From: Eucommia ulmoides
Lineage: Eukaryota > Streptophyta > Magnoliopsida > Garryales > Eucommiaceae
DNA length: 64,000 nt
Direction: 5' to 3'
Assembly: GCA_016647705.1 (NCBI GenBank)
Contig: CM028326.1
Span: forward strand, 25,807,901-25,871,900
The position numbers were made by a program, and so were the translations under genes. Positions within the stretch are counted from its first letter, which is position 1. Each line of letters opens with the position of its first letter. Positions 1 through 64,000 of this stretch are shown here, one piece after another. A model generated the notes under the pieces. The model worked only from the letters and a program-made list of their open reading frames with translations, made no database searches and was not told the DNA's origin.

Positions 1-3000
1 ATCCATTTCACACTTTAAAAATCACCCTTCATTTGAGAAAAACTTGGATTTCTACCAACAATCTCCTTCCACAAGTCGGATTCTCTTCCCCATTTTCGGA
101 AATCTAGGGTTTAAGGGGTGAACAGTGCGAAATCGCCATCTTTAAGGGATTGGACCAAAATTTTTCAACAAGTAAGTATGTATGATCCTATTTTTCATTT
201 CATTGTTGAAATATTTGCTTGATTTGCATATTTATTTAAAAAAATCCTTGGATTTGGAAAGAACCCTAAACCCTTCAAGCCTTAGTTTCGCGTTTTTCAT
301 GTTCTTAGGGTTTTAGGGTTGATTTTTGGTGAAGATTATCATGTTTATGTGTAGATACACTATGGGAATGGTATATATTAGGCTACATTGCGAATTTATT
401 GTTGCTTCGGTTATGGTTGGTATGTTATATTGCAAAACTATTGTGATGCGATTTTAGTTGGTATGCAGTTGTTATAATGTCAATGTGTGTTCGCTGAAAA
501 TGAGTTGATTTGTTGTGTTCTATTGTTATTGTTGTGTCTTGTGTTGTGAATTTGATTGATAGGAAAAATAGCAAAGCGTCGTGTAGCAAAATAGCCACGC
601 ACGAAATAATCATCGATCACCACGAATTATGATTCGTCACGATTCATGTCCAAACAAGCCGAAAAACATTTCAACGAACATGAGCACAAACGCACCGGCA
701 TTCGTCAATGGGGGTTCGGACCTTTGGAAGACCTTCCAGAAGATTTCAGAACTGTCATACGGAGCCGAGGATGGGAGAAATTTTGCGCTTCACCCTAATC
801 AGGCGAGTTGAGCTTGGTACGAGAATTCTATGCTAATATTACCGAGGCCACTGACTACCAAACAAAGGTCCAAAACTGGCCAATCCTGTTCAGTACAGAA
901 CACTTTAATGATCTGCTGGGTTTGACGGGGCCGGACGCCTCGCAGGATTTGTCTGAAGCTCCCACACCAACGATGAATGCTGTGATTCGGGCCCTAACCA
1001 CGGGCAATATCGAATAGAAAGAAACATGGCAGGGCCAGGCTATCTTTCTGGTAAGGTATCTGAAGCCGGTTCCAAAGATCTAGCATTACTTCATATGCGG
1101 GAATCTGCTTCCCACATCCCACTTTTCAGATGTCTCCAAGGAGTGGGCTTTTATGTTATATGGCATCTATAGGGAGACACCCATCAATGTCAGTTGGCAC
1201 ATCTACTCTTCGATACTTCATGCGGCCAGACCGACAAAGGGTGATCTTCCTTTTCTCTCATTCTTAATTGTGCTATTCATACGAGCTGGAGTACCCATCG
1301 AAAAGAATAGCCCTTGGCCCCCTATACGTCCACTCGATCATGCAATGATTACCAAATTGTGGAAGTGAGGACCCTTAGACCCAGCTGTGCAGGAAGTTGA
1401 GGGAGATGAGGGTCTTGACGAGGAAGAAGTAGGCCCGTCGAAGGCACTGACACCCTCAGCCCGCCGCCACCAACTGAATCAGATTTCTCGTGATATCCAG
1501 GATCTCCAATCCGACATGAGCCATCGTCAAAATAATTTTTCTTGCATGGGGGTTTTCCTGGATCAGTACACTAGGCAGCAGGATCAAAACCAAAGGGTTT
1601 TATACGAGCATCTCGAAATCGACATGACACTCTATATATCAGTGCCGCATTTCGATCCCGATGAGCTGCAGCCACCATTTCCTCCCCAATGAATGGTAGT
1701 AGGTTAGACTATTATGTCTTCCCTCCTAGGTATGTGTCGACTCAGTTTTCCATATTTATTTTTATATATCTGTTATTGGGTTCGCTCCCTAGACAGTGAG
1801 AACACTGCTTCGTTTAAGTTTGGGGGTATTAAGCATGTAGTTTCTGTTCTTTTTTAGATATGAAGGATGATTTTTTTTTTTTGTGATGTGAATGATGAAG
1901 GACAAAAAAATTTGTGTACAATTTTTTTGTTTATAATTGTATTAATGTTTAGCTTTTGTTAAATGTAGAATTTTTTTGTTGTGCATGTGTAATGATTAGT
2001 TATGCATGTGTAATGTCTCGTTAGTATAGGTATGTTAGTTTTTAGAATTAGAGTAGAAATGTTAATAAATGTAGTTGTATGTGCATGTTGAGTTTTTGAG
2101 TTAGTCTAAACCATGTCCCAATGATGAAAATTATCCCTAAATTGTATATTGAGGTCGGGGATAATGCCATTCATGTATGTATTGTGTGCTTAGCATGTCG
2201 ATTAGGTAAAAATTATTTTGATCCTAAATCGCACGATCGCATAGACTCATTGTATAATTAGTTGAACGATTTGATGCCGATTATTTAGTAATAAGTTCAT
2301 GACAGAAATGAGGAATCTAGAACTTGATTGGGAGAGGCTTGAGGCGAAATTATAGGTGAGGTAATTTCCGGAGGCATGATATAGGCCTTCATTTTTATCG
2401 CTTGAACCTTTTGAAACTAACCTGAATTTTTTTTCCCTCGTTCCCCTGTCGAAGCCCATAAAGTTTTCAATTCTGAACTCGTTTCTATACTTTAGCCAAT
2501 TAATTTTTTCCAAACCATTGTCGCTAAGGATAAAAGTCAAAATTGAGTGAAATCAAGTAGCATTAGTTTTTGCTAACTTGAAGTGAGCGATCAGGGTTTC
2601 AGACGAAATGTTATTGGTTAAGTATTAGCGTATTCACTTGTTAGTCTTTTAGTTATATTTGCACGCCCCTAAAATTGTACAAATTCAAATAAGTTTGGGG
2701 GTGTACAAAAAAATAAAAAATAAAAAAACTATGTGAATATAGTTTTAATTTCGGTTGTTGTGACAAGTGAATACAAGTTTATTAAATCTTATTCAGAGTT
2801 GTATTTTCAAAGTTAGGAGGTTACGAGAGAGATTTAGCGACAAGCGTTTGTGCCTCGGGTATCGTTAAATTATAACGAGTTTTTGTTTTCTATTCCTACG
2901 ATACCCTTGGTCGTTCTCCAAAGCCAAGCCAAGCTCTATTGACCTCTGTAAATGTCCGAACCTACATTAGTGGATAGTTGAGCCCAGTCAAGCATATAGC

Positions 3001-3378
3001 TTTCCTAAATCTTTTAAAAGTTTAAGTCATGACTTTATTTATTGAATAATCCAATTCGATGTTTGATTAGTTATACATATGAGTTCTCACACACACACAC
3101 ATTTCAAATGGATCTAGAATGGTTTTAACTGTTATTGAGTGTTGAAATTCTAGAACACCACGTGGTATGTATTATTCCTTAACTTGATCTGATTACGGGT
3201 TGTTGAGGGAAGAACCACATGGTTTCTTCCATTGAACTTGAATCTCACAGGTGTTTACTTCTTATTTGTTAATGTTTATTTATTTTTAGTTTAGAAATTA
3301 GCTAATTGGTGTAGTTAGTTTATTTAGTGTTAAGGTGTTTTTCTCGAGAACTAGCAAAATTCCAAGTTTGGAGGTATT
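1..3378 (+). mobile_element. 3' internal part of an Athila-like Ty3/gypsy element (left end outside window)
   Basis: This stretch precedes a plus-oriented LTR starting at 3379. It holds a decayed ORF (629-1692) followed by about 1.7 kb of AT-rich non-coding DNA. Three polypurine-like motifs built on AAGTTTGGRGG occur at about 1815, 2691 and 3365. The last lies immediately before the LTR start TGATAGG and is the likely polypurine tract. Bases 1-628 show no coding sequence I can identify. Assignment to Athila rests on LTR length, the Asp-type primer site seen beside related LTRs, and an extra ORF after the pol position, so the lineage is an inference. Confidence 0.6.
629..1692 (+). pseudogene. 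plant transposon-associated ORF (putative plant transposon protein domain), broken
   Basis: Four successive open segments (629-811, 808-1017, 1153-1368, 1387-1692) read as one protein interrupted by stops and frame changes. Recognisable pieces are REFYAN near the start, a KP-(9)-FICGNLLPTSH stretch near 1060-1125, and the LLYGI/INV...SI pattern around 1150-1220. This is the layout of the plant-specific domain often called putative plant transposon protein, found next to Ty3/gypsy pol genes. The last segment is acidic then glutamine-rich, like the usual low-complexity tail. The function of the domain is unknown. It sits 3' in the element, between the expected pol position and the 3' LTR. Confidence 0.6.
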
Positions 3379-4820
3379 TGATAGGTTTAAAATACCCATC
3401 TACTTCCAAGCCAAATTTGTCAATTTTCGAGTGTTTTATTAATGTTTTAATTGCATTTTAATTGTTTTTATATAAATCAGGTGTAGAGACGTAAACAATT
3501 GACAAACCAAGCAAAACAGTAGGGAAACGGTAAAGAAAATATGAAAAAATGAGGTTTCAAAACCAGCAGAACCTCCGCCTAGGTGAAGTAACCACCGCCT
3601 AGGCGGATTTTCGTTAGAGAGTTGGAATGCTGAAACTTTACCTAGGCAAGAAAACAACTGCCTGGGCGGAGAACAGTAAGAGAGTTGGAGTGCAGCCATC
3701 TGCTTAGGCGAATAAACCATCGCGTAGGCGAAAATCAGTCAGAACGTAAGATGCTAGCCCTCCGCCAAGGCGAAGAAACCACCACCTAGGCGGATTTCAA
3801 ACTGACTTAACCTCTGCCTAGGCGAAGAAACTACCGCCTAAGCGAAAACCTCTGTTCAGACAAAAAGATATTTTTAGATCTTTTTGAAACCTTAGGCCTA
3901 TAAATACCCTTTTCCCATATCTGAAAGTTGTTGTTCAAGGTTCCTAACCCTAATATAGTGTTCTTAAGCTATTCTTGAGAGATCAAGGAGGAGGTTCATC
4001 ATTCGGACAAATAAGAATCATTTGCAGAGCGATCTTTAGCGACAGTGGACTATTCCATTCTCAGATTTGATCGTTCTTCTCTTGTTTTTATCTTTGTAAC
4101 TATTTTTCCATATCTAATGATGTTAAACCACTCTTGTTTTATATGGTATATGGTTAAGATCATGTAGTATTAGTTAAATATTACTTAGGTGTTGTCGAAA
4201 TCATGTAAATGCTAGTTTGAATGAAATAATGTTACTTTAATTGATGTTTGTCTAAATCCGATTTTGTTTACCGTTATTCTTGATATTATGCTTGTATTGA
4301 TAAACAGAGAATACAAGGTTTGATACTCGGGAGAGGTAACCCAGGATTCGGACAAGGGCAAACGCAACGTGACGTTCTACGACCCGGGAGGGTATTAGAA
4401 CGTGTGCAATCCATGACGTTGGCTCAAGACTCATGCAACCTAGAATCATTAAGGCGTTGAGGGGGACTTATTCGTTGATACGAAGTCGTGTAATCCCCCG
4501 TCTTACACTCGGGAGAGGTAGCGGATGAGTTGTAGATACATAGATTGTTGGAATAGATAAACACCATTATAGCTAACTAAACGAAGTCAAATATGTATTA
4601 CGTGAAAGAAATCAATACCTAGGTAATTAATGTAGTTAAAACTAACCTAATAGTTGTCATTTATCTTAGTTGATTAATTAGAATACAAACAATTTTTGAA
4701 AATTCGGGATAATATGAGACTATGCCAATCACCATATTCAACTAAATTACACAATTCCCAGTGGAACGATATCCGATCTCACGATCACTATATTAAAACT
4801 AGATCTCGTATACTTGCGAG
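3379..4820 (+). mobile_element. family I LTR, plus orientation (3' LTR of the Athila-like element)
   Basis: It begins TGATAGG after a purine-rich tract. Its body (for example 4305-4455) is the reverse complement of the three family I solo LTRs at 8620, 10840 and 41490, including the stretch with repeated CTCGGGAGAGGT motifs. Sequence similarity fades near 4820, where the other copies would end in a GGCCACCA-type terminus. The right end is therefore approximate and may have been altered by the rearrangement at 4862-4885. Confidence 0.75.
3568..3850 (+). repeat. array of paired CCGCCTAGGCGG-type dyads in the LTR
   Basis: Ten imperfect copies of a 12-base dyad (consensus CCGCCTAGGCGG) occur as five pairs. 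Members of a pair are about 20-27 bases apart, and pairs recur every 55-60 bases (about 3570/3594, 3640/3660, 3700/3720, 3760/3785, 3812/3832). The same motif recurs at the matching LTR position in other family members. Confidence 0.85.
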
Positions 4821-4861
4821 TAGTCAATATGAGAGTGATGAAATCCTCTCCGTACACCAAT

Positions 4862-4884
4862 CCCCAACAACGGCGCCAAAAACT
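4862..4884 (-). other. primer binding site of a minus-oriented LTR element
   Basis: On the minus strand the LTR terminus CTACCA is followed by AAGTTTTTGGCGCCGTTGTT, then GGGG. TGGCGCCGTTG is the complement of the 3' end of plant tRNA-Asp as I recall it, which is the primer used by Athila-type elements. The site lies only about 60 bases from a plus-oriented LTR of the same family. Confidence 0.75.
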
Positions 4885-5275
4885 TGGTAGCGCGTATTTA
4901 ACGCACGCCACTTTCACCGCAAGTGTACAAGTCAAGTTTTAGTATAGATGAGGAGAGTAGGGGTATTTTGTCCACAGGGATTGGTTGAGATTATTATTGA
5001 GTACCACGATTATCATAACCTAATTTTATCTAAGCAAAAAGAATATATTTGTAATTAATTAATACTAATACTAAAATACTAATTAAACTATACTAATACT
5101 AATATGAGATGTTTAGGAAAACGGTTGCCTAGAGATTAACTTTGTTTACAAACACGTGTTTAGTCTCGTTTTAGTTTTCGTTAACGGCGTTCGACCCATC
5201 CGACAATTTCGGTTCGTAAACTCACTTATCACCTCTTCCCAAGTGTAAGACGAGTGAATACATAGCCAGACATTC
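4885..5275 (-). mobile_element. family I LTR fragment, minus orientation
   Basis: On the plus strand it starts TGGTAGCGCG, like the TGGTGGCC ends of the solo LTRs at 8620 and 10840. It follows their sequence through the CACTTTCACCGCAAG block, the CCACAGGGATTGGTTGAG block and the (TACTAA)-rich stretch. Similarity stops near 5275, so the LTR is truncated. With the LTR at 3379 it forms an inverted pair joined at the primer site. Confidence 0.75.
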
Positions 5276-5831
5276 TACTCAACATCCAAGATTTATAATG
5301 ATATTGATATAATGACAAGAATACTATCAAAAATACATCTTATTAATACTTACATTGAAACATTTTACAGATATAAGGATTAAATGTAATATTACAAGAT
5401 TGAGTATAAGGCTTACATCTGATAAGTCCCTCGGGCCAGAAGATGATGTAAGTAACCACCACGAGTTAGGCGTTGTTCAGTGCGTGCTGTGATAGACACA
5501 ATTTCATCTCCCAACAGACAGCTTAAACCCACAAATGCAACGAAAACTAAAGACTGGACCAACATTGGTACAAATATACGGCTAAGTACCTAGGTCGAGG
5601 GACCTTGGGAATAGTTTACGAGCAGTGCTCGGAAGAGTATAGTGCTCTAGGCGATTCTTATATCCTTTTGCGTGATGATGGATTTTGATTTCAAGATGAG
5701 ACTTGCTCAAGACACCTTTAAGGGAATGTTGTCCTATGACTTATTGGGTGTTACTCGTGCTCAGCTAGCCAAGGGCACAACTTTTGGGATCTACACCATT
5801 GAAACAATATCTAGTCCTTGATGGGCCACCG
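5276..5831. other. unassigned low-copy DNA with a coding-like stretch
   Basis: No gene is identified. From about 5670 a plus-strand frame stays mostly open up to 5826, where a solo LTR interrupts it. The same kind of reading resumes beyond the LTR at 7451. I do not recognise the protein family. Confidence 0.4.
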
Positions 5832-7445
5832 TGTAACAACCCGGTTTCCTAGGGCCGCTACGCGATTTCTCTTATAGAGAATTTTACCCCAAATATTACA
5901 TCATTTATAAATAAATTAGTATTACTAATAATTTAGCTCTCATACCATGTTTTTATCTAATTATATAATAGTTTAATACCACGATATTAAATGTAACAAT
6001 TTAATTATTATACAACAGTTTAAATATACTGACAATTCTGTGGCTCAACTAGAATAGCTATAATAATTATAGTTCAATAGTAACTATAATAATTATAATA
6101 GTTTAGTAATAGTTTAATTATAATAGGCATGATTAAATGCAAAGTGTAAATTATAATACGTAAATCAAAGGTTAAATGAAATCAGTGGCGATTATGATTA
6201 TGATTGGCATAATAACAAGCATAATTTTATTTAACTAAAAATAGTATAGGCATAATTAAACCATGTTCCACATACACATGGTTTTAGTGTGTATGTAGTA
6301 TCGATTTCCCAAGACTGTCACTTTTCAAAAAAAAAAATCTAATATCATTTATAATTATCGATTTATCGAGTTGATTTTTACAACAGTAAATATGAGTACA
6401 ATTTACAATTGAGAATCAATTATATATAATATTTAAGAATCCATTTAATAATTTTACAGTACAACGCCGATAATTATACTCAATTTATCAACTTAATTTT
6501 ACAACCATAAATAACTAATACAACTATTTCTATTAATCAAATTCTTCGATTCAATTTTTCAACAGTAAATAATACCTACAAATAGAATGTCTGATATAAT
6601 TCCTTGGGTTGTTTCATTCTCACCGGTCCTGTAATAACAACTGTGGGGTTATAAGCCAACGCTCAATAAAATTTCAACCCCTCTAATACATGTACTTAAT
6701 CAATCCCACAAATGAACACATAAACATGTTTTTCACATAATTTTCACATAATAATCTTAAACATTTCATGCGAACTAACAATTTTAATTCACTAACAATA
6801 ATAACATAAATCACACCATAGAGAGATTAAATACAAATATTAAAAGGGTTAGAAATTTTACCTGAAATCCGAAATCGAAATACTTAAAAACATATATATA
6901 TATGATTTCATTTCATAGTCCTATTTGCGGCTCTAATTTCTCTTATCATAATAAGCCTCAAGCTCATTTCCATGCATAAGGTCAAAATATGATAAGAGCT
7001 CTTCTGATCATAATCAAGCTCTTAAAAAAAATTATCATCATTATCCCCCCCCCAAATACACGTGTCATTATGTGTGCATCTATCTATCTATCTATATATA
7101 TATATATATATAAACATGAGTAGGATCAACATGTGGCCGGAAATTTTTCCTTTTTTTTTTTTTCCCTCAACCACAAATATTTTCTTAATGTATAAGATTT
7201 GGAAAATTATATTTAATACCCCATAGTTATAAAGTAATTCATATTAGACCCAATAATTACACTCATCTCCCCAAAATTATCAAATATTTATACAAAACAA
7301 CCCAAAAATATTAAATTTATATAAAATAATATTTTCAAAAAATATCAAGTATTAATTTATACCACAAATTTACAAAATTGTTCCTAAAAATATTAAACTT
7401 ATATAAAATAATGTTTTCAAAAATATAAATTTTCAAGATATTATA
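5832..7445 (-). mobile_element. family II solo LTR with target-site duplication CACCG
   Basis: It starts TGTAACAACCCGG and ends GATATTATA (an eroded ATATTACA), and is bounded by perfect 5-bp direct repeats CACCG at 5827-5831 and 7446-7450. No internal retroelement genes are present, so it is a solo LTR left by recombination. A close relative lies at 7857-10564. Orientation is inferred from the TGTAATATCCC-type start read on the minus strand and is uncertain. Confidence 0.85.
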
Positions 7446-7856
7446 CACCGTGTCCTAGAGAAGCTTGATCCCCTATCCCTACCAAATCTGCAGGCCACTT
7501 GCTCCGGTGGGGTACCGTCCAAAATTGAGTATAGCTAATTGGGAGCATGCTAATAAGGGGTAGGGGGAGAAGTTGCCTCCTAGGATCTGATGACTACCCA
7601 CTACTCTGACGAGGAGGTGATGGCGTGGACTCTAACGATGATGACGTGCCCGTGATGGATCTGGATAAAGCTAATGAAGACGGTATGATCTGTCTACGGG
7701 CCATTGGACACAATTGAAGAAATAAAGAAGGGAGAGAAGTCTATCAATCTACAGGCACCGAATACTCAAGAGCTCTAAAAATCTTGTGGAATACAAGTGA
7801 AGAATGAAGCCAAGGGCCCTCCTTTTATATAGGGATATGTGGAAAAATAGGTGAAA
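7446..7856. other. unassigned DNA between two solo LTRs
   Basis: It continues the sequence cut at 5831. From 7451 a plus-strand reading with two or three stops looks like an old coding region, but I cannot name it. A TATA-like CTTTTATATAGGG lies at about 7832, so part of this may itself be an old LTR or promoter. Confidence 0.35.
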
Positions 7857-8619
7857 TGCAACAACCCAGTTTTCAAGGGCCGCCACTTGATTTCTCCTAA
7901 AGAGAATTAAAATTAAAGCTAAATAACGAATATGTTTTTGCCTATAAATCTGAGAATTTTTTTAAACTACGATGATAATTATAATTATCAATTAGTCTAA
8001 TTAATTTTACAATAATAAACACCAAATACAAAAATTACAAAAATCTAATCCAAATCTAATTATAATTTCTGGCACAGCTTCTTTTTCGTAATTCCTGCAA
8101 CAAATACTATAGGGGTTTGAACCAACACTCAGTAGAATTTTAACCCCTTTAGCATGTATATTTAACCAATCCAACAAGTAACATGTAGGCATGTATCTCA
8201 CATAATTATCACGTAATAATCATAAATATTTCATAAAAATTAACAATTATAATTAAACAACAACTATCGCATGAACCACATAATAAATAGATATAATACA
8301 AATATTAAAGGGATCAAGAATTCTACCTGAAATCAGGACCGAAATCCAAATCGAAATTAACATTCCATAATATCTCTTATTTTCTCTATTCTTTTTTCTT
8401 CCTTTTTTTTTTTTTTTCTTATCTTATTCTATTCTTATATTTTTCCTTTTAATTTTGTCTCAAAACCCCCAAACACAACCACAAAACGCAAAACACAAGC
8501 ACAAATATATACACAAGAGAATGGGACCCACTTTGACCCATTTTTCATATATTCTCATAATGATCATTTTCACATTTTTTCACTTTTTACTTAAATTGCA
8601 CACATGTGCAATGACTCAA

Positions 8620-10306
8620 TGGTGGCCACTAAATAAAGCGTTGTCACTTTTACCGCAAGCGTACGGATCAAGTTTTAGTATAGTGGACCTTTCGGTCGGG
8701 TATCGTATCCACAGGGATTGGTGTTGTTACTATCGAGTATCGCGATTGTCATAACCTGACTTTATCTATGCGACAAAAATGGAATTTCATTTAATACTAA
8801 TACTAAACTAAAATACTAATTAAGTTAACTATACTATAAATACTAATTTAAGATTGTTTAGGGGAGTAGATTGCCTAGGGATTAACCTTATTTACTTAAA
8901 TGCGTTTGATTTCATTTTAGTTAACATTAACGGCGTTTGGCGTATCCGACAATCTCGGCTCGTAAACTCCTTCGCCACCTTTTCCGAGTGTAAGACGAGA
9001 GAATACATGACTTCATGTCAACGCCGAATTTTTCTTAATATCTTAACGACTCTAGGTCACGTGAGTCTCGCCCCAACATCATCGATTGCACACTTTCTAA
9101 CGCCTTCCCGAGTCGTTAGATTGTCATGTTGTGTTAACCCTAGTCCGAATCTGGGGTTACCTCTCCCGAGTGTCAAACCCCGTATTCTCAATATATCTAA
9201 ACTAGCATATAATCATAGAAAACATGGCAACACAATCAACATACGAAGAACAACCAAGAACGAAATACAAATTCAACCCAAACTACATTTTCATAAATAA
9301 TACGTTAATCCCTATTACAATCCATGTTTAACTCATGACCCGAACCATTTATACAATGTAAAATGAGCTAAACATGCTCAACAATTACCAAAATAAAGAA
9401 AACAAAGAGAGTAAACAAGCGACTTAGCCGATATCCGAAGATTGTTCGCTAGAAATGTCGATCGATCGCTTCCTCGTTGATCCTCCACCTCGGGTTGAGA
9501 TCTCTCCCTCAAAAATCCCTCTCCCTTAGGGGCTGAAGAGGAAAGAAGAGAGGAGGAGAGAAGGGCTTAAATAGGCCAAAAAAATATCTCCAAAATATCT
9601 ATTCTGCGCAGAGGATTTCGCCTAGGCGAAGTTAGGTCGGTTAACATTCTGCCATAATTTTTCCTAGGTGAAGTTAGGTCGGTTAACTTTCTGTCGAAAG
9701 TTTGCCTAGGCGAAGGAAACTTCACCTAGGCGAAGTTATTGCAGGTTTTTTTTTTGCTGTAACTTCTTCATCCGAACTCCAATTGAGGTGATTCAAAAAT
9801 CTATGGAAAGATAAGAAAAAGATATACAACTTCTATGTTTTAAGTGTTTCTAAAATAGGATTGTATCATAGTCCAAAATAGCCTTGAAGTTACAATACAT
9901 GTACCGGCTTTGCAAGTTTGGTGACCACCTAGGCGAAGAAATAGGCGATGAACTTGGAAATGTTTCTACTGGGGTTTCTACCTAGGCGGAGGAATTTCCT
10001 GCCTAGGCAGTGGGTTGTTAGTAACCTTTTGTCATTCTCAGTATCTTCACTGCCTAGGCAGAGGTCTGGACACCTAGGCGGTGGGCTTCTTTCACAATGT
10101 TGCCTCCTTACTCATTTATCCATCGTAACTTCATCCGCTTTGGTTCGATCACATCGTTTTCACTCTGATTTCATACCTTTTCACCCCACGCACCTATTTT
10201 AATATAAAAAGAATAAAAACATATTAAAACATATAAAAATAACTATAAACGTACTAGAAAACTAACAAATTCGGATTGGAAATACGTAGGTAATTTACAC
10301 CTACCA
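8620..10306 (-). mobile_element. family I solo LTR nested in a family II LTR; target duplication CTCAA
   Basis: On the plus strand it runs from TGGTGGCC to CCTACCA and is flanked by perfect CTCAA repeats at 8615-8619 and 10307-10311. It is 1687 bp long with no internal genes. It carries a dyad array at about 9618-10082. Insertion inside a solo LTR shows it is younger than the family II copy. Confidence 0.92.
9618..10082 (+). repeat. CCTAGGCG dyad array in the nested LTR
   Basis: At least ten CCTAGG-centred dyads occur at about 9625, 9662, 9704, 9724, 9930, 9978, 9999, 10051 and 10070. Many have full or partial CCGCC/GGCGG arms, and several are paired about 20 bases apart. They occupy the same relative LTR position as the array at 3568-3850. 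Confidence 0.8.
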
Positions 10307-10496
10307 CTCAACAAAATAATGACTCATCAAGATTCATTTTAAAATTACAATAATAGCCCCCATATTATATTACATTGATACTAAACCCTAAAATTATACT
10401 TAAAGCCCAAAAAGTTATCAAATATTTATTTATACTTTAAAATTTTCATAATATATCAAAATTATCTCATAAAAATTATGACTTGTTTAAATAAAA

Positions 10497-10497
<1 letters not shown>

Positions 10498-10539
<42 letters not shown>

Positions 10540-10540
10540 T
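10498..10540. repeat. (ATT)n microsatellite
   Basis: Fourteen uninterrupted ATT units lie near the right end of the family II LTR. Confidence 0.97.
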
Positions 10541-10564
10541 TATATAAATTTTTGGGATATTACA

Positions 10565-10834
10565 TGAAAGGTCAAGATCCAAAGGTCCATAAGTCCTTGC
10601 TCTGCGTGCCCGGTGTGACACTAGGAGCATGTCAACATCCCATGAGTCTTTCACTTCTGCGGGTAACGGAAACTGGGCATGGTGTATTTTGCACTTGTGG
10701 GCGGCCATGTTGGTCTCTCCACGTTCATTGTTGATCAGCATAAAGGGCAACAATGTGCACTCCCAAATGCCTCGGACTTTAGTGCTTAGGAGTGGAGAAC
10801 AACTGATAAAGGGAATTTCTACCTCGCACCCAAG
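10565..10834. other. unassigned low-copy DNA between solo LTRs
   Basis: About 270 bases of higher-GC sequence lie between two solo LTR insertions. I see no convincing gene. It resumes beyond the next LTR at 12494. Confidence 0.4.
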
Positions 10835-10839
10835 ACAAC

Positions 10840-12488
10840 TGGTGGCCGCTAAATTAGCGTTGCCACTTTCACCGCAAGCGCACGGATCAAGTTTTAGTAT
10901 AATGGACCTTTCGTTCCGGTATCATATCCACAGGGATTAGTTGAGATTACTATCGAATACCGCGATTGTCATAACCTGACTTTATCTAAGCGACAAAAAT
11001 GGAATATAATTAATACTAATACTAAACTAAAATACTAATTAAGTTAACTATACTATAAATACTAATTTGAACTTGTTTAGGGGAGTAGATTGCCTAGGGA
11101 TTAACGTTATTTACTTAAATGTGTTTGGTTTCGTTTTAGTTAACATTAACGGCGTTCAGTGTATCCAACCTCTCCCTAGTGTAAAACGGGAGAATACGCA
11201 ACTCCGAATCAACGCCGAAGTCCCTCTCAACGTCTTAACGACTCTTAGCCGCGTGAGTCTCGCCTCAATTTCATTGATTGCACACAATCCAACTCTCTCC
11301 CGGGTTATTAGATCGTTGCGTTGTGTTTACCCTCTCGACAATCTCAGTTCTAAAACTCCCCCGTCACCTCTCCCGAGTGTAAGACGAGGAAATACATGAC
11401 TTCGCGTCAACACCAAAGTCCCCCTCAATGTCTTAACGACTCTAGGTTACATGAGTCTTACCTCAACGTCATAGATTGTCCACAATCCAAACCCCGACCG
11501 GATTATAGGATTGTGGCGTTCGTTTATTCTAGTCCAAATCCGGGGTTACCTCTTCCGAAAGTCAAACCCCATATTCTTGATATGTAAATCTAAGCACAAT
11601 AAACAAATAATAAGACATACACAATCAATATATGAAAAACAACTAAGAACGAAACATAAACTTAACCAAAACTACATTTTCATAAATAAAATGTTAATTC
11701 CCATTTACAATCTATGTTTAGCTCGTGGCCCTAACCGTATAAACAACAAAAACCGAGCTAAACATGCTCAACAATCTACAAAAATGAAGAAAATAAAGAG
11801 AAAAGCAGAGAGAAGCGGAAAAACTTAGTCGATATCCGAAGATTTAGTGCTAAAACCGTAATCTGATTGCTCCTCCTTCATCTTCCTCTTCGGGATTGAA
11901 TGAGCACTCTCCTAAACTCTCTCTCTCTCTATTCTATCTAACCCTAGGAAGGCCCTAATGGCCAGAGAGATCTCAGAAAATGAGAAGGGAGGGGATATTT
12001 ATAGACAAAATATCTAAAAAAAAATATTTATTCTGCGTAGAGGTTTCCGCCTAGGCGGTGGAATTTTTGCCTAGGCGAAGGTATGTCAGTTAAGAGTTTC
12101 GCCTAGGTAGTGGAATTTCCGCCTAGGCGGAGGGACTGCTTCCAACATTTTGCCTCTTTTCCGCCTAGGCGGAGAAATTTCTACCTAGGTGGTGGTCAGT
12201 TAGTAACAAAATGTGTTTTCTCTGTATCTTCACCGCCTAGGCGGAGGTCTGGACGCTTAGGCAGTGGGATTCCTTCATAATTTAGCCTCCGTGCTCATTT
12301 TTCCATCGTTCTCCGACCATTCTCGATACGAATTGATCGTTTACGCTCCGATTTCATACACTTTCACCCCACGCACCTGTTTTAATACAAAAAGAATAAA
12401 AACATATTAAAACATATAAAATAACTATAAAAGTACTCGAAAACTAACAAATTCAGTTTGGAAATATAAGGGTAATTTACACCTATCA
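10840..12488 (-). mobile_element. family I solo LTR; target duplication ACAAC
   Basis: On the plus strand it runs from TGGTGGCC to CCTATCA (1649 bp), with perfect ACAAC repeats at 10835-10839 and 12489-12493. It closely resembles the copy at 8620, including the dyad array and the CTCCCGAGTGT repeats. The stretch at 11160-11480 holds an internal duplication of about 190 bases, in which the block with CACCTCTCCCGAGTGTAAGACG recurs. Confidence 0.92.
12043..12265 (+). repeat. CCGCCTAGGCGG dyad array
   Basis: About eight dyads occur at 12049, 12070, 12103, 12121, 12162, 12183, 12233 and 12255. Several are perfect CCGCCTAGGCGG palindromes, and they are again spaced in pairs. Confidence 0.85.
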
Positions 12489-12493
12489 ACAAC

Positions 12494-13361
12494 TCACTAC
12501 GCCACACATGTTAGCATGGTGTCCACAGTGGCCTCCTTTGACAGTCAACCTCTAATCGACCACCAACTACCAATCACCACTTGGACCATCTAACGACTTC
12601 CTCGGGCCAACCACTGGTTGAACAAGCACCAGACATGCCTTTTTGACTACCAGGAAGGCTTTTACATTTCTGTAGGTTGTGCTTCGTCTCATTTTCTCTT
12701 AGGCTAGCCCATGGGCTTCTTTTGGTAGGTCGTTGTACAAGGCCCAAATGTTTAATCATGCCACAGTCTCCTCATTGGCCACGCATCAAATTAAACTAAT
12801 GATCCAGGTGCAAGACTCTCTAATTTCATTGGACTAATCCGACCGCTCTCCTATAAATAACGGGTCATAAATGCACCAAGTATAAGAAGGAGTTCTGACT
12901 AAACTACCTTGATCGCTTTTCCCCCCGAGCTCTTATTTTCATGTTGGATGAACTTTGCTTGGCACACCCCAACTGGTCTTTGTGTAGGTACTAGCTTTAA
13001 CCGCAAAGTTTTGACCAAGGACCATTCACTTGACTAAGAAAATCGCACACCAAGGCACCAAATCATCAGAAGTTTGCCGCGTGGACTTTGACCAGATCAA
13101 ATGAGGGCGTTTTTCATTTTCCGACACAAACATACTCAATTTGAAATTAAAATTAGATAAATTAAGGATTATACTCTCTAATTAAAATTATTGACCAATT
13201 ATCCCTAAAATATACGACGTATATTATTTACAACACAATTCACTAACATTTACAACAATTTAATTTATTTTGAATCAAAATTAAATTTGGTTTCATAACT
13301 CAACTAAATGTTCACATTTTAAAGAACAAATACAGATCTATTTAAGAAGAGTAATGAAAGT
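12494..13361. other. intergenic DNA, no gene recognised
   Basis: Bases 12494-13120 have moderate GC and several stops in every frame. Bases 13120-13360 are AT-rich. Nothing here supports a gene or a structured element. Confidence 0.5.
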
Positions 13362-14208
13362 TGTTGGTGTCGAAATTTGGTTAACACCCGCAGTTGGTTT
13401 GGTTAGGATCCAAATGGATTGTCCTTGTTGAGTTGGAGCTTGTGTTTGGTGATTGGTGCCTAGTGAACGGTCTAGAGTCAACAGTCAAAATTCTTTATGT
13501 CTAAACGTGTACTTGCACAAAGACTCCCAGGGTATACCCAGCGAAGTCCCTCCGGCGTGAAAGTAAAAGATCTAGAAAAAAAAAACAGGCATTTGCTTTA
13601 AGTGAAAAAGTTTAGCATTACCTAGAGCATTTAATTTATTTTTATTTATAGGAGTAGAGTTGGATTATCTTTGCTAAATTAGGGCCCTGAGTGCAGTTAA
13701 TTACAATAAACTGGCGTGTGACCAATAAGGAGGCGCGTGGCATAGTTTAGGACGTGGGCCTTGAATTTCTGCCCCACTAAGAGGAGCACATAGATTGAAC
13801 CATAAGGTTTTTGGAGATTAGGCTCAACCCACGGACATGTAGAAGCTCGATCGTTGACCTGGCAATTCTGGTCGATGACCGCTAAGTGGAGGCCGGTCAG
13901 GAGCGCGCTATGGTGGACACTCGCTGGGCAATGATTGGCATAGGGAAGGTCAACAACACCCTAGTTGAGCTTACCGGCCGGTGGTACTCGTGGAAGAACT
14001 GGTATCCGCTGGTCTCTACTCGATGTAAAGGTCCAATCAACTACATAATGGATGTTGACTAGTCAAATGATCTCCTCAAGATTCCCTTCGTGCCATGTGT
14101 AAGATCGTGATTGGTCGATGAGCTGCGGAATTACCCCCCTTATATTAGTCAACCACTCGTGGTGAATCGAGCTCACATGTGAGGACAATAATACCTCTCC
14201 CCCATGCA
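13362..14208 (-). mobile_element. degenerate Tat-family solo LTR
   Basis: It starts TGTTGGTGTCGAAATTTGG, matching the minus-strand reading of the Tat LTR terminus at 49188 (TGTTGGTGTCGAAAAATGG). It shares the CTCCGGCGTGAAAGTAAAAG block with the solo LTR at 31013. The right end is eroded and I find no target duplication, so 14208 is approximate. Confidence 0.55.
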
Positions 14209-14389
14209 CTTGCTTAAATAAATTCACTCAAATTAGTAATAAAAATTGCCTTTGAGAAATTTGACACAGATTCAATTTCAAGTTTAACAATATAGTACTA
14301 AATTAGATATAAATAAACATTAGGGGGGTGTGAGTGAAATTTACCATAAAAATACAGTTAACCAGCATTGCATGGATGCTCTCATATGC

Positions 14390-14397
14390 TATAAAAC
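14390..14397 (+). promoter_or_regulatory. TATA box of the pseudokinase gene
   Basis: TATAAAAC lies 111 bases before the ATG at 14501. It is followed by a pyrimidine-rich leader (14412-14440), as is typical of plant 5' UTRs. Confidence 0.6.
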
Positions 14398-14500
14398 ACT
14401 ATAAGAACGCTCAACCCTTTCCCTTCTTCTTCCCTCCAGTAGACTCCATCACCATCTCCAAGAATCAAGAAAATCTCCGGAGAAGAAAAAGAAGTATACA

Positions 14501-15592
14501 ATGGCCTTAGTCATTCGTGAACAAGATCGGAATGGAGATCCGGCCGGCGATAATCTTCTTCCGGAAGGTACCGTTATTAAATTACCAGAGTCCCGGCTAA
14601 CGTACGTGATCGGTTCCGTCCGGGGATACGCTGCCTATGGAGCCACCGTCTACAGCGTTGACTTCAGGGTTGATCACGGGACTGGTCCGTCGGACGTCAG
14701 GAAACAGATGGTGAAAGCGGTCCCGACGAACGAAGTGGAGAACTACACGAGGCTGCTCGGAGAGATCCAGAGGAACACCAACACCGGCGTACACCCGAAT
14801 ATCGTCGGAGCTCAGAAGTCGTTCGTCCGCGGCGGCGTGCTCTGCGTCACGATGAATTCCCCTCACGAACTGGGTTCCCTCCGCTCTTTCCTGGAGAGAC
14901 TCCCCGGCGGCATTTTACCCCAAGATTGCATCTCTGTTGTTCTCAACGAAGCCGTGACCGGCCTCGCCCGCGTCCACAAACGCCGGATGGTTCACGGCGA
15001 CGTCAACGCCGGTCACATTTACTACTTCGGAGATTCTTCGATAAAGCTCGGATTCGCGGGCACTGTATGGGAGAGCAACCCGGGAGACAACCTCCACCGC
15101 TTCGCCTCCTTCTCCCGAGAATTCTCCGCGCCGGAGGTGTCCGGAGAACCGGCAACCAAACACACGGCGAAATCCGACGTTTGGCTAATCGGAATCGCAG
15201 CTCTAGAACTGGCGTACGGGACGTCGGCAATCCTGAATCTCACCCGGGAAGGGCTGATGCATTTGATCAAACACATAAGCGCGAATAACAGAATGCCGAA
15301 GGTTCAAGAGATGCGTGCAAGAAACTGGAACGATTGGAGCGACGGCAAGATGAAGAAGGTGCAGCGGTTTTTCAGTAAATGTCTTACACGGATGCCTCTT
15401 CCCGTAGTGGTGACGCCGGAGGAGGGTGGGTTCGAGGCGAAGTTCGTGTGGATGGTGAGGTGTTGCCTGCAAGAATCTCCGTTCTGGAGGCCGACGGCGA
15501 AACAGCTTCTGAGATGTGATGCTTTGAGGTCGAATTTGGGGGTGTCGCACTTTGAGAAGATAGTGACGAGTCGTTTGCACACCAGGGAGTAA
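14501..15592 (+). CDS. STE20/BLUS1-like protein kinase homologue, predicted pseudokinase (363 aa, single exon)
   Basis: An uninterrupted 363-residue ORF covers a whole kinase fold. A degenerate glycine loop lies near residues 38-52 and a VAIK-like MVKAV near 70-74 (Lys72). The catalytic loop reads HGDVNAGH at 165-172, keeping the Asp of HRD but replacing the following Lys and Asn. The magnesium-binding DFG is replaced by GFA at 184-186. The APE motif (210-212) and the SDVW...GIAALELAYG stretch of subdomain IX (225-240) are well kept. That stretch and the C-terminal RP-(4)-LL region resemble the STE20/germinal-centre-like group that contains BLUS1. Loss of the DFG Asp argues against normal phosphotransfer, so a scaffold or regulatory role is inferred. 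GC is much higher than in the flanks. The ATG is supported by the TATA box and leader upstream. The absence of internal stops suggests selection. Confidence 0.85.
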   Translation: MALVIREQDRNGDPAGDNLLPEGTVIKLPESRLTYVIGSVRGYAAYGATVYSVDFRVDHGTGPSDVRKQMVKAVPTNEVENYTRLLGEIQRNTNTGVHPNIVGAQKSFVRGGVLCVTMNSPHELGSLRSFLERLPGGILPQDCISVVLNEAVTGLARVHKRRMVHGDVNAGHIYYFGDSSIKLGFAGTVWESNPGDNLHRFASFSREFSAPEVSGEPATKHTAKSDVWLIGIAALELAYGTSAILNLTREGLMHLIKHISANNRMPKVQEMRARNWNDWSDGKMKKVQRFFSKCLTRMPLPVVVTPEEGGFEAKFVWMVRCCLQESPFWRPTAKQLLRCDALRSNLGVSHFEKIVTSRLHTRE

Positions 15593-16779
15593 AGATTTCG
15601 GATTTTCGCAGAAAATTAATTTGATTTTTTTTGGGGGGGGGGATTTGGGAATATTGTTTTTGTTAAAATTTCTTTTTTTGGTTTTTAAAATTCATTAACT
15701 GTTCAATCTCAGTGAATTTTTAGTTGGAAGTTCAATTTAATATTTTGGATTTTTAGGGCTTAGTGTTTTCGCTATTCTTGATTCCAAAATTTTGAACTCT
15801 AGACAGTCTTTATAAGGTGGAAGACCATGATGGCCGCCCACCCGAAAGAGAATTCAGCCATTCCTTGTAGAAATCGATCACCCTAGTTTCTCATAGACAA
15901 TTATCTTATTTATTTTGTCTGTGAGATTTCATTTTTCGAAACCTGTTGATTTGAATCTTACTACCCTCTACTTTCAAATCGGCATTATTTTATAGTATTG
16001 GGATTAGATTCGATCTTAGTAATCCCAAAAACGCTTTTCTATCTGAGATTCTCTATGTGGAAACTGTTAAAGACGAGACATTTATGTCACTTCAAAGAGA
16101 ATCAATTCTTCTGTGCCGATATCATTTATATTCAGACAATCTCGGAAGAGCCTACTCAGATCATGCCTCGGGAAATACCAGTTTTGAAGTTGATGCGCTG
16201 AAAAAAGTAACTGTTATATTAAATATGATTTAATATTGGTTGTTTTATTATTTTAATGTTAGTACGGATAGATCCGACTTTAAGGAATTAAATATTAATT
16301 GTGATTTAATTTATTTTTTTATATTCTCCTAAGTAAATCTATTATTTTTCATATTTGATTATTTCGTGTATTTTATTTTAGTATAGATCAATGTATTTTA
16401 TTAAGTATTTTAGTAATTACTTTTTAATTTATATTAAAAATCTCTCCTACTGTCTGTCTCTGGTATTATTGCTCTTGCTCTCTCACTGACAAGTATATCC
16501 TCTTTTCTTCTTCTGTACATGTCAAGTTGTTTTATTTTGGTTTCAACGTTTGCTTTATTTGTTTGCATATAAATTTGTTTTTGTCCGTTCTTGATTTGGT
16601 TTTGTTTTATTGTTGTTCGAGGTTTTTGTTACGCTTAACTATTTGTTTTTCGATTTTTTTTCTTACAAGTATGAGAACAAAAAAATAAATAAATAAATCA
16701 AATAGTTTGAAGAAAAACAAAATGTCTTTTATTTGCTCCTTTTAAATGTATGAAGTCTCTATTTTTTTATTTTTTATTT
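15593..16779. other. 3' flank of the pseudokinase gene and intergenic DNA
   Basis: The sequence is T-rich and shows no further gene. It probably includes the 3' UTR; no clear polyadenylation signal could be fixed. Confidence 0.4.
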
Positions 16780-16885
16780 TTATTATGGTACATATGTTGG
16801 GGAGGATGTTGAATTCTATATTTTACACAAAGAAAGTTAGGACATATCCATTAGGTTACGAGCCTTGAGATATCCGAAGTCTCTA
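16780..16885 (-). mobile_element. tRNA-derived SINE-like copy
   Basis: Read on the minus strand, it has a CTTGAGATATC...GGCTCGTAACC head, a CTTTGTG body, a box-B-like segment and an ending ACATATG followed by an A-rich tail (T-rich on plus, 16760-16785). It is similar to the copies at 17500 and 38678. Confidence 0.6.
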
Positions 16886-17499
16886 TGATTTGATCTTTTC
16901 ATTCAAAAATTTTATTTTTTATTTTTTAGAAGAGAGAACAGAAATTGAAAATCAAATGGTGGCAATAGTTGTTTTTCAATTTTTAGTTCTTAGGAAAGTA
17001 AAAAAGAGATTTAAGTTAATTTTTTCTCCTCTTTTGTGTTTTTTTTTTTATTTTTTTTAAGATTGTTTTCCTATTTATTGTTCTCAATTTATTTTTATTT
17101 TAATTTTTGAGTGTAGCGAGTCCCTTATTTTACCATTAATTTTAAAAAATTCTCATACGCAATTACAACTTGTATTTTAATCCCGCGCATTAAAAATATT
17201 AATACACATGTTGCACTCTCGCAATTACATGTATCTAACTTGTGAATAAAATATTTGTAAGATTTAACAAATATTATACAAGCAAATATAATATAATTAC
17301 ATATAAGTTATAAGTTATAACATGTAACTAAAATTACACACATATATATGTAACTAATATTACACATACGTGAGCACATGCATGATACGCAAGCAAAAAA
17401 TAATTTAAGGAGCTAAACCAAAATTTATATTTTAAATGGGACTAATAGCATATTACACCCACTTATTGAAACTAATCACCAATTACCCCTTTATTTTTT
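16886..17499. other. AT-rich intergenic DNA
   Basis: No gene is seen. Around 17440-17480 the sequence resembles, in inverse orientation, the stretch at about 30690-30740. The two may be the ends of one repeat that was later split by the Tat insertion. Confidence 0.35.
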
Positions 17500-17616
17500 T
17501 TCTCTATATTTTTTTTTTTTTTTTTTACATATGTTGCGGGAGGGGGATTGAACTCTACACCTTCCACAAAGGATGTTAAATACATATCCACTAGATTACA
17601 AGTCTTGGGATGAACT
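17500..17616 (-). mobile_element. tRNA-derived SINE with poly-A tail
   Basis: On the minus strand it reads ACTTGTAATCTAGTGGATA (box-A-like), then CTTTGTGGAAGGTGTAGAG, then a TTCAATCC box-B-like segment, then ACATATGT and about 20 A residues. The order and the tail fit a plant SINE. Flanking duplications were not resolved. Confidence 0.7.
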
Positions 17617-17984
17617 AAAAAATTGATTTAAAAACAAACTAAATCAAGTATTTTAAGGGGTGCTTACCAAGGAGTCCCCAAAAGCGGCCGAAACTACTAA
17701 ACAAACCTGCTACTTTTTCTTTGAACCGAGCAGTCCTTATAGCATTTCGTGACTAAAATGCCCTTATTTAATGCACCGCTTCATAAACATCATTTAATCA
17801 CCTCCCCCTTATGTGGAACTAAATTAAATAACAAAAGACCAACTCTAAGTGGAACAAAATGTTTATTTTGATCTCAATCCGAATATGAAACGATAAATTT
17901 TTCCACAACAATTATGTTCGATTAATTCTCTTTCAAATGAGATATCAATCATATTTTTTGGAGTTGTTTATCATAATGAGTGTG

Positions 17985-18054
17985 AATGTTACATGTAACA
18001 TTTAGTACTATATCATGTTACATATAACATCAATGTTACATGTAACATTAAAAC
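17985..18054. repeat. left remnant of a palindromic minisatellite (TGTTACATGTAACA type)
   Basis: It repeats ATGTTACAT/ATGTAACAT palindromes and ends at the Tat insertion point. The array continues on the other side of the element at 29819. The last five bases, AAAAC (18050-18054), are one copy of the Tat target duplication. Confidence 0.8.
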
Positions 18055-18828
18055 TGATGAAGGTATTTTTGGGCACTTTTGAGTCAGCACTTGGGACTCG
18101 GCCACGTGTCAACCTTCGCAATGGCATGGACGAATTCCAGAATTCACAACGCCACACTGGAGCATACATCAAATACGGCTCCTCCCAGGAATCTCATTTG
18201 CACCCAGGGAGGAGCGAGGAGCCCCGCAAGGACGTGCCACTTTAAGCTCTGCGCCGTTCCATCGGCGATCAGTTTTAGGGACTCAGCCGTTCACCTCGAC
18301 CGACACCCTGTTCTTCTCCAAGATTCCACGAATATCCGCTCTCCTCCACCTGCTCACTGCCGCAGGCCTAACAAAGGCCCGCGGGCTTCGCCAAATGGGC
18401 CCAAAAGCCCAAGCCCAACGATTATCTCCTAAACGCCCTAGATTATCGGCTAAACACTAGGTTTCGACTAATTAATCGTGTAATCATCTCCAACGCCTAT
18501 ATATATCGGGGGCTATGTAAGCCCGAGTTACGCTTTAATGACTTACATTACGTGCGAGTTCATTTGTTTCCTTGCTATATTCTGTACCTTTTCTCTCTAA
18601 GCACTGATTACCACGCCGGAGGGGCTTCACCGGGATAAACTCCGGTCTGAGCCTTCTGCAGGTACACTCCCTAAGGAGCAGGACTCTGGACACAGCAGGT
18701 CAGTCCTCCCAGGACCCAGCACAACTCGCTCGAGGACTTTTCAATCGACGACTCCACCTCAGCAAGAGGACCCACCTATCATCCGATTGGACCATACTCG
18801 AGGTGTGTACCAGTTTTATGCACCAACA
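18055..18828 (+). repeat. 5' LTR of the Tat element
   Basis: It begins TGATGAAGG and ends CACCAACA. The TATATATCGGGGG stretch near 18500 is TATA-like. It is 774 bp long, about 23 bp shorter than the 3' LTR because of small indels. Confidence 0.93.
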
Positions 18829-18831
18829 GTT

Positions 18832-18848
18832 TGGCGCCGTCTGTGGAA
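18832..18848 (+). other. primer binding site of the Tat element
   Basis: TGGCGCCGTCTGTGG begins three bases after the 5' LTR. The first nine bases match the complement of the plant tRNA-Asp 3' end as I recall it; the rest diverge, so the primer tRNA is inferred. Confidence 0.65.
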
Positions 18849-18950
18849 ACCGAGCAAAAAGCCTTCCCTTGATCACTACTCTCTGCTCAGCTAAGCTTGA
18901 GTGATCACAAGGTCCAGTTAAATAGATACAAAACTGAAGAACGAAAAGAC

Positions 18951-20177
18951 ATGTCAAAAAATCCAAGCGCATACCCGCCAGCTCCCACCAACAAGGATAA
19001 CTGCCCCCTCTATGGTCAGGCAAAACCATCCACTCTACCACCTAGAACTGCGGGACAAACCTCAGGAGTTGTGGACGCATCTCAGTTTGATCTTCTTGAA
19101 CGCCAAATGCAAAAGTTCAAGTCAAGTATACAACTCCTCCTCACGCGCTTGCTACCACCCCCTGTTCAGGGTGGACTAGCCCTCCAGCCAACAACGCTTG
19201 AGGAGCCGCTCCGAAATCGCGATGTTTTTATGGACACTCCGAATGGGCAGCAGCCCGAGGGCCGCCATCTACCTCGCAACCCTGAGTTTGCGGGACAAGA
19301 GAGGGCCCCCCCTGTAAGGCCGAGATCTCCACCTCCTCTGCCACACAAATTTATGCCAAGGGATATATCGGTGTCCCTTAATGGTCGTGCTATTCATCGG
19401 CCTGCCAGGTCCGATCATAGAGGTCGACGTAATCGTGAGGTTGATTATTACTTACTTCTCTCCCATCACCTTAATGCCCGGGCTGCGGACAGTCGGATCC
19501 AGGGAGAGCCCCGAGCAGGGGAGATTGTGGAGCGTCGTCTGGCCAACGTGGAAGCCCTTCTCCAAGAGGGACAAGGGGGCCGGGTTGGACCGGGTGTTAT
19601 TCTGGAGGTGAATTCTCCTTTTGTGGATGAGGTTCTAGAGGAAGTAGCACCGAGACACTTCACCCAACCCCAGATGAGTCCGTATGATGGGACTTCAGAT
19701 CCCGTTGACCACCTTTCTATGTTCAAGTCACATATAAACATGCAGGTAGCCTCTGTAGCTTTGAGGTGCAGAGCCTTTCCCATCACTCTTATAGGTGCTG
19801 CAAGATCGTGGTTCCAAGGTTTGAGGCCAGTGTCCATCTCCACCTTCAGAGAACTCGAGCAATTGTTCCTGGCTCGTTTCAGTCGTTCCCGGCGTAGGCC
19901 AAGGACTGTGGCTCATGTCCTCACTCTTCAACAAGAGCCCACTGAATCTTTGGGTGATTACGTTGAGCGTTTCAACCGAGAAGCAAATTTATGCGATGAC
20001 CTCCCTGATGTCGTTGCGCTAAATGCCTTTGTTGACGGGCTCCGACATCAAAGATTATCCTACGATCTCTGCTTTAACCCTGCTCTCACACTCGATCAAG
20101 CTCTAGACCGTGGAACTAGATTCCATGGTACTGTCCTTCGTGCTGCCACCAGGAGAGAGCGGGAAGGGGTAAACTAG
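18951..20177 (+). pseudogene. Tat element gag (N-terminal and capsid part)
   Basis: The ATG at 18951 opens a 408-codon segment. The first half is proline/arginine-rich. The retrotransposon capsid fold follows from about 19660, marked by the MFKSHINMQ, GAARSWFQGL and LEQLFLARF motifs and the FNREA...FVDGLR segment. It ends at a TAG at 20175. The C-terminal gag part continues about 230 bases later (20406 on), so gag is interrupted. The product would form the particle shell. Weak similarity to host DNA outside elements makes any host function unlikely. Confidence 0.85.
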
Positions 20178-20405
20178 CCGAGGGAACCAAGGAATAAAGA
20201 TTCAAATCAAACCCAAGGCTTAAGAAGGTTACAGGCAGCAGGAAGACTAGGACCCCTACCTGGGGAGAGGAGACCACTTCTTCCCCCAGGGCGTCGCTAG
20301 CAAGGGTTCACCTCGCTTACGGCCTCGGTAGCCGTCATCTTCGAGGAGAATTCAGGGAGGGATTTCTTCCCTCCTCCACCACCCCCGAGAGAGAAGCCGC
20401 TTGGA

Positions 20406-21278
20406 ATGGCAACAACCAAGTACTGCGCATTTCACCGGGACCGAGGGCACTCTACTCAGGACTACTTCCAGCTAAAACAGGAAATTGAATCCCTCATCCG
20501 AAGAGGTTATCTGGGGAACTACGTTCGGAGAGGGAATCAGGAGCGCTCCACCGAGGAAGAACCGCCGGTAGAGCCTCAGGCTCAAAGGAAACGGGAGAAT
20601 CGCATATGTCCACAGCCCCAGAGGGCAGGGGATGGGGATGATCAGCAACACGTGGATGGCGAGATCAACTTCATTCACGGCAGACTTAGCCTCGGGAGAG
20701 GAACATCATCTTCTAAAAAGAGGCATGAGCGAAAGGCCAAACGAAAAGCAGATGAAGACATATATGAAGTAAGCACCATAGATGCTGCCACCCACAATGT
20801 TATCTCCTTCAGCAAGGCCGACCTCCGGGGGGTACATACGCCCCACGAGGACACCCTAGTCATCACTGTCGTGGTCAATTATTTCATAATGACGTGTATT
20901 TTGGTTGACAGAGGGAGTTTAGCTGATATCGCCTTTAAATGGGCCTTTGACAAGTTGGGGATAGAGGTCGGTACCCTGCAACCCATGAGGTCCCCCCTAG
21001 TTGGTTTTGGGGGGGAAGTGGTCAATTCTCTCGGATGGGTCTCCTTGCCTGTCACGATTGGGATAAGTCTAAAGTCTGTGACGAAATGGGCCAAGTTCTT
21101 AATTGTGGATAGACCGTCACCCTATAATGCTATCATGGGGAGGCCGACCGTCTCAGCATTCAAGGCTGTTTGCTCTCCGTATCATCAAGTCATGAAATTT
21201 CCCACCAATCAGAAGATTGGAGAGGTTAGAGGTGACCAGGAGACATCACGCGCCCGTGCCTGGAGGGCACTGGAATAA
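20406..21278 (+). pseudogene. Tat gag C-terminus and aspartic protease, inactivated
   Basis: The segment starts with a knuckle-like KYCAFHRDRGHSTQDY, where the position usually holding Cys is Tyr. It continues through a charged linker to the aspartic protease (about 20850-21200). The protease active site reads VDRGS rather than the usual D-T/S-G, and the later YNAIMGRPT motif is intact. The change at the catalytic triad would prevent Gag-Pol processing. The ORF ends with TAA at 21276, and RT follows 16 bases later. Confidence 0.85.
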
Positions 21279-21293
21279 AAGAAATAGCAACCA

Positions 21294-22318
21294 GTGGCGG
21301 GGCCTGACCCCCAAGGGTCTGAGCTGGATACTCCTAAGCTCATGACCCTAGATGCTGAAAAAGTCTTGGTGCCGATTGATGACCCCAGAGATAAGGAGCC
21401 AGGCCCCCGCCCACATGAAGACATGGTTGAAGTTTCGATTCATCCAACTCTTAAAGAGAGAACTGTCAGGATAGGAGCCAAGCTCACCCCAGGACTACGG
21501 GTTGAGCTCACAAAGCTACTACAAAAGAATGTGGATGTATTCGCTTGGTCCCATGATGAGCTCCCCGAAATTGATCCAAAAATGGCCATGCACAGGCTGT
21601 ACGCGAACCCACACCATCCTCCAGTCAGACAAAAGAGAATGAAGTTCCACCCTGAACGCCAGAAAATTATCGAAGAAGAAATGCAGAAATTGATCAAGTC
21701 TGGTGTCGTGGAGGAGGTGACATTTCCAGACTGGCTATCCAATGTTGTGCTCCCCCCTAAAGCTGGAGGCAAGTGGAGACTCTACATTGATTTTAAGGAC
21801 CTCAACAAGGCCTGCCCCAAAGACTTCTTTCCTCTGCCGAGGATTGATCTTATCATTGATGCCACTGCGGGTCACGAGCTCCTTAGCTTTCTGGACGCAT
21901 ATGCCGACTATAATCAGATCCCCCTGTTTCCCCCTGATAAGAGCAAAACGTCCTTCATTATGGACAGGGGGACATACTGTTACAAGGTGATGCCCTTCGG
22001 CTTGCGTAACACCAGGGCTACCTACCAAAGGTTGGTCAACAAGATGTTCAAAGAGGAGATTGGCAAGACCATGGAGGTTTACATTGATGATATGTTGGTA
22101 AAAAGCTTGCGAGCTCCCGATCACATGGCGCACCTCCAGTAATGTTTTGACACGCTGAGAACCCACCGGATGAAGCTCAACCCCACCAAGTGTATCTTTG
22201 GCGTCTCTGCAGGGAAGTTCCTTGGTTATATGGTCTCTCAGCGTGGAATTGATGCCAACCCTGACCAAATGACCGCTATACTCGGCATGTCTTCGCCCCT
22301 TCAAAGAAAGAGATCCAA
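21294..22318 (+). pseudogene. Tat reverse transcriptase, with stop and frameshift
   Basis: RT motifs appear in order: LPPKAGGKWRLYIDFKDLNK, LPRIDLIID, FLDAYADYNQIP, MPFGLRNTRATYQ, and the catalytic VYIDDMLVKS. A TAA at 22140-22142 interrupts the frame after AHLQ. The thumb part then continues in the same frame to about 22290, where a single frameshift occurs before the connection domain. An active RT would copy the element RNA into DNA; this copy cannot be translated whole. Confidence 0.9.
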
Positions 22319-23560
22319 ATGCTGACTGGCAGGCTTGCAGCCCTGAACCGTTTCATCTCTAAGTCTTCAGAGCAGTGTTTACCCTTTTTTAAGGTGCTTC
22401 GTGGGAACAAAGACTTTAACTGGACAAGTGAGTGTGAAGCTGCATTTTGTGATCTGAAACGTTACCTCTCCTCAACTCCCTTCCTCAGCACTCCCAATGT
22501 GGGGGAAGAGTTATTTTTATACATTTTTGCTTCCTCAACTGCGGTGAGCGCGGCCTTGGTGAGGGAGGAAAATGGTGTCCAAAACCCGGTGTACTACTCC
22601 AGCAGGGTCCTTCTTGATGCTGAGACCAGACACTCCAAATTTGAAAAGCTAGCCTATGCCTTGCTGATCGCCTCCAGAAAACTCCGGCAATATTTCCAGG
22701 CACACACCACTGTGGTTCTGACGGACCAACCCCTAAAGCAGATCCTGTATTCTCCTAACGTCTCAGGAAGGCTGATGAAGTACAGTTTTGAGCTAGGACA
22801 GTTCCATATTGAATATCGGCCGAGAACGGCCGTCAAAGGCCAAGTCCTCGCCGATTTCATCGCCGAGCTCACCTTCCCAGAAGAGCAGGATCTGGGAGTA
22901 AATCATCAAAGGCCTCCATCTTCGGGAGACCTGAGGACCTTCTCCAGCCCATGCGACTTTGACCCGATAACGTGGCAGCTCTTCACAGATGGATCATCTA
23001 ATGTAAGCGGCTGTGGGGCCGGAATGATTCTGGTAGCCCATGATAAAGAAGTTGTTGAATACGCTCTCCGACTCGGGTTCACGGCTACGAACAATGAAGC
23101 TGAGTACGAAGCTTTGCTCACTGGTCTCTGTTTGGCAAGGGAATTCAATGTGTAAACTCTCATGGTCTTTTGTGACTCGCAACTTGTGGTCAACCAGGTG
23201 AATGGTGGCTACATAGCAAAGGACCTGAGTATGTTGGCATACTTGGAAATGGTCAGAACACTTATGACAGATTTTGAAAAAATTCAAGTGTCTCAAATCC
23301 CGCGCGAAGAAAACAGGCACACTGACACCTTAGCGAATCTCGCCTCGACAGTCGAATGGACTCTGAAGAGGAGCATCCCTGTGGAGTACCTTGACACCCC
23401 AAGCATTGCAGCCTCAGATCCTGTGGCCACTATTGGTGAACTCACTGATCAGTCAACTTGGATGGACCCAATCAAGCAGTACCTAGAGCGAGGTACCCTC
23501 CCAGAAGATCGGACGGAGGCCAGAAGGGTACGCTACCGGGCATCAAGGTACACTCTCATT
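22319..23560 (+). pseudogene. Tat RNase H and second (archaeal-type) RNase H
   Basis: The connection and first RNase H domain run from LTGRLAALNRF to about 22870, and the TDQPLKQIL motif is clear. A second RNase H begins near 22975 with LFTDGSSN. It has NNEAEYEALLTGL and, after an in-frame TAA at 23153, CDSQLVVNQVNG and the final acidic REENRHTDTLANLAS. The dual arrangement is the signature of the Tat lineage. Only the stop breaks this segment. Confidence 0.88.
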
Positions 23561-24664
23561 GATGGAGTTCTTTATCGAAAGTCATTCTCAGGCCCCTATT
23601 CCAGATGTCTTCGTCCTGAAGAAGCCAAGTATGTCCTTAGCGAAACTCACGAAGGATTATGCGGCAACCACTCAGGGGATAGGTCCCTCGCTGGAAAACT
23701 ACTCCACCAAGGATATTTCTGGCCCAAAATGCATGAGAATGCCATGGAATTTGTTAAGAAATATGATAAGTGTTAGAGATTTGCCCCGCACCCTCACACT
23801 CCTCCCACCATGTTGGTTCCGATGACAAGCCCATGGCCCTCTGCTCAGTAGGGCATTGACCTCCTCGGGCCCTTCCCCCAAGGGACCGGGCAGAGGAAGT
23901 TCCTGATCGTTGCCATCGATTATTTCACAAAGTAGGTCGAGGCTGAGCCATTGGTGTGGATCACCAAGGAAAAAATTCATGACTTTGCGTGGAAGAGCAT
24001 AGTGTGCCGATTTGGGGTCCCAAGAGCGATTGTGTCCAACATTGGGACCCAGTTCGACAACTCCCTCTTCATCACCTTCTATGCCGAGCTAGGGATCAAG
24101 ACAAATTTTGCCTCCCCTGGCCACCCTCAATCGAATAGCCAAGTAAAGGTTACAAACAGGACCCTCTTACACGGGTTGAAAACAAGACTTGATAAATCAA
24201 AATGATGGTGGGTGGAAGACATCTACCCTGTCCTCTGGGCGTACCACACCACTCCAAGAACTCCAACGGGAGAAACACCTTTTGCGATGGCCTTCAGCTC
24301 CGAGGCCATCATCCTCACGGAAATGAGCGTACAAACTCTCCAAACTACCGAGGCCTTTGATCAAATCAAGAATAATGCGACGTTATCACTGAGCCTTGAC
24401 CTCCTTGAAGAGCGAAGGGAACAGGCCCAGATTCGGCAAGCTGCCTACCACCAAAGGGTAGCAAGATACTACAACCGGCGAGTCCGCCCTCACTCCTTTG
24501 ATATCGGTGACCTTGTTCTCAGAGAAGTTACTCTGGCTACCAAAGAACAAAGCGTCGGAAAGCTAACCCCTACTTGGGAAGGTCCATATAGAGTCACCGG
24601 GATTACGCGTCCAGGAACCTACGATCTCCAAATAGAGAACGGTATGCCACTCAGGCACCCGTAG
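23561..24664 (+). pseudogene. Tat integrase, several nonsense mutations
   Basis: The zinc-binding N-terminus (ETHEGLCGNHSG...KYDKC) is followed by the catalytic core with GIDLLGPFP, the conserved NIGTQFDN segment and the GHPQSNSQVKVTNR segment in place of the usual GQ-E. The C-terminal GDLVLREV...WEGPYRV domain ends at 24664. In-frame stops lie at 23774-23776, near 23848 and 23933, and at about 24203. The final conserved NADHLKRYF lies past the last stop. Integrase would insert the cDNA; this copy is dead. Confidence 0.88.
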
Positions 24665-25571
24665 AACGCCGATCATCTGAAGCGCTACTTCTGTGGGGAA
24701 GCTTCCCCTTTGTAAATAATTTTTGCTTTGTACGGTGTAATAGTTTTGCTTATCCAAATAAACAAGATGTTGTGTACAATATGCCTCGTGCTCCTCCAAG
24801 CAAACGACATCCCGACCCACAAGGTCGCGGGTGATCCTCCCTAAACGGCCTCCCGACGCTCAACGTCGCAGAGGAATCTCCACAAGACTCATCCCGGCGC
24901 TCAGCGTCGAGGGTGACAACCAAACTCTCTCCGGGAGTCAATAGTCCGTACTTGAGGATAGACTGAGGTCATCCACCAAGGGTGGGGCATTGATTGAGTT
25001 TGAGGGCCTGCAGCCAAGTACTTCTCCCTACTAGTCGACTATTAGTCTGACGTTCTAAAAGGGAAGGTGCTCCTGCATGGACTAAATGGAGATAACCTGA
25101 AAGGGTTCTTAAACGAGCCTGACTACGGAGAACTCCCCAATGACCGGCCGCAGGGGTCCTACCATCGCGTTACGCCCCTGCGAACTGAGAGGACCAGGTA
25201 CCCTGGGAAACACTCCTATTAAGTCCACGACACGATTTTCTCACGATCAACTCGTGTCCTAGACTGGGGGGTAGTGGTCTAAGGCCCTAGACAGAGACGA
25301 GAAGTTCTTGAATATTTTGTAAACTTTTCAAAATTTTACAACTCTAAAAATCATGTCGGGTAGAAAATGGCGTAGCAAAAATGTCGGGAAGAAGGATAAA
25401 CTTGCGGAAGTACGCAAAAGATAATTTACATTTATATGTTCAGAAGATGTACAAGAAAGGGTCATCAGCCCATTACAAAAAGAGGGGATCATCCACCCAA
25501 TGCAAGTCGACGAAAAGAATAAGTAAAAAATTAACAAAAGCTCAGGTGCTGGGAAAGCAACGGCCCGAAGA
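24665..25571. other. Tat 3' spacer, no gene recognised
   Basis: It holds a short CG-rich repeat at 24800-24920, in which phrases of the CCCGACGCTCAACGTCG type recur about three times. The remainder is unremarkable, with no ORF supported in either strand. Confidence 0.5.
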
Positions 25572-27026
25572 TTAGTCATCCCCGCCCTCAAAGTGAGGAG
25601 TGTCCGAGAGGGGAGAAGAAACGTCAAGCTCACCCTCTTCAGTAGCCCCCTTAATAGCACCGTCCCCCTCAGCATCTTCCTGCCCAGTCCCTTCGTGCTC
25701 GGTATCGCCCTCTGGCTCAGAGAACTCCATCTCCACATGGACAGGAGAGAAGCCAGGGTGCAAGCGGTAGATGACCTTCATTGTGTGGCCTTATTTCCAG
25801 CCTCTAGGAAGTCGCTGGCCATATTCTCCTGAAGCTCTTTATACCCAGGGCCCTCCTTCCACTGTTCCACTGCCTCTGATTTGCCCTTCTCCCTGGCCTG
25901 GGCAGCAATGGCCTGAGATTTCTACTCTTGGTCTTTAGCGCGTCGCTTGTATAAGGCTAACTCAGGCTCGAGTTTATCAATCCGCGAGTTGAGGTTTTGC
26001 TTATCAGTCCAAAGTCCAAGATTCTCCGTCCGAAGGGCGGACAGATCAGTGCGAAGTTTGGCCTCCACCTCGTCACTTTTTTTTTTAGAGAGGTTCGTTG
26101 AGAATCCACCTCGGTGAGGAGTCCATTTTCGGAGAAGATCTGGTCTGCCAGCCAGTGATACCGAAGGGCAACCTGTCGAGATAAACAAATTGGGTAGATG
26201 AGAACATGTTCGAGAAATTTAAGATAATTTGTAAAGAATATAAGTGTTGAGAAAGACTGAAGCACTTACCCCCGTCAGGTCTCTGTAGACGTCTCCGACA
26301 AGTCGCTCAAGACTGGTACTGGCGATTTTTCTCATATCAGCCAGAGGGGTCACCCGGCCCGGAAACCCCGATGCGAGCGCTGGGTTATCTAACAGGCGAG
26401 TGTTGACCTCCACCCCAGTGTTCCCAACTCTGAAGAAATCAGGACGAGCCTCAAGAGGGATAGGAGCAGCTAGTGCTGGCTTTGAAAGACACCTACCCTG
26501 TTGTGTGCCTTGCTTGGTCGGCTCTCTGGCAGGGCGCTTACCCCTCTCCTGAGGAGTCACCCTGGTGTCTGGCCCTCGTGCTTGGGGGCAAGACTCTCCA
26601 GTCTTCGCCCTGGTGCGGGTAGGAGACTGAGAAAGTGGAGTACCACCCTTGGAGGATTGCCCCTCCTCAACACTGGGGCTCCCTGTGGCCCCAGCCTTTC
26701 TCTTGGCAGAAATCTTACTCAGCAAAGCAACGTTGTCCATACCTGCTAGGAAATCACAACTCAAAATATCGGACATTAGGTGTGAAAAATGAACGATCAG
26801 AAAAAATTCTTACTATTCTCAGGCCTCGACGGGAGCTCAGCAGAGGGTAGAGACGGATCTCGGTAGAAGTAGATATCGTATAGAGTCGAGCTCAGCAACT
26901 CATTTAATTGGTTGAAGGGTGTCCTCAGGATCCTCTCTCTCTCTGTGCAGCGATCTCGGGACGCAACTCTTGTGCCTTATGCAACTTTTTACTCGGTTTT
27001 TCGCGCTCTGTACACACACACAAAAA

Positions 27027-27079
<53 letters not shown>

Positions 27080-28041
27080 ACACGACAGGAACCCAATAAG
27101 CTCAAAGTGCCTGGAGCACCGTTCCATCAGCCATCCCCGAGATTTCCTTACCGGTTTTTCCCCAGTGTCGCTGAATGGGATTCGGGTGGTCCTGCTCGTT
27201 AGGGCCCAACTCCCAGCCGTCGCCACCAAGGTAAAAGTACCTCGGCTTCCACTTTTGGCGCGCGGGCTTCCATGTCAGTTAGGAATGCCGACTTAGAGGA
27301 TACGTAACATAACCCAGCACACGATGGCAGAGACTTGGCGGATAAAAGAGCACGAAAAAGTTCCAGGCTCGATTCAATCCCTTCCGCCTTGAAGATAATG
27401 TATGCCGCTATCACTATCTTTGTACTAATCGGAGCCAGCTGTGAGGGGCACAGACCAAGCTCCACGCAGACCGCTCGGACCCAGGGGTGAATGGGAAAGC
27501 GAAGTCCGACGGTCAGCTAGTGGAGGAACACGGTAATAAAGCCCGAGGGTAGCTGGTATGCCCTTTGGTCAGCATAAGGCATCATCGTCACGACAGACTC
27601 CGAGAAGGTGTATAAGCTACGAGCTTTCACTAGGTCTTTCTCGGTTACGTTAGACTGGAGATCCCAAAGGGGACTTCGAACGGGAATAACGGAGTACAAA
27701 ATCTAGGGTCCTGGACCGCAGAAGGGCCACGGTACCAGGGGAATGGCTTGGAGGAACACTAACTGTGTTACGCGATCCTCCTCCTCTGGAATGGCAACAA
27801 AAATGGGCTCCCATGAGGAGCCTTCTCCTCCGCGCTCGTCGGGGAAACCGATCACGGACACTAGGTCAGCCCGGGAAGGTTTTCCCCTGGGCGATGGTGT
27901 CCGAACCACCAGGAAGAAAGAAGACGAGTTCAAGGCGCCCCTGCGCCGTCCTGCATCCTCAGTAGAGGGGGGTTCGCTCCGACGTGCTGGAGCCTGAACT
28001 GCTCCTTGAGCTACTCTCAGAAGAGAAAGAATATTCCGCAC
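25572..28041 (-). pseudogene. antisense spliced gene of the Tat element (plant putative gypsy-type transposon protein), decayed
   Basis: The gene lies on the strand opposite to gag-pol. Four exons can be delimited: 28041-27152, 26923-26814, 26742-26270 and 26172-25572. Donors are GTAAGG, GTAAGA and GTAAGT, and the acceptors end CTGAG, CTAGCAG and CGACAG. Exon 1 encodes the PIHPWVRAVCVELGLCPSQL...SSLELFRALL stretch typical of the plant putative gypsy-type transposon domain. Exon 3 is proline/arginine-rich, and exon 4 is a predicted coiled coil (LRTDLSALRTENLGL) with an acidic tail. In-frame stops lie near 27703 and 27517, a frameshift near 27235, and an A-run frameshift near 26090. The second Tat copy (46266-49112) shares the splice sites and reading frame. 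Its function is not known; similar antisense genes are known in related elements such as Grande. Confidence 0.8.
27031..27079. repeat. (TG)n(TA)n microsatellite
   Basis: About nineteen TG units are followed by TA units. They lie inside intron 1 of the antisense gene. Confidence 0.97.
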
Positions 28042-28191
28042 TAGAAATGTTAGAAAACATTTCTAAAATAAAAATAGTACCGTATAAAGAAGCTTCTTAG
28101 GAAACGACGAGAGAACGCGAATGCGTTTAAATGAGACGTCTACTCTCTATTTATAAAAGAAAAAAAAATCAGCCCTAGATTGACGGGCGCA

Positions 28192-28300
28192 TTGACAGGC
28201 GCACAAAACGTTGCTGGCCCCAAAAGGGGCCAGCGCTTGCTCGTCCCAAAGGGACCAGCAGGCCAGCGTGTGCTGGCCCCAATGGGGCCAGCCCGGCCTG
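28192..28300. repeat. cluster of GGGGCCAGC hairpins
   Basis: GCTGGCCCC and GGGGCCAGC alternate. One near-perfect palindrome lies at about 28212-28233 (AA centre), a second at about 28270-28292 (AAT centre), and a weaker one lies between them. The block precedes the 120-bp repeats. Confidence 0.8.
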
Positions 28301-28429
28301 CAATACCCTCAGGGGTGACTGGACTCCTCGTATGCTCAGCGTGCTTTCCCTCTCTCCTAGAGCTCATCTCAATTCTCTCCGTAATGCAGATCAGTCCGTC
28401 CTCAGGGCTTGTTCACGGTGAATGTGTGT

Positions 28430-28910
28430 TGTCTTGAAAATCGAAAAAATTCAAGGCCGCCCTACCGTGCTACTTGACCCCTGACCCCAGCCGTATGGGA
28501 GCGTATTTCAAATTAGCTCCTCTATAAAAGTTCAACTCTTGAAAAATCGTCGCCGTGAAATCGAAAAAATTCGGGGTCGCCCTGCTGTGCTACCTGACCC
28601 CGGACCTCAGCGGTATGGGAATGTATTTCAAATTAGCTCCTCTATAAAAGTTCAACTCTTGAAAAATCATCGCCGTGAAATCGAAAAAATCTGGGGTCGC
28701 CCTGCCGTGCTACCTGACCCCGGACCTCAGCGATATGGGAACTTATTTCAAATTAGCTCATCTAAAAAATTTCAACTCTTGAAAAGTTGTCGTCCTGAAA
28801 ATCGAAGACATTCAGGTACGCCCTACCGTGCTATCTGACCCCGGACCCCGACCATGTGGAGGCCTATTTCGAATAAGCTCCTCAAGAAAAAACTAACTCT
28901 TGAAAAAATG
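28430..28910 (+). repeat. 120-bp tandem repeat in the Tat 3' region
   Basis: Four units start at about 28441, 28561, 28681 and 28802, each opening TCGAAAAAATTC. Each unit contains CTACCTGACCCCGGACC and ATTTCAAATTAGCTCCTC. The first three have an exact 120-base period. They lie just upstream of the polypurine tract, and the open frame across them reflects the period being a multiple of three. Confidence 0.92.
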
Positions 28911-29007
28911 TCGATCAGAGGTGTTTCTCGCGATCCAAAGTCTCCGGGACGCCCAGTTCAGTAAGGAATTAATATCCCTGACCGCCTCGCTCCCCTCGCC
29001 GCACAGG

Positions 29008-29021
29008 GCTAGGGGGGCAAC
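29008..29021 (+). other. polypurine tract of the Tat element
   Basis: The run AGGGGGGCAAC abuts the 3' LTR start (TAATGAAGG, an eroded TGATGAAGG). Confidence 0.75.
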
Positions 29022-29818
29022 TAATGAAGGTATTTTTGGGCACCTTTGAGTCAGCACTTTAGACTCGGCCACATGTCAACCCTCGCAATGACAAGGACGA
29101 ATTCCAGAATCCACAATACCACGCTGGAGCATACACCGACTACGGCTCCTCCCTGGAATCTCATTTGCACCTAGGGAGAAACGAGGAGCCCCGCAAGGAC
29201 ATGCCGCTTTAAGCTCTACGTCGTTCCATCGATGATCAGTTTTAGGAACTCAGCCGTTCACCTCGACCGGCTTCCCTTTTCACCTTGTTTCTTCTCCAGG
29301 ACTCCACGGATCTCCGCTCTCCTCCACCTGCTCACTACCGCAAGCCTAACAAAGGCCCGCAGGCTTCGCCAAATGGGCCCAAAAGCCCAAGCCCAACGAT
29401 TATCTCCTAAACGCCCTGGATTATCGGCTAAATACCAGGTTTCGACTAATTAATCATGTTTAGACCCGACTAATCATCTCCAACGCCTATATATATCGGG
29501 GGCTATGTAAACCCGAGGTACGCTTTAATGACTTACATTACGTGCGAGTCCTTTTGTTTCCTTGCTATATTTTGTACCTTTTCTCTCTGAGCACTGATTA
29601 CCACGCCGGAGGGGCTTCACCGGGATAAACCCCGGTCTGAGCCTTCTGCAGATACACTCCCTGAGAAGTAGGACTCTAGACACAGCAGGTCAGTCCTCCT
29701 AGGACCCAGCACAGCTCGCTCAAGGACTTTTCAATCGACGACTCCACCTCAACAAGAGGACCCACCTGTCATCTGATTGGACCATACTCGAGGTGTGTAC
29801 CAGTTTTATGCACCAACA
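29022..29818 (+). repeat. 3' LTR of the Tat element
   Basis: It is 797 bp long and aligned end to end with the 5' LTR. Differences include a first-dinucleotide change TG to TA and short insertions near 29280 and 29462. It ends CACCAACA before the second AAAAC target copy. Confidence 0.93.
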
Positions 29819-30180
29819 AAAACCAACCCAAAACCAAAACTCACTCAAAATGTTAGTAACTACACCATATTATATGTAACATTCATGTAATATCAATGTT
29901 ACATGTAATATTAAAACCAACCCAAAGCCAAAACTCACTCAAAAGGTTAATAACTACACCATATTACATGTAACATTAAAACCAACTCAAAACCAAAACT
30001 TACTCAAAATGTTAGTAATTACACCATGTTCCATTTAATATTCATGTAACACCAATGTTACATGTAACATTAAAACCAAACCAAACCAAAACCAAAATCA
30101 AAAGGTTAATAACTACACCATGTTACATGTAATATTCACGTAACATCAATGTTACGTCACATTACTGTATTTTCCATTTA
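29819..30180 (+). repeat. palindromic minisatellite array, right part
   Basis: Three to four imperfect units of roughly 95 bases combine AAAACCAACCCAAAACC, a TTAGTAACTACACCAT segment and TGTTACATGTAACAT palindromes. They continue the array interrupted at 18054. Confidence 0.85.
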
Positions 30181-31007
30181 TATTTACATGTTCAATGTGA
30201 CATCCAATCTAAGCCAAAATGGCATTATAATGTCTTCATCGCATTTGATAATAACCCCTCGTTTTTTGTATGTGGAATATAACATTGTCTGTGTTAAATC
30301 GTATTTTATGTAAATATTACATGTAACATCTTATAATTCCTAGAAACTGAAAATTCTCGAAATATTATGTTACATGTAACATGAATATGAAAACTGAAAC
30401 TCATAAAAAAAATATAATGAATTTGATTTCGTTTTGAATATCTTGTTTAGACGAATTTAAATATATGATTAAATTATAAAAAAAAAATGTATACAATAGT
30501 AGTTATTTTTATTTTAATAAAATGATTTATTGAATATGGAAATTCTCAATCCCTAATATAGAATCTTCATTGTCGCATATAACATGAGAGCAAATCTGTC
30601 GACAAGAAATATACGGACCACAGTTTTGGGACTGTGTTGTGCATGAAAACTATGAAAGATGACTGTGTTGTTCACTAGTTAAATAGCGAATTTTATTGGT
30701 AAATTAGTGGTTAATATGGGTTTAAGCAGTAATTTCCCCGTATTTCAATTGTCTAGTTTCTTCTTCATTTTGGTTTCTTTTATTTATTCCTTTTCTTTTT
30801 GTTCTTTTTTTTTTAATTTATTTATTTTTTTATTCTATTTTTCATTTATTTATTTTCTAGAAGAGAAAACATGAACAAAAAAATCTAATAAGGAGACCCC
30901 CCAAAAAATATGTTTTTGTTTATTCTTGAATTTGAAAAATAAATATTTTTTTCGCTTTTGTTGTTTTTTTTTGTTTCTCTTTATTTTGGTTCAGTTTTTT
31001 TCTCTTC
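30181..31007. other. AT-rich part of a dispersed repeat, no gene
   Basis: The sequence at 30340-30560 is the inverse complement of 38970-39230, so both belong to one repeat family together with the palindromic minisatellite. I cannot define its termini or assign it to a transposon class. Confidence 0.5.
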
Positions 31008-31012
31008 ATTTT

Positions 31013-31859
31013 TGTTGATGTCAAATCTTGGTTTATTACAACAGTATGGTCTGGTCAGAGTATTTTGGTCTTTTTCCGTGCTGGGGTGAAACTGGAGAGG
31101 TCTAAGATAGGTCCTGCTTGATCAAGCAATCTGAGGAATCTTGCTACCCCAGAACACTCCAATCCGTCCTGGGATATGCTCCGAGCTGTTACTTGCCACC
31201 CCAGCTAGTCCTCTCCGACGTAAGAGTAAAAGCTCAGGAGGAAATATAAAAATGCTCTGAGTATTCAAAAAGTAATTACCTTTTACAACACTGTTTACCT
31301 TTCCTTATATAAGAGGTGAGCTATTAACGTTTGGAGGATTAGCGGCCTAAGCTGAGATTAGTACCCTAAGCTCGCCGCGTGACCACTGTGAGAGTGCGTG
31401 GAGAAATTAAGTCGGTGGGCCTGAGCTTTTTGGTCCTCTGAGGTGGGGCCCATGGGCAATGGTTGTACGGAAGCGAAAAAATGGCCCAGTCCATGACACC
31501 TGGTGGGTCTTCCCTCTGATCCTTCATGCAAGAAGTTCGCTTCCCAACCCCTCTCGAAAAGACGAGACGGGCAAGGGATGTTTTCACAATGGAGTTTGTA
31601 GAATTGGGTTCCGAGATGGGGAGTGTCGGCCTGAGAATATGCAGAGATAGGGGAAAGGTTTTTCTTGCTCGGCGACAGACCTTCCCAGATGTTACTAGGA
31701 ATGCTTTCCTAGGACTTACCGATCTGAGTTGGGTCAGACCCCTGGTCAGCGGAGTCTCGTGGCTTCGTTATCAATACAACCGGGTCTCTCTCGGGGCTAG
31801 TAGACACGTGGCGGTATTCTATTGGAAGTTTGGGGGGAAGACCATTTTTACACTCATCA
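31013..31859 (-). mobile_element. Tat-family solo LTR; target duplication ATTTT
   Basis: It runs from TGTTGATG to ACTCATCA and is flanked by ATTTT at 31008-31012 and 31860-31864. On the minus strand it begins TGATGAGTG, like the Tat LTR start TGATGAAGG. A TATA-like CTTATATAAGAGG lies at about 31303. The T-rich flanks weaken the target-duplication evidence, but the termini and family resemblance support it. Confidence 0.72.
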
Positions 31860-32096
31860 ATTTTATTTTTATTTTTGTTTATTCTCTTTCTTAGCCGAGA
31901 AAAAAAAATGGGAATAATTTTTTTTGTTTTTATTTTTATTTTTGGATAACTGAGAAAATAAAAAAAAATGATTTTGTTTTGTTCAATTGTTTCTTTTAAT
32001 TTACTTTTTCAATGCTAGTAATTTATTTATATTCCTCTTTTTTTTTCTCTGAAAAGTCAGAAAAGAAACAAGAAAATGAAAAACATTATTTTCGAA

Positions 32097-32966
32097 GAGC
32101 ATCTCCAAGAGAGATGCAAGAATTTGATATGTCATTTGCCCAAATGGCATACCAAGAGCCCAAATGGCACAAAAAAAAAAAAAGGCACTCCGAGGGATGT
32201 GCTATTTGGGTATGCCAACCCCTATTCCCTGATCTAAATTAGCCCAAATTAGCTTAACCCAACAGCTCTAATTAATCTAACATAAATTAGCCCAACCTAT
32301 AACTCATCCCAATTCACAGCCATAGTTTAGATCTAACATAAATTAAGCATATATTAATTCATACCCACTTGCCCTAATTCACAAATTGCAAAAAATACAG
32401 AGAAAGAGATGGAGGATCAACCTTGGGTTGCGATGGAGGCTAGCGGCGATGGCGGTGTAGTGATTTGTGAATGCTATGGCGATGGCGGCAAAGGCTTTCG
32501 ATGGAGATAGCGGCGGCAACGAAGGCAACTGCGGCGAACTGCGATGGAAGCTTGCGATGGTGAGGCAGTTCAGATCTGGTTTGCGACGGCGAACTGCGAT
32601 GGAGGCTTGCGATTCAGATTTGGTTGTGCATTGGGGGCTTGCAATTCAGATCTGATCGTGCGATTCAAAATGGTGATTCTTGATCTGGTTCAATTTTCAT
32701 TTTCTTGTTCCTTCATCATCAATTTATAAACTGTTTTCTTCTCTTTTTTTCAAATTAGGGGTTTGGTTTTGAAATTTCAGACCGTTGGAATACGGCTACT
32801 CCAATGGTCAAATGGCACAGGCTGATGGTTGTGCCAAATATGGCACAGCAGACCTGGCGTGCCATTTTTGGCACAGCAGATACAATAGCCATTGGAGTTA
32901 TTTTTTGGTTTCAAAAACATCATTTTTGGGATGACACACTAGATACATGAGCTGTTGGAGATGCTC
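32097..32966. mobile_element. non-autonomous TIR transposon (870 bp) with GAGCATCTCCAA ends
   Basis: The left end GAGCATCTCCAAGAG and the right end TTGGAGATGCTC are inverted repeats flanked by 3-bp GAA on both sides. Subterminal CAAATGGCAC/GTGCCATTT motifs recur at both ends. The centre (32410-32660) is GC-richer, with repeated GGCGATGG-type phrases that could be captured genic DNA. No transposase is encoded. Confidence 0.75.
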
Positions 32967-32969
32967 GAA

Positions 32970-33682
32970 TAAAATTGATAAAATAGGAAGCATACTTCGT
33001 ATAATCCAAAAGAAATTATTTTCACATTTCAAAAAATAAAAAGGACATAATATATATATGTGTGTGTATTCATATTCTGTTTTATTGTAACTGCTGATAC
33101 ATGTTGACGGTGACCGTCCCACGCTGCCAAACCACTGCCTCCTCTCCTCTTTGTTCTCTCTCTTTCTCTCTTATGAAATTATAGTTGATTTGACTACAAG
33201 ATTTTTCAGAACATTACATGCTATCAAAATGTACATCATTTAATCGATTAAATGTTTGATATATTTGAAGATAAACTCATTTTTAAATATAAAATTAAAA
33301 TGGGCCCAAGTCAATATATTTTCTTTTATAAAACTCTATTTATAAAAAATAAATAAAAATAAATAAATAAATATATATATATAATAAAAATCCGTGCTTT
33401 CAAATTACAAATTATTATATCCATAATAAACATCATTTCTCCTTAAATATTGTTTTAATTGTCACAAATTAGTATATTTTATTTGTGTACTAAAAATTTC
33501 AAAGTTACCAAAAGTGATGTAACTAAATATTCATCTTGCTTCACTGTCTAAATATTAATTTATTTATTTTTTTAACTTACAATTTAATTTATTTTTTTAA
33601 GTTGCGCCTTTAGACTCGGATAGTACGCTAGTAAAAAAAAAAGTAAGGAATAATCTACCGATTTCCTTGTTCACTCTCTAAG
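32970..33682. other. AT-rich intergenic DNA
   Basis: Short CT-rich and AT-rich tracts are present. No gene or element boundary is identified. Confidence 0.4.
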
Positions 33683-33687
33683 GTGCT

Positions 33688-33741
33688 GTTTTCCCATATT
33701 TCTGTTTCTGTTCTCTAAAATATTGGAACAGAAACAGAAAT
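33688..33741. repeat. snap-back inverted repeat (21-bp perfect arms)
   Basis: The arm CCCATATTTCTGTTTCTGTTC is followed after 12 bases by its exact complement. Related motifs recur from here to about 37580. Confidence 0.9.
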
Positions 33742-34423
33742 ATGGGAAGCAAAAGAACTGTTCTTTATCTGTTCCAATATTTTTACAAGGAACAGAAGAA
33801 ATTTTTTTTTTTGTTATCTTCCTTCTATTACAGTTCCAAGTTTTCATGGGAACATAAATAGGTATTTGGAAACAAAAACATTAAACATAGATCACCAAAG
33901 CTTATTATCATACACAGCAGAAAGCAGATTTACACATATGAGAAGAAAAGAGGGGGATGAAAGTCGAACTGTGGTGTAATTTCGACAGTACTTTCTAATA
34001 AACATTCGTCGATCTACCAAAAGACGGCGCTAACTCAATTAAAAAAGAAAAAAAAGGGACTAACTCGAACTCTTGGCCTGTTGAGCCAACTATCAGCCTT
34101 TGCTTGTTGGATCCGCTCGTTTCCTAGTATCAGGGAGCATGAATTTATCATGAATTTGCACCCAAAAAATAGCAATAGAGCCGAATTTAGAAGAATATTG
34201 GCTTTCTGATAATTGACTAAAGTAGGTTACAGTTCCACGATTTGGCATTACTTGGCTTTTGTTTCTGTTCTCAGAAAACTGTTCCTAAAAATTTATTCTA
34301 AAATCAGATTTTTTTTGTTGTTCCCATATTTCTGTTCTTCATTGATATATAACAAAAAAAATTGTTCTTTGCTTTTCCTGCTGCAAACATGATAGAAGTC
34401 TATTTTACCAACAGGCCTATTTA

Positions 34424-35098
34424 GGACATGTTTGATAAAAAAATTAAGTGCTTAAAACTGATTATATTAAGTACTTAATTAATTAAGTTTGTTTGATAAA
34501 TGTAATTAGTATCACTTAATTAATTAAGTTAACTTAAAAATTAAGTCAAAATGTGAGTAAAAAATTAAGTCAAGACCTCTTTACTTATTTCATTTTGCTT
34601 AATGCATTCCATTATTTTTTACTTAAAAAAAATTATGTATTGACCATTTTGCCCTTAATCCCCTATGAGGATTTAATTAGAGTTAGGATTAATGAGGATT
34701 GAATTAATTTTGAATTATTTTATGATTTTAATTTTATTTTATATTTAAATTATTGTTATAATTTAATTTAAGCAATCAAACTACATAAAAAAAAATACAT
34801 AATATTTACATATTTTTGGGTTAATTATTACTTTTAATTTTAATATAATTTTTTTTTTTAAAATGGCACCCTGATTTTATTATTTTGTTCTCAATTTTAT
34901 TTTATTTTCTCACATTATCTTGATTCAAATGTAGTTATGTAAATTAAACAATTTTCAGCATACAAATTTTGTACTTATCAAACAAATAAAAAAAATTCAG
35001 CACTTAAATTTTCAGCACAATTTCATCAAACAATATTCTTAAATTTTCAGCACTTAAATTTTCAGCACTTAAAAATTAAGTTGTTATCAAACAAGCCC
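34424..35098. mobile_element. MITE, 675 bp, TTA target duplication (PIF/Harbinger-like)
   Basis: The inverted ends GGACATGTTTGATAA and TTATCAAACAAGCCC are flanked by TTA at 34421-34423 and 35099-35101. The interior is AT-rich, with repeated AATTTTCAGCACTTA phrases near the right end. The superfamily is inferred from the TTA target. Confidence 0.8.
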
Positions 35099-35399
35099 TT
35101 AGTGTTTTTCTATTTCTACTTTCAATAAACTGAGATGAGATAGAAATTTTGTTTTTGTTATGGAGTATTCTGGAAATAGAAATATATTTAGTAATGACCA
35201 TTGTCCTAACCTGAAATTATTTCTTTTAATTTATGAGAACAGAAACAAGAAACACGTTTGGTTCCAACATTTGTTTTTTTTTTATATAAATGTATGGTGA
35301 CTGGCGGGATGGGACTGAATAGGAATCAACATTTTTCTGTTTCTCAGATTCTTAAGGAATTCCGGAAATAGTCCCAAATACTGCCAAATTTTTTGGGAC

Positions 35400-35426
35400 A
35401 AGAACGTGTTTACCAAACACGTTCTT
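35400..35426. repeat. perfect 12-bp inverted repeat
   Basis: AAGAACGTGTTT and AAACACGTTCTT are separated by ACC and followed by a T-run. It sits in the noncoding DNA (35102-35858) 3' of the COMMD gene, where I see no other feature. Confidence 0.85.
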
Positions 35427-35858
35427 TTTTTTTTTTTTTTTTGATAAGCTTTTTTTTTATAAGCTACTCAACACGTTTCTATACATTAATCTCAGAATTT
35501 TGGAAGTGGAAATTTGATGCAGGGAACGGAAACAGTAACCAAATAGGAACAACCCGTGTCAATTCACTGATTCGGAAATTTTCAAAATTTTGATGTGTGG
35601 GTGTGCAGGAATTTTTATACACAAATACACGGGATATAGTTTTAGAAGATTTTTTTGAAGAATTGGACAAGCACGCTGTAGAAACCACAAAGTGCCCGCA
35701 TCGGGTGCGTGTCTGACATTGGAGGTTCTATGTTTCAGGAGAAACCGTGCTTCATAACTAAATTGAGATGTAATTTATGCTATTTTGGAGATGCCTAAAA
35801 GAATTGAACTGAATTGCATACCTTTTAAGCTGGAGGTTGTGAATACGTAAGCTAAGCT

Positions 35859-38050
35859 CTATTGGTTAAATGCCTGTCCAGAAGTTTCGACCTGAAGCAC
35901 AACAGAAACAACGATGATACTTACGGTGTTTATGTGTATCTAACCATCTAATTGAAGGTCCAGTCCTAACAATCTCGCCCACACACTCGGGTCTTTGGTC
36001 GGCTAACCACCGACCAGTCTCTCCTTGTGGCTATTAAACCAGAGTTATTGTAACCTAGACCCTCATACTAGTGTAAGGCGGGCTTAGGTCTCTCTCAACT
36101 CCAAAAACTAGCTTATGAAATGACTGACTACCAACCCCTTCTACATCCAATATGAGATAAACCTAACAGATAATACTCACAGTGTTGTCGGATAATTGGT
36201 CTCTTATAGAGTACATAGACTTGAGCATCGCATCAAGCGTATCTTTAGCCAACTGAAACCTAACATCCATTTCTCCAGAATTTGATGGTCCATCATTTTG
36301 AAGCTGCAAACATCATCTACTGCATAAGTGGAAGTAAAAGAGTTTGTTTTGTTCTCAAATTTCTGTTTCTGTTCCCCAAAAAAATGAAAAAGAAACAAAA
36401 AACCTGGGAATAATTATGTTTTGTTTCCAAAAATTTGGTCTGAAAAAATGGAAAAATCTGGGAATAAAGCTGTTTGTTTCTCTGAATTTTTTGTTCTAAA
36501 AATAAAACCTGGAACAGAAACAGGAAACTGGAATAAATCTGTTCTGTTCACATAAATTCATTTTTAAAAATTTCAGAGAAGATCAGAAACAGAAAAACCA
36601 ACAAAGGCGTCATGTTTTAATAGACAAATTTTGGTTCTATCCCCAGATTTTTGTTTCTGGTCCTAAGTTCCCGAAAAAGAAATATTGGGAAAAAAAAATT
36701 ATTTACATTCTGCTCAAGATTTTTAGATTAAATTTCTAGAACAGACAACAAAAAACTTGGAACAAAAACACTAAACAAGGGACAGTTCTATACCTTTAAG
36801 CTTATAACAGCCACAGGGTCCAACTCGACGTCCATGTCTTGATTTGCCAAATTCCAAGTCATGGACTTTAGGCGTGGGGGCAAGGTAACCTAAATAAATC
36901 AAAAATTAAGAACCAGTGTGTTTAGCCATTTTTGTGGGAACAGAACCAGATGGGAACAAAAAAATGTCTCATTCTGATCAGAAATTTTGAGAAAAAAAAG
37001 TTGGGAACAAAATAGAATTGCTCTCAAATTTTAGAAGTGTGGGAACAGAACACTAAGGTGGTGGCATTTTTTAGTGTTTCGGTTCCCAGAAACTTGAAAC
37101 AGAAACAAAAATACGGCAAAAATTCTATTTCTATTCTGTTTTCAGATTTTTAGAAAACATTTTTTTGGGAGCAGAAACAGGAATAAGGGAATCAAAAGAA
37201 TATGTTTCTGGTCTGCTCTTGAATAATTAGAACAATTTTTGGGGAACAAAAGAGAATTGTAGTCAGATTTCATAAATTTAGGAAGAGAACACCAAGGAGG
37301 TGCTTGTTTAGTGTTTCCGTTCTCAAAAAAATTGGAACAGAAACGAAAACAAAGTAAAAATTCTACTTCTATTCTGTTTTCAGATTTTCAGATCAAATTT
37401 CTGCGAACAACACAGAAACAAATTTGTTTGTTCCCAAATTTCTATTTCTGTTCAAGTTTTTTGGGAACTGGAACAGAATTGTGAGAACAAAAAAGTCATG
37501 TTTCTGTTCCGCTACTGAATTTATAGACAATTTTTTGCGAACAAAACAAAATTGTTCCCCGATTTCATAAATGTGTGAACAGAAAACAAAAATCCATGCG
37601 TTTACATTAACTGACCTGATCTTTGAGTACATCTTCACGCCATTCCTTTTGAAATTTTTGGAGCAGAAGTATCAACAATCTTTGTAATTCGGGCAGGACT
37701 TCACTGGGGAATAGCTTTTGGATTTCATCTTTACTGATATTTTCGAAAATGAATCTACGGATCAACATTCGAAGACATACTAATAGCTGCCAAAAGCAAT
37801 ATCAAGATATAGATCAATAACAAAGCAAGTGTTTGAATATGCAAGTAACAACTATTTGATACTGTACAGGATCGAGGTCGGAGTCGTTGGGGAGTTGGAG
37901 CATATCTCCGATGATGTGGCGGTCGGCGGCGTCGAGGCCGGTCTTGCGAGTTCTCCATAGGGCTTGTAGAATGTACTCCACCGAATCCTTCGAGTTTGCT
38001 CTCAGCAGTAGAGGCAAGTGGCCCCATATGCTATGGCTATGTTCCGTCAT
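35859..38050 (-). CDS. COMM domain-containing protein, COMMD9-like (5 exons, 201 aa)
   Basis: Exons on the minus strand are 38050-37868, 37786-37616, 36889-36794, 36303-36181 and 35891-35859. All introns are GT...AG, and the joined coding length is 606 bases including the stop. Exon 1 has WGHLPLLLRANSKDSVEYIL and the LDAADRHII motif. Exon 2 carries LVCLRMLIRR and ELQRLLILLLQKFQKEW. Exon 3 begins the COMM domain (PRLKSMTWNLANQD). Exon 4 completes it (VRFQLAKDTLDAMLKSMYSI). In animals COMMD proteins form the Commander complex for endosomal recycling; the plant role is less clear. Length matches the family (about 200 aa) and no stop or frameshift is seen, so the gene looks functional. The last 10-residue exon is inferred from its splice sites. 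Without it the protein would end six codons into intron 4. Introns 2-4 are invaded by snap-back repeats. Confidence 0.9.
36340..37580. repeat. GGGAACAGAAAC snap-back repeat cluster in COMMD introns
   Basis: Both orientations of GGAACAGAAACA / TGTTTCTGTTCC-type motifs recur at least twelve times in introns 2 and 3, for example near 36360-36390, 36500-36560, 36640-36690, 37080-37140, 37330-37400 and 37440-37500. The coding exon 36794-36889 lies untouched among them. Confidence 0.8.
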
Positions 38051-38092
38051 CACTCGTTCGGTATTCAAGTCCAATTTCACCTCCCCCTTCCC

Positions 38093-38143
38093 TCAATTGC
38101 AGACGATGAATCGATGACCTAGAGAACTACTGAGCCCCGCCAT
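38093..38143 (-). promoter_or_regulatory. upstream ORF (16 codons) before the COMMD start
   Basis: An ATG at 38143 opens a 16-codon frame ending in TGA at 38095-38093. It is in the same frame as the main ATG, 43 bases upstream of it. Whether it lies in the transcript is not known. Confidence 0.4.
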
Positions 38144-38677
38144 GGTTGACAGTTTGAATAGCTTAAAAACGACATCGTCTCTGCTGCTGATTTGGCAATT
38201 TGTAGTCCCTGAAGTAGGGGGGGTGTCTCCAACACAAATTTTTTTTGGGGTTTTAATTTTTTAAGCTTTTTGGGTTTTATATTATATTTTCTGTTTTCTA
38301 GTTTTTTTGTTTTAATTTTTTTTCTACAAACACTTTATATAAAAAGTAAAATAATAAAATAAAAAATACGGAATATGAGAAAAAAAAAATTAACAACATT
38401 AAACAAAAGGGAAAAATAGAGAATTGAAAATAAAGAATAAAAATAAAAACAAATTTAGAAAATAAAATAATAAAAATAAAAATATTGTAAGTGATTTTTA
38501 TGTGATTAATAGTATCTCAATGTATTATGAAAATGACTGGGAGTAACATTAATATTTTTCAAAACAACAAGGCGTTGGGTGTCTCAATACAAACTTTCTA
38601 AATAAATCTAAATTGTTATTTTTTCCATAATATAAAGAGTATGATTGGAGTTTTCATTATAAATCATGCCAAATTAT
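38144..38677. other. COMMD upstream region and T/A-rich intergenic DNA
   Basis: This region probably holds the COMMD promoter, but no clear TATA box could be assigned. From 38230 it is low-complexity A/T. Confidence 0.4.
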
Positions 38678-38772
38678 CTCAAGGCTTGTAGTATAGTGAA
38701 TATCTAGATTACTTTCTTTGTGGAAGGTCAAGAGTTCAACTGCTTCCCTCGACATATGTACAAGAAAAATGG
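38678..38772 (+). mobile_element. tRNA-derived SINE-like copy
   Basis: It reads TCAAGGCTTGTAGTATAGTG, then CTTTGTGGAAGGTCAAGAGTT, then GACATATGTAC and an A-rich tail. It matches the inverse of the copies at 16780 and 17500. Confidence 0.65.
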
Positions 38773-38849
38773 TAAACAAATAAATTTTTTAGCTGTTTTA
38801 GAATCAAAATAAGAGCAAACCAACGAGAGGACCTAATAAAATATAGGAA

Positions 38850-40130
38850 AAATTACGGCTTAAACCTATATTAAACATTTTATTACTAATACATTGCAAG
38901 TAGTTTATATTAGATCAAAAACTCTCATTAGTCATATTTTATGTACCATTTAAAACCAGATTAAAAAAACCCTAATTTTCTGCGGACAATTTTTCCCTTG
39001 CAAGATATTAGGAATTGAGAGTTTTCATATTCAACAAAATTATTTTATTAAAATCAAAATAACTATTATTGTATACATTTTTTTTACAATCTAATTATAT
39101 ATTTAGATTTATCTAAATAAGATCTTCAAAACGATATCATTTCACTATTTTTTTTTCATTAGTTTCAGTTTTCACATTCATGTTACATTCAACATGATAC
39201 TTTCAGAATTTTCAGTTTTCATGTGTTACATTTAGATGGCGTTTGGTTAGTGTTCCCACTTTTCTGAACCCATCTGAAATGGGTTGAGTTGAGTTGAATT
39301 GTGTTGAATTGAGAATTTTAGGAACAGAATTATGTTTGGTAATGACAATTTTTGTTTTGTGCTAAGAACAGAATGTGTTTGGTAACGATTTTATTCTAAA
39401 ATTAATTTTTTTTTTTTGTGTTTGGGCGACCGGACAGTGGCGGCGGTCGCCGGAGGCGTGAACGGTCGCCGGAGGTGGCCGGAGACAGTGGTCGGTTGTC
39501 GGACGGTGGCCGGCGGCGGCAGATGGTAGTGGTCGGCCGGCAAATGAAAATGGAAGTTGAGAAATTTGGGTTAAGTTTTTTGGGCAAAAAAAAAATAATT
39601 TTTTTTTGTTTCTGGTTTCTTTAGCATTTTGAGAATCAATTCCTATTTTTTGGGTTGAGTTGGATTGAGTTTTGTGTTTGCCAAGCGCGTTCTCAAAAAT
39701 CAAACCCAAAATTTTTGGGTTGGGTTGGGTTAGGTTTGGTTGGGAACACTAACCAAACGGAGCCTTAACATCCAAATCACATTTATTTGATAAGTCATGT
39801 TACATTCAATACGCATATAATTTATTTTATTATCAACATTAATTAATGTTATTTCCTATTAAGCTGAATGTTATATTCAACAATCACGGGGCACACATTT
39901 GTGTTGTTATATATTACTTTAATTGTGATGTTATATATTGGAGTACATGTAGATGTTATATATAACATCAACATTAACTTCACAGTTAATGTTAATGTTA
40001 TATTTAACATCCATATGCATCCCAATTTAAAACTCAAAAAAAAAATTAATATCAATCACCGAATATTACATTCAACATTGGTGTCACACGAACTATAAGA
40101 TGTTACATGTAACATTTACATAAAATACAA
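38850..40130 (-). repeat. dispersed repeat with palindromic minisatellite (second copy)
   Basis: The stretch 38970-39230 is the inverse complement of 30340-30560. Bases 39780-40115 carry ATGTTATAT/ATGTTACAT/ATGTAACAT palindromes like the arrays at 17985 and 54842. A MITE (39235-39764) splits it. The right limit is uncertain. Confidence 0.6.
39235..39764. mobile_element. MITE, 530 bp, TTA target duplication
   Basis: The ends GATGGCGTTTGGTTAGTGTTCCC and its imperfect complement GGGAACACTAACCAAACGGAGCC sit between TTA at 39232-39234 and 39765-39767. The GC-rich centre (39420-39545) repeats GGTGGCCGG-type phrases. No transposase is encoded. Confidence 0.85.
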
Positions 40131-40929
40131 TTCACATCTCCAAAAAAATTATTATTATCTCATTTTAAAAAAGGACGATCCCCTGATAATTATTGTGTAA
40201 AAAAATTAATTTTTAACAAATAGATTTGTGATAAAATTCGCATGTTTCGTGTTCAACTATTTTGATTGGAAGTTACCAGATCTGTTTGCACATATGAGGA
40301 AGTTAAAATCTCATTAAATAAGAGTATATTGGGCCACAAAATGACAAAATGAGTGATTGGTGCAAATAAAACCTAGTAGGCTGAAATCGTAGTTTCCACC
40401 TTAAAAAATAACAACCCCCCACCTGTACGCGCCCCAAAAATAAAATCAAAATGGAGGGTGTAGGGTTTGGGGGACGCCAAACCTTGGAGAGAGAGAAAGA
40501 TGGCGAAGTAGCCAGCGAGTCCACCGACGCAACCGACGTCGCCAAAGAAGATGGAGGAGAGAACGGAGGGTATATTTAAAAACTAGGAGAATTTTTAACT
40601 TTTTTTTTTTGTACATAGGGGTATAAAATTAGAACATTGATGTTTGCATTTGGCAAGTTATTCTAATTAATTATTTTTAGGAGTGTACATTTGGCAATTT
40701 TGTATAATTAGCAAAAAATGATGTACATATAGAATTACCTATCTTTTAAGAGAGATTTATTATTTAGTTTGCTAAAGATTGAGAAACTATAAAAAAAAAA
40801 AAAAAAAAAAAAAACTTTTAACTACCTTAATTAAGTTTTCAGTCCCCAAAGATTTTTTAGACAATAGTCCATGCTCTTAGACCATCATTTCCCCTAATTT
40901 AAATAAAATGTCATTCTGTGAGATATAAC
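40131..40929. other. intergenic DNA, no supported gene
   Basis: A short GC-richer stretch (40430-40560) contains GATGGCGAAG and GATGGAGGAG phrases, but no durable frame. A long A-run lies at 40791-40814. Confidence 0.45.
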
Positions 40930-41200
40930 AATATTTCACTTAATGTTCTCTTCCATGTGAATGTTCACTCAATATTTCATAACAATATTTCACTCCATGT
41001 TCATGCAATTATATGCTCACTTAATGTTGACTCAATATTTTGCTCAAATATTTCATAACAATATCTCACTCATTCAATCGAAAAATCGTTATGAATGTAC
41101 ACTTTTGTGTGAATGTTCACTCAATATTTCAGAACAAATAAAAAACATTAAAAAACATATGTTATGAATCACTCGATATTTCAGAATAAATAAAAACATC
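40930..41200 (+). repeat. degenerate tandem repeat of ATGTTCACTCAATATTTCA
   Basis: The phrase recurs at about 40961, 41108 and 41166, with shortened relatives between (ACAATATTTCAC, ACTCAATATTTTGC). Confidence 0.6.
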
Positions 41201-41489
41201 AAAAAAATCTTAAGATCGGTGAAAACAAATCAATGTGAACATTCACCAAACCACAGTCTGATATGAACTTTCACAAAAAATCCACAAAAATTAACATGAA
41301 TATTTCAGATTTGGGAGAAAGAGAACGGCAAACAGTGAGCACGACAAACACGACGACGAACATATCTAGAATTCCCAGATCTAAAAATTTTAAATCTAAG
41401 AGAGAAATAGAGAGAGAGAAAAAAAATACGACAAATGGCGAGAAGGTGAACGACCAATGGTGAGCGGCGAGCACAACGAGCACGACGGC

Positions 41490-42861
41490 TAGTAGCACGT
41501 AAATACGTTGCTACTTTCACCGCAAGTGTACTGATCAAGTTTTAGTAAAGTAGAAAGAGTTAGGATTGTCGTATCCACATGGATTAGTTGAGATTATTGT
41601 CAAGTACCGTAATTATCATAATCTAATTTTATCTAAACGATAAAAATTGTAGTTTTATAATTAAATATACTAATACTAAAATACTAATTAACATATATTA
41701 TTATATTGAGATGTTTAGGGGAATGGATTATCTAGGAATTAACTTTATTTATTTAAATGTGTTTGATCTCGTTTGACTTACGTTAATGGTGTTCGACTTA
41801 TCTGACAATCTATGTATCGTAAACTCGTTCACTCCCTCTTTCAAGTGCAAAGCGAGCGAATATGTGACTTCGCGTTAACGTCGAAGTCCTCCTCTAGAAT
41901 TTTTTTGAACACATAGTCACATGAGTCTTGCCCCAACGTCATTGATTGCACACTTTCTAACGCCCTCCTGGGTTGTTGGATCGTCGCGTTGTGTTTAAAC
42001 CCTAGTCCGAATTTGGGGTTACCTTTCTTGAGTGTCAAATCCCGTATTCTCAATATATCTAAACAAGCATATAAACATAAAATAATGATAAATACAATTA
42101 AATAACGAAGAACAACCTTTAACAAAACACTGATATCAAATAAACCACATTTTCATAAATATTATTAATCCTTAAACAATATCCATTTAGCTAATGGCCA
42201 TTACCGTATATACAAAGATAAATGAGCTAAACATGCTCAAACAATAAACCGAAATTAAGAAATAAATAAAGAAAGAAAAAGAACTAGCCGTTATCCGAAA
42301 ATTTAATGCTAAAACCGTTTCGAGATCGCTTTTCCTTCTTCGCAATGTGTTCTTCTCCTTTGGATTTGGTTGAGCACTCCCCAAAACACTCTCTATTATA
42401 TTCTAATCCTAGGATCTCTCTAATGACCGAAATAGAGGAGATGAGGAAGGAAATAAGGAACAAAATATCTAAAATTTGTACAGAGTGACCGTCGCGGCGG
42501 TGGGTATGTTGGCAGTGGTCATCGCCGCAGCGGTGGATGCAATGGTAGGAGCAGAGACATTCTATTGTTTCACCGCTGCGACGGTAGATTTGCAGAGAGT
42601 TTAGGCCCTTCTCTGTATTTTGACCGCCACGGCGGTGGGCTGCAAGTTCTGAATTTTACCCTTTTGCTTGTTTTCCTACCGTTCTTCTACCATTTTTTAT
42701 CTGATTTGATCGTTTATGATCTGTTTTCATCCCTTTTCATTCCACACACCTGATTTAGACAAAAACATATAAAAACGTATTAAAACATAATAAAACGTAA
42801 TAAACATACTCAAAAACTAACATATTCGGTTTGAAAATAGATAGGTAAATTATACCTATCA
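41490..42861 (-). mobile_element. family I solo LTR, divergent copy; target duplication ACGGC/ACAGC
   Basis: On the plus strand it runs from TAGTAGCACG to CCTATCA (1372 bp). The flanks ACGGC (41485-41489) and ACAGC (42862-42866) differ at one base. The body follows the copies at 8620 and 10840. Its dyad array is shorter and has a different centre. Confidence 0.85.
42487..42641 (+). repeat. CCGCCACGGCGG-type dyad array
   Basis: Four dyads, near 42488, 42522, 42572 and 42628, keep the CCGCC/GGCGG arms but replace the TA centre with CG-, CA- or AC-type bases. The array occupies the same LTR position as the CCGCCTAGGCGG arrays. Confidence 0.8.
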
Positions 42862-42866
42862 ACAGC

Positions 42867-45800
42867 GAACAACGAGAACTACGACTAGCAGCTTTGGATT
42901 TTTTAAATCTGGAATTTTCCATATTTGAAATTTTCCAGATCTGAAATAGAGAGAGAGAGAGAGAGAACACAACGAACGAGGAGAAGATGAATGGCCAACG
43001 ATGAACAATAAACGGAGAGCAAAGTGAACAACGACGAACATGGAGGCTAAATTTTTAAGAGACGACATCGAGCATAGAGCTTGAACTTTTAAGAGGCACA
43101 AACGAGCAAGGCGGTTGAACACAGACGAAGACGATCATGGCAAAGAACAATGAATCTAAATCAGGAGATAAAGGAAAGAAAAGATGGTGACTGAACTTTT
43201 AAGAGAAAAAAGAGCTGAAATTAGAGAGAGAAACTAGGGTTTCTTTACTCTTATATAAATAAAGGTTGGAGGCACTATTCATTTGGCCTTATGAATTTAT
43301 CAAAATATCCGTTGGATATATAGATATTTTTCATGAATCAATTTATCTCACTCCATGTATCCACACACCCATTTGTACTCTCTTCTCACCATGAACCCAA
43401 TTGCTCTTTCATTTCTTTTGACTTCTCTTATACTACCTTCAAGCTTTTGACTGCTCTTGTACTATCCACAAGCTCTTTCTCCTTTCTTCACGCAAAGACA
43501 ACCTTCCAGCACAAAGATGAGTTTTTTCACCAAATCACCACCTAATCTTATCACTTTTATCTAACCTTTCACCAAAACAACTATTTTCCACGTCGAAAAT
43601 GGTGTCTGCAGAAGTGCAGAAGCTACAGTTCCGTGTACAAAGATTTGAAGGAGAAGCTCATACCTTGATGTCGTATTTTCTTATTGTTGTGGACAGAAAC
43701 TGTGTTATGTCATATTTTAAAATTTATATCACTCTCAAGCGCACGAATCAGATGTAGCAAAAATTAATGGAAGCGAGGTCGATCTCACGAAAATTGTTAT
43801 GAGAGGGAAAATACTTAATCCATCTAAGTTGATTTAATTATAATCTAGTTGAAAAATGTTTTTGTTTTGTAATTAAAAAAAATGAAAAAACTAAATAAAC
43901 AATAAAATAATTAAATTAATTAGATAAAATATAGAAAAATTATAGGATTTCAGAATCCACCGATATATAATTAATTAGTTCTATTATTGTGTTGGCTCCA
44001 AATTTTGAGCAATAGTTTTAGATCCGGATCTTACAATCCTCTTAAGGATTTAGAAATTAAGCTCAATTTAAATCTTAAGTTTGGTTTTCTGGATCTTTAA
44101 AAAACCCGTATTTCTTAAGTATTATGTGTATACAATTTAATAAAAAACACAAAATCAAAATATATTACTTGTTTAATAAAGATTTAAGTATTAAATAATC
44201 CATAACAATCAATGATATATGATATAAAAGATGAAATCATTTATTTAATTGAAAAAACCATATAAGTTGAATTGCAATTTGTTTGAAATTAACACAACAT
44301 AAAACTCAATTAATTACACATGGATTCATCCTAAATATTAGTATAAGAAAATATGAAATTAGGTTAGGAATTGTGGGTTTCATATTTTGAAGTTTATGTC
44401 ATTTTCATTTTTTTTTATAACTTGGATTTGTACAAACGAGCGTTCCTAATATTTTGGGCGGAACACTAAAAAAAAATAGAATTTATCATTCCTCAAGCAT
44501 GATTTATTGACAGTATTTAATTCTTACATTACTCTAATCTAGGGTGAATTAAAATCGAGACATAGACCATCAAGTTTAGTAATAAATTTCTGTGAATACT
44601 ATTATGTGACCGTTAATTTTAGACCTTAAGTACTAAATTTAACGAAGCAATTGAATTTATTATTAAAATTTCTTTTGATAATAAATCCAATTATAACGGT
44701 GTGATCACCAAAAACACAATTCATCGTCACTCAATTGTTTAAACAAAATCCAAAATTAAATTAAAAATATAATATTACATAATTTCAATAATACAATATC
44801 ACAATCCTAACCTGATTAGAGGAAGTTAGTTGTTCATCGTTGTATAAAGCGGTGTAATCTTGGAAACAATCCTAAAAAATGTCGTTTTACACTTTGTACC
44901 CTTAAGAATCTAAGTTTCCTCTTCTCTATAATAATTATAAAAATAAAACAAGAACAACTAAAAATACTAAGTAAAATGGTTTATTAGTATGTACAATTGT
45001 GTCTTACATTTGATCCCAAACCCCATATTTATAGGCAAAATATCTTAGATATTTTGCGGGTAAAATTGTCAAAATACAAAAATAACTAAAATAATTTTAT
45101 TTATAATAATTTACACTATTCGAATGATTAACAAACCTAAATTTAGGAGTATAAAATTGCATAAATGCTGTGCGATCACTTATCTATTTCAAGCCTTGCC
45201 AGAGGCAATTCTTCATCTCTTACTTCATATCCTGCCAAATCGCGCTTTCTCAACTCTAATTTCTTCTCAATTTGGTTTAGAGGTCAATCGAAGTTTCTTC
45301 CTCTTCAATTCCTTCTACTTATCTGCCCTTGTCAAAGACTCTATTTGTCTCTAATTTTGATTCAGGAATATATGTGAATTTCATTTCTGCCTCTTACATT
45401 TGCTCAACAATATTCTAGGTAATTCATACACTTAGTTATATATATGTATATATGTGTGTGCGCACGCGGTTGAATGATGTGTATGTATGTGGACCTTTTG
45501 GTCTTTTAGGTGTTCAGTTTTATCCGAAATCTGTTGAATCTCTTTAATTTTAGTGTTCAGTGAGTTGATTCCTTGTTCGGTCGGACGAAATTTGAGACAT
45601 GGTTGAATTTATTTAATTTTGGCTTATAATGTATGTTGCATTTGATCAGATTTATGTTCCAATAGTTTTTTAGTGTTATTTTTAGGTTTTCTAATATAGC
45701 ACACCACATGGTTGTGAAATTATAACGTGGGTGTACTTGGCCTATTTTGAGTTGTAAGTGGGCATGAATGGAAATACCGTATATGGTAAAACAAGGTCCA

Positions 45801-46130
45801 AGTTGTTTTACCTAATCAAGCATTGATTTTTAGCCAAAAGAGGAACTTGCATCAAGTTATGTTAGCTACTTCCTTTTTAATTTATTTATGTAAAGGTTTT
45901 CTAACATGCATTTGGCTGATAGATTTGGCATTGTCACATAGACGATTTCATTTAGTTGTCATTGTTCTCACTTTATCATGTTGTCTAAAACCTTTCTAGC
46001 CTTAAGATACTTCATCTTCAGATGATAAACATATCTTCCACAGTACCAGATATATTAGCAAACATTTGTTTCACTAATTATGGATTATATGGAACTGTTG
46101 ATTATTTGGAATTGTTCCCATAACCATTTT
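42867..46130. other. AT-rich intergenic DNA with possible old LTR debris
   Basis: Bases 42880-43050 partly repeat the motif content of 41320-41480 (ACGACGAAC, AGATCTGAAAT, GA-runs). At 43720-43790 the phrase CAAGCGCACGAATCAGATG...GGTCGATCTCACG looks like the terminal part of an LTR, but no partner end or target duplication was found. A short open frame at 43599 is not recognisable. I support no gene in this stretch. Confidence 0.4.
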
Positions 46131-46265
46131 CCAGTTACCAAATATGATGACCCTTAGCTTATGGTACAATGGCAACCTCTTATGTCATTTACCCTATTCA
46201 ATTGGAAACTTTTTTTCATTGAAAGCATTGGATCTTGAAGGCTGTCATTTCGTTGGTTCTTTCCC

Positions 46266-46606
46266 CGGGGTGTGATAAGGCGTGGTCTGGGCTGAAGTGG
46301 GCTCTCCCTCTTGGGCCCCCTCCCCGGGTTGAACTCCCTACTGGAAGCTAGCATCCTCGACAACGTCCTTCGCCTGTCTCTCCTTCGCAACCTCCTCATC
46401 ACAACTCGGTCCATAACTGTAAGAAATACATAGTCAGACAAGTGAAAAAAGACAAATATCTAAAATAAACTGAGAAGAATTGAAAGGCTCACTATTCGTA
46501 AAAGACTTGTAAAAAACAGAAGTAGGTAAAGAAGGATTACTCCAGAAATATAAGTCGTACAGAGTCGACTTGATTAGCTCTTTGACGTGGGTAAAGTCCG
46601 TCTTCA
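46266..46606 (-). pseudogene. Tat antisense gene, exons 3 and 2 (second copy)
   Basis: Exon 3 begins at 46416 after the acceptor CTTACAG and reads MDRVVMRR, aligned with MDNVALLS of the first copy. Exon 2 (46606-46493) reads DFTHVKELIKSTLYDLYF and matches the corresponding frame of 26923-26814 (LLSSTLYDIYFYRDPSLP). Its donor is GTGAGC. The nested solo LTR begins two bases outside exon 2. Confidence 0.75.
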
Positions 46607-47089
46607 GTGTAAAGCCTAATTTTTGCGCATGTATATTTCTAATTGCATTTTAGAACATTTTGAAAAACAATGGGATTCATTATATTATTTAAATTTTACT
46701 TTAAAATTTTTAGAGATTATTGTGGTATTTAAAAGTTTGATTTTAAAAACTTTAGGGGCTAATATGTTAATTTTAATTTTGACTTTTTAAAAGTTTAGGG
46801 ATTATTAAGTTATTTAAAATATAATTTTAAAATTTTGGGATATAATTAATATTTTTTTATTCCAAGAAAAATAATTAATATAAATAAATAAATTAAAAAA
46901 ATAATAATAATAAAATAAATAAAAATATAATGTGGTGGAATTTGTTTCCTTCTCAAGGAAGGAAACAAATTCTTACCATATATATGGTTATATATGTGTG
47001 TGTCAATGACATGTGTCCGAAGCAAAAAAAAAAAAAAAGGCAATGGCAGTGAACAACTTACATATATATATGTATGTGTGTATGTATTA

Positions 47090-47090
<1 letters not shown>

Positions 47091-47127
<37 letters not shown>

Positions 47128-47132
47128 CACAC
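47091..47132. repeat. (TC)n(TA)n(CA)n microsatellite
   Basis: A compound dinucleotide run inside the solo LTR, close to a poly-A run at 47151-47173. Confidence 0.95.
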
Positions 47133-47910
47133 ACATACATTTCTACCGCGAAAAAAAAAAAAAAAAAAAAAAACTAAAGCAGAAAATTTTGGCTTCTTCA
47201 TTGCAAGTATTTCTTTTCATATATATATATATTGCTAGAATAAAATATATATCACGTTTAATTTATGAGACTATCTATACGAACATGTACACATGTATAT
47301 TTATATGTCAAAAATATATATATGTGGGTTCGAGAAATATAGTGAGTATAGATATATCTAATTTGTGAAAAATATGATTTAAAATAAAATTTGTAAATTT
47401 TATTAAAATGATAATTTTTAGTATTTCATTAACTAATAATATTTTTAATAGTCGATTAATATTATTCTATAGATTAAATTATTAATATGGAAAAAAATTA
47501 TAATCATTGTTATAATAATTTTTGTATAGTTAATATTTATTTAAGAAATTGAGCGTTTAATAATTTCGTATAATTAGAAAATTTGGGAATGGGAAAGTTT
47601 GCATTTTAAGGTCACGCATCGCATATTAGATTTATTTAAATAAATTCTCAATTTAGGTCACGTCGTTGTTAGGTTCACAGGCGACGTTGACCACATCAGC
47701 ATTTTGATAATAGTGTTTTCAGTAGCGCAAATATCGAGATGAATGTATTGTCTTCTATATAAATTATCAAATTAATTTTCGTACTAAACTATGAAAAATA
47801 AAAGATTTATTAAAATTCACGGTTTTATAACTTTAGACGGATAAAGTAAAAAGTTGATTGTGAAAAATAGTTTTTACTATTATACTTATATGCCATAGTA
47901 TGATCTCGAC

Positions 47911-48008
47911 AAGAGGGCATGTCCTGAGGGATATTATTGGTTCGAATAAGAGGGCATGTCCTGAGGGATATTATTGGTTCGAATAAGAGGGCATGTCCTG
48001 TAGGACGT
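47911..48008 (+). repeat. 37-bp tandem repeat, three units
   Basis: AAGAGGGCATGTCCTGAGGG plus a 17-base spacer starts at 47911, 47948 and 47985; the third unit diverges after CATGTCCTG. Confidence 0.93.
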
Positions 48009-48718
48009 TTGTGTTGTGACCTGACAGGAGGACAAGTCCTACAAGTGGTTGTTATTGTTATTGTGGTTGTTGTTGTGGCTATTGTTGTTGACTATTAATA
48101 TGGTGAAGTTGAATTTGATATTGATTGTTAATATAGTGGAGTTGAATATGTTGATGATACGGTGGTTTATACCATGTGTTGACTCCTACTATTGGTGATA
48201 TTGAATGGCCCTAACACTGATGATAATTTTAGATTGCATAGTTGTACATGTTACGGTACCATCTTAACTCTCGATTGTGATGTAAAACAATCCTATGGCT
48301 AGTAGAAAAATATGTGTGCAGTATTTTATTATATATCAAAATAATATGATTGGTTAATTTAAATGTATTTATTTTATTGTGATGATAGTTGCTGAGTTTT
48401 ATTTCGACTAGTGTACGGTTATCTTTATTTTATGTTTTGAAAAGTAGTGTATGATAATCATGCTTGATTCATAAATTATTTTTATATTATAAAGTTAGTA
48501 CACCGATAAAATATTGGTCTTAGGTATCTCAGCTAGAGACGGGTCCACTACTGACATTAAATAGAGTCAGATGGTGGTGTCATTTTTTTAGGATTGACAG
48601 GATAGGTGTGAACCGTAGAAGGTTCAGTTTTTATGTAGTTTTGTTATACATATTTAAGACACGTGTATTTATGAGTTTTGAGATTGGTAAATATATTTTT
48701 GGAAAAAAATCTACATCA

Positions 48719-48754
48719 GTATATATATACATACATACATATATATACATATAC

Positions 48755-48797
<43 letters not shown>

Positions 48798-48825
48798 CAT
48801 ATATATATATATATATATTATATAT
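48719..48825. repeat. (AT)n/(ACATAT)n microsatellite
   Basis: About 100 bases of alternating TA/CA repeats lie near the right end of the solo LTR. Open frames across it are meaningless. Confidence 0.96.
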
Positions 48826-49029
48826 AAGTCGACGTCACTCTCGACCTCAAGCGTTGGGGGCCCTGGGTGGAGTATGACATTCAGATCTCGATCTATATCC
48901 TTGGCAAGTTCCGAGTTGAGAATATTTTTCTTCTTCGATTTCTTTGGTTTTGTGAAGACATGAAAAAAGAAAACAAGTTAGGGAATTATATCGAGCAAAA
49001 AGTTTAACAACAAAGAGACAGGTACTTAC

Positions 49030-49112
49030 CCACTTTACCCCAATGTCTCTGGATGGGTAGTCCGTGTCCTCGCTTGAGCCGAACTCCCATCCGGTTCCCC
49101 CGATAGTATGGT
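49030..49112 (-). pseudogene. Tat antisense gene, 3' end of exon 1 (second copy)
   Basis: It reads GTGWEFGSSEDTDYPSRDIG up to the donor GTAAGTACC at 49029. This matches GDGWELGPNEQDHPNPIQRH before the donor GTAAGG at 27151 in the first copy. Confidence 0.75.
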
Positions 49113-52021
49113 CCAGTCATAATCCACGTAGAGCATCGTTGGTGATTTGGACCATACTATGGGTGTAAACCATTTTTCGACACCAACAAGCTCCATTAAT
49201 ATGCTTCCTAATATTAATTAATTACATTTATCGAACTGTGAAATTGATAATTTTGCTTACTCTTTATCAACTCCGAATTTCACTTCCTTTTTTGTCTTAA
49301 TCCATCATTCAACCACTTTAACTCATCAATTCCTTGATGGATTTTTAACTTCGGCTCATTGACTCAATCTTGGTTACGCTAGCGTGATAGGCTTAAATTC
49401 GCGCTTGAAATGGGGTAATTTCTGTAATTTTGAGAGTTTACGACTACCGCATAACGAGATGAGTGACAACGTGAGCGATATGATAAATGGTTTGTCGAGG
49501 TGTAGTAACCAGAGCCTGGAGGTGTTGGAGTGGTAGTTGAATTAATTGAGAGGACAGTTATCAGATTCGATAGAGGAGTTCTAGAAATTGAGAACACTTG
49601 GGATCGATTCCAATTTAATTTCGGGAATGATTCTAGATTCGATTGGGAATGTTTTGAGTTTGGAGAATTTGGATTTTGTAGACAACAAAATGAACGAGTC
49701 AATCCCTGAAACAATAGGGGATCTGAAAGCATTGAGGATGTTGAGGCAGGGTTTCATAACGCAAAATCATTTGAATAAACTCGTTAATTTAGAAGATTTC
49801 ACGATATCTTCTTTGCTAAATTCTTTCAACGTAGGCCAAAATTTGGTTCCTCCTTTTAGCCTCTTCAGCATTGAAATCACCAGTTGCCCATTGGGTCCAG
49901 ATTTTCCTCCATGGCTTACTACTCAAAATCAAATTTCGTTTATGATCCTGAGTAACGTTTCCATTTCGGGAATGATTCCTGATTGGCTATGGAAATTATC
50001 CTCACAGATGGAGTAGTTCAATCACTCGATGAATCAAATAACAGGAACACTCCCAAAATTGTTGGAGTTTTTCCCTGGAACATGGATCGATTTGAGTTTC
50101 AACGATTTAGAAGGCAAAATCCCAGGTTGGCCAAACTTGTAGTATCTCATTTTGGCGAACAACTCGTTTTCAAGAACAATTCCTATTATCATTTCCTTGA
50201 GATATCATGATCTTTCCTAGAATGCTCTCATCGATATGATCCCTTCCTCCATAGCCAAGATCAAAGACTTGTCAAGGCTCGATCTTTCGAACAATCGTTT
50301 ATTCGAAAACATCCATAATAAATGGTTTTACTCTCAAAACCTTCGAATGATAGATTTATCAGGGAACGATCTATCAGGCGAAATCCCTTCTTCATTATGT
50401 TCAATACCCAGCCTTTCTTATTTGAAATTGAGCCAGAACAATTTCTTAGGAACACTTTCTTCTTCCTTAAAAATCTGTACAGGATTATCTGCACTTGATC
50501 TTGGTGAGAACAGATTGGCAGGAACAATTCCTGTATGGGATGTGAAAAGTGTTCCCAAGTTGTATGAACTAAGAATGAGGGCCAATATGTTCATTAGAAC
50601 AATCCTGGAACAACTCTGTTATCTCCACAATCTTCATATTTTAGACTTCGCCTTCAATAATTTATCAGGAAGGATCCCAAAATGCATCTCAAACTTAATC
50701 GCTTTGAGTTCATTGATCACTTTCACTCCACAACAAGTTCCCTCTGAACATCACATATACACACCCAAGTTACAGTTAGTTGTGAAATGAACACAGTTGA
50801 CATACACATCCACGATCGGGCTCATAAATGCGATCGATTTTTCGAGGAATCGCCTATTTGGACAAATCCCGGATGAGATAATGAATTTATTGACATTGGG
50901 TACCTTAAATTTGTTGAGAAATTTTTTTGACAGGAAAAATTCCGGAGGGTATTAGAAGGTTGAAGACGCTGGAAATACTTCATCTTTCTTGTAATAATCT
51001 AATGGGTTCGATTCCTCAAACCATGTCTGATATAACCTCGTTAAGTCATTTGAATTTGTCTCACAACGACTTGTCTAGACCCACCCCTACGACAAATAAG
51101 TTCCAAACGTTTAATGATCCTTCGAGTTTTGAAGGCAATGATGGGCTCTATGTGCTGCCATTGTCAGTAAAGTGTTCTTCTTAGATTGATCGGGCGATGC
51201 AGAAAATAATGGAGAGGAAGAAGATGTTGTTGATGATGATGAGCATAAGAAGTTATGGGTTTATGTTAGTACGAGATTAGGGTTTATTGTAGGGTTTTGG
51301 GCTATATGTGGGAGTCTAGTGATTAAGAAGATATGGAGAGATGCTTATTACCATTTATCGGGACTTTTACAAAGTGAAAGATTGGATCTTTGTGGTTGTC
51401 TTGATTAATATTAGTCGTCTGAAAATGACGATGGATCGAATCAGGAGAAATCAAGGGTAATAACAGTGAAAGATTTTTTGTTTTTGTTTTTGTTTTTGCC
51501 ATAATCGTGGTATTAACAGTGTTGTGAATATGGTGTTTTAACACTTCATACCCCTAAAATTTTATAAAAATATCACTTTGGTCCCTGTATAGTTTTAATT
51601 TGAACACATAAGACCTTAAAAGTTTTTTTTTTTTTTTTTTAATTATCTCACTACAATCCTAGTTCTATATATGTACAAGGATAAAAGTGTATGTTCAAGT
51701 GTGAGTTGAATTTATTATTAAAATATTAAATTACGTTCAACATTATGATCAACTGAGTATTTAACAACATACGTCATAATTCAATCTAATAATGAAAAAA
51801 AATAGATATAAAAAAAATGAATCAAAATACAATTACAAAATTAGTAAAAACTGAATCAAAATACAATTATAAAATTTTAAGTCCGAAAATAAATGATTGG
51901 TTTGAATATAAATGGAAAGATAAGGTGAATCTTGAACAATGATTGAATAAATAAGGATAAAATTTTCATGACATGTTCATATTTCTATGCTATTATGCGA
52001 GTAATTTTACAATCTCTTTTA

Positions 52022-52710
52022 GGTTGTATTTGGGTAAGGGATTTCTAGGGGGGACTTTATTTGGTTAGAGGATTTTAAAATTCTCTTTTGACAAATCCCA
52101 TGTTTGAGTTTTAGAAGGGAGAGATTTGTCAAATCATTCAAACTTAAAAAAAGTGTAGAAGAAAGGATTTTGAAATCCGTTTGAAATAGACTGAATTTGT
52201 CAAATCCTTCATCAATCGACTTCGTCTCCTCCTTCGCTCTTCCTCGTCAATCGACTTCGTCTTTTCTTCATTCTCATCGTCGCAACTTCGCCGTCGTCGT
52301 CGTGACTTCGTCGATGGTCTTCTAAGTCGCTGTCGTTCATCTTCGTCAGTCGTCTTCTCCATCTTCGTCGGTCGTCTTCTCCATCTTCGTCGGTCGTCTT
52401 CTTCGTCAGTCGTTGTCTTCAGGTAAGGGTTCGATTAGGGTTCTAGTTCCAATTTCACCCATTAATTGATCTCGAAGTTAGGGTTCCAATTTCACCCATT
52501 TTCAATTTTGGTATCAATGGCGAGGAAGAGAAATCACAGACGATGGTTGAACGAAAAAAACGTTTCTATTTGACCATGGACTGGATTTTTGTTTTTTGTT
52601 TTTGTTCTCGATTTTATCCAAATAAGAGATTTATAAAATGACGGAATTTTGAAATCCCTTCATTTTTCAAATCTCTTGAATTTGTCAAATCTCTTTATCC
52701 AAATGCAACC
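52022..52710. mobile_element. MITE, 689 bp, TTA target duplication
   Basis: The inverted ends GGTTGTATTTGGGTAAG and its complement-like CCAAATGCAACC are flanked by TTA at 52019-52021 and 52711-52713. The duplicate unit at about 54397-54420 preserves the uninterrupted target with a single TTA. The centre repeats CTTCGTCGGTCGTCTTCTCC-like phrases. No transposase is encoded. Confidence 0.93.
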
Positions 52711-53278
52711 TTATAATTTGTCACATGATGTTAACTTTAACACAAAAAATAATAATTTTGGTACAATTTTGAAGTTAATGATTCAAGAACATGCATCTGG
52801 AACTAAATCAACCATTCAATTTCGGGTACACGACATCAATTAAAAAGACAAATTAGTCCATATCAAATGAAAGGAGTGAAATGTATTCCAAAAATAATTT
52901 TTTTTTTTAAAAAGAGAGCTGATTAAATTAGAGGTAAAAACAATTAACTATTCATATAGCGCAAGGTTGACCCTAATAAATTAGAGGTCCAAAACGAAAT
53001 TTAAAAATGGGCCCTTAATTTTTTTTAAATAGTCATAATTTTTTTATAAAATTAAAATATATAAAAAATAATTAATATATTGATTGAACTAAAATCTTTA
53101 TAAAAATATTTTAAAATAAAAAGGTATGGGTTCTATTGGAAGAGGTTGGATACTAAAAAGGACCGCTAGTTGTCCAAGAGTTGTTCCCATTTCCCAAGTC
53201 CCCGATTAATTTTTTCTTTGTATAGACAACCAAGAAAACCCATGTGTGGAGGGGAACTGGAAAACCCCCTTTCCAAAG

Positions 53279-53303
53279 GTGAGAGAGAGAGAGAGAGAGA
53301 GAA
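53279..53303. repeat. (GA)n microsatellite
   Basis: Twelve GA units lie 37 bases upstream of the first U5 promoter element. Confidence 0.95.
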
Positions 53304-53339
53304 GGGGAAGAGGGAGAGGGGGAGGGCAAGATGCTACTT

Positions 53340-53388
53340 ATCCCACATCGCTTGCGAATAAACAGGCATAAAGCGTCATCAATATAAG
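53340..53388 (+). promoter_or_regulatory. U5 snRNA promoter (USE plus TATA), copy 1
   Basis: The upstream sequence element ATCCCACATCG (53340-53350) matches the plant snRNA USE, and TATAAG at 53383-53388 follows 32 bases later. This longer spacing is the RNA polymerase II type. The transcript is expected to start about 32 bases after the TATA box. Confidence 0.85.
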
Positions 53389-53419
53389 TTGGGCAACATG
53401 AGTACCACAAGAACCACGC

Positions 53420-53543
53420 AGCCGCGCGGTGAGCACAAAGCGAACTATTCTTTCGCCTTTTACTAAAGAATACCGTGTGTTCGTCGCTTTCAGCGGCATA
53501 CGCTACTTTTTGGAAGAGGTTTTCTCTCTGGGGGAAGCCTCTA
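53420..53543 (+). ncRNA. U5 spliceosomal snRNA, copy 1
   Basis: The invariant loop I sequence CGCCTTTTACTAAAG (53454-53468) is held by an ACTATTCTTT/AAAGAATACC stem. The Sm site at 53505-53513 reads ACTTTTTGG, one base away from the usual AATTTTTGG. A 3' hairpin (GAGGTTTTC...GGGGAAGCCTC) ends near 53541. U5 aligns the exons in both steps of splicing. The ends are estimated from the promoter and the terminal hairpin. The Sm change may weaken particle assembly. Confidence 0.9.
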
Positions 53544-54841
53544 ACAAGCAAGAACAAATTTTCTGCTTCCTAGTGTAGTAAATGTTGTCATTTGTAAATT
53601 ATGTCATTTTAAAATAAACGGGTTAAAAAAGAAAAATTAAATATAAAATGGAAATTTTAAATTCTTAGTGTTTCAATGTAATTTGACTTTATTTGGAATA
53701 AAATTATTATTTCATAAAATATAATTTTTAGAGAATTTTTTTCAAAACTCTCAAAACATAAAATTACTAGGTCCTATTTTCCTATAAGTCGTGAGTTTAT
53801 GTTTTGGGACTTTTAAAGGAATTTGTCTAATTTTTATGGGGTATTTTAAGTTGCAGAAAAAGAAACACAAGGAGAGCAAAATAGAAACAACCCGTGAAGC
53901 TCTAAAGTATGGGTGGACCTGGACCTAAAATTTGTTTAAAATCTTTCAAAAAAATAAAAAATGTAATTAGTACGTGATTTTTTAATTGATTATTATTTTC
54001 GTTCTTTATTCAACTAATGATTTAATATTCTTTGGAATTTTACATACAAAATTGTAAAGTGAGAAAACTAACAACAAAATGTGTTACAATGATTATATTG
54101 ATGAACCGAACACAAAATTAGATTTGTCATCAACGTACATTCAAAACATCATTCATTTGTATATATTTTCGTGTATATTTTAATGTGTTAAATTTAATAA
54201 ATATTGAGTTTCATCTTATATTCAATAACATACGTCACTGTTCAATTTAACAATAAAGAAAATAAATGTTTAAAAAATTGAATTAAAATACAGTTATAAA
54301 ATTTTGAATCTAAAAATAAAGATTGGTTTGAATCCAAAAATCTTGAATGATGATTGCATAAACAATGATAAAATTTTCATGAAATGAGTAATTTTACAAT
54401 CTTTTTATAATTTGTTAATACGATATTGAATTCAATGCACGAAAAAAATATATTAATTTTGACAATATTTTGATGCGAATGATCCCTACAATGTGAATTG
54501 AAACCAAATCAAATATTTAATATAAAAAAAAACAAAAAACAAAAACATGGTCTAGCAAACCATACCACTTGTATGGAAGTGTAGGGCTCGGTTATACAAT
54601 TCTCCGACAATTTTAGGCACACATAATCAATTACAATGACAAATTAGTGTGTATCAAACGAAACGAGTAAAACGTAACTCCTCTATTGTTATTTTTTGGC
54701 TCTAATGTTTGTCCCTAAAAATTAAATTAAGGGGCATACACTATTAACTCTTAAAATACGGAATAAATTATCGATTAAGCTTATCATTTTTTTTTTGTAC
54801 CAATAATTCTTTTTGTCTTTTTCTGACCAAAATACCTCTCA

Positions 54842-55325
54842 TGTGAATGTTGAATGTAACATTAATTTTTTTTTTTTTTTTAATGATGTTATCTTTTTCT
54901 AACTAAAATACCCCTCACGTGAATGTTGAATGTAACATCAATTGTTTTTTTTTATAAGATGATGTTACATTCAACACATGTGAATGTTGAATGTAGCATC
55001 AATTGTTCTCTTATTTTTGTATGTAAAATAAAAATTCATATGATGTTACATTTAACACATGTGCATGTTGAATGTAATATCAATTGTTCTCAAATTTTTA
55101 TGGATCGTATTATGCGTGGATATTACATTCAACATCTGTAGATGTTGAATGTAACATAAATTATTCTCTTATTTTATGTATCTATGGTTAAAAACAATTT
55201 GATATTACATTCAACATCTGTGAATGTTGAATGTAACATCAATTATTCTCTTATTTTATGTATCTATGGTTAAAAATAATTTGATATTACATTCAACATC
55301 TGTGAATGTTAAATATAATATTAAT
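54842..55325 (+). repeat. palindromic minisatellite, about 7 units of ~80 bp
   Basis: Each unit has TGTTACATTCAACA and its exact complement TGTTGAATGTAACA separated by a few bases, then ATCAATTGTTCTC. Units start at about 54842, 54920, 54982, 55062, 55138, 55222 and 55302. Confidence 0.92.
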
Positions 55326-55379
55326 TGTTCTATGAAATAAACTACAAATTATAGGGTGTAATGTGTAAATAGTCAAAAT

Positions 55380-56090
55380 CATTGGAAAAATATCTCCCGA
55401 GTTGTCACACACAAACACAAACAGTAGAAGCTTTTCTTTCACAAATATTGAAGAGGAAAATGGATTAGACTTCAGAGCAACGCCCTTAATTACTAGACAA
55501 ATTAAGACCCCTATCTATCAAACAGTGGAAGCCTTTTCTTTCACGCGTGCCGACGAACAGTGGAAACATAGTTTTGTTTTCCGGTGAGAAACGTCTCGAT
55601 CGAAGATGAAGACAAAACCTGAAGCCGACGATGAACGCGAGGAAGAAGAATGAAGAAACCACCTACGAATCCATGGAGAAAATCCACATCGTCGGAGTCG
55701 ACAAAGCTGCCGAAACGAACCGTTACGACAAATCAGATCTGGAAACGGCGAGTCAGATCTGGAAATGACGAGTCAGATCTGGAAAATCCACATCCTTCGA
55801 CGTCAGGATCAATAGCAATGGCGGGAGGGGCTTTTCGGCTCTTTGGAAGGAAGACGCGAATCATGATAGGACATTTCGGTAAACTCGTTCCTCGGTATTT
55901 TTTAAAACGAGAGTTTTCAATGCAAGATTTACCCGCGATGGGAGTAATCGATGCAAGAAAAAGGCATCGATAGGAGTAATCGGTGCAAGAAATAAGCGAT
56001 GAGAGTAGGCGGTAAATAATTCTTTTTTTTGGGAGTAATCGGTAATTTTTCCTTAAATTAATAGTGTGGTTAGAGATACTTTAAGAATAC
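55380..56090. other. GC-richer part of the inserted repeat, no recognised gene
   Basis: Bases 55590-55980 contain open frames with repeated CAGATCTGGAAA phrases, and no family is recognised. The tail repeats GGAGTAATCGGTA at 55971, 56031 and nearby. It is probably non-coding element DNA or captured genic sequence. Confidence 0.4.
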
Positions 56091-56486
56091 TAACTACTCA
56101 TATAGCGCAAAGCCGACTCTAATAGATTAGAGGCCTAAAACGAAATTTTAAAATAGAGTATTTCAATGTTTAATTTTTTTTAAATACTCATAATTTTTTA
56201 TGAACTTTAAATATCAAAAGAAAAAATACTTAGTATAATGATTGGGACCAAAATTGAGATGAGATTATTTTATTTGATGGAATATATTAATCAAAAAAAA
56301 TATATACGTATGACCCTAAAATTTGAGCGCGTAAACGGACCCCCCCCCCATCCGCCCCCCAACAAAACAAAAAAAAAAAAAAAAACGAAAAAAGGCCTTG
56401 TTCTCTCACTCTATCTTATTTTGTACAATGTGAAAGATGTATTCAAATTTCACGCGGAAAACCTCACTTTTCTGAAGGTACTACTC

Positions 56487-56536
56487 ATCCCACATCGCTT
56501 ACGAATAAGAAGGATAAGGAGTTATCTGTATAAAAT
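56487..56536 (+). promoter_or_regulatory. U5 snRNA promoter (USE plus TATA), copy 2
   Basis: ATCCCACATCG lies at 56487-56497 and TATAAAAT at 56529-56536, 31 bases apart. This again fits RNA polymerase II snRNA genes. Confidence 0.87.
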
Positions 56537-56563
56537 GACCACTCGACGAAGGACAGCCATACG

Positions 56564-56687
56564 CAGCCGTGCGATGAGCACATAGCGAACTATTCTTTCG
56601 CCTTTTACTAAAGAATACCGTGTTCTCGTCGTTTACAGCGGCATACGCTAATTTTTGGAAGGGGTTTCCTCTTCGGGGAAGCCTCTC
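56564..56687 (+). ncRNA. U5 spliceosomal snRNA, copy 2
   Basis: Loop I CGCCTTTTACTAAAG lies at 56599-56613 and the canonical Sm site AATTTTTGG at 56650-56658. The 3' hairpin is GGGGTTTCCTCTTCGGGGAAGCC. The body differs from copy 1 at several stem positions. With an intact Sm site, USE and TATA box, this copy looks the more likely to be active. Confidence 0.92.
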
Positions 56688-56690
56688 AAC

Positions 56691-58071
56691 AATTTATTTC
56701 CAATTTTTGGTGAAGGTTTTCTGTTGTAATTATATAAAGTCCTAAATTAATCTGGTTGTGTATGTTATGTTTGAATAGTGAAAAATGTAAATATATTATT
56801 ATTATTTTAGTACAATGAAGTTTCGAGTATTACGGAAGTACAGTTTTATATTATTGTTAATTTATGGCGTTTTTATATTGTATCAGTAAATTAATTGTTT
56901 AAATTTTAAATAAGTGATTAATTACTATATAATTTTTAAGTAAAAATGTATTTAAAAAAAATCGAATAACTCGCATATAATTTGATTATTAAAACTAATA
57001 ATCGAACCAACGATTGAACATAAATTTTAAACTTGGCTCATAGTTAAAAAACATTAGATATACTTCATAAGGCATTCGACTAGCTTAGTCCTAGTTGCTG
57101 TATTTGTACTACTGCTTTATTCAATAGATCTTTATTTCTATAACGATGTTAGAAGTAGAAAGGTAACACTTAAAGACTTAATCTAACGGTTTTCTAATGT
57201 GTTAGCGGGAGATTTAGTGTTCAAAACCTCATTCTCCAATGTCTCTCTCAGTTATTTAACTTGACGAGGGATTTTTTCGACCAAATTCCGTAAGTTACCA
57301 TATTGAAAAAATTATCCTACGTGACCCGAGCGTGAGAACTGAGTCGTGTGGCCAACACAAGGTTCAAAATTTTTAACAATAACCGAGAACAATGTCCGTT
57401 GTCGAAAAAGATATCAATGTGATGAGCTGAGCATCGTATGCCCTGATTGTATCACTCGCATGACCATTTTAGTTATATTTTTTTGTCTTTCAACTAATTT
57501 TATGCTTGCCGATTGTCGGAAAAATTGCATGACCATTTTAATTATATTTTTTAGTCTTTCAACTAATTTTATGCTTGCCGATTGTCGAAAAATTCATTGA
57601 ATGTAATTAAAAATATACTAAAATATAACTAAAATTATACTTAAAAAAATGTAATTAATTTTTTTTATATGTAATTAAAAAATATATTAAAAAAATAATT
57701 ACATGTAACTATACACTAGAAAAATAATTACATGTAACTAAAAATTTTGATGGCCGGAATCCTAAGTTTCAATGGCGGGCGACAGTGGATGGCGACGGTT
57801 GTAGACGACGCAAATTTTAATTAAAAATATTTGATTGGAGATGTAAAGGAGCGTTAACCATAGGGCTAAAATAGAAGTTAAAATATAATTAAGAGATTTA
57901 CGCTTAAATTAAAATTAAAATTAAAATATAATAAATTAGTGGTACTTGGAAGCCCAATTCAATAGCCAATCCACCGAAGAGTGCGACCCGACCCGTATAT
58001 AATTATTTGGAAAACTCGCTCGATCGCAGTCGAAAGACCACCGCAAAACATAGTGCCGGTGCGGCTAAAGA
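56691..58071. other. AT-rich intergenic DNA upstream of the snurportin gene
   Basis: A direct repeat of about 69 bases (57461-57529 and 57530-57598, with TTTCAACTAATTTTATGCTT in each) is the only clear structure. A GC-richer patch at 57745-57800 has ATGGCGGGCGAC and GGATGGCGACGG phrases. The snurportin promoter should lie at 57900-58070; no TATA box is clear. Confidence 0.5.
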
Positions 58072-58445
58072 ATGGCGCCACACGATATTCGCCGTCCGTT
58101 CAAACGACCGGCGATCTCCGATCAGCAGAAACGCCGAGATCTCTCTTTGCTACGGCAGGCCCAGCAACGTCGAGACGCTCAGACGCAAGCGCGTCGTTTA
58201 GCCTCCACTGTCCTCTCCTTTCCTAATCAGGCCGCTGAACTTGCGTCCGAACCTGCAGCCCCCGAAGAAGTCGAATTCGCGCACGAAACCGAATCGTTGG
58301 AATCAGAGCGCCAAATTCGGGATGAGGACATCGATGTTCGTCAGGCGTCGAAGCTCAGAGGACCCGAGGCTCGTCGGTGGTTCGCGAAACAGCTCATGCT
58401 TCCAGAGTGGATGATTGATGTCCCTGATCGCCTAAATCACGACTG
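58072..58445 (+). CDS. snurportin-1, exon 1 (partial gene)
   Basis: The ATG at 58072 opens MAPHDIRRPFKRPAISDQQK, the arginine-rich importin-beta-binding start of plant snurportin-1. The conserved VRQASKLRGPEARRWFAKQL and MLPEWMIDVPDRL segments follow at the end of the exon, about 125 codons in all. A donor GTTCATTT at 58446 fits the expected Trp codon split (DW). Snurportin binds the trimethylguanosine cap and brings U snRNPs into the nucleus. The cap-binding domain lies in later exons, which are not in this window. The intron holds a Ty1/copia element beginning about 37 bases after the donor and at least one further LTR element, so either the intron is very long or the gene is broken. Confidence 0.85.
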
Positions 58446-58482
58446 GTTCATTTCTCATCTATTTTCTCTTCTTCATTTTTAT

Positions 58483-58693
58483 TGTTCGTATTATAAAAGG
58501 GAGAAAAAGATAGTAATTGAAAGTATATTCATAATTCCCTAGATCATTTGAATACAGAGAGAAGAATATATATAGCTAACTGATCTAACCAGTGATTGGC
58601 TAGAAGCGGTCAACTCACCAACAGAATACTAACAACCTCTCCTCTCTCTCTTACATAAGCAAATGTTCTAGAACATCTTTAGAATTAACAACA
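58483..58693 (-). repeat. copia 3' LTR (211 bp)
   Basis: On the minus strand it starts TGTTGTTAATTC and ends near TACGAACA. It follows the purine tract GAGGGGAGGAATTATTA (58694-58711). The far end is inferred from the TG...CA rule only. Confidence 0.7.
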
Positions 58694-59423
58694 TAATAAT
58701 TCCTCCCCTCAAACTCAGGGTCCCTAAGGGAACAACTCTGAGTTTGGATCTAAGATAATAGAACCTAGAGCTAGAGATTGCCTTGGTCAAAATGTCAGCC
58801 ACTTGATCAAGGGCTGGAACATGTTTAACTTGCAGAGAGCCTCGAACAACCTTCTCTCTAACAAAGTAGAGATCAAGCTCTATGGGCTTGGTGCGAGCAT
58901 GCTGAATTGGATTTGCCGAGAGCATCACCGAGCTGAGGTTGTCACACCAAAGTGTTGGTGGCTTTGAGGATGGCACTTTGAGTTCTTGAAGAAGAGACTG
59001 TATCCATATAACTTCTGCTGTTAAATGAGCCAAGCTGCGATACTCAGCTTCAGTACTTGATCGAGAAACAATGTGTTGTTTCTTTGAGTGCCAAGTAACC
59101 AGGTTTGAACCAAGATATACACAAAAGACCGATGTTGATCTTCTGTCATCAGGGTCAGATGCCCAATCAGCGTCACTGTACTCTATTATGTTCAAATTCG
59201 AACTTCTGCCTAGTAAAAGACCAAAATCAAGAGAACCTGCTAGATACCTTAGTATACGCTTAACCACCTGCCAATGTGCTTCCAAGGGATTTTGAAGAAA
59301 TTGACACACATGGTTAATTGTGTATGCTATCTCAGGCTGAGTGATGGTAGCATATTGAAGTGCACCTACAATGCTGAACATCCTTGATAGGATCACTACC
59401 ATACCTAGACAATTTCTGCCCAC
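58694..59423 (-). pseudogene. copia RNase H and RT end
   Basis: It reads [67 protein letters not shown] and the final DILTKAISSSRF motif. These are the RNase H domain signatures of plant copia elements. The frame is open here and shifts near 59370 relative to the RT segment. Confidence 0.9.
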
Positions 59424-60283
59424 TTGTCATAGGAGTATTAATCCCTTTAGCATATTGCATCTTAGCTTTGCATAGAAGATCAGTCACATACTTGGTTGGA
59501 GAGAGATGTATACCTTCACTAGTTTCTGTCACCTGAATACCAAGAAAGTAGCTCAGCTTCCCAAGATCCTTAAGAGAAAAAGTGTCACAAAGAGCTGTAA
59601 TGAGGTCAGAAACAACCTTGAAATCACTTCCTGTTACCAATATATCATCAACATACACAAGGATGTATGTGCAATGACTAGATGTATGTCTAACAAATAG
59701 AGATTGATCTGCCTTAGCATATTGAAAGCCAAGATTGAATAGAACACCCGAAACCATGCACGTGGTGCTTGCTTTAGGCCATAAATTGCCTTATGCAGTC
59801 TGCAAACATAATTGGGACGTTGATGATCCTCAAACCTTGGTGGCTGGATCATGTAGACCTCCTCCTTCAAACTACCATTTAGAAATGCATTGTTCACATC
59901 CAACTGGCGGATGTCCCAACCCCGAGCCAAAGCAATGGTGAGAATCACTCTAATAGTAGTAGGCTTGATCATTGGGCTGAAAGTTTCGGTGAAATCAAGC
60001 CTTCAACTTGGTGAAAACCTTTGGCTACTAAACGAGCTTTGTATTTATGCATAGTTCCATCATGATTCTCTTTAACTTTGAAAACCCATTTGCATCCTAT
60101 GGCATGTTTACCAGGAGGTAAATGTTCAAGAGACCAAGTGCCATTGTTTATAAGGGCCAAGTACTCATTTCTCATAGCTACATTCCAATTTTCATGTTGC
60201 AATGCCTCCTGAACACAAGAAGGTTCCTTGCTAGCAATGAACACTTTTGGTTTAAATATGTCAGACTTGGATCTGGTTTGCAT
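59332..60283 (-). pseudogene. copia reverse transcriptase, frameshifted
   Basis: From 60283, NNGTWSLEHLPPGKHAIGCKWV and YKARLVAKGFHQ open the domain. [13 protein letters not shown] and [13 protein letters not shown] follow, and the catalytic [13 protein letters not shown] lies at about 59640-59675. Frame changes occur near 59970 and 59750. Confidence 0.9.
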
Positions 60284-60751
60284 AGGATGAAAGGTAGTAG
60301 CGTGTGGAGCCTGCTGAACTTGTTCTTGAGAAGAAGGTTGTTGAACCTGTTCCTAAAAAGTGGTAAGAGTCTAAAAAACACAAGCAGGTATATTAGAGAC
60401 ATCAAAAGTAGAGTTATTAGTAGTAATAACATCAGGTACAACCGTAAACACTTTAGAAGAATCGGGTGAATCAAAAACATGTTGGTGAGATGAGAGTGTA
60501 GGAATAGTAGTTGGTGCAAGATTTGAGGTAGGAGCTGGACAAGGGCAAGAAGAGGATTGAGTTTTTGAGGCAAAAGGAAAGGAATGCTCATCAAAGAGAA
60601 CATCCCTAAAGATAAGGATTTTCCCATGAGGATCAAGACACTTGAAGCCTTTATGATTGAGGTTGTAGCCAAGAAATATGCAAGGAGTGGATCTGAATTG
60701 TAGCTTGTGGTGATTAAAAGGTCTTGTGTTAAGGGAAACAAAGACATCCAA
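60284..60751 (-). pseudogene. copia integrase-RT linker
   Basis: It contains PCIFLGYNLNHKGFKC and VLFDEHSFPF, the usual end of copia integrase, then a serine/threonine/proline-rich linker. A stop lies at about 60371. Confidence 0.8.
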
Positions 60752-61703
60752 AGACTCTCAAAGAAGAGAAATTAGATGAGTCATGATACAACAGCTCAAA
60801 GGGTGTTTTGTTATTCAAAACAGGAGTTGGAAGTCTATTTATGTGGTACACAGAAGTTCTGAAAGCCTCATCCCAATACTTGAGAGGCATTGAAGCTTGA
60901 GCAAGCAATGTAAGACCATTTTCCACAATATGTTTGTGCTTTCTCTCAACAAGGCCATTTTGCTGATGAGAAGCAGGACATGAGACACGATGGTGAATAC
61001 AATTTTCAACGAAGTATTGAGTAAATGTCTTGTATTCTCCTCCCCAGTCAGTTTGAATGGATTTGATCTTATGGCCTAGCTGAAATTTAGCTTGTCTTCT
61101 AAAATTCAAAAAAGTTTGAAAAGTGTCTGATTTGTGTTTGAGGAGATAGATCCATGTAAATCTAGAAAAGGCATCTATGAAATGCACATAGTACCTATAT
61201 CCATTAGATAATGGTGATGAGGAAGGTCCCCAAAGGTCAAAATGGATTAATTGCAATGGTGCAGTGTACTCAGTGAGGGAATTTGGAAAGGGAAACTTGT
61301 GAATTTTCTCTAAGAAGCAAGATTGGCAAAAAGATGGTTCCATTTTATTGATATTGGAGACATTACATTTTTGCATAACATTCTTTACAATAGAGAAAGA
61401 GGGATGTCCTAATCTATTGTGCCAAAGTTGAGCAAGACTACACTTGGAGCTAGCAGTTGTTGGCTGAATTGAGGTTGACAAACAACTTGTTGAAGCAGGA
61501 AAACTAGTGGAAGAAGTATTGGTGCTTGAAGAAGGAACCATGTTGCTGGAAAGAAACTGAGGTGGATTGAACACATATAGCCCATCCTTAAGCTGACCTG
61601 TCATTAGAACCTGTTTGCTGACCTGATCTTTGACAAAACAATGATTAGAATGAAACTCAAAGGCTACATGGTTGTCATAGGCAAATTTAGAAACACTTAG
61701 CAA
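60729..61703 (-). pseudogene. copia integrase
   Basis: The 324-codon open segment carries the zinc motif (HNRLGHPS...FCQSC), catalytic Asp in LIHFDLWGPSS, Asp in IQTDWGGEYK and Glu in HQQNGLVERKH. The frame breaks at about 60735, just after the FGCLCF motif. Confidence 0.9.
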
Positions 61704-62290
61704 ATTTCTAGTGATAAGAGGAACTTGTAGAATTTGATTGAGCTTAAGAATTTAGAAGGTTGAATGTGAGATGGAAAAGAAGAGGAACCAACATGATGTA
61801 TTGACAAACCTTCTCCATTTCCCATGTGAATACGGTCTGTACCAGTGTAATCACTTCTAATAGCAAGGTTGTTCAGATCAGATAGTGGTTTGTTGCTCCT
61901 GAGTCAAGATACCAACTGGAATCATAGGTTGTTTGAGGTGTTGCAAGCATAGCTGACATAGCTAGTTGATTATTTGATTGAGCAGGCTGAAAATGCTCAT
62001 CAAAGCGATGCCATCACTGGATTGCAGTGTGCCCTGGCTTGTTGCACACTTGACATTGAGGCCTAGGAGAACCCCAACTTTGTCTACCACCATGAGAGTA
62101 ACCTCCTCGAGAATTATAACCAGAACCACGGCCATAGCTATTAGAAAAATTGCCTCTGTTAGGTGAATTAAATCCACGTCCTCTTGAGTTTTGCTGACTG
62201 TAGTTGCCTTGAGCACCAGAGTTCTGACCATAGCTGTTGTTGTATCCTCCTCAATTTTGCTTTCTATTGTTGAAATTAGAGTGAGCTGCA
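61704..62290 (-). pseudogene. copia gag C-terminus and protease
   Basis: A glycine/asparagine/arginine-rich stretch leads to a CCHC knuckle (CQVCNKPGHTAIQ) in which the codon of the last Cys is TGA (62014-62016). The protease motif WYLDSGATNHY lies near 61900. Several further stops follow. Confidence 0.85.
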
Positions 62291-62296
62291 AGATTA

Positions 62297-62815
62297 TGAT
62301 AGACCAATTAGTTAGTAAGGACTTAAAAAGGTTCTAACTCTCTCTAGATTAGTTGTTAGTTTGTTAGTAGAATTTGTTAGAGTGTTTGTTAGGTTGGGGT
62401 TAATAAATAGCAAGCATGGGCTTGAGGTTAGAGGGGGGGAAAATTGGGAATTGAATGGGAGAGACTAGGCTCTCGAAATCCTAGAACCGATTTACTGTAT
62501 TTTGTATTTTCCTTATTTGAATTACTGTTTCAGCTATTATTCTACGCCATATTAGAAATCCAATCACATTTCCTTACAATTTCTCTATTATATCATTCAA
62601 TTGGTCAATATTTGGAGCATTATTCTATCAATTGATATCGAAAATTGTGAGGAACGAAAGGGAGAGGCCAGGATCTCGAAACTCTGGAATCATTTTCTAT
62701 TAGTTTTCTGTTTCAGTTGTATTTCATTGAGCAAGTTAATCAATTCTAGTTCATTTGTTTTCCATTTTGTTCTCATATTCACCCTAATTTCGGATTGGAA
62801 CTCTTTGATCTATCA
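62297..62815 (+). repeat. 5' LTR of a gypsy-type element (519 bp)
   Basis: It begins TGATAGA and ends TCTATCA, a perfect 7-base terminal inverted repeat, and is directly followed by a primer site. It contains an internal imperfect duplication (GGGAGAGACTAGGCTCTCG near 62457; GGGAGAGGCCAGGATCTCG near 62660). Confidence 0.85.
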
Positions 62816-62817
62816 AT

Positions 62818-62830
62818 TGGTATCAAGAGC
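62818..62830 (+). other. primer binding site (tRNA-Met type)
   Basis: TGGTATCAAGAGC lies two bases after the LTR end. It resembles the TGGTATCAGAGC primer sites of plant elements primed by initiator tRNA-Met, with one inserted A. Confidence 0.8.
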
Positions 62831-62850
62831 TGTAACTATTCTGGGCTAAA

Positions 62851-63843
62851 ATGAAAGAAAAGAGGATTGAGGCATTGGAGGAGAGAATGGACATTGCAGC
62901 TCATAAAATTGTTGGATTGGAGAAGTCAATCGATGCTGTGCGCACTGAAGTTTAGAAAATCGATGGTTTGGAGAAGACAATCGGTGGGTTGGAGAAGACA
63001 GTCGTTCTTATGATGGGGAAGTTAGATCAGTTGGTGCAAAGGAACAACACGAGTTTGTCTTCGCAGATCGTAGCGAAGAAAAAGCAAACAGAGATTGGGG
63101 AGTCGCATACCTGGAAGGAGCTCAAGCTGACTTCTCAGTTCCGTTGTCGATCGAGCATGGAGGAATTCCTGGCTATCCGTCAAGAGACCACCGTCCAAGA
63201 TTACCAAGAACGATTTCAGATCTTGGCGTCAAAGTTGCAGGGATTGTTGGACAAAGAACTCGAGAGCATTTGTTTCCATGGTCTCAAGCCGTTGTTTAGG
63301 GTTGAGGTTCGATTACTGCGACCTAACAATTTGAGGGAGATGAAGGAAGCAACCCAGATGACAGAGAATAAATATCGGGTACTAAAGGCCACTCGGATCG
63401 GGTAGGGATACAACGGATCGTGGAGCAAATCAGGTTCTGGGTCGGGTTCATCTTATTCGAGCCCTGAGTTATCGATGAACTTCGCGACGACGACGAGAGA
63501 CGATTCGAACGATTTCGCACCACCACCGACGGCGACCACCATTCGCACAACGACGCGAGCACCGAACGATCGCGCACCACCACCAACGACGAATCGAAGC
63601 TCTGTTGGAAATCCAACGCGATAGCCAAACAGTTTCGTGTCACTATCGACGGCAGCTCTAGCACACGCAGGGGCCGAAATTATGAAAATAAGGTCTGAGG
63701 ATTTTTTGGCAACAAGAAGACAATCTGTTTATCGTTGATACACCGACGATGAGCATCAGAATCGTCGCGAGAAGAGTCTCTGCTACCAATTTGAAGAAAA
63801 ATATTCTTTGAGCCATGGGAGTAAGAAGGGTGATGTTACTGAT
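62851..63843 (+). pseudogene. gypsy-type gag with degenerate zinc knuckle
   Basis: The ATG at 62851 opens a coiled-coil-rich start. The capsid segment follows (SSMEEFLAIRQETTVQDYQE, then LLDKELESICFHGLKP and a TENKYRVLK end), then a proline/threonine-rich linker and a knuckle remnant ([19 protein letters not shown]) that keeps one Cys and the His. Stops in the same frame lie at 62953-62955, 63403-63405, near 63622 and near 63736, with no frameshift over the whole stretch. No protease or RT follows within the window. Confidence 0.8.
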
Positions 63844-63960
63844 GTTGAAGCTTGCAAAGATTTAGGTGAAATTCGACCTATTTTGCCACAGCTTCTTGAT
63901 GAATTTTTCAAAATCATGAATTAAGCTGAAAATCAGAATCTTGTGTTCACGTTCCTCAAT
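63844..63960 (+). pseudogene. importin (SAD2/importin-7-like) fragment
   Basis: [20 protein letters not shown] (63844-63903) followed by FFKIMN and, after a TAA at 63922-63924, AENQNLVFTF closely resembles an internal segment of plant SAD2-like importins, nuclear import receptors of the importin-beta family. Similarity ends near 63952. The fragment is in frame with the upstream gag remnant. It is too short to be a gene and its continuation beyond the window is unknown. Confidence 0.65.
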
Positions 63961-64000
63961 GCTCTTAAGGTAGCTCTGGCAACTAAGAGGGCAAGGGAAC

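Follow-up and report, generated by a model that had tools for sequence, protein, structure and literature searches.

The stretch of DNA that we analysed (the window, 64,000 nt) is from the 947-Mb, 391-contig genome of Eucommia ulmoides. It contains a decayed retrotransposon of the Tat/Retand type, with gag-pol on the forward strand and, beyond the broken Ty3/gypsy gag-pol and between pol and the 3' LTR, a gene on the minus strand. This antisense gene spans 25572-28060 and has four exons separated by three GT-AG introns (Table 1). A sequence-only reading of the same DNA had claimed an intron-containing, four-exon antisense gene in a Tat element, which we confirm. Taken as a whole, its observation is partly confirmed and largely right, and its interpretation is supported.

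Table 1. Coordinates of the element, the antisense gene and related features in the window
Feature	Position	Strand	Basis
5' LTR (approximate)	18054..18828	+	90% self-match to 29019-29818
gag-pol region, several broken ORFs	18873..24664	+	Pfam
Exon 4, coiled-coil-like by look; stop codon 25574-25572; frame breaks in window copy	25572..26172	-	
Intron 3, phase 0	26173..26269	-	aligned copies, diverged loci
Exon 3, recurring MD..A motif at its start	26270..26742	-	aligned copies
Intron 2, phase 1	26743..26813	-	aligned copies, diverged loci
Exon 2 (LYD[IL]YF motif), out-of-frame length in window copy	26814..27007	-	aligned copies
Intron 1 (GT..AG), phase 1; its pyrimidine tract has expanded into microsatellites in the window family	27008..27151	-	aligned copies; homologous intron in diverged loci
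Exon 1 (coding part), TRP28 domain inside; stops and frame breaks in window copy	27152..28060	-	aligned copies, Pfam
Transposase_28 (TRP28, PF04195) domain	27334..27513	-	Pfam E 8.3e-5, 23.2 bits; curated cut-off 26.2
Likely start codon ATG	28058..28060	-	ATG in 29/40 close copies
Putative TATA box TATAAATA of antisense gene	28148..28155	-	7/8 window-family loci
120-bp tandem repeat, 3.9 copies, between antisense promoter region and 3' LTR	28438..28907	+	Tandem Repeats Finder
3' LTR (approximate)	29019..29818	+	self-match to 5' LTR, K2P
Diverged second-copy fragment: exon 1 end with donor 1, exon 2, intron 2, exon 3 start	46266..49112	-	

The element and its antisense gene

Four of the six sense ORFs that we compared to Pfam had matches: Retrotrans_gag (E = 1.9e-17), RVT_1 (3.2e-18), RT_RNaseH_2 (1.2e-19) and RVT_3 (2.6e-9), along with Integrase_H2C2 at 6.8e-5, which is under its own cut-off. 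The ORFs at 20301-21275 and 24206-24661 had no Pfam match, and neither a protease nor an integrase core was matched in the six ORFs (23777-24205 lies outside them). The matches thus cover gag, reverse transcriptase and two RNase H domains, and a dual RNase H is a hallmark of the Tat lineage. The region between pol and the 3' LTR is about 4.35 kb long (from the end of the last sense ORF at 24664 to about 29019), and it contains the antisense TRP28 coding region and tandem repeats, as is described for Retand elements. The element fits the Tat/Retand group because of its dual RNase H, the length of this region and the 120-bp tandem repeat. The two LTRs differ by a K2P distance of 0.113 (811 aligned sites, short flanks included), or some 4 to 8 million years at substitution rates that we take to be 1.3e-8 and 7e-9 per site per year. 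The insertion in the window is both old and broken. A 159-bp tandem repeat (29819-30136) begins immediately beyond the 3' LTR and a short related stretch lies just to the left of the 5' LTR, so a tandem array may have been the insertion target.

We placed all six splice sites of the antisense gene using an alignment of the window with 39 other copies. These close copies are from a genome search with exon 3, which gave at least 40 copies (40 scored among 163 candidates), window included, with 83-100% identity. On the minus strand, the donors are at 27151 (G/GTAAGG, where the slash marks the exon end), 26813 (A/GTAAGA) and 26269 (G/GTAAGT), and acceptors 2 and 3 are at 26744-26743 and 26174-26173; these five sites are present in the window as the sequence-only reading gave them. 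Its acceptor for intron 1 (26924, with exon 2 starting at 26923) had to be rejected because in the aligned copies the coding frame runs on upstream of 26923. Instead, we read the acceptor of intron 1 from the aligned copies as the AG at 27009-27008, which ends a pyrimidine tract, and this extends exon 2 to 27007-26814. The codon that is split across intron 1 takes one base from exon 1 and two from exon 2, as in the diverged loci described below. The start of the gene had been put at 28041, and the ATG at 28060 is a better choice. The intron-1 pyrimidine tract (27034-27070 in the window) has become a TG, TA, T or TTA microsatellite depending on the copy (compared with L009-L047 at the equivalent position), which suggests repeated slippage at this spot.

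The putative TATA box is 95 nt ahead of the ATG in the window and is found in all but one of the eight family loci that reach that far, window included; this is a raw count without a chance control. The same kind of raw count gives TATAAAT or TATAAAA 631-681 nt ahead of the start of TRP28 in 8 of the 11 diverged loci with enough upstream sequence.

The window copy of the gene is a pseudogene, as there are stops and frame breaks in exons 1 and 4 and exon 2 has an out-of-frame length. We searched Pfam with eight stop-free pieces of the antisense gene. The TRP28 match covers residues 2-61 of the piece at 27516-27202, which is cut by a stop, and its score is under the curated cut-off. A piece from exon 4 had only weak sub-cutoff matches, the best of which was TMF_DNA_bd (E = 0.0059), and the other six pieces had no Pfam match. 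A search against PDB sequences gave a best E of 0.39, and a single-sequence structure prediction for the TRP28 piece was uninformative (its mean pLDDT of 51.8 is too low for a fold search). A basic motif resembling a nuclear localization signal is weakly enriched in exon 3 (9 of 22 sequences; 12 hits versus 6.1 expected). A third TRP28-like fragment lies elsewhere in the window, at 5424-5546 on the minus strand (tblastn of the exon-1 piece, 48.8% identity over 41 amino acids, E = 2.5e-7).

Intron positions and reading frame are shared with diverged loci

The second copy at 46266-49112 had been said to preserve exon ends, and it does: donor 1, exon 2, donor 2 and acceptor 2 are all at matching places. 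Its exon 2 is 53.6% identical to that of the window over 28 amino acids (tblastn, E = 5.5e-8), and the N-terminal half of exon 2 was not found with confidence in this copy. The two copies were also said to agree in only one frame of exon 2 (STLYDIYF in the window and STLYDLYF in the fragment). Indeed, over 84 nt they have 10, 4 and 16 differences at codon positions 1, 2 and 3. Exon 2 is conserved as protein even though the window shows no long ORF for it. In the fragment, about 2.4 kb of AT-rich DNA separates donor 1 from exon 2, and beyond the fragment lies a coding sequence (ORF 50221-50790) that is LRR-like by look.

More diverged loci are available from the rest of the genome. A search with PF04195 gave at least 150 matches, all over the cut-off, among 2444 first-look candidates, and we analysed 50 of the 150 scored matches. 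Twenty-eight of these loci (group A) align to the TRP28 piece of the window with E < 1e-15, a threshold that was chosen after seeing the hits, and are 48-61% identical to it; the other 22, which are more distant, form group B. A match to exon 2 (43-57% identity) was found in 23 of the 28 group-A loci, and exon 2 was not recognisable in the other five (L062, L074, L082, L086 and L089). Across the 23 loci with matches to both exons, amino-acid identity is 43-61%, and the introns are at the same places.

Donor 1 (GTRAG or GTAAA within 2 nt of the predicted position) is present in 22 of these 23 loci, while among 320 offsets swept, any offset more than 8 nt away gave the motif in at most 3 of 23. 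For donor 2 the motif is near the predicted spot in 13 of 23 loci, versus 4 of 23 at the next-best offset. Ten loci have a hit to exon 3, and six of them have donor 3 where it was predicted (best elsewhere, 3 of 10). By manual reading, acceptor 1 is a YAG that follows a pyrimidine tract in 19 of 23 loci and is not intact in L058, L067, L081 and L093. A scripted choice also gave 19 of 23 (none in L058, L067, L071 or L097); it differs from the manual reading at L060, L081, L088 and L093. Acceptor 2 was located by rule in 20 of 23 loci. Because the loci and the copies are related, none of these counts are independent.

Codon phase gives evidence on both sides. In favour of a spliced gene, donor 1 is in phase 1 in 19 of 23 loci, while the lengths of intron 2 fall in all three classes modulo 3 (7/7/4, n = 18). 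Against it, the scripted acceptor 1 has phase 2 in 14 of 19 loci and phase 1 in the other 5, and intron-1 lengths are unevenly distributed modulo 3 (11/4/4). Furthermore, differences from the window are concentrated at third codon positions: positions 1, 2 and 3 have 325, 218 and 499 differences in exon 2 (22 loci, ungapped matches, 717 codons) and 708, 546 and 1311 in the TRP28 piece (27 loci, 1997 codons), although these comparisons all share the window sequence as reference and are not independent.

Of the 22 group-B loci, 7 have the donor motif at the offset that matches donor 1, but another offset gives it just as often (7 of 22), and acceptor-like sites were found in at most 8 of 22. Loci of this group (within L048-L097) have GTAAG-type donors about 312 and about 385 nt past the start of the domain, and possibly have another intron layout.

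Variation among close copies

The sequence-only reading had expected the splice dinucleotides to be more conserved than their flanks, and this was not borne out. Among scorable copies, the donor dinucleotides are intact in 37/37, 33/39 and 33/38 copies (donors 1 to 3) and the acceptor dinucleotides in 32/37, 31/39 and 34/38 (acceptors 1 to 3). The medians for other GT and AG dinucleotides are 0.86 (n = 109) and 0.89 (n = 179), so there is no extra conservation of splice dinucleotides in the close copies; only donor 1 is high.

In contrast to the splice dinucleotides, variants that are shared between copies are constrained in the coding frame. We compared synonymous (S) and nonsynonymous (N) variants with 1000 shuffles in which each base change was moved to random sites of equal methylation context and which ignore the relatedness of the copies; the frames were chosen by ORF continuity and homology and were set after a look at all three frames. 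Variants present in at least 3 of the 40 copies comprise 338 S and 486 N, versus 294.0 and 535.0 expected, which is an N/S of 0.79 of expected (P < 0.001; none of the 1000 shuffles reached the observed S). In the two shifted frames, N/S for these variants is 1.02 and 1.18 of expected, so the synonymous excess is found only in the predicted frame. Variants in at least 6 copies give a ratio of 0.76 (P = 0.005), those in exactly 2 copies 0.91 (P = 0.21), and singletons 0.98 (P = 0.44). Such a pattern would be expected if active elements are under purifying selection and inserted copies then decay neutrally.

Segment by segment, the constraint is seen in parts of the gene. The synonymous excess is significant in segments e1a (P = 0.020), e1bc (P = 0.030) and e4b (P = 0.015). 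It is weak, and not significant alone, in e2 (P = 0.080) and e3 (P = 0.165), and it is absent from e1d, e4a and e4c, with e1d reversed (13 versus 18.3 expected). Also, stop-creating variants are not depleted among the close copies, and within the close family, the tendency of exon lengths to stay in frame does not clearly exceed the length constancy of introns 2 and 3.

Precise loss of an intron was not seen in any of the 40 copies. One copy (L035) is without intron 1, but a larger deletion there also removes parts of exons 1 and 2. The absence of precise intron loss is expected if the element replicates via its sense RNA.

A probable spliced accessory gene and its alternatives

Antisense genes with TRP28 are already known, and the three-intron structure is what appears to be new. 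According to the portions of a survey of Retand elements that we draw on (Vicient 2025, PMC11963269), 97% of the Retand clusters have antisense ORFs with TRP28, the region between pol and the 3' LTR measures 2,933-6,566 bp, and about half of the elements have tandem repeats there; TRP28 is described as a predicted DNA-binding domain. Our element has the same arrangement of a PF04195 reading frame between pol and the 3' LTR with tandem repeats nearby. However, these portions describe ORFs, while in our element we see a single gene that has three conserved introns and a putative TATA box. Neither PMC11963269 nor PMC7264820 uses the word "intron" in its main text, although the latter calls for examining antisense and spliced transcripts. 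The claim that the intron structure is under-described agrees with our literature search, which found no description of introns in antisense TRP28 genes; Gomez-Orte 2013 and Steinbauerova 2011 were beyond its reach, and an earlier description there is possible.

Other elements offer partial parallels. Gene23 of Grande (Gomez-Orte 2013) is, according to papers that cite it (PMC7264820, PMC11963269), an antisense accessory gene that is transcribed from a promoter upstream of gene23 and has a nuclear product; we liken our gene to it by description only. Plant LTR elements are generally intron-free, with exceptions that include Ogre and EVADE, according to part of PMC12786077. Like our element, Ogre and EVADE have functional introns (PMC6317226, PMC12786077, each in part), but these are in the sense RNA (in Ogre, between the gag-protease and reverse transcriptase-integrase ORFs) rather than on the antisense strand. 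HBZ of HTLV-1, which PMC11963269 also mentions, is an antisense accessory gene with a nuclear regulatory product; we use it as a working analogy and claim no sequence relation.

We consider it very probable that the window contains an antisense accessory gene of a Tat/Retand-type Ty3/gypsy element (a TRP28 or aORF-3R gene) that has four exons, three spliceosomal introns and, between the gene and the 3' LTR, a TATA box of its own, and that is transcribed antisense and spliced. The sequence-only reading had argued for selection on a real spliced antisense protein; the intron positions common to diverged loci, the excess of third-position differences and the frame-specific synonymous excess all point the same way. 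Such a gene would be transcribed by RNA polymerase II from its own promoter, and the transcript would be spliced three times into an mRNA. The predicted product would have TRP28 at its N-terminus, be coiled-coil-like at its C-terminus and probably be nuclear. It might regulate the replication, expression or integration of the element itself, and we favour a nuclear regulator. The introns would persist because the genomic RNA that is reverse transcribed is the sense strand, in which antisense introns are not recognised.

An improbable alternative, and the layout that published surveys draw, is that the region holds several separate unspliced antisense ORFs, one for TRP28 and another downstream for a coiled coil, each translated from an RNA of its own if at all. 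The Retand survey (PMC11963269, in part) does set a minimum of 600 bp for the antisense ORFs that it tallies, and both TRP28 and Smc-type domains are on its list. But in the diverged loci, GT-AG boundaries, pyrimidine tracts and codon phases coincide with the ends and beginnings of conserved peptide blocks, and exon 2 is conserved at the protein level despite its lack of a long ORF in the window. Since intron positions are common to diverged copies, the antisense reading frames that look separate probably belong, as exons, to a single conserved gene.

It seems slightly less likely again that the antisense transcript works as an RNA (through double-stranded RNA, siRNA or interference with gag-pol) and that the protein is secondary, as part of PMC7264820 puts forward as an alternative. 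The frame-specific synonymous excess and the third-position divergence argue instead for selection on the protein, with which an additional RNA role may coexist. We doubt still more that the gene is recently captured host DNA, a passenger that serves no function in the element. Host genes typically have introns, and plant LTR elements are known to transduce genes (PMC7264820 and PMC11963269), but PF04195 matches over the cut-off are found at 150 places or more, the group-A loci share the intron layout despite their divergence, and TRP28 is nearly ubiquitous in the Retand clusters of the survey (PMC11963269, in part). An ancient capture is possible as the origin of the gene. Finally, it is scarcely credible that decaying antisense sequence came to resemble splice sites by chance. 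In favour of this reading, the close family shows no unusual conservation of splice dinucleotides, but the position-specific enrichment of donor 1 (22/23 versus 3/23) speaks strongly against this for that site.

The spliced gene that we favour might extend to Retand elements as a whole. We give about equal weight to the truth and the falsity of this broader proposal: the TRP28 ORF and the downstream antisense ORFs (Smc-like or other coiled-coil) would be exons of one ancient intron-containing gene that encodes a spliced nuclear regulator, and whose introns were kept through RNA-mediated replication only by their antisense position. If so, then the gene must have entered the element as DNA or as unspliced antisense sequence. 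In particular, the Smc-like antisense ORFs listed in the survey (PMC11963269, in part) may be later exons of the TRP28 gene. If the gene is spliced, then treating its parts as continuous ORFs, as the survey does, splits one gene, misses the small exon 2 and gives the parts separate functions.

A spliced gene would also be a natural case of introns surviving retrotransposition through antisense orientation. The exon map predicts strand-specific RNA junctions and a full-length protein. It also makes the question of origin testable, by way of a host or viral gene that has the same intron positions and phases.
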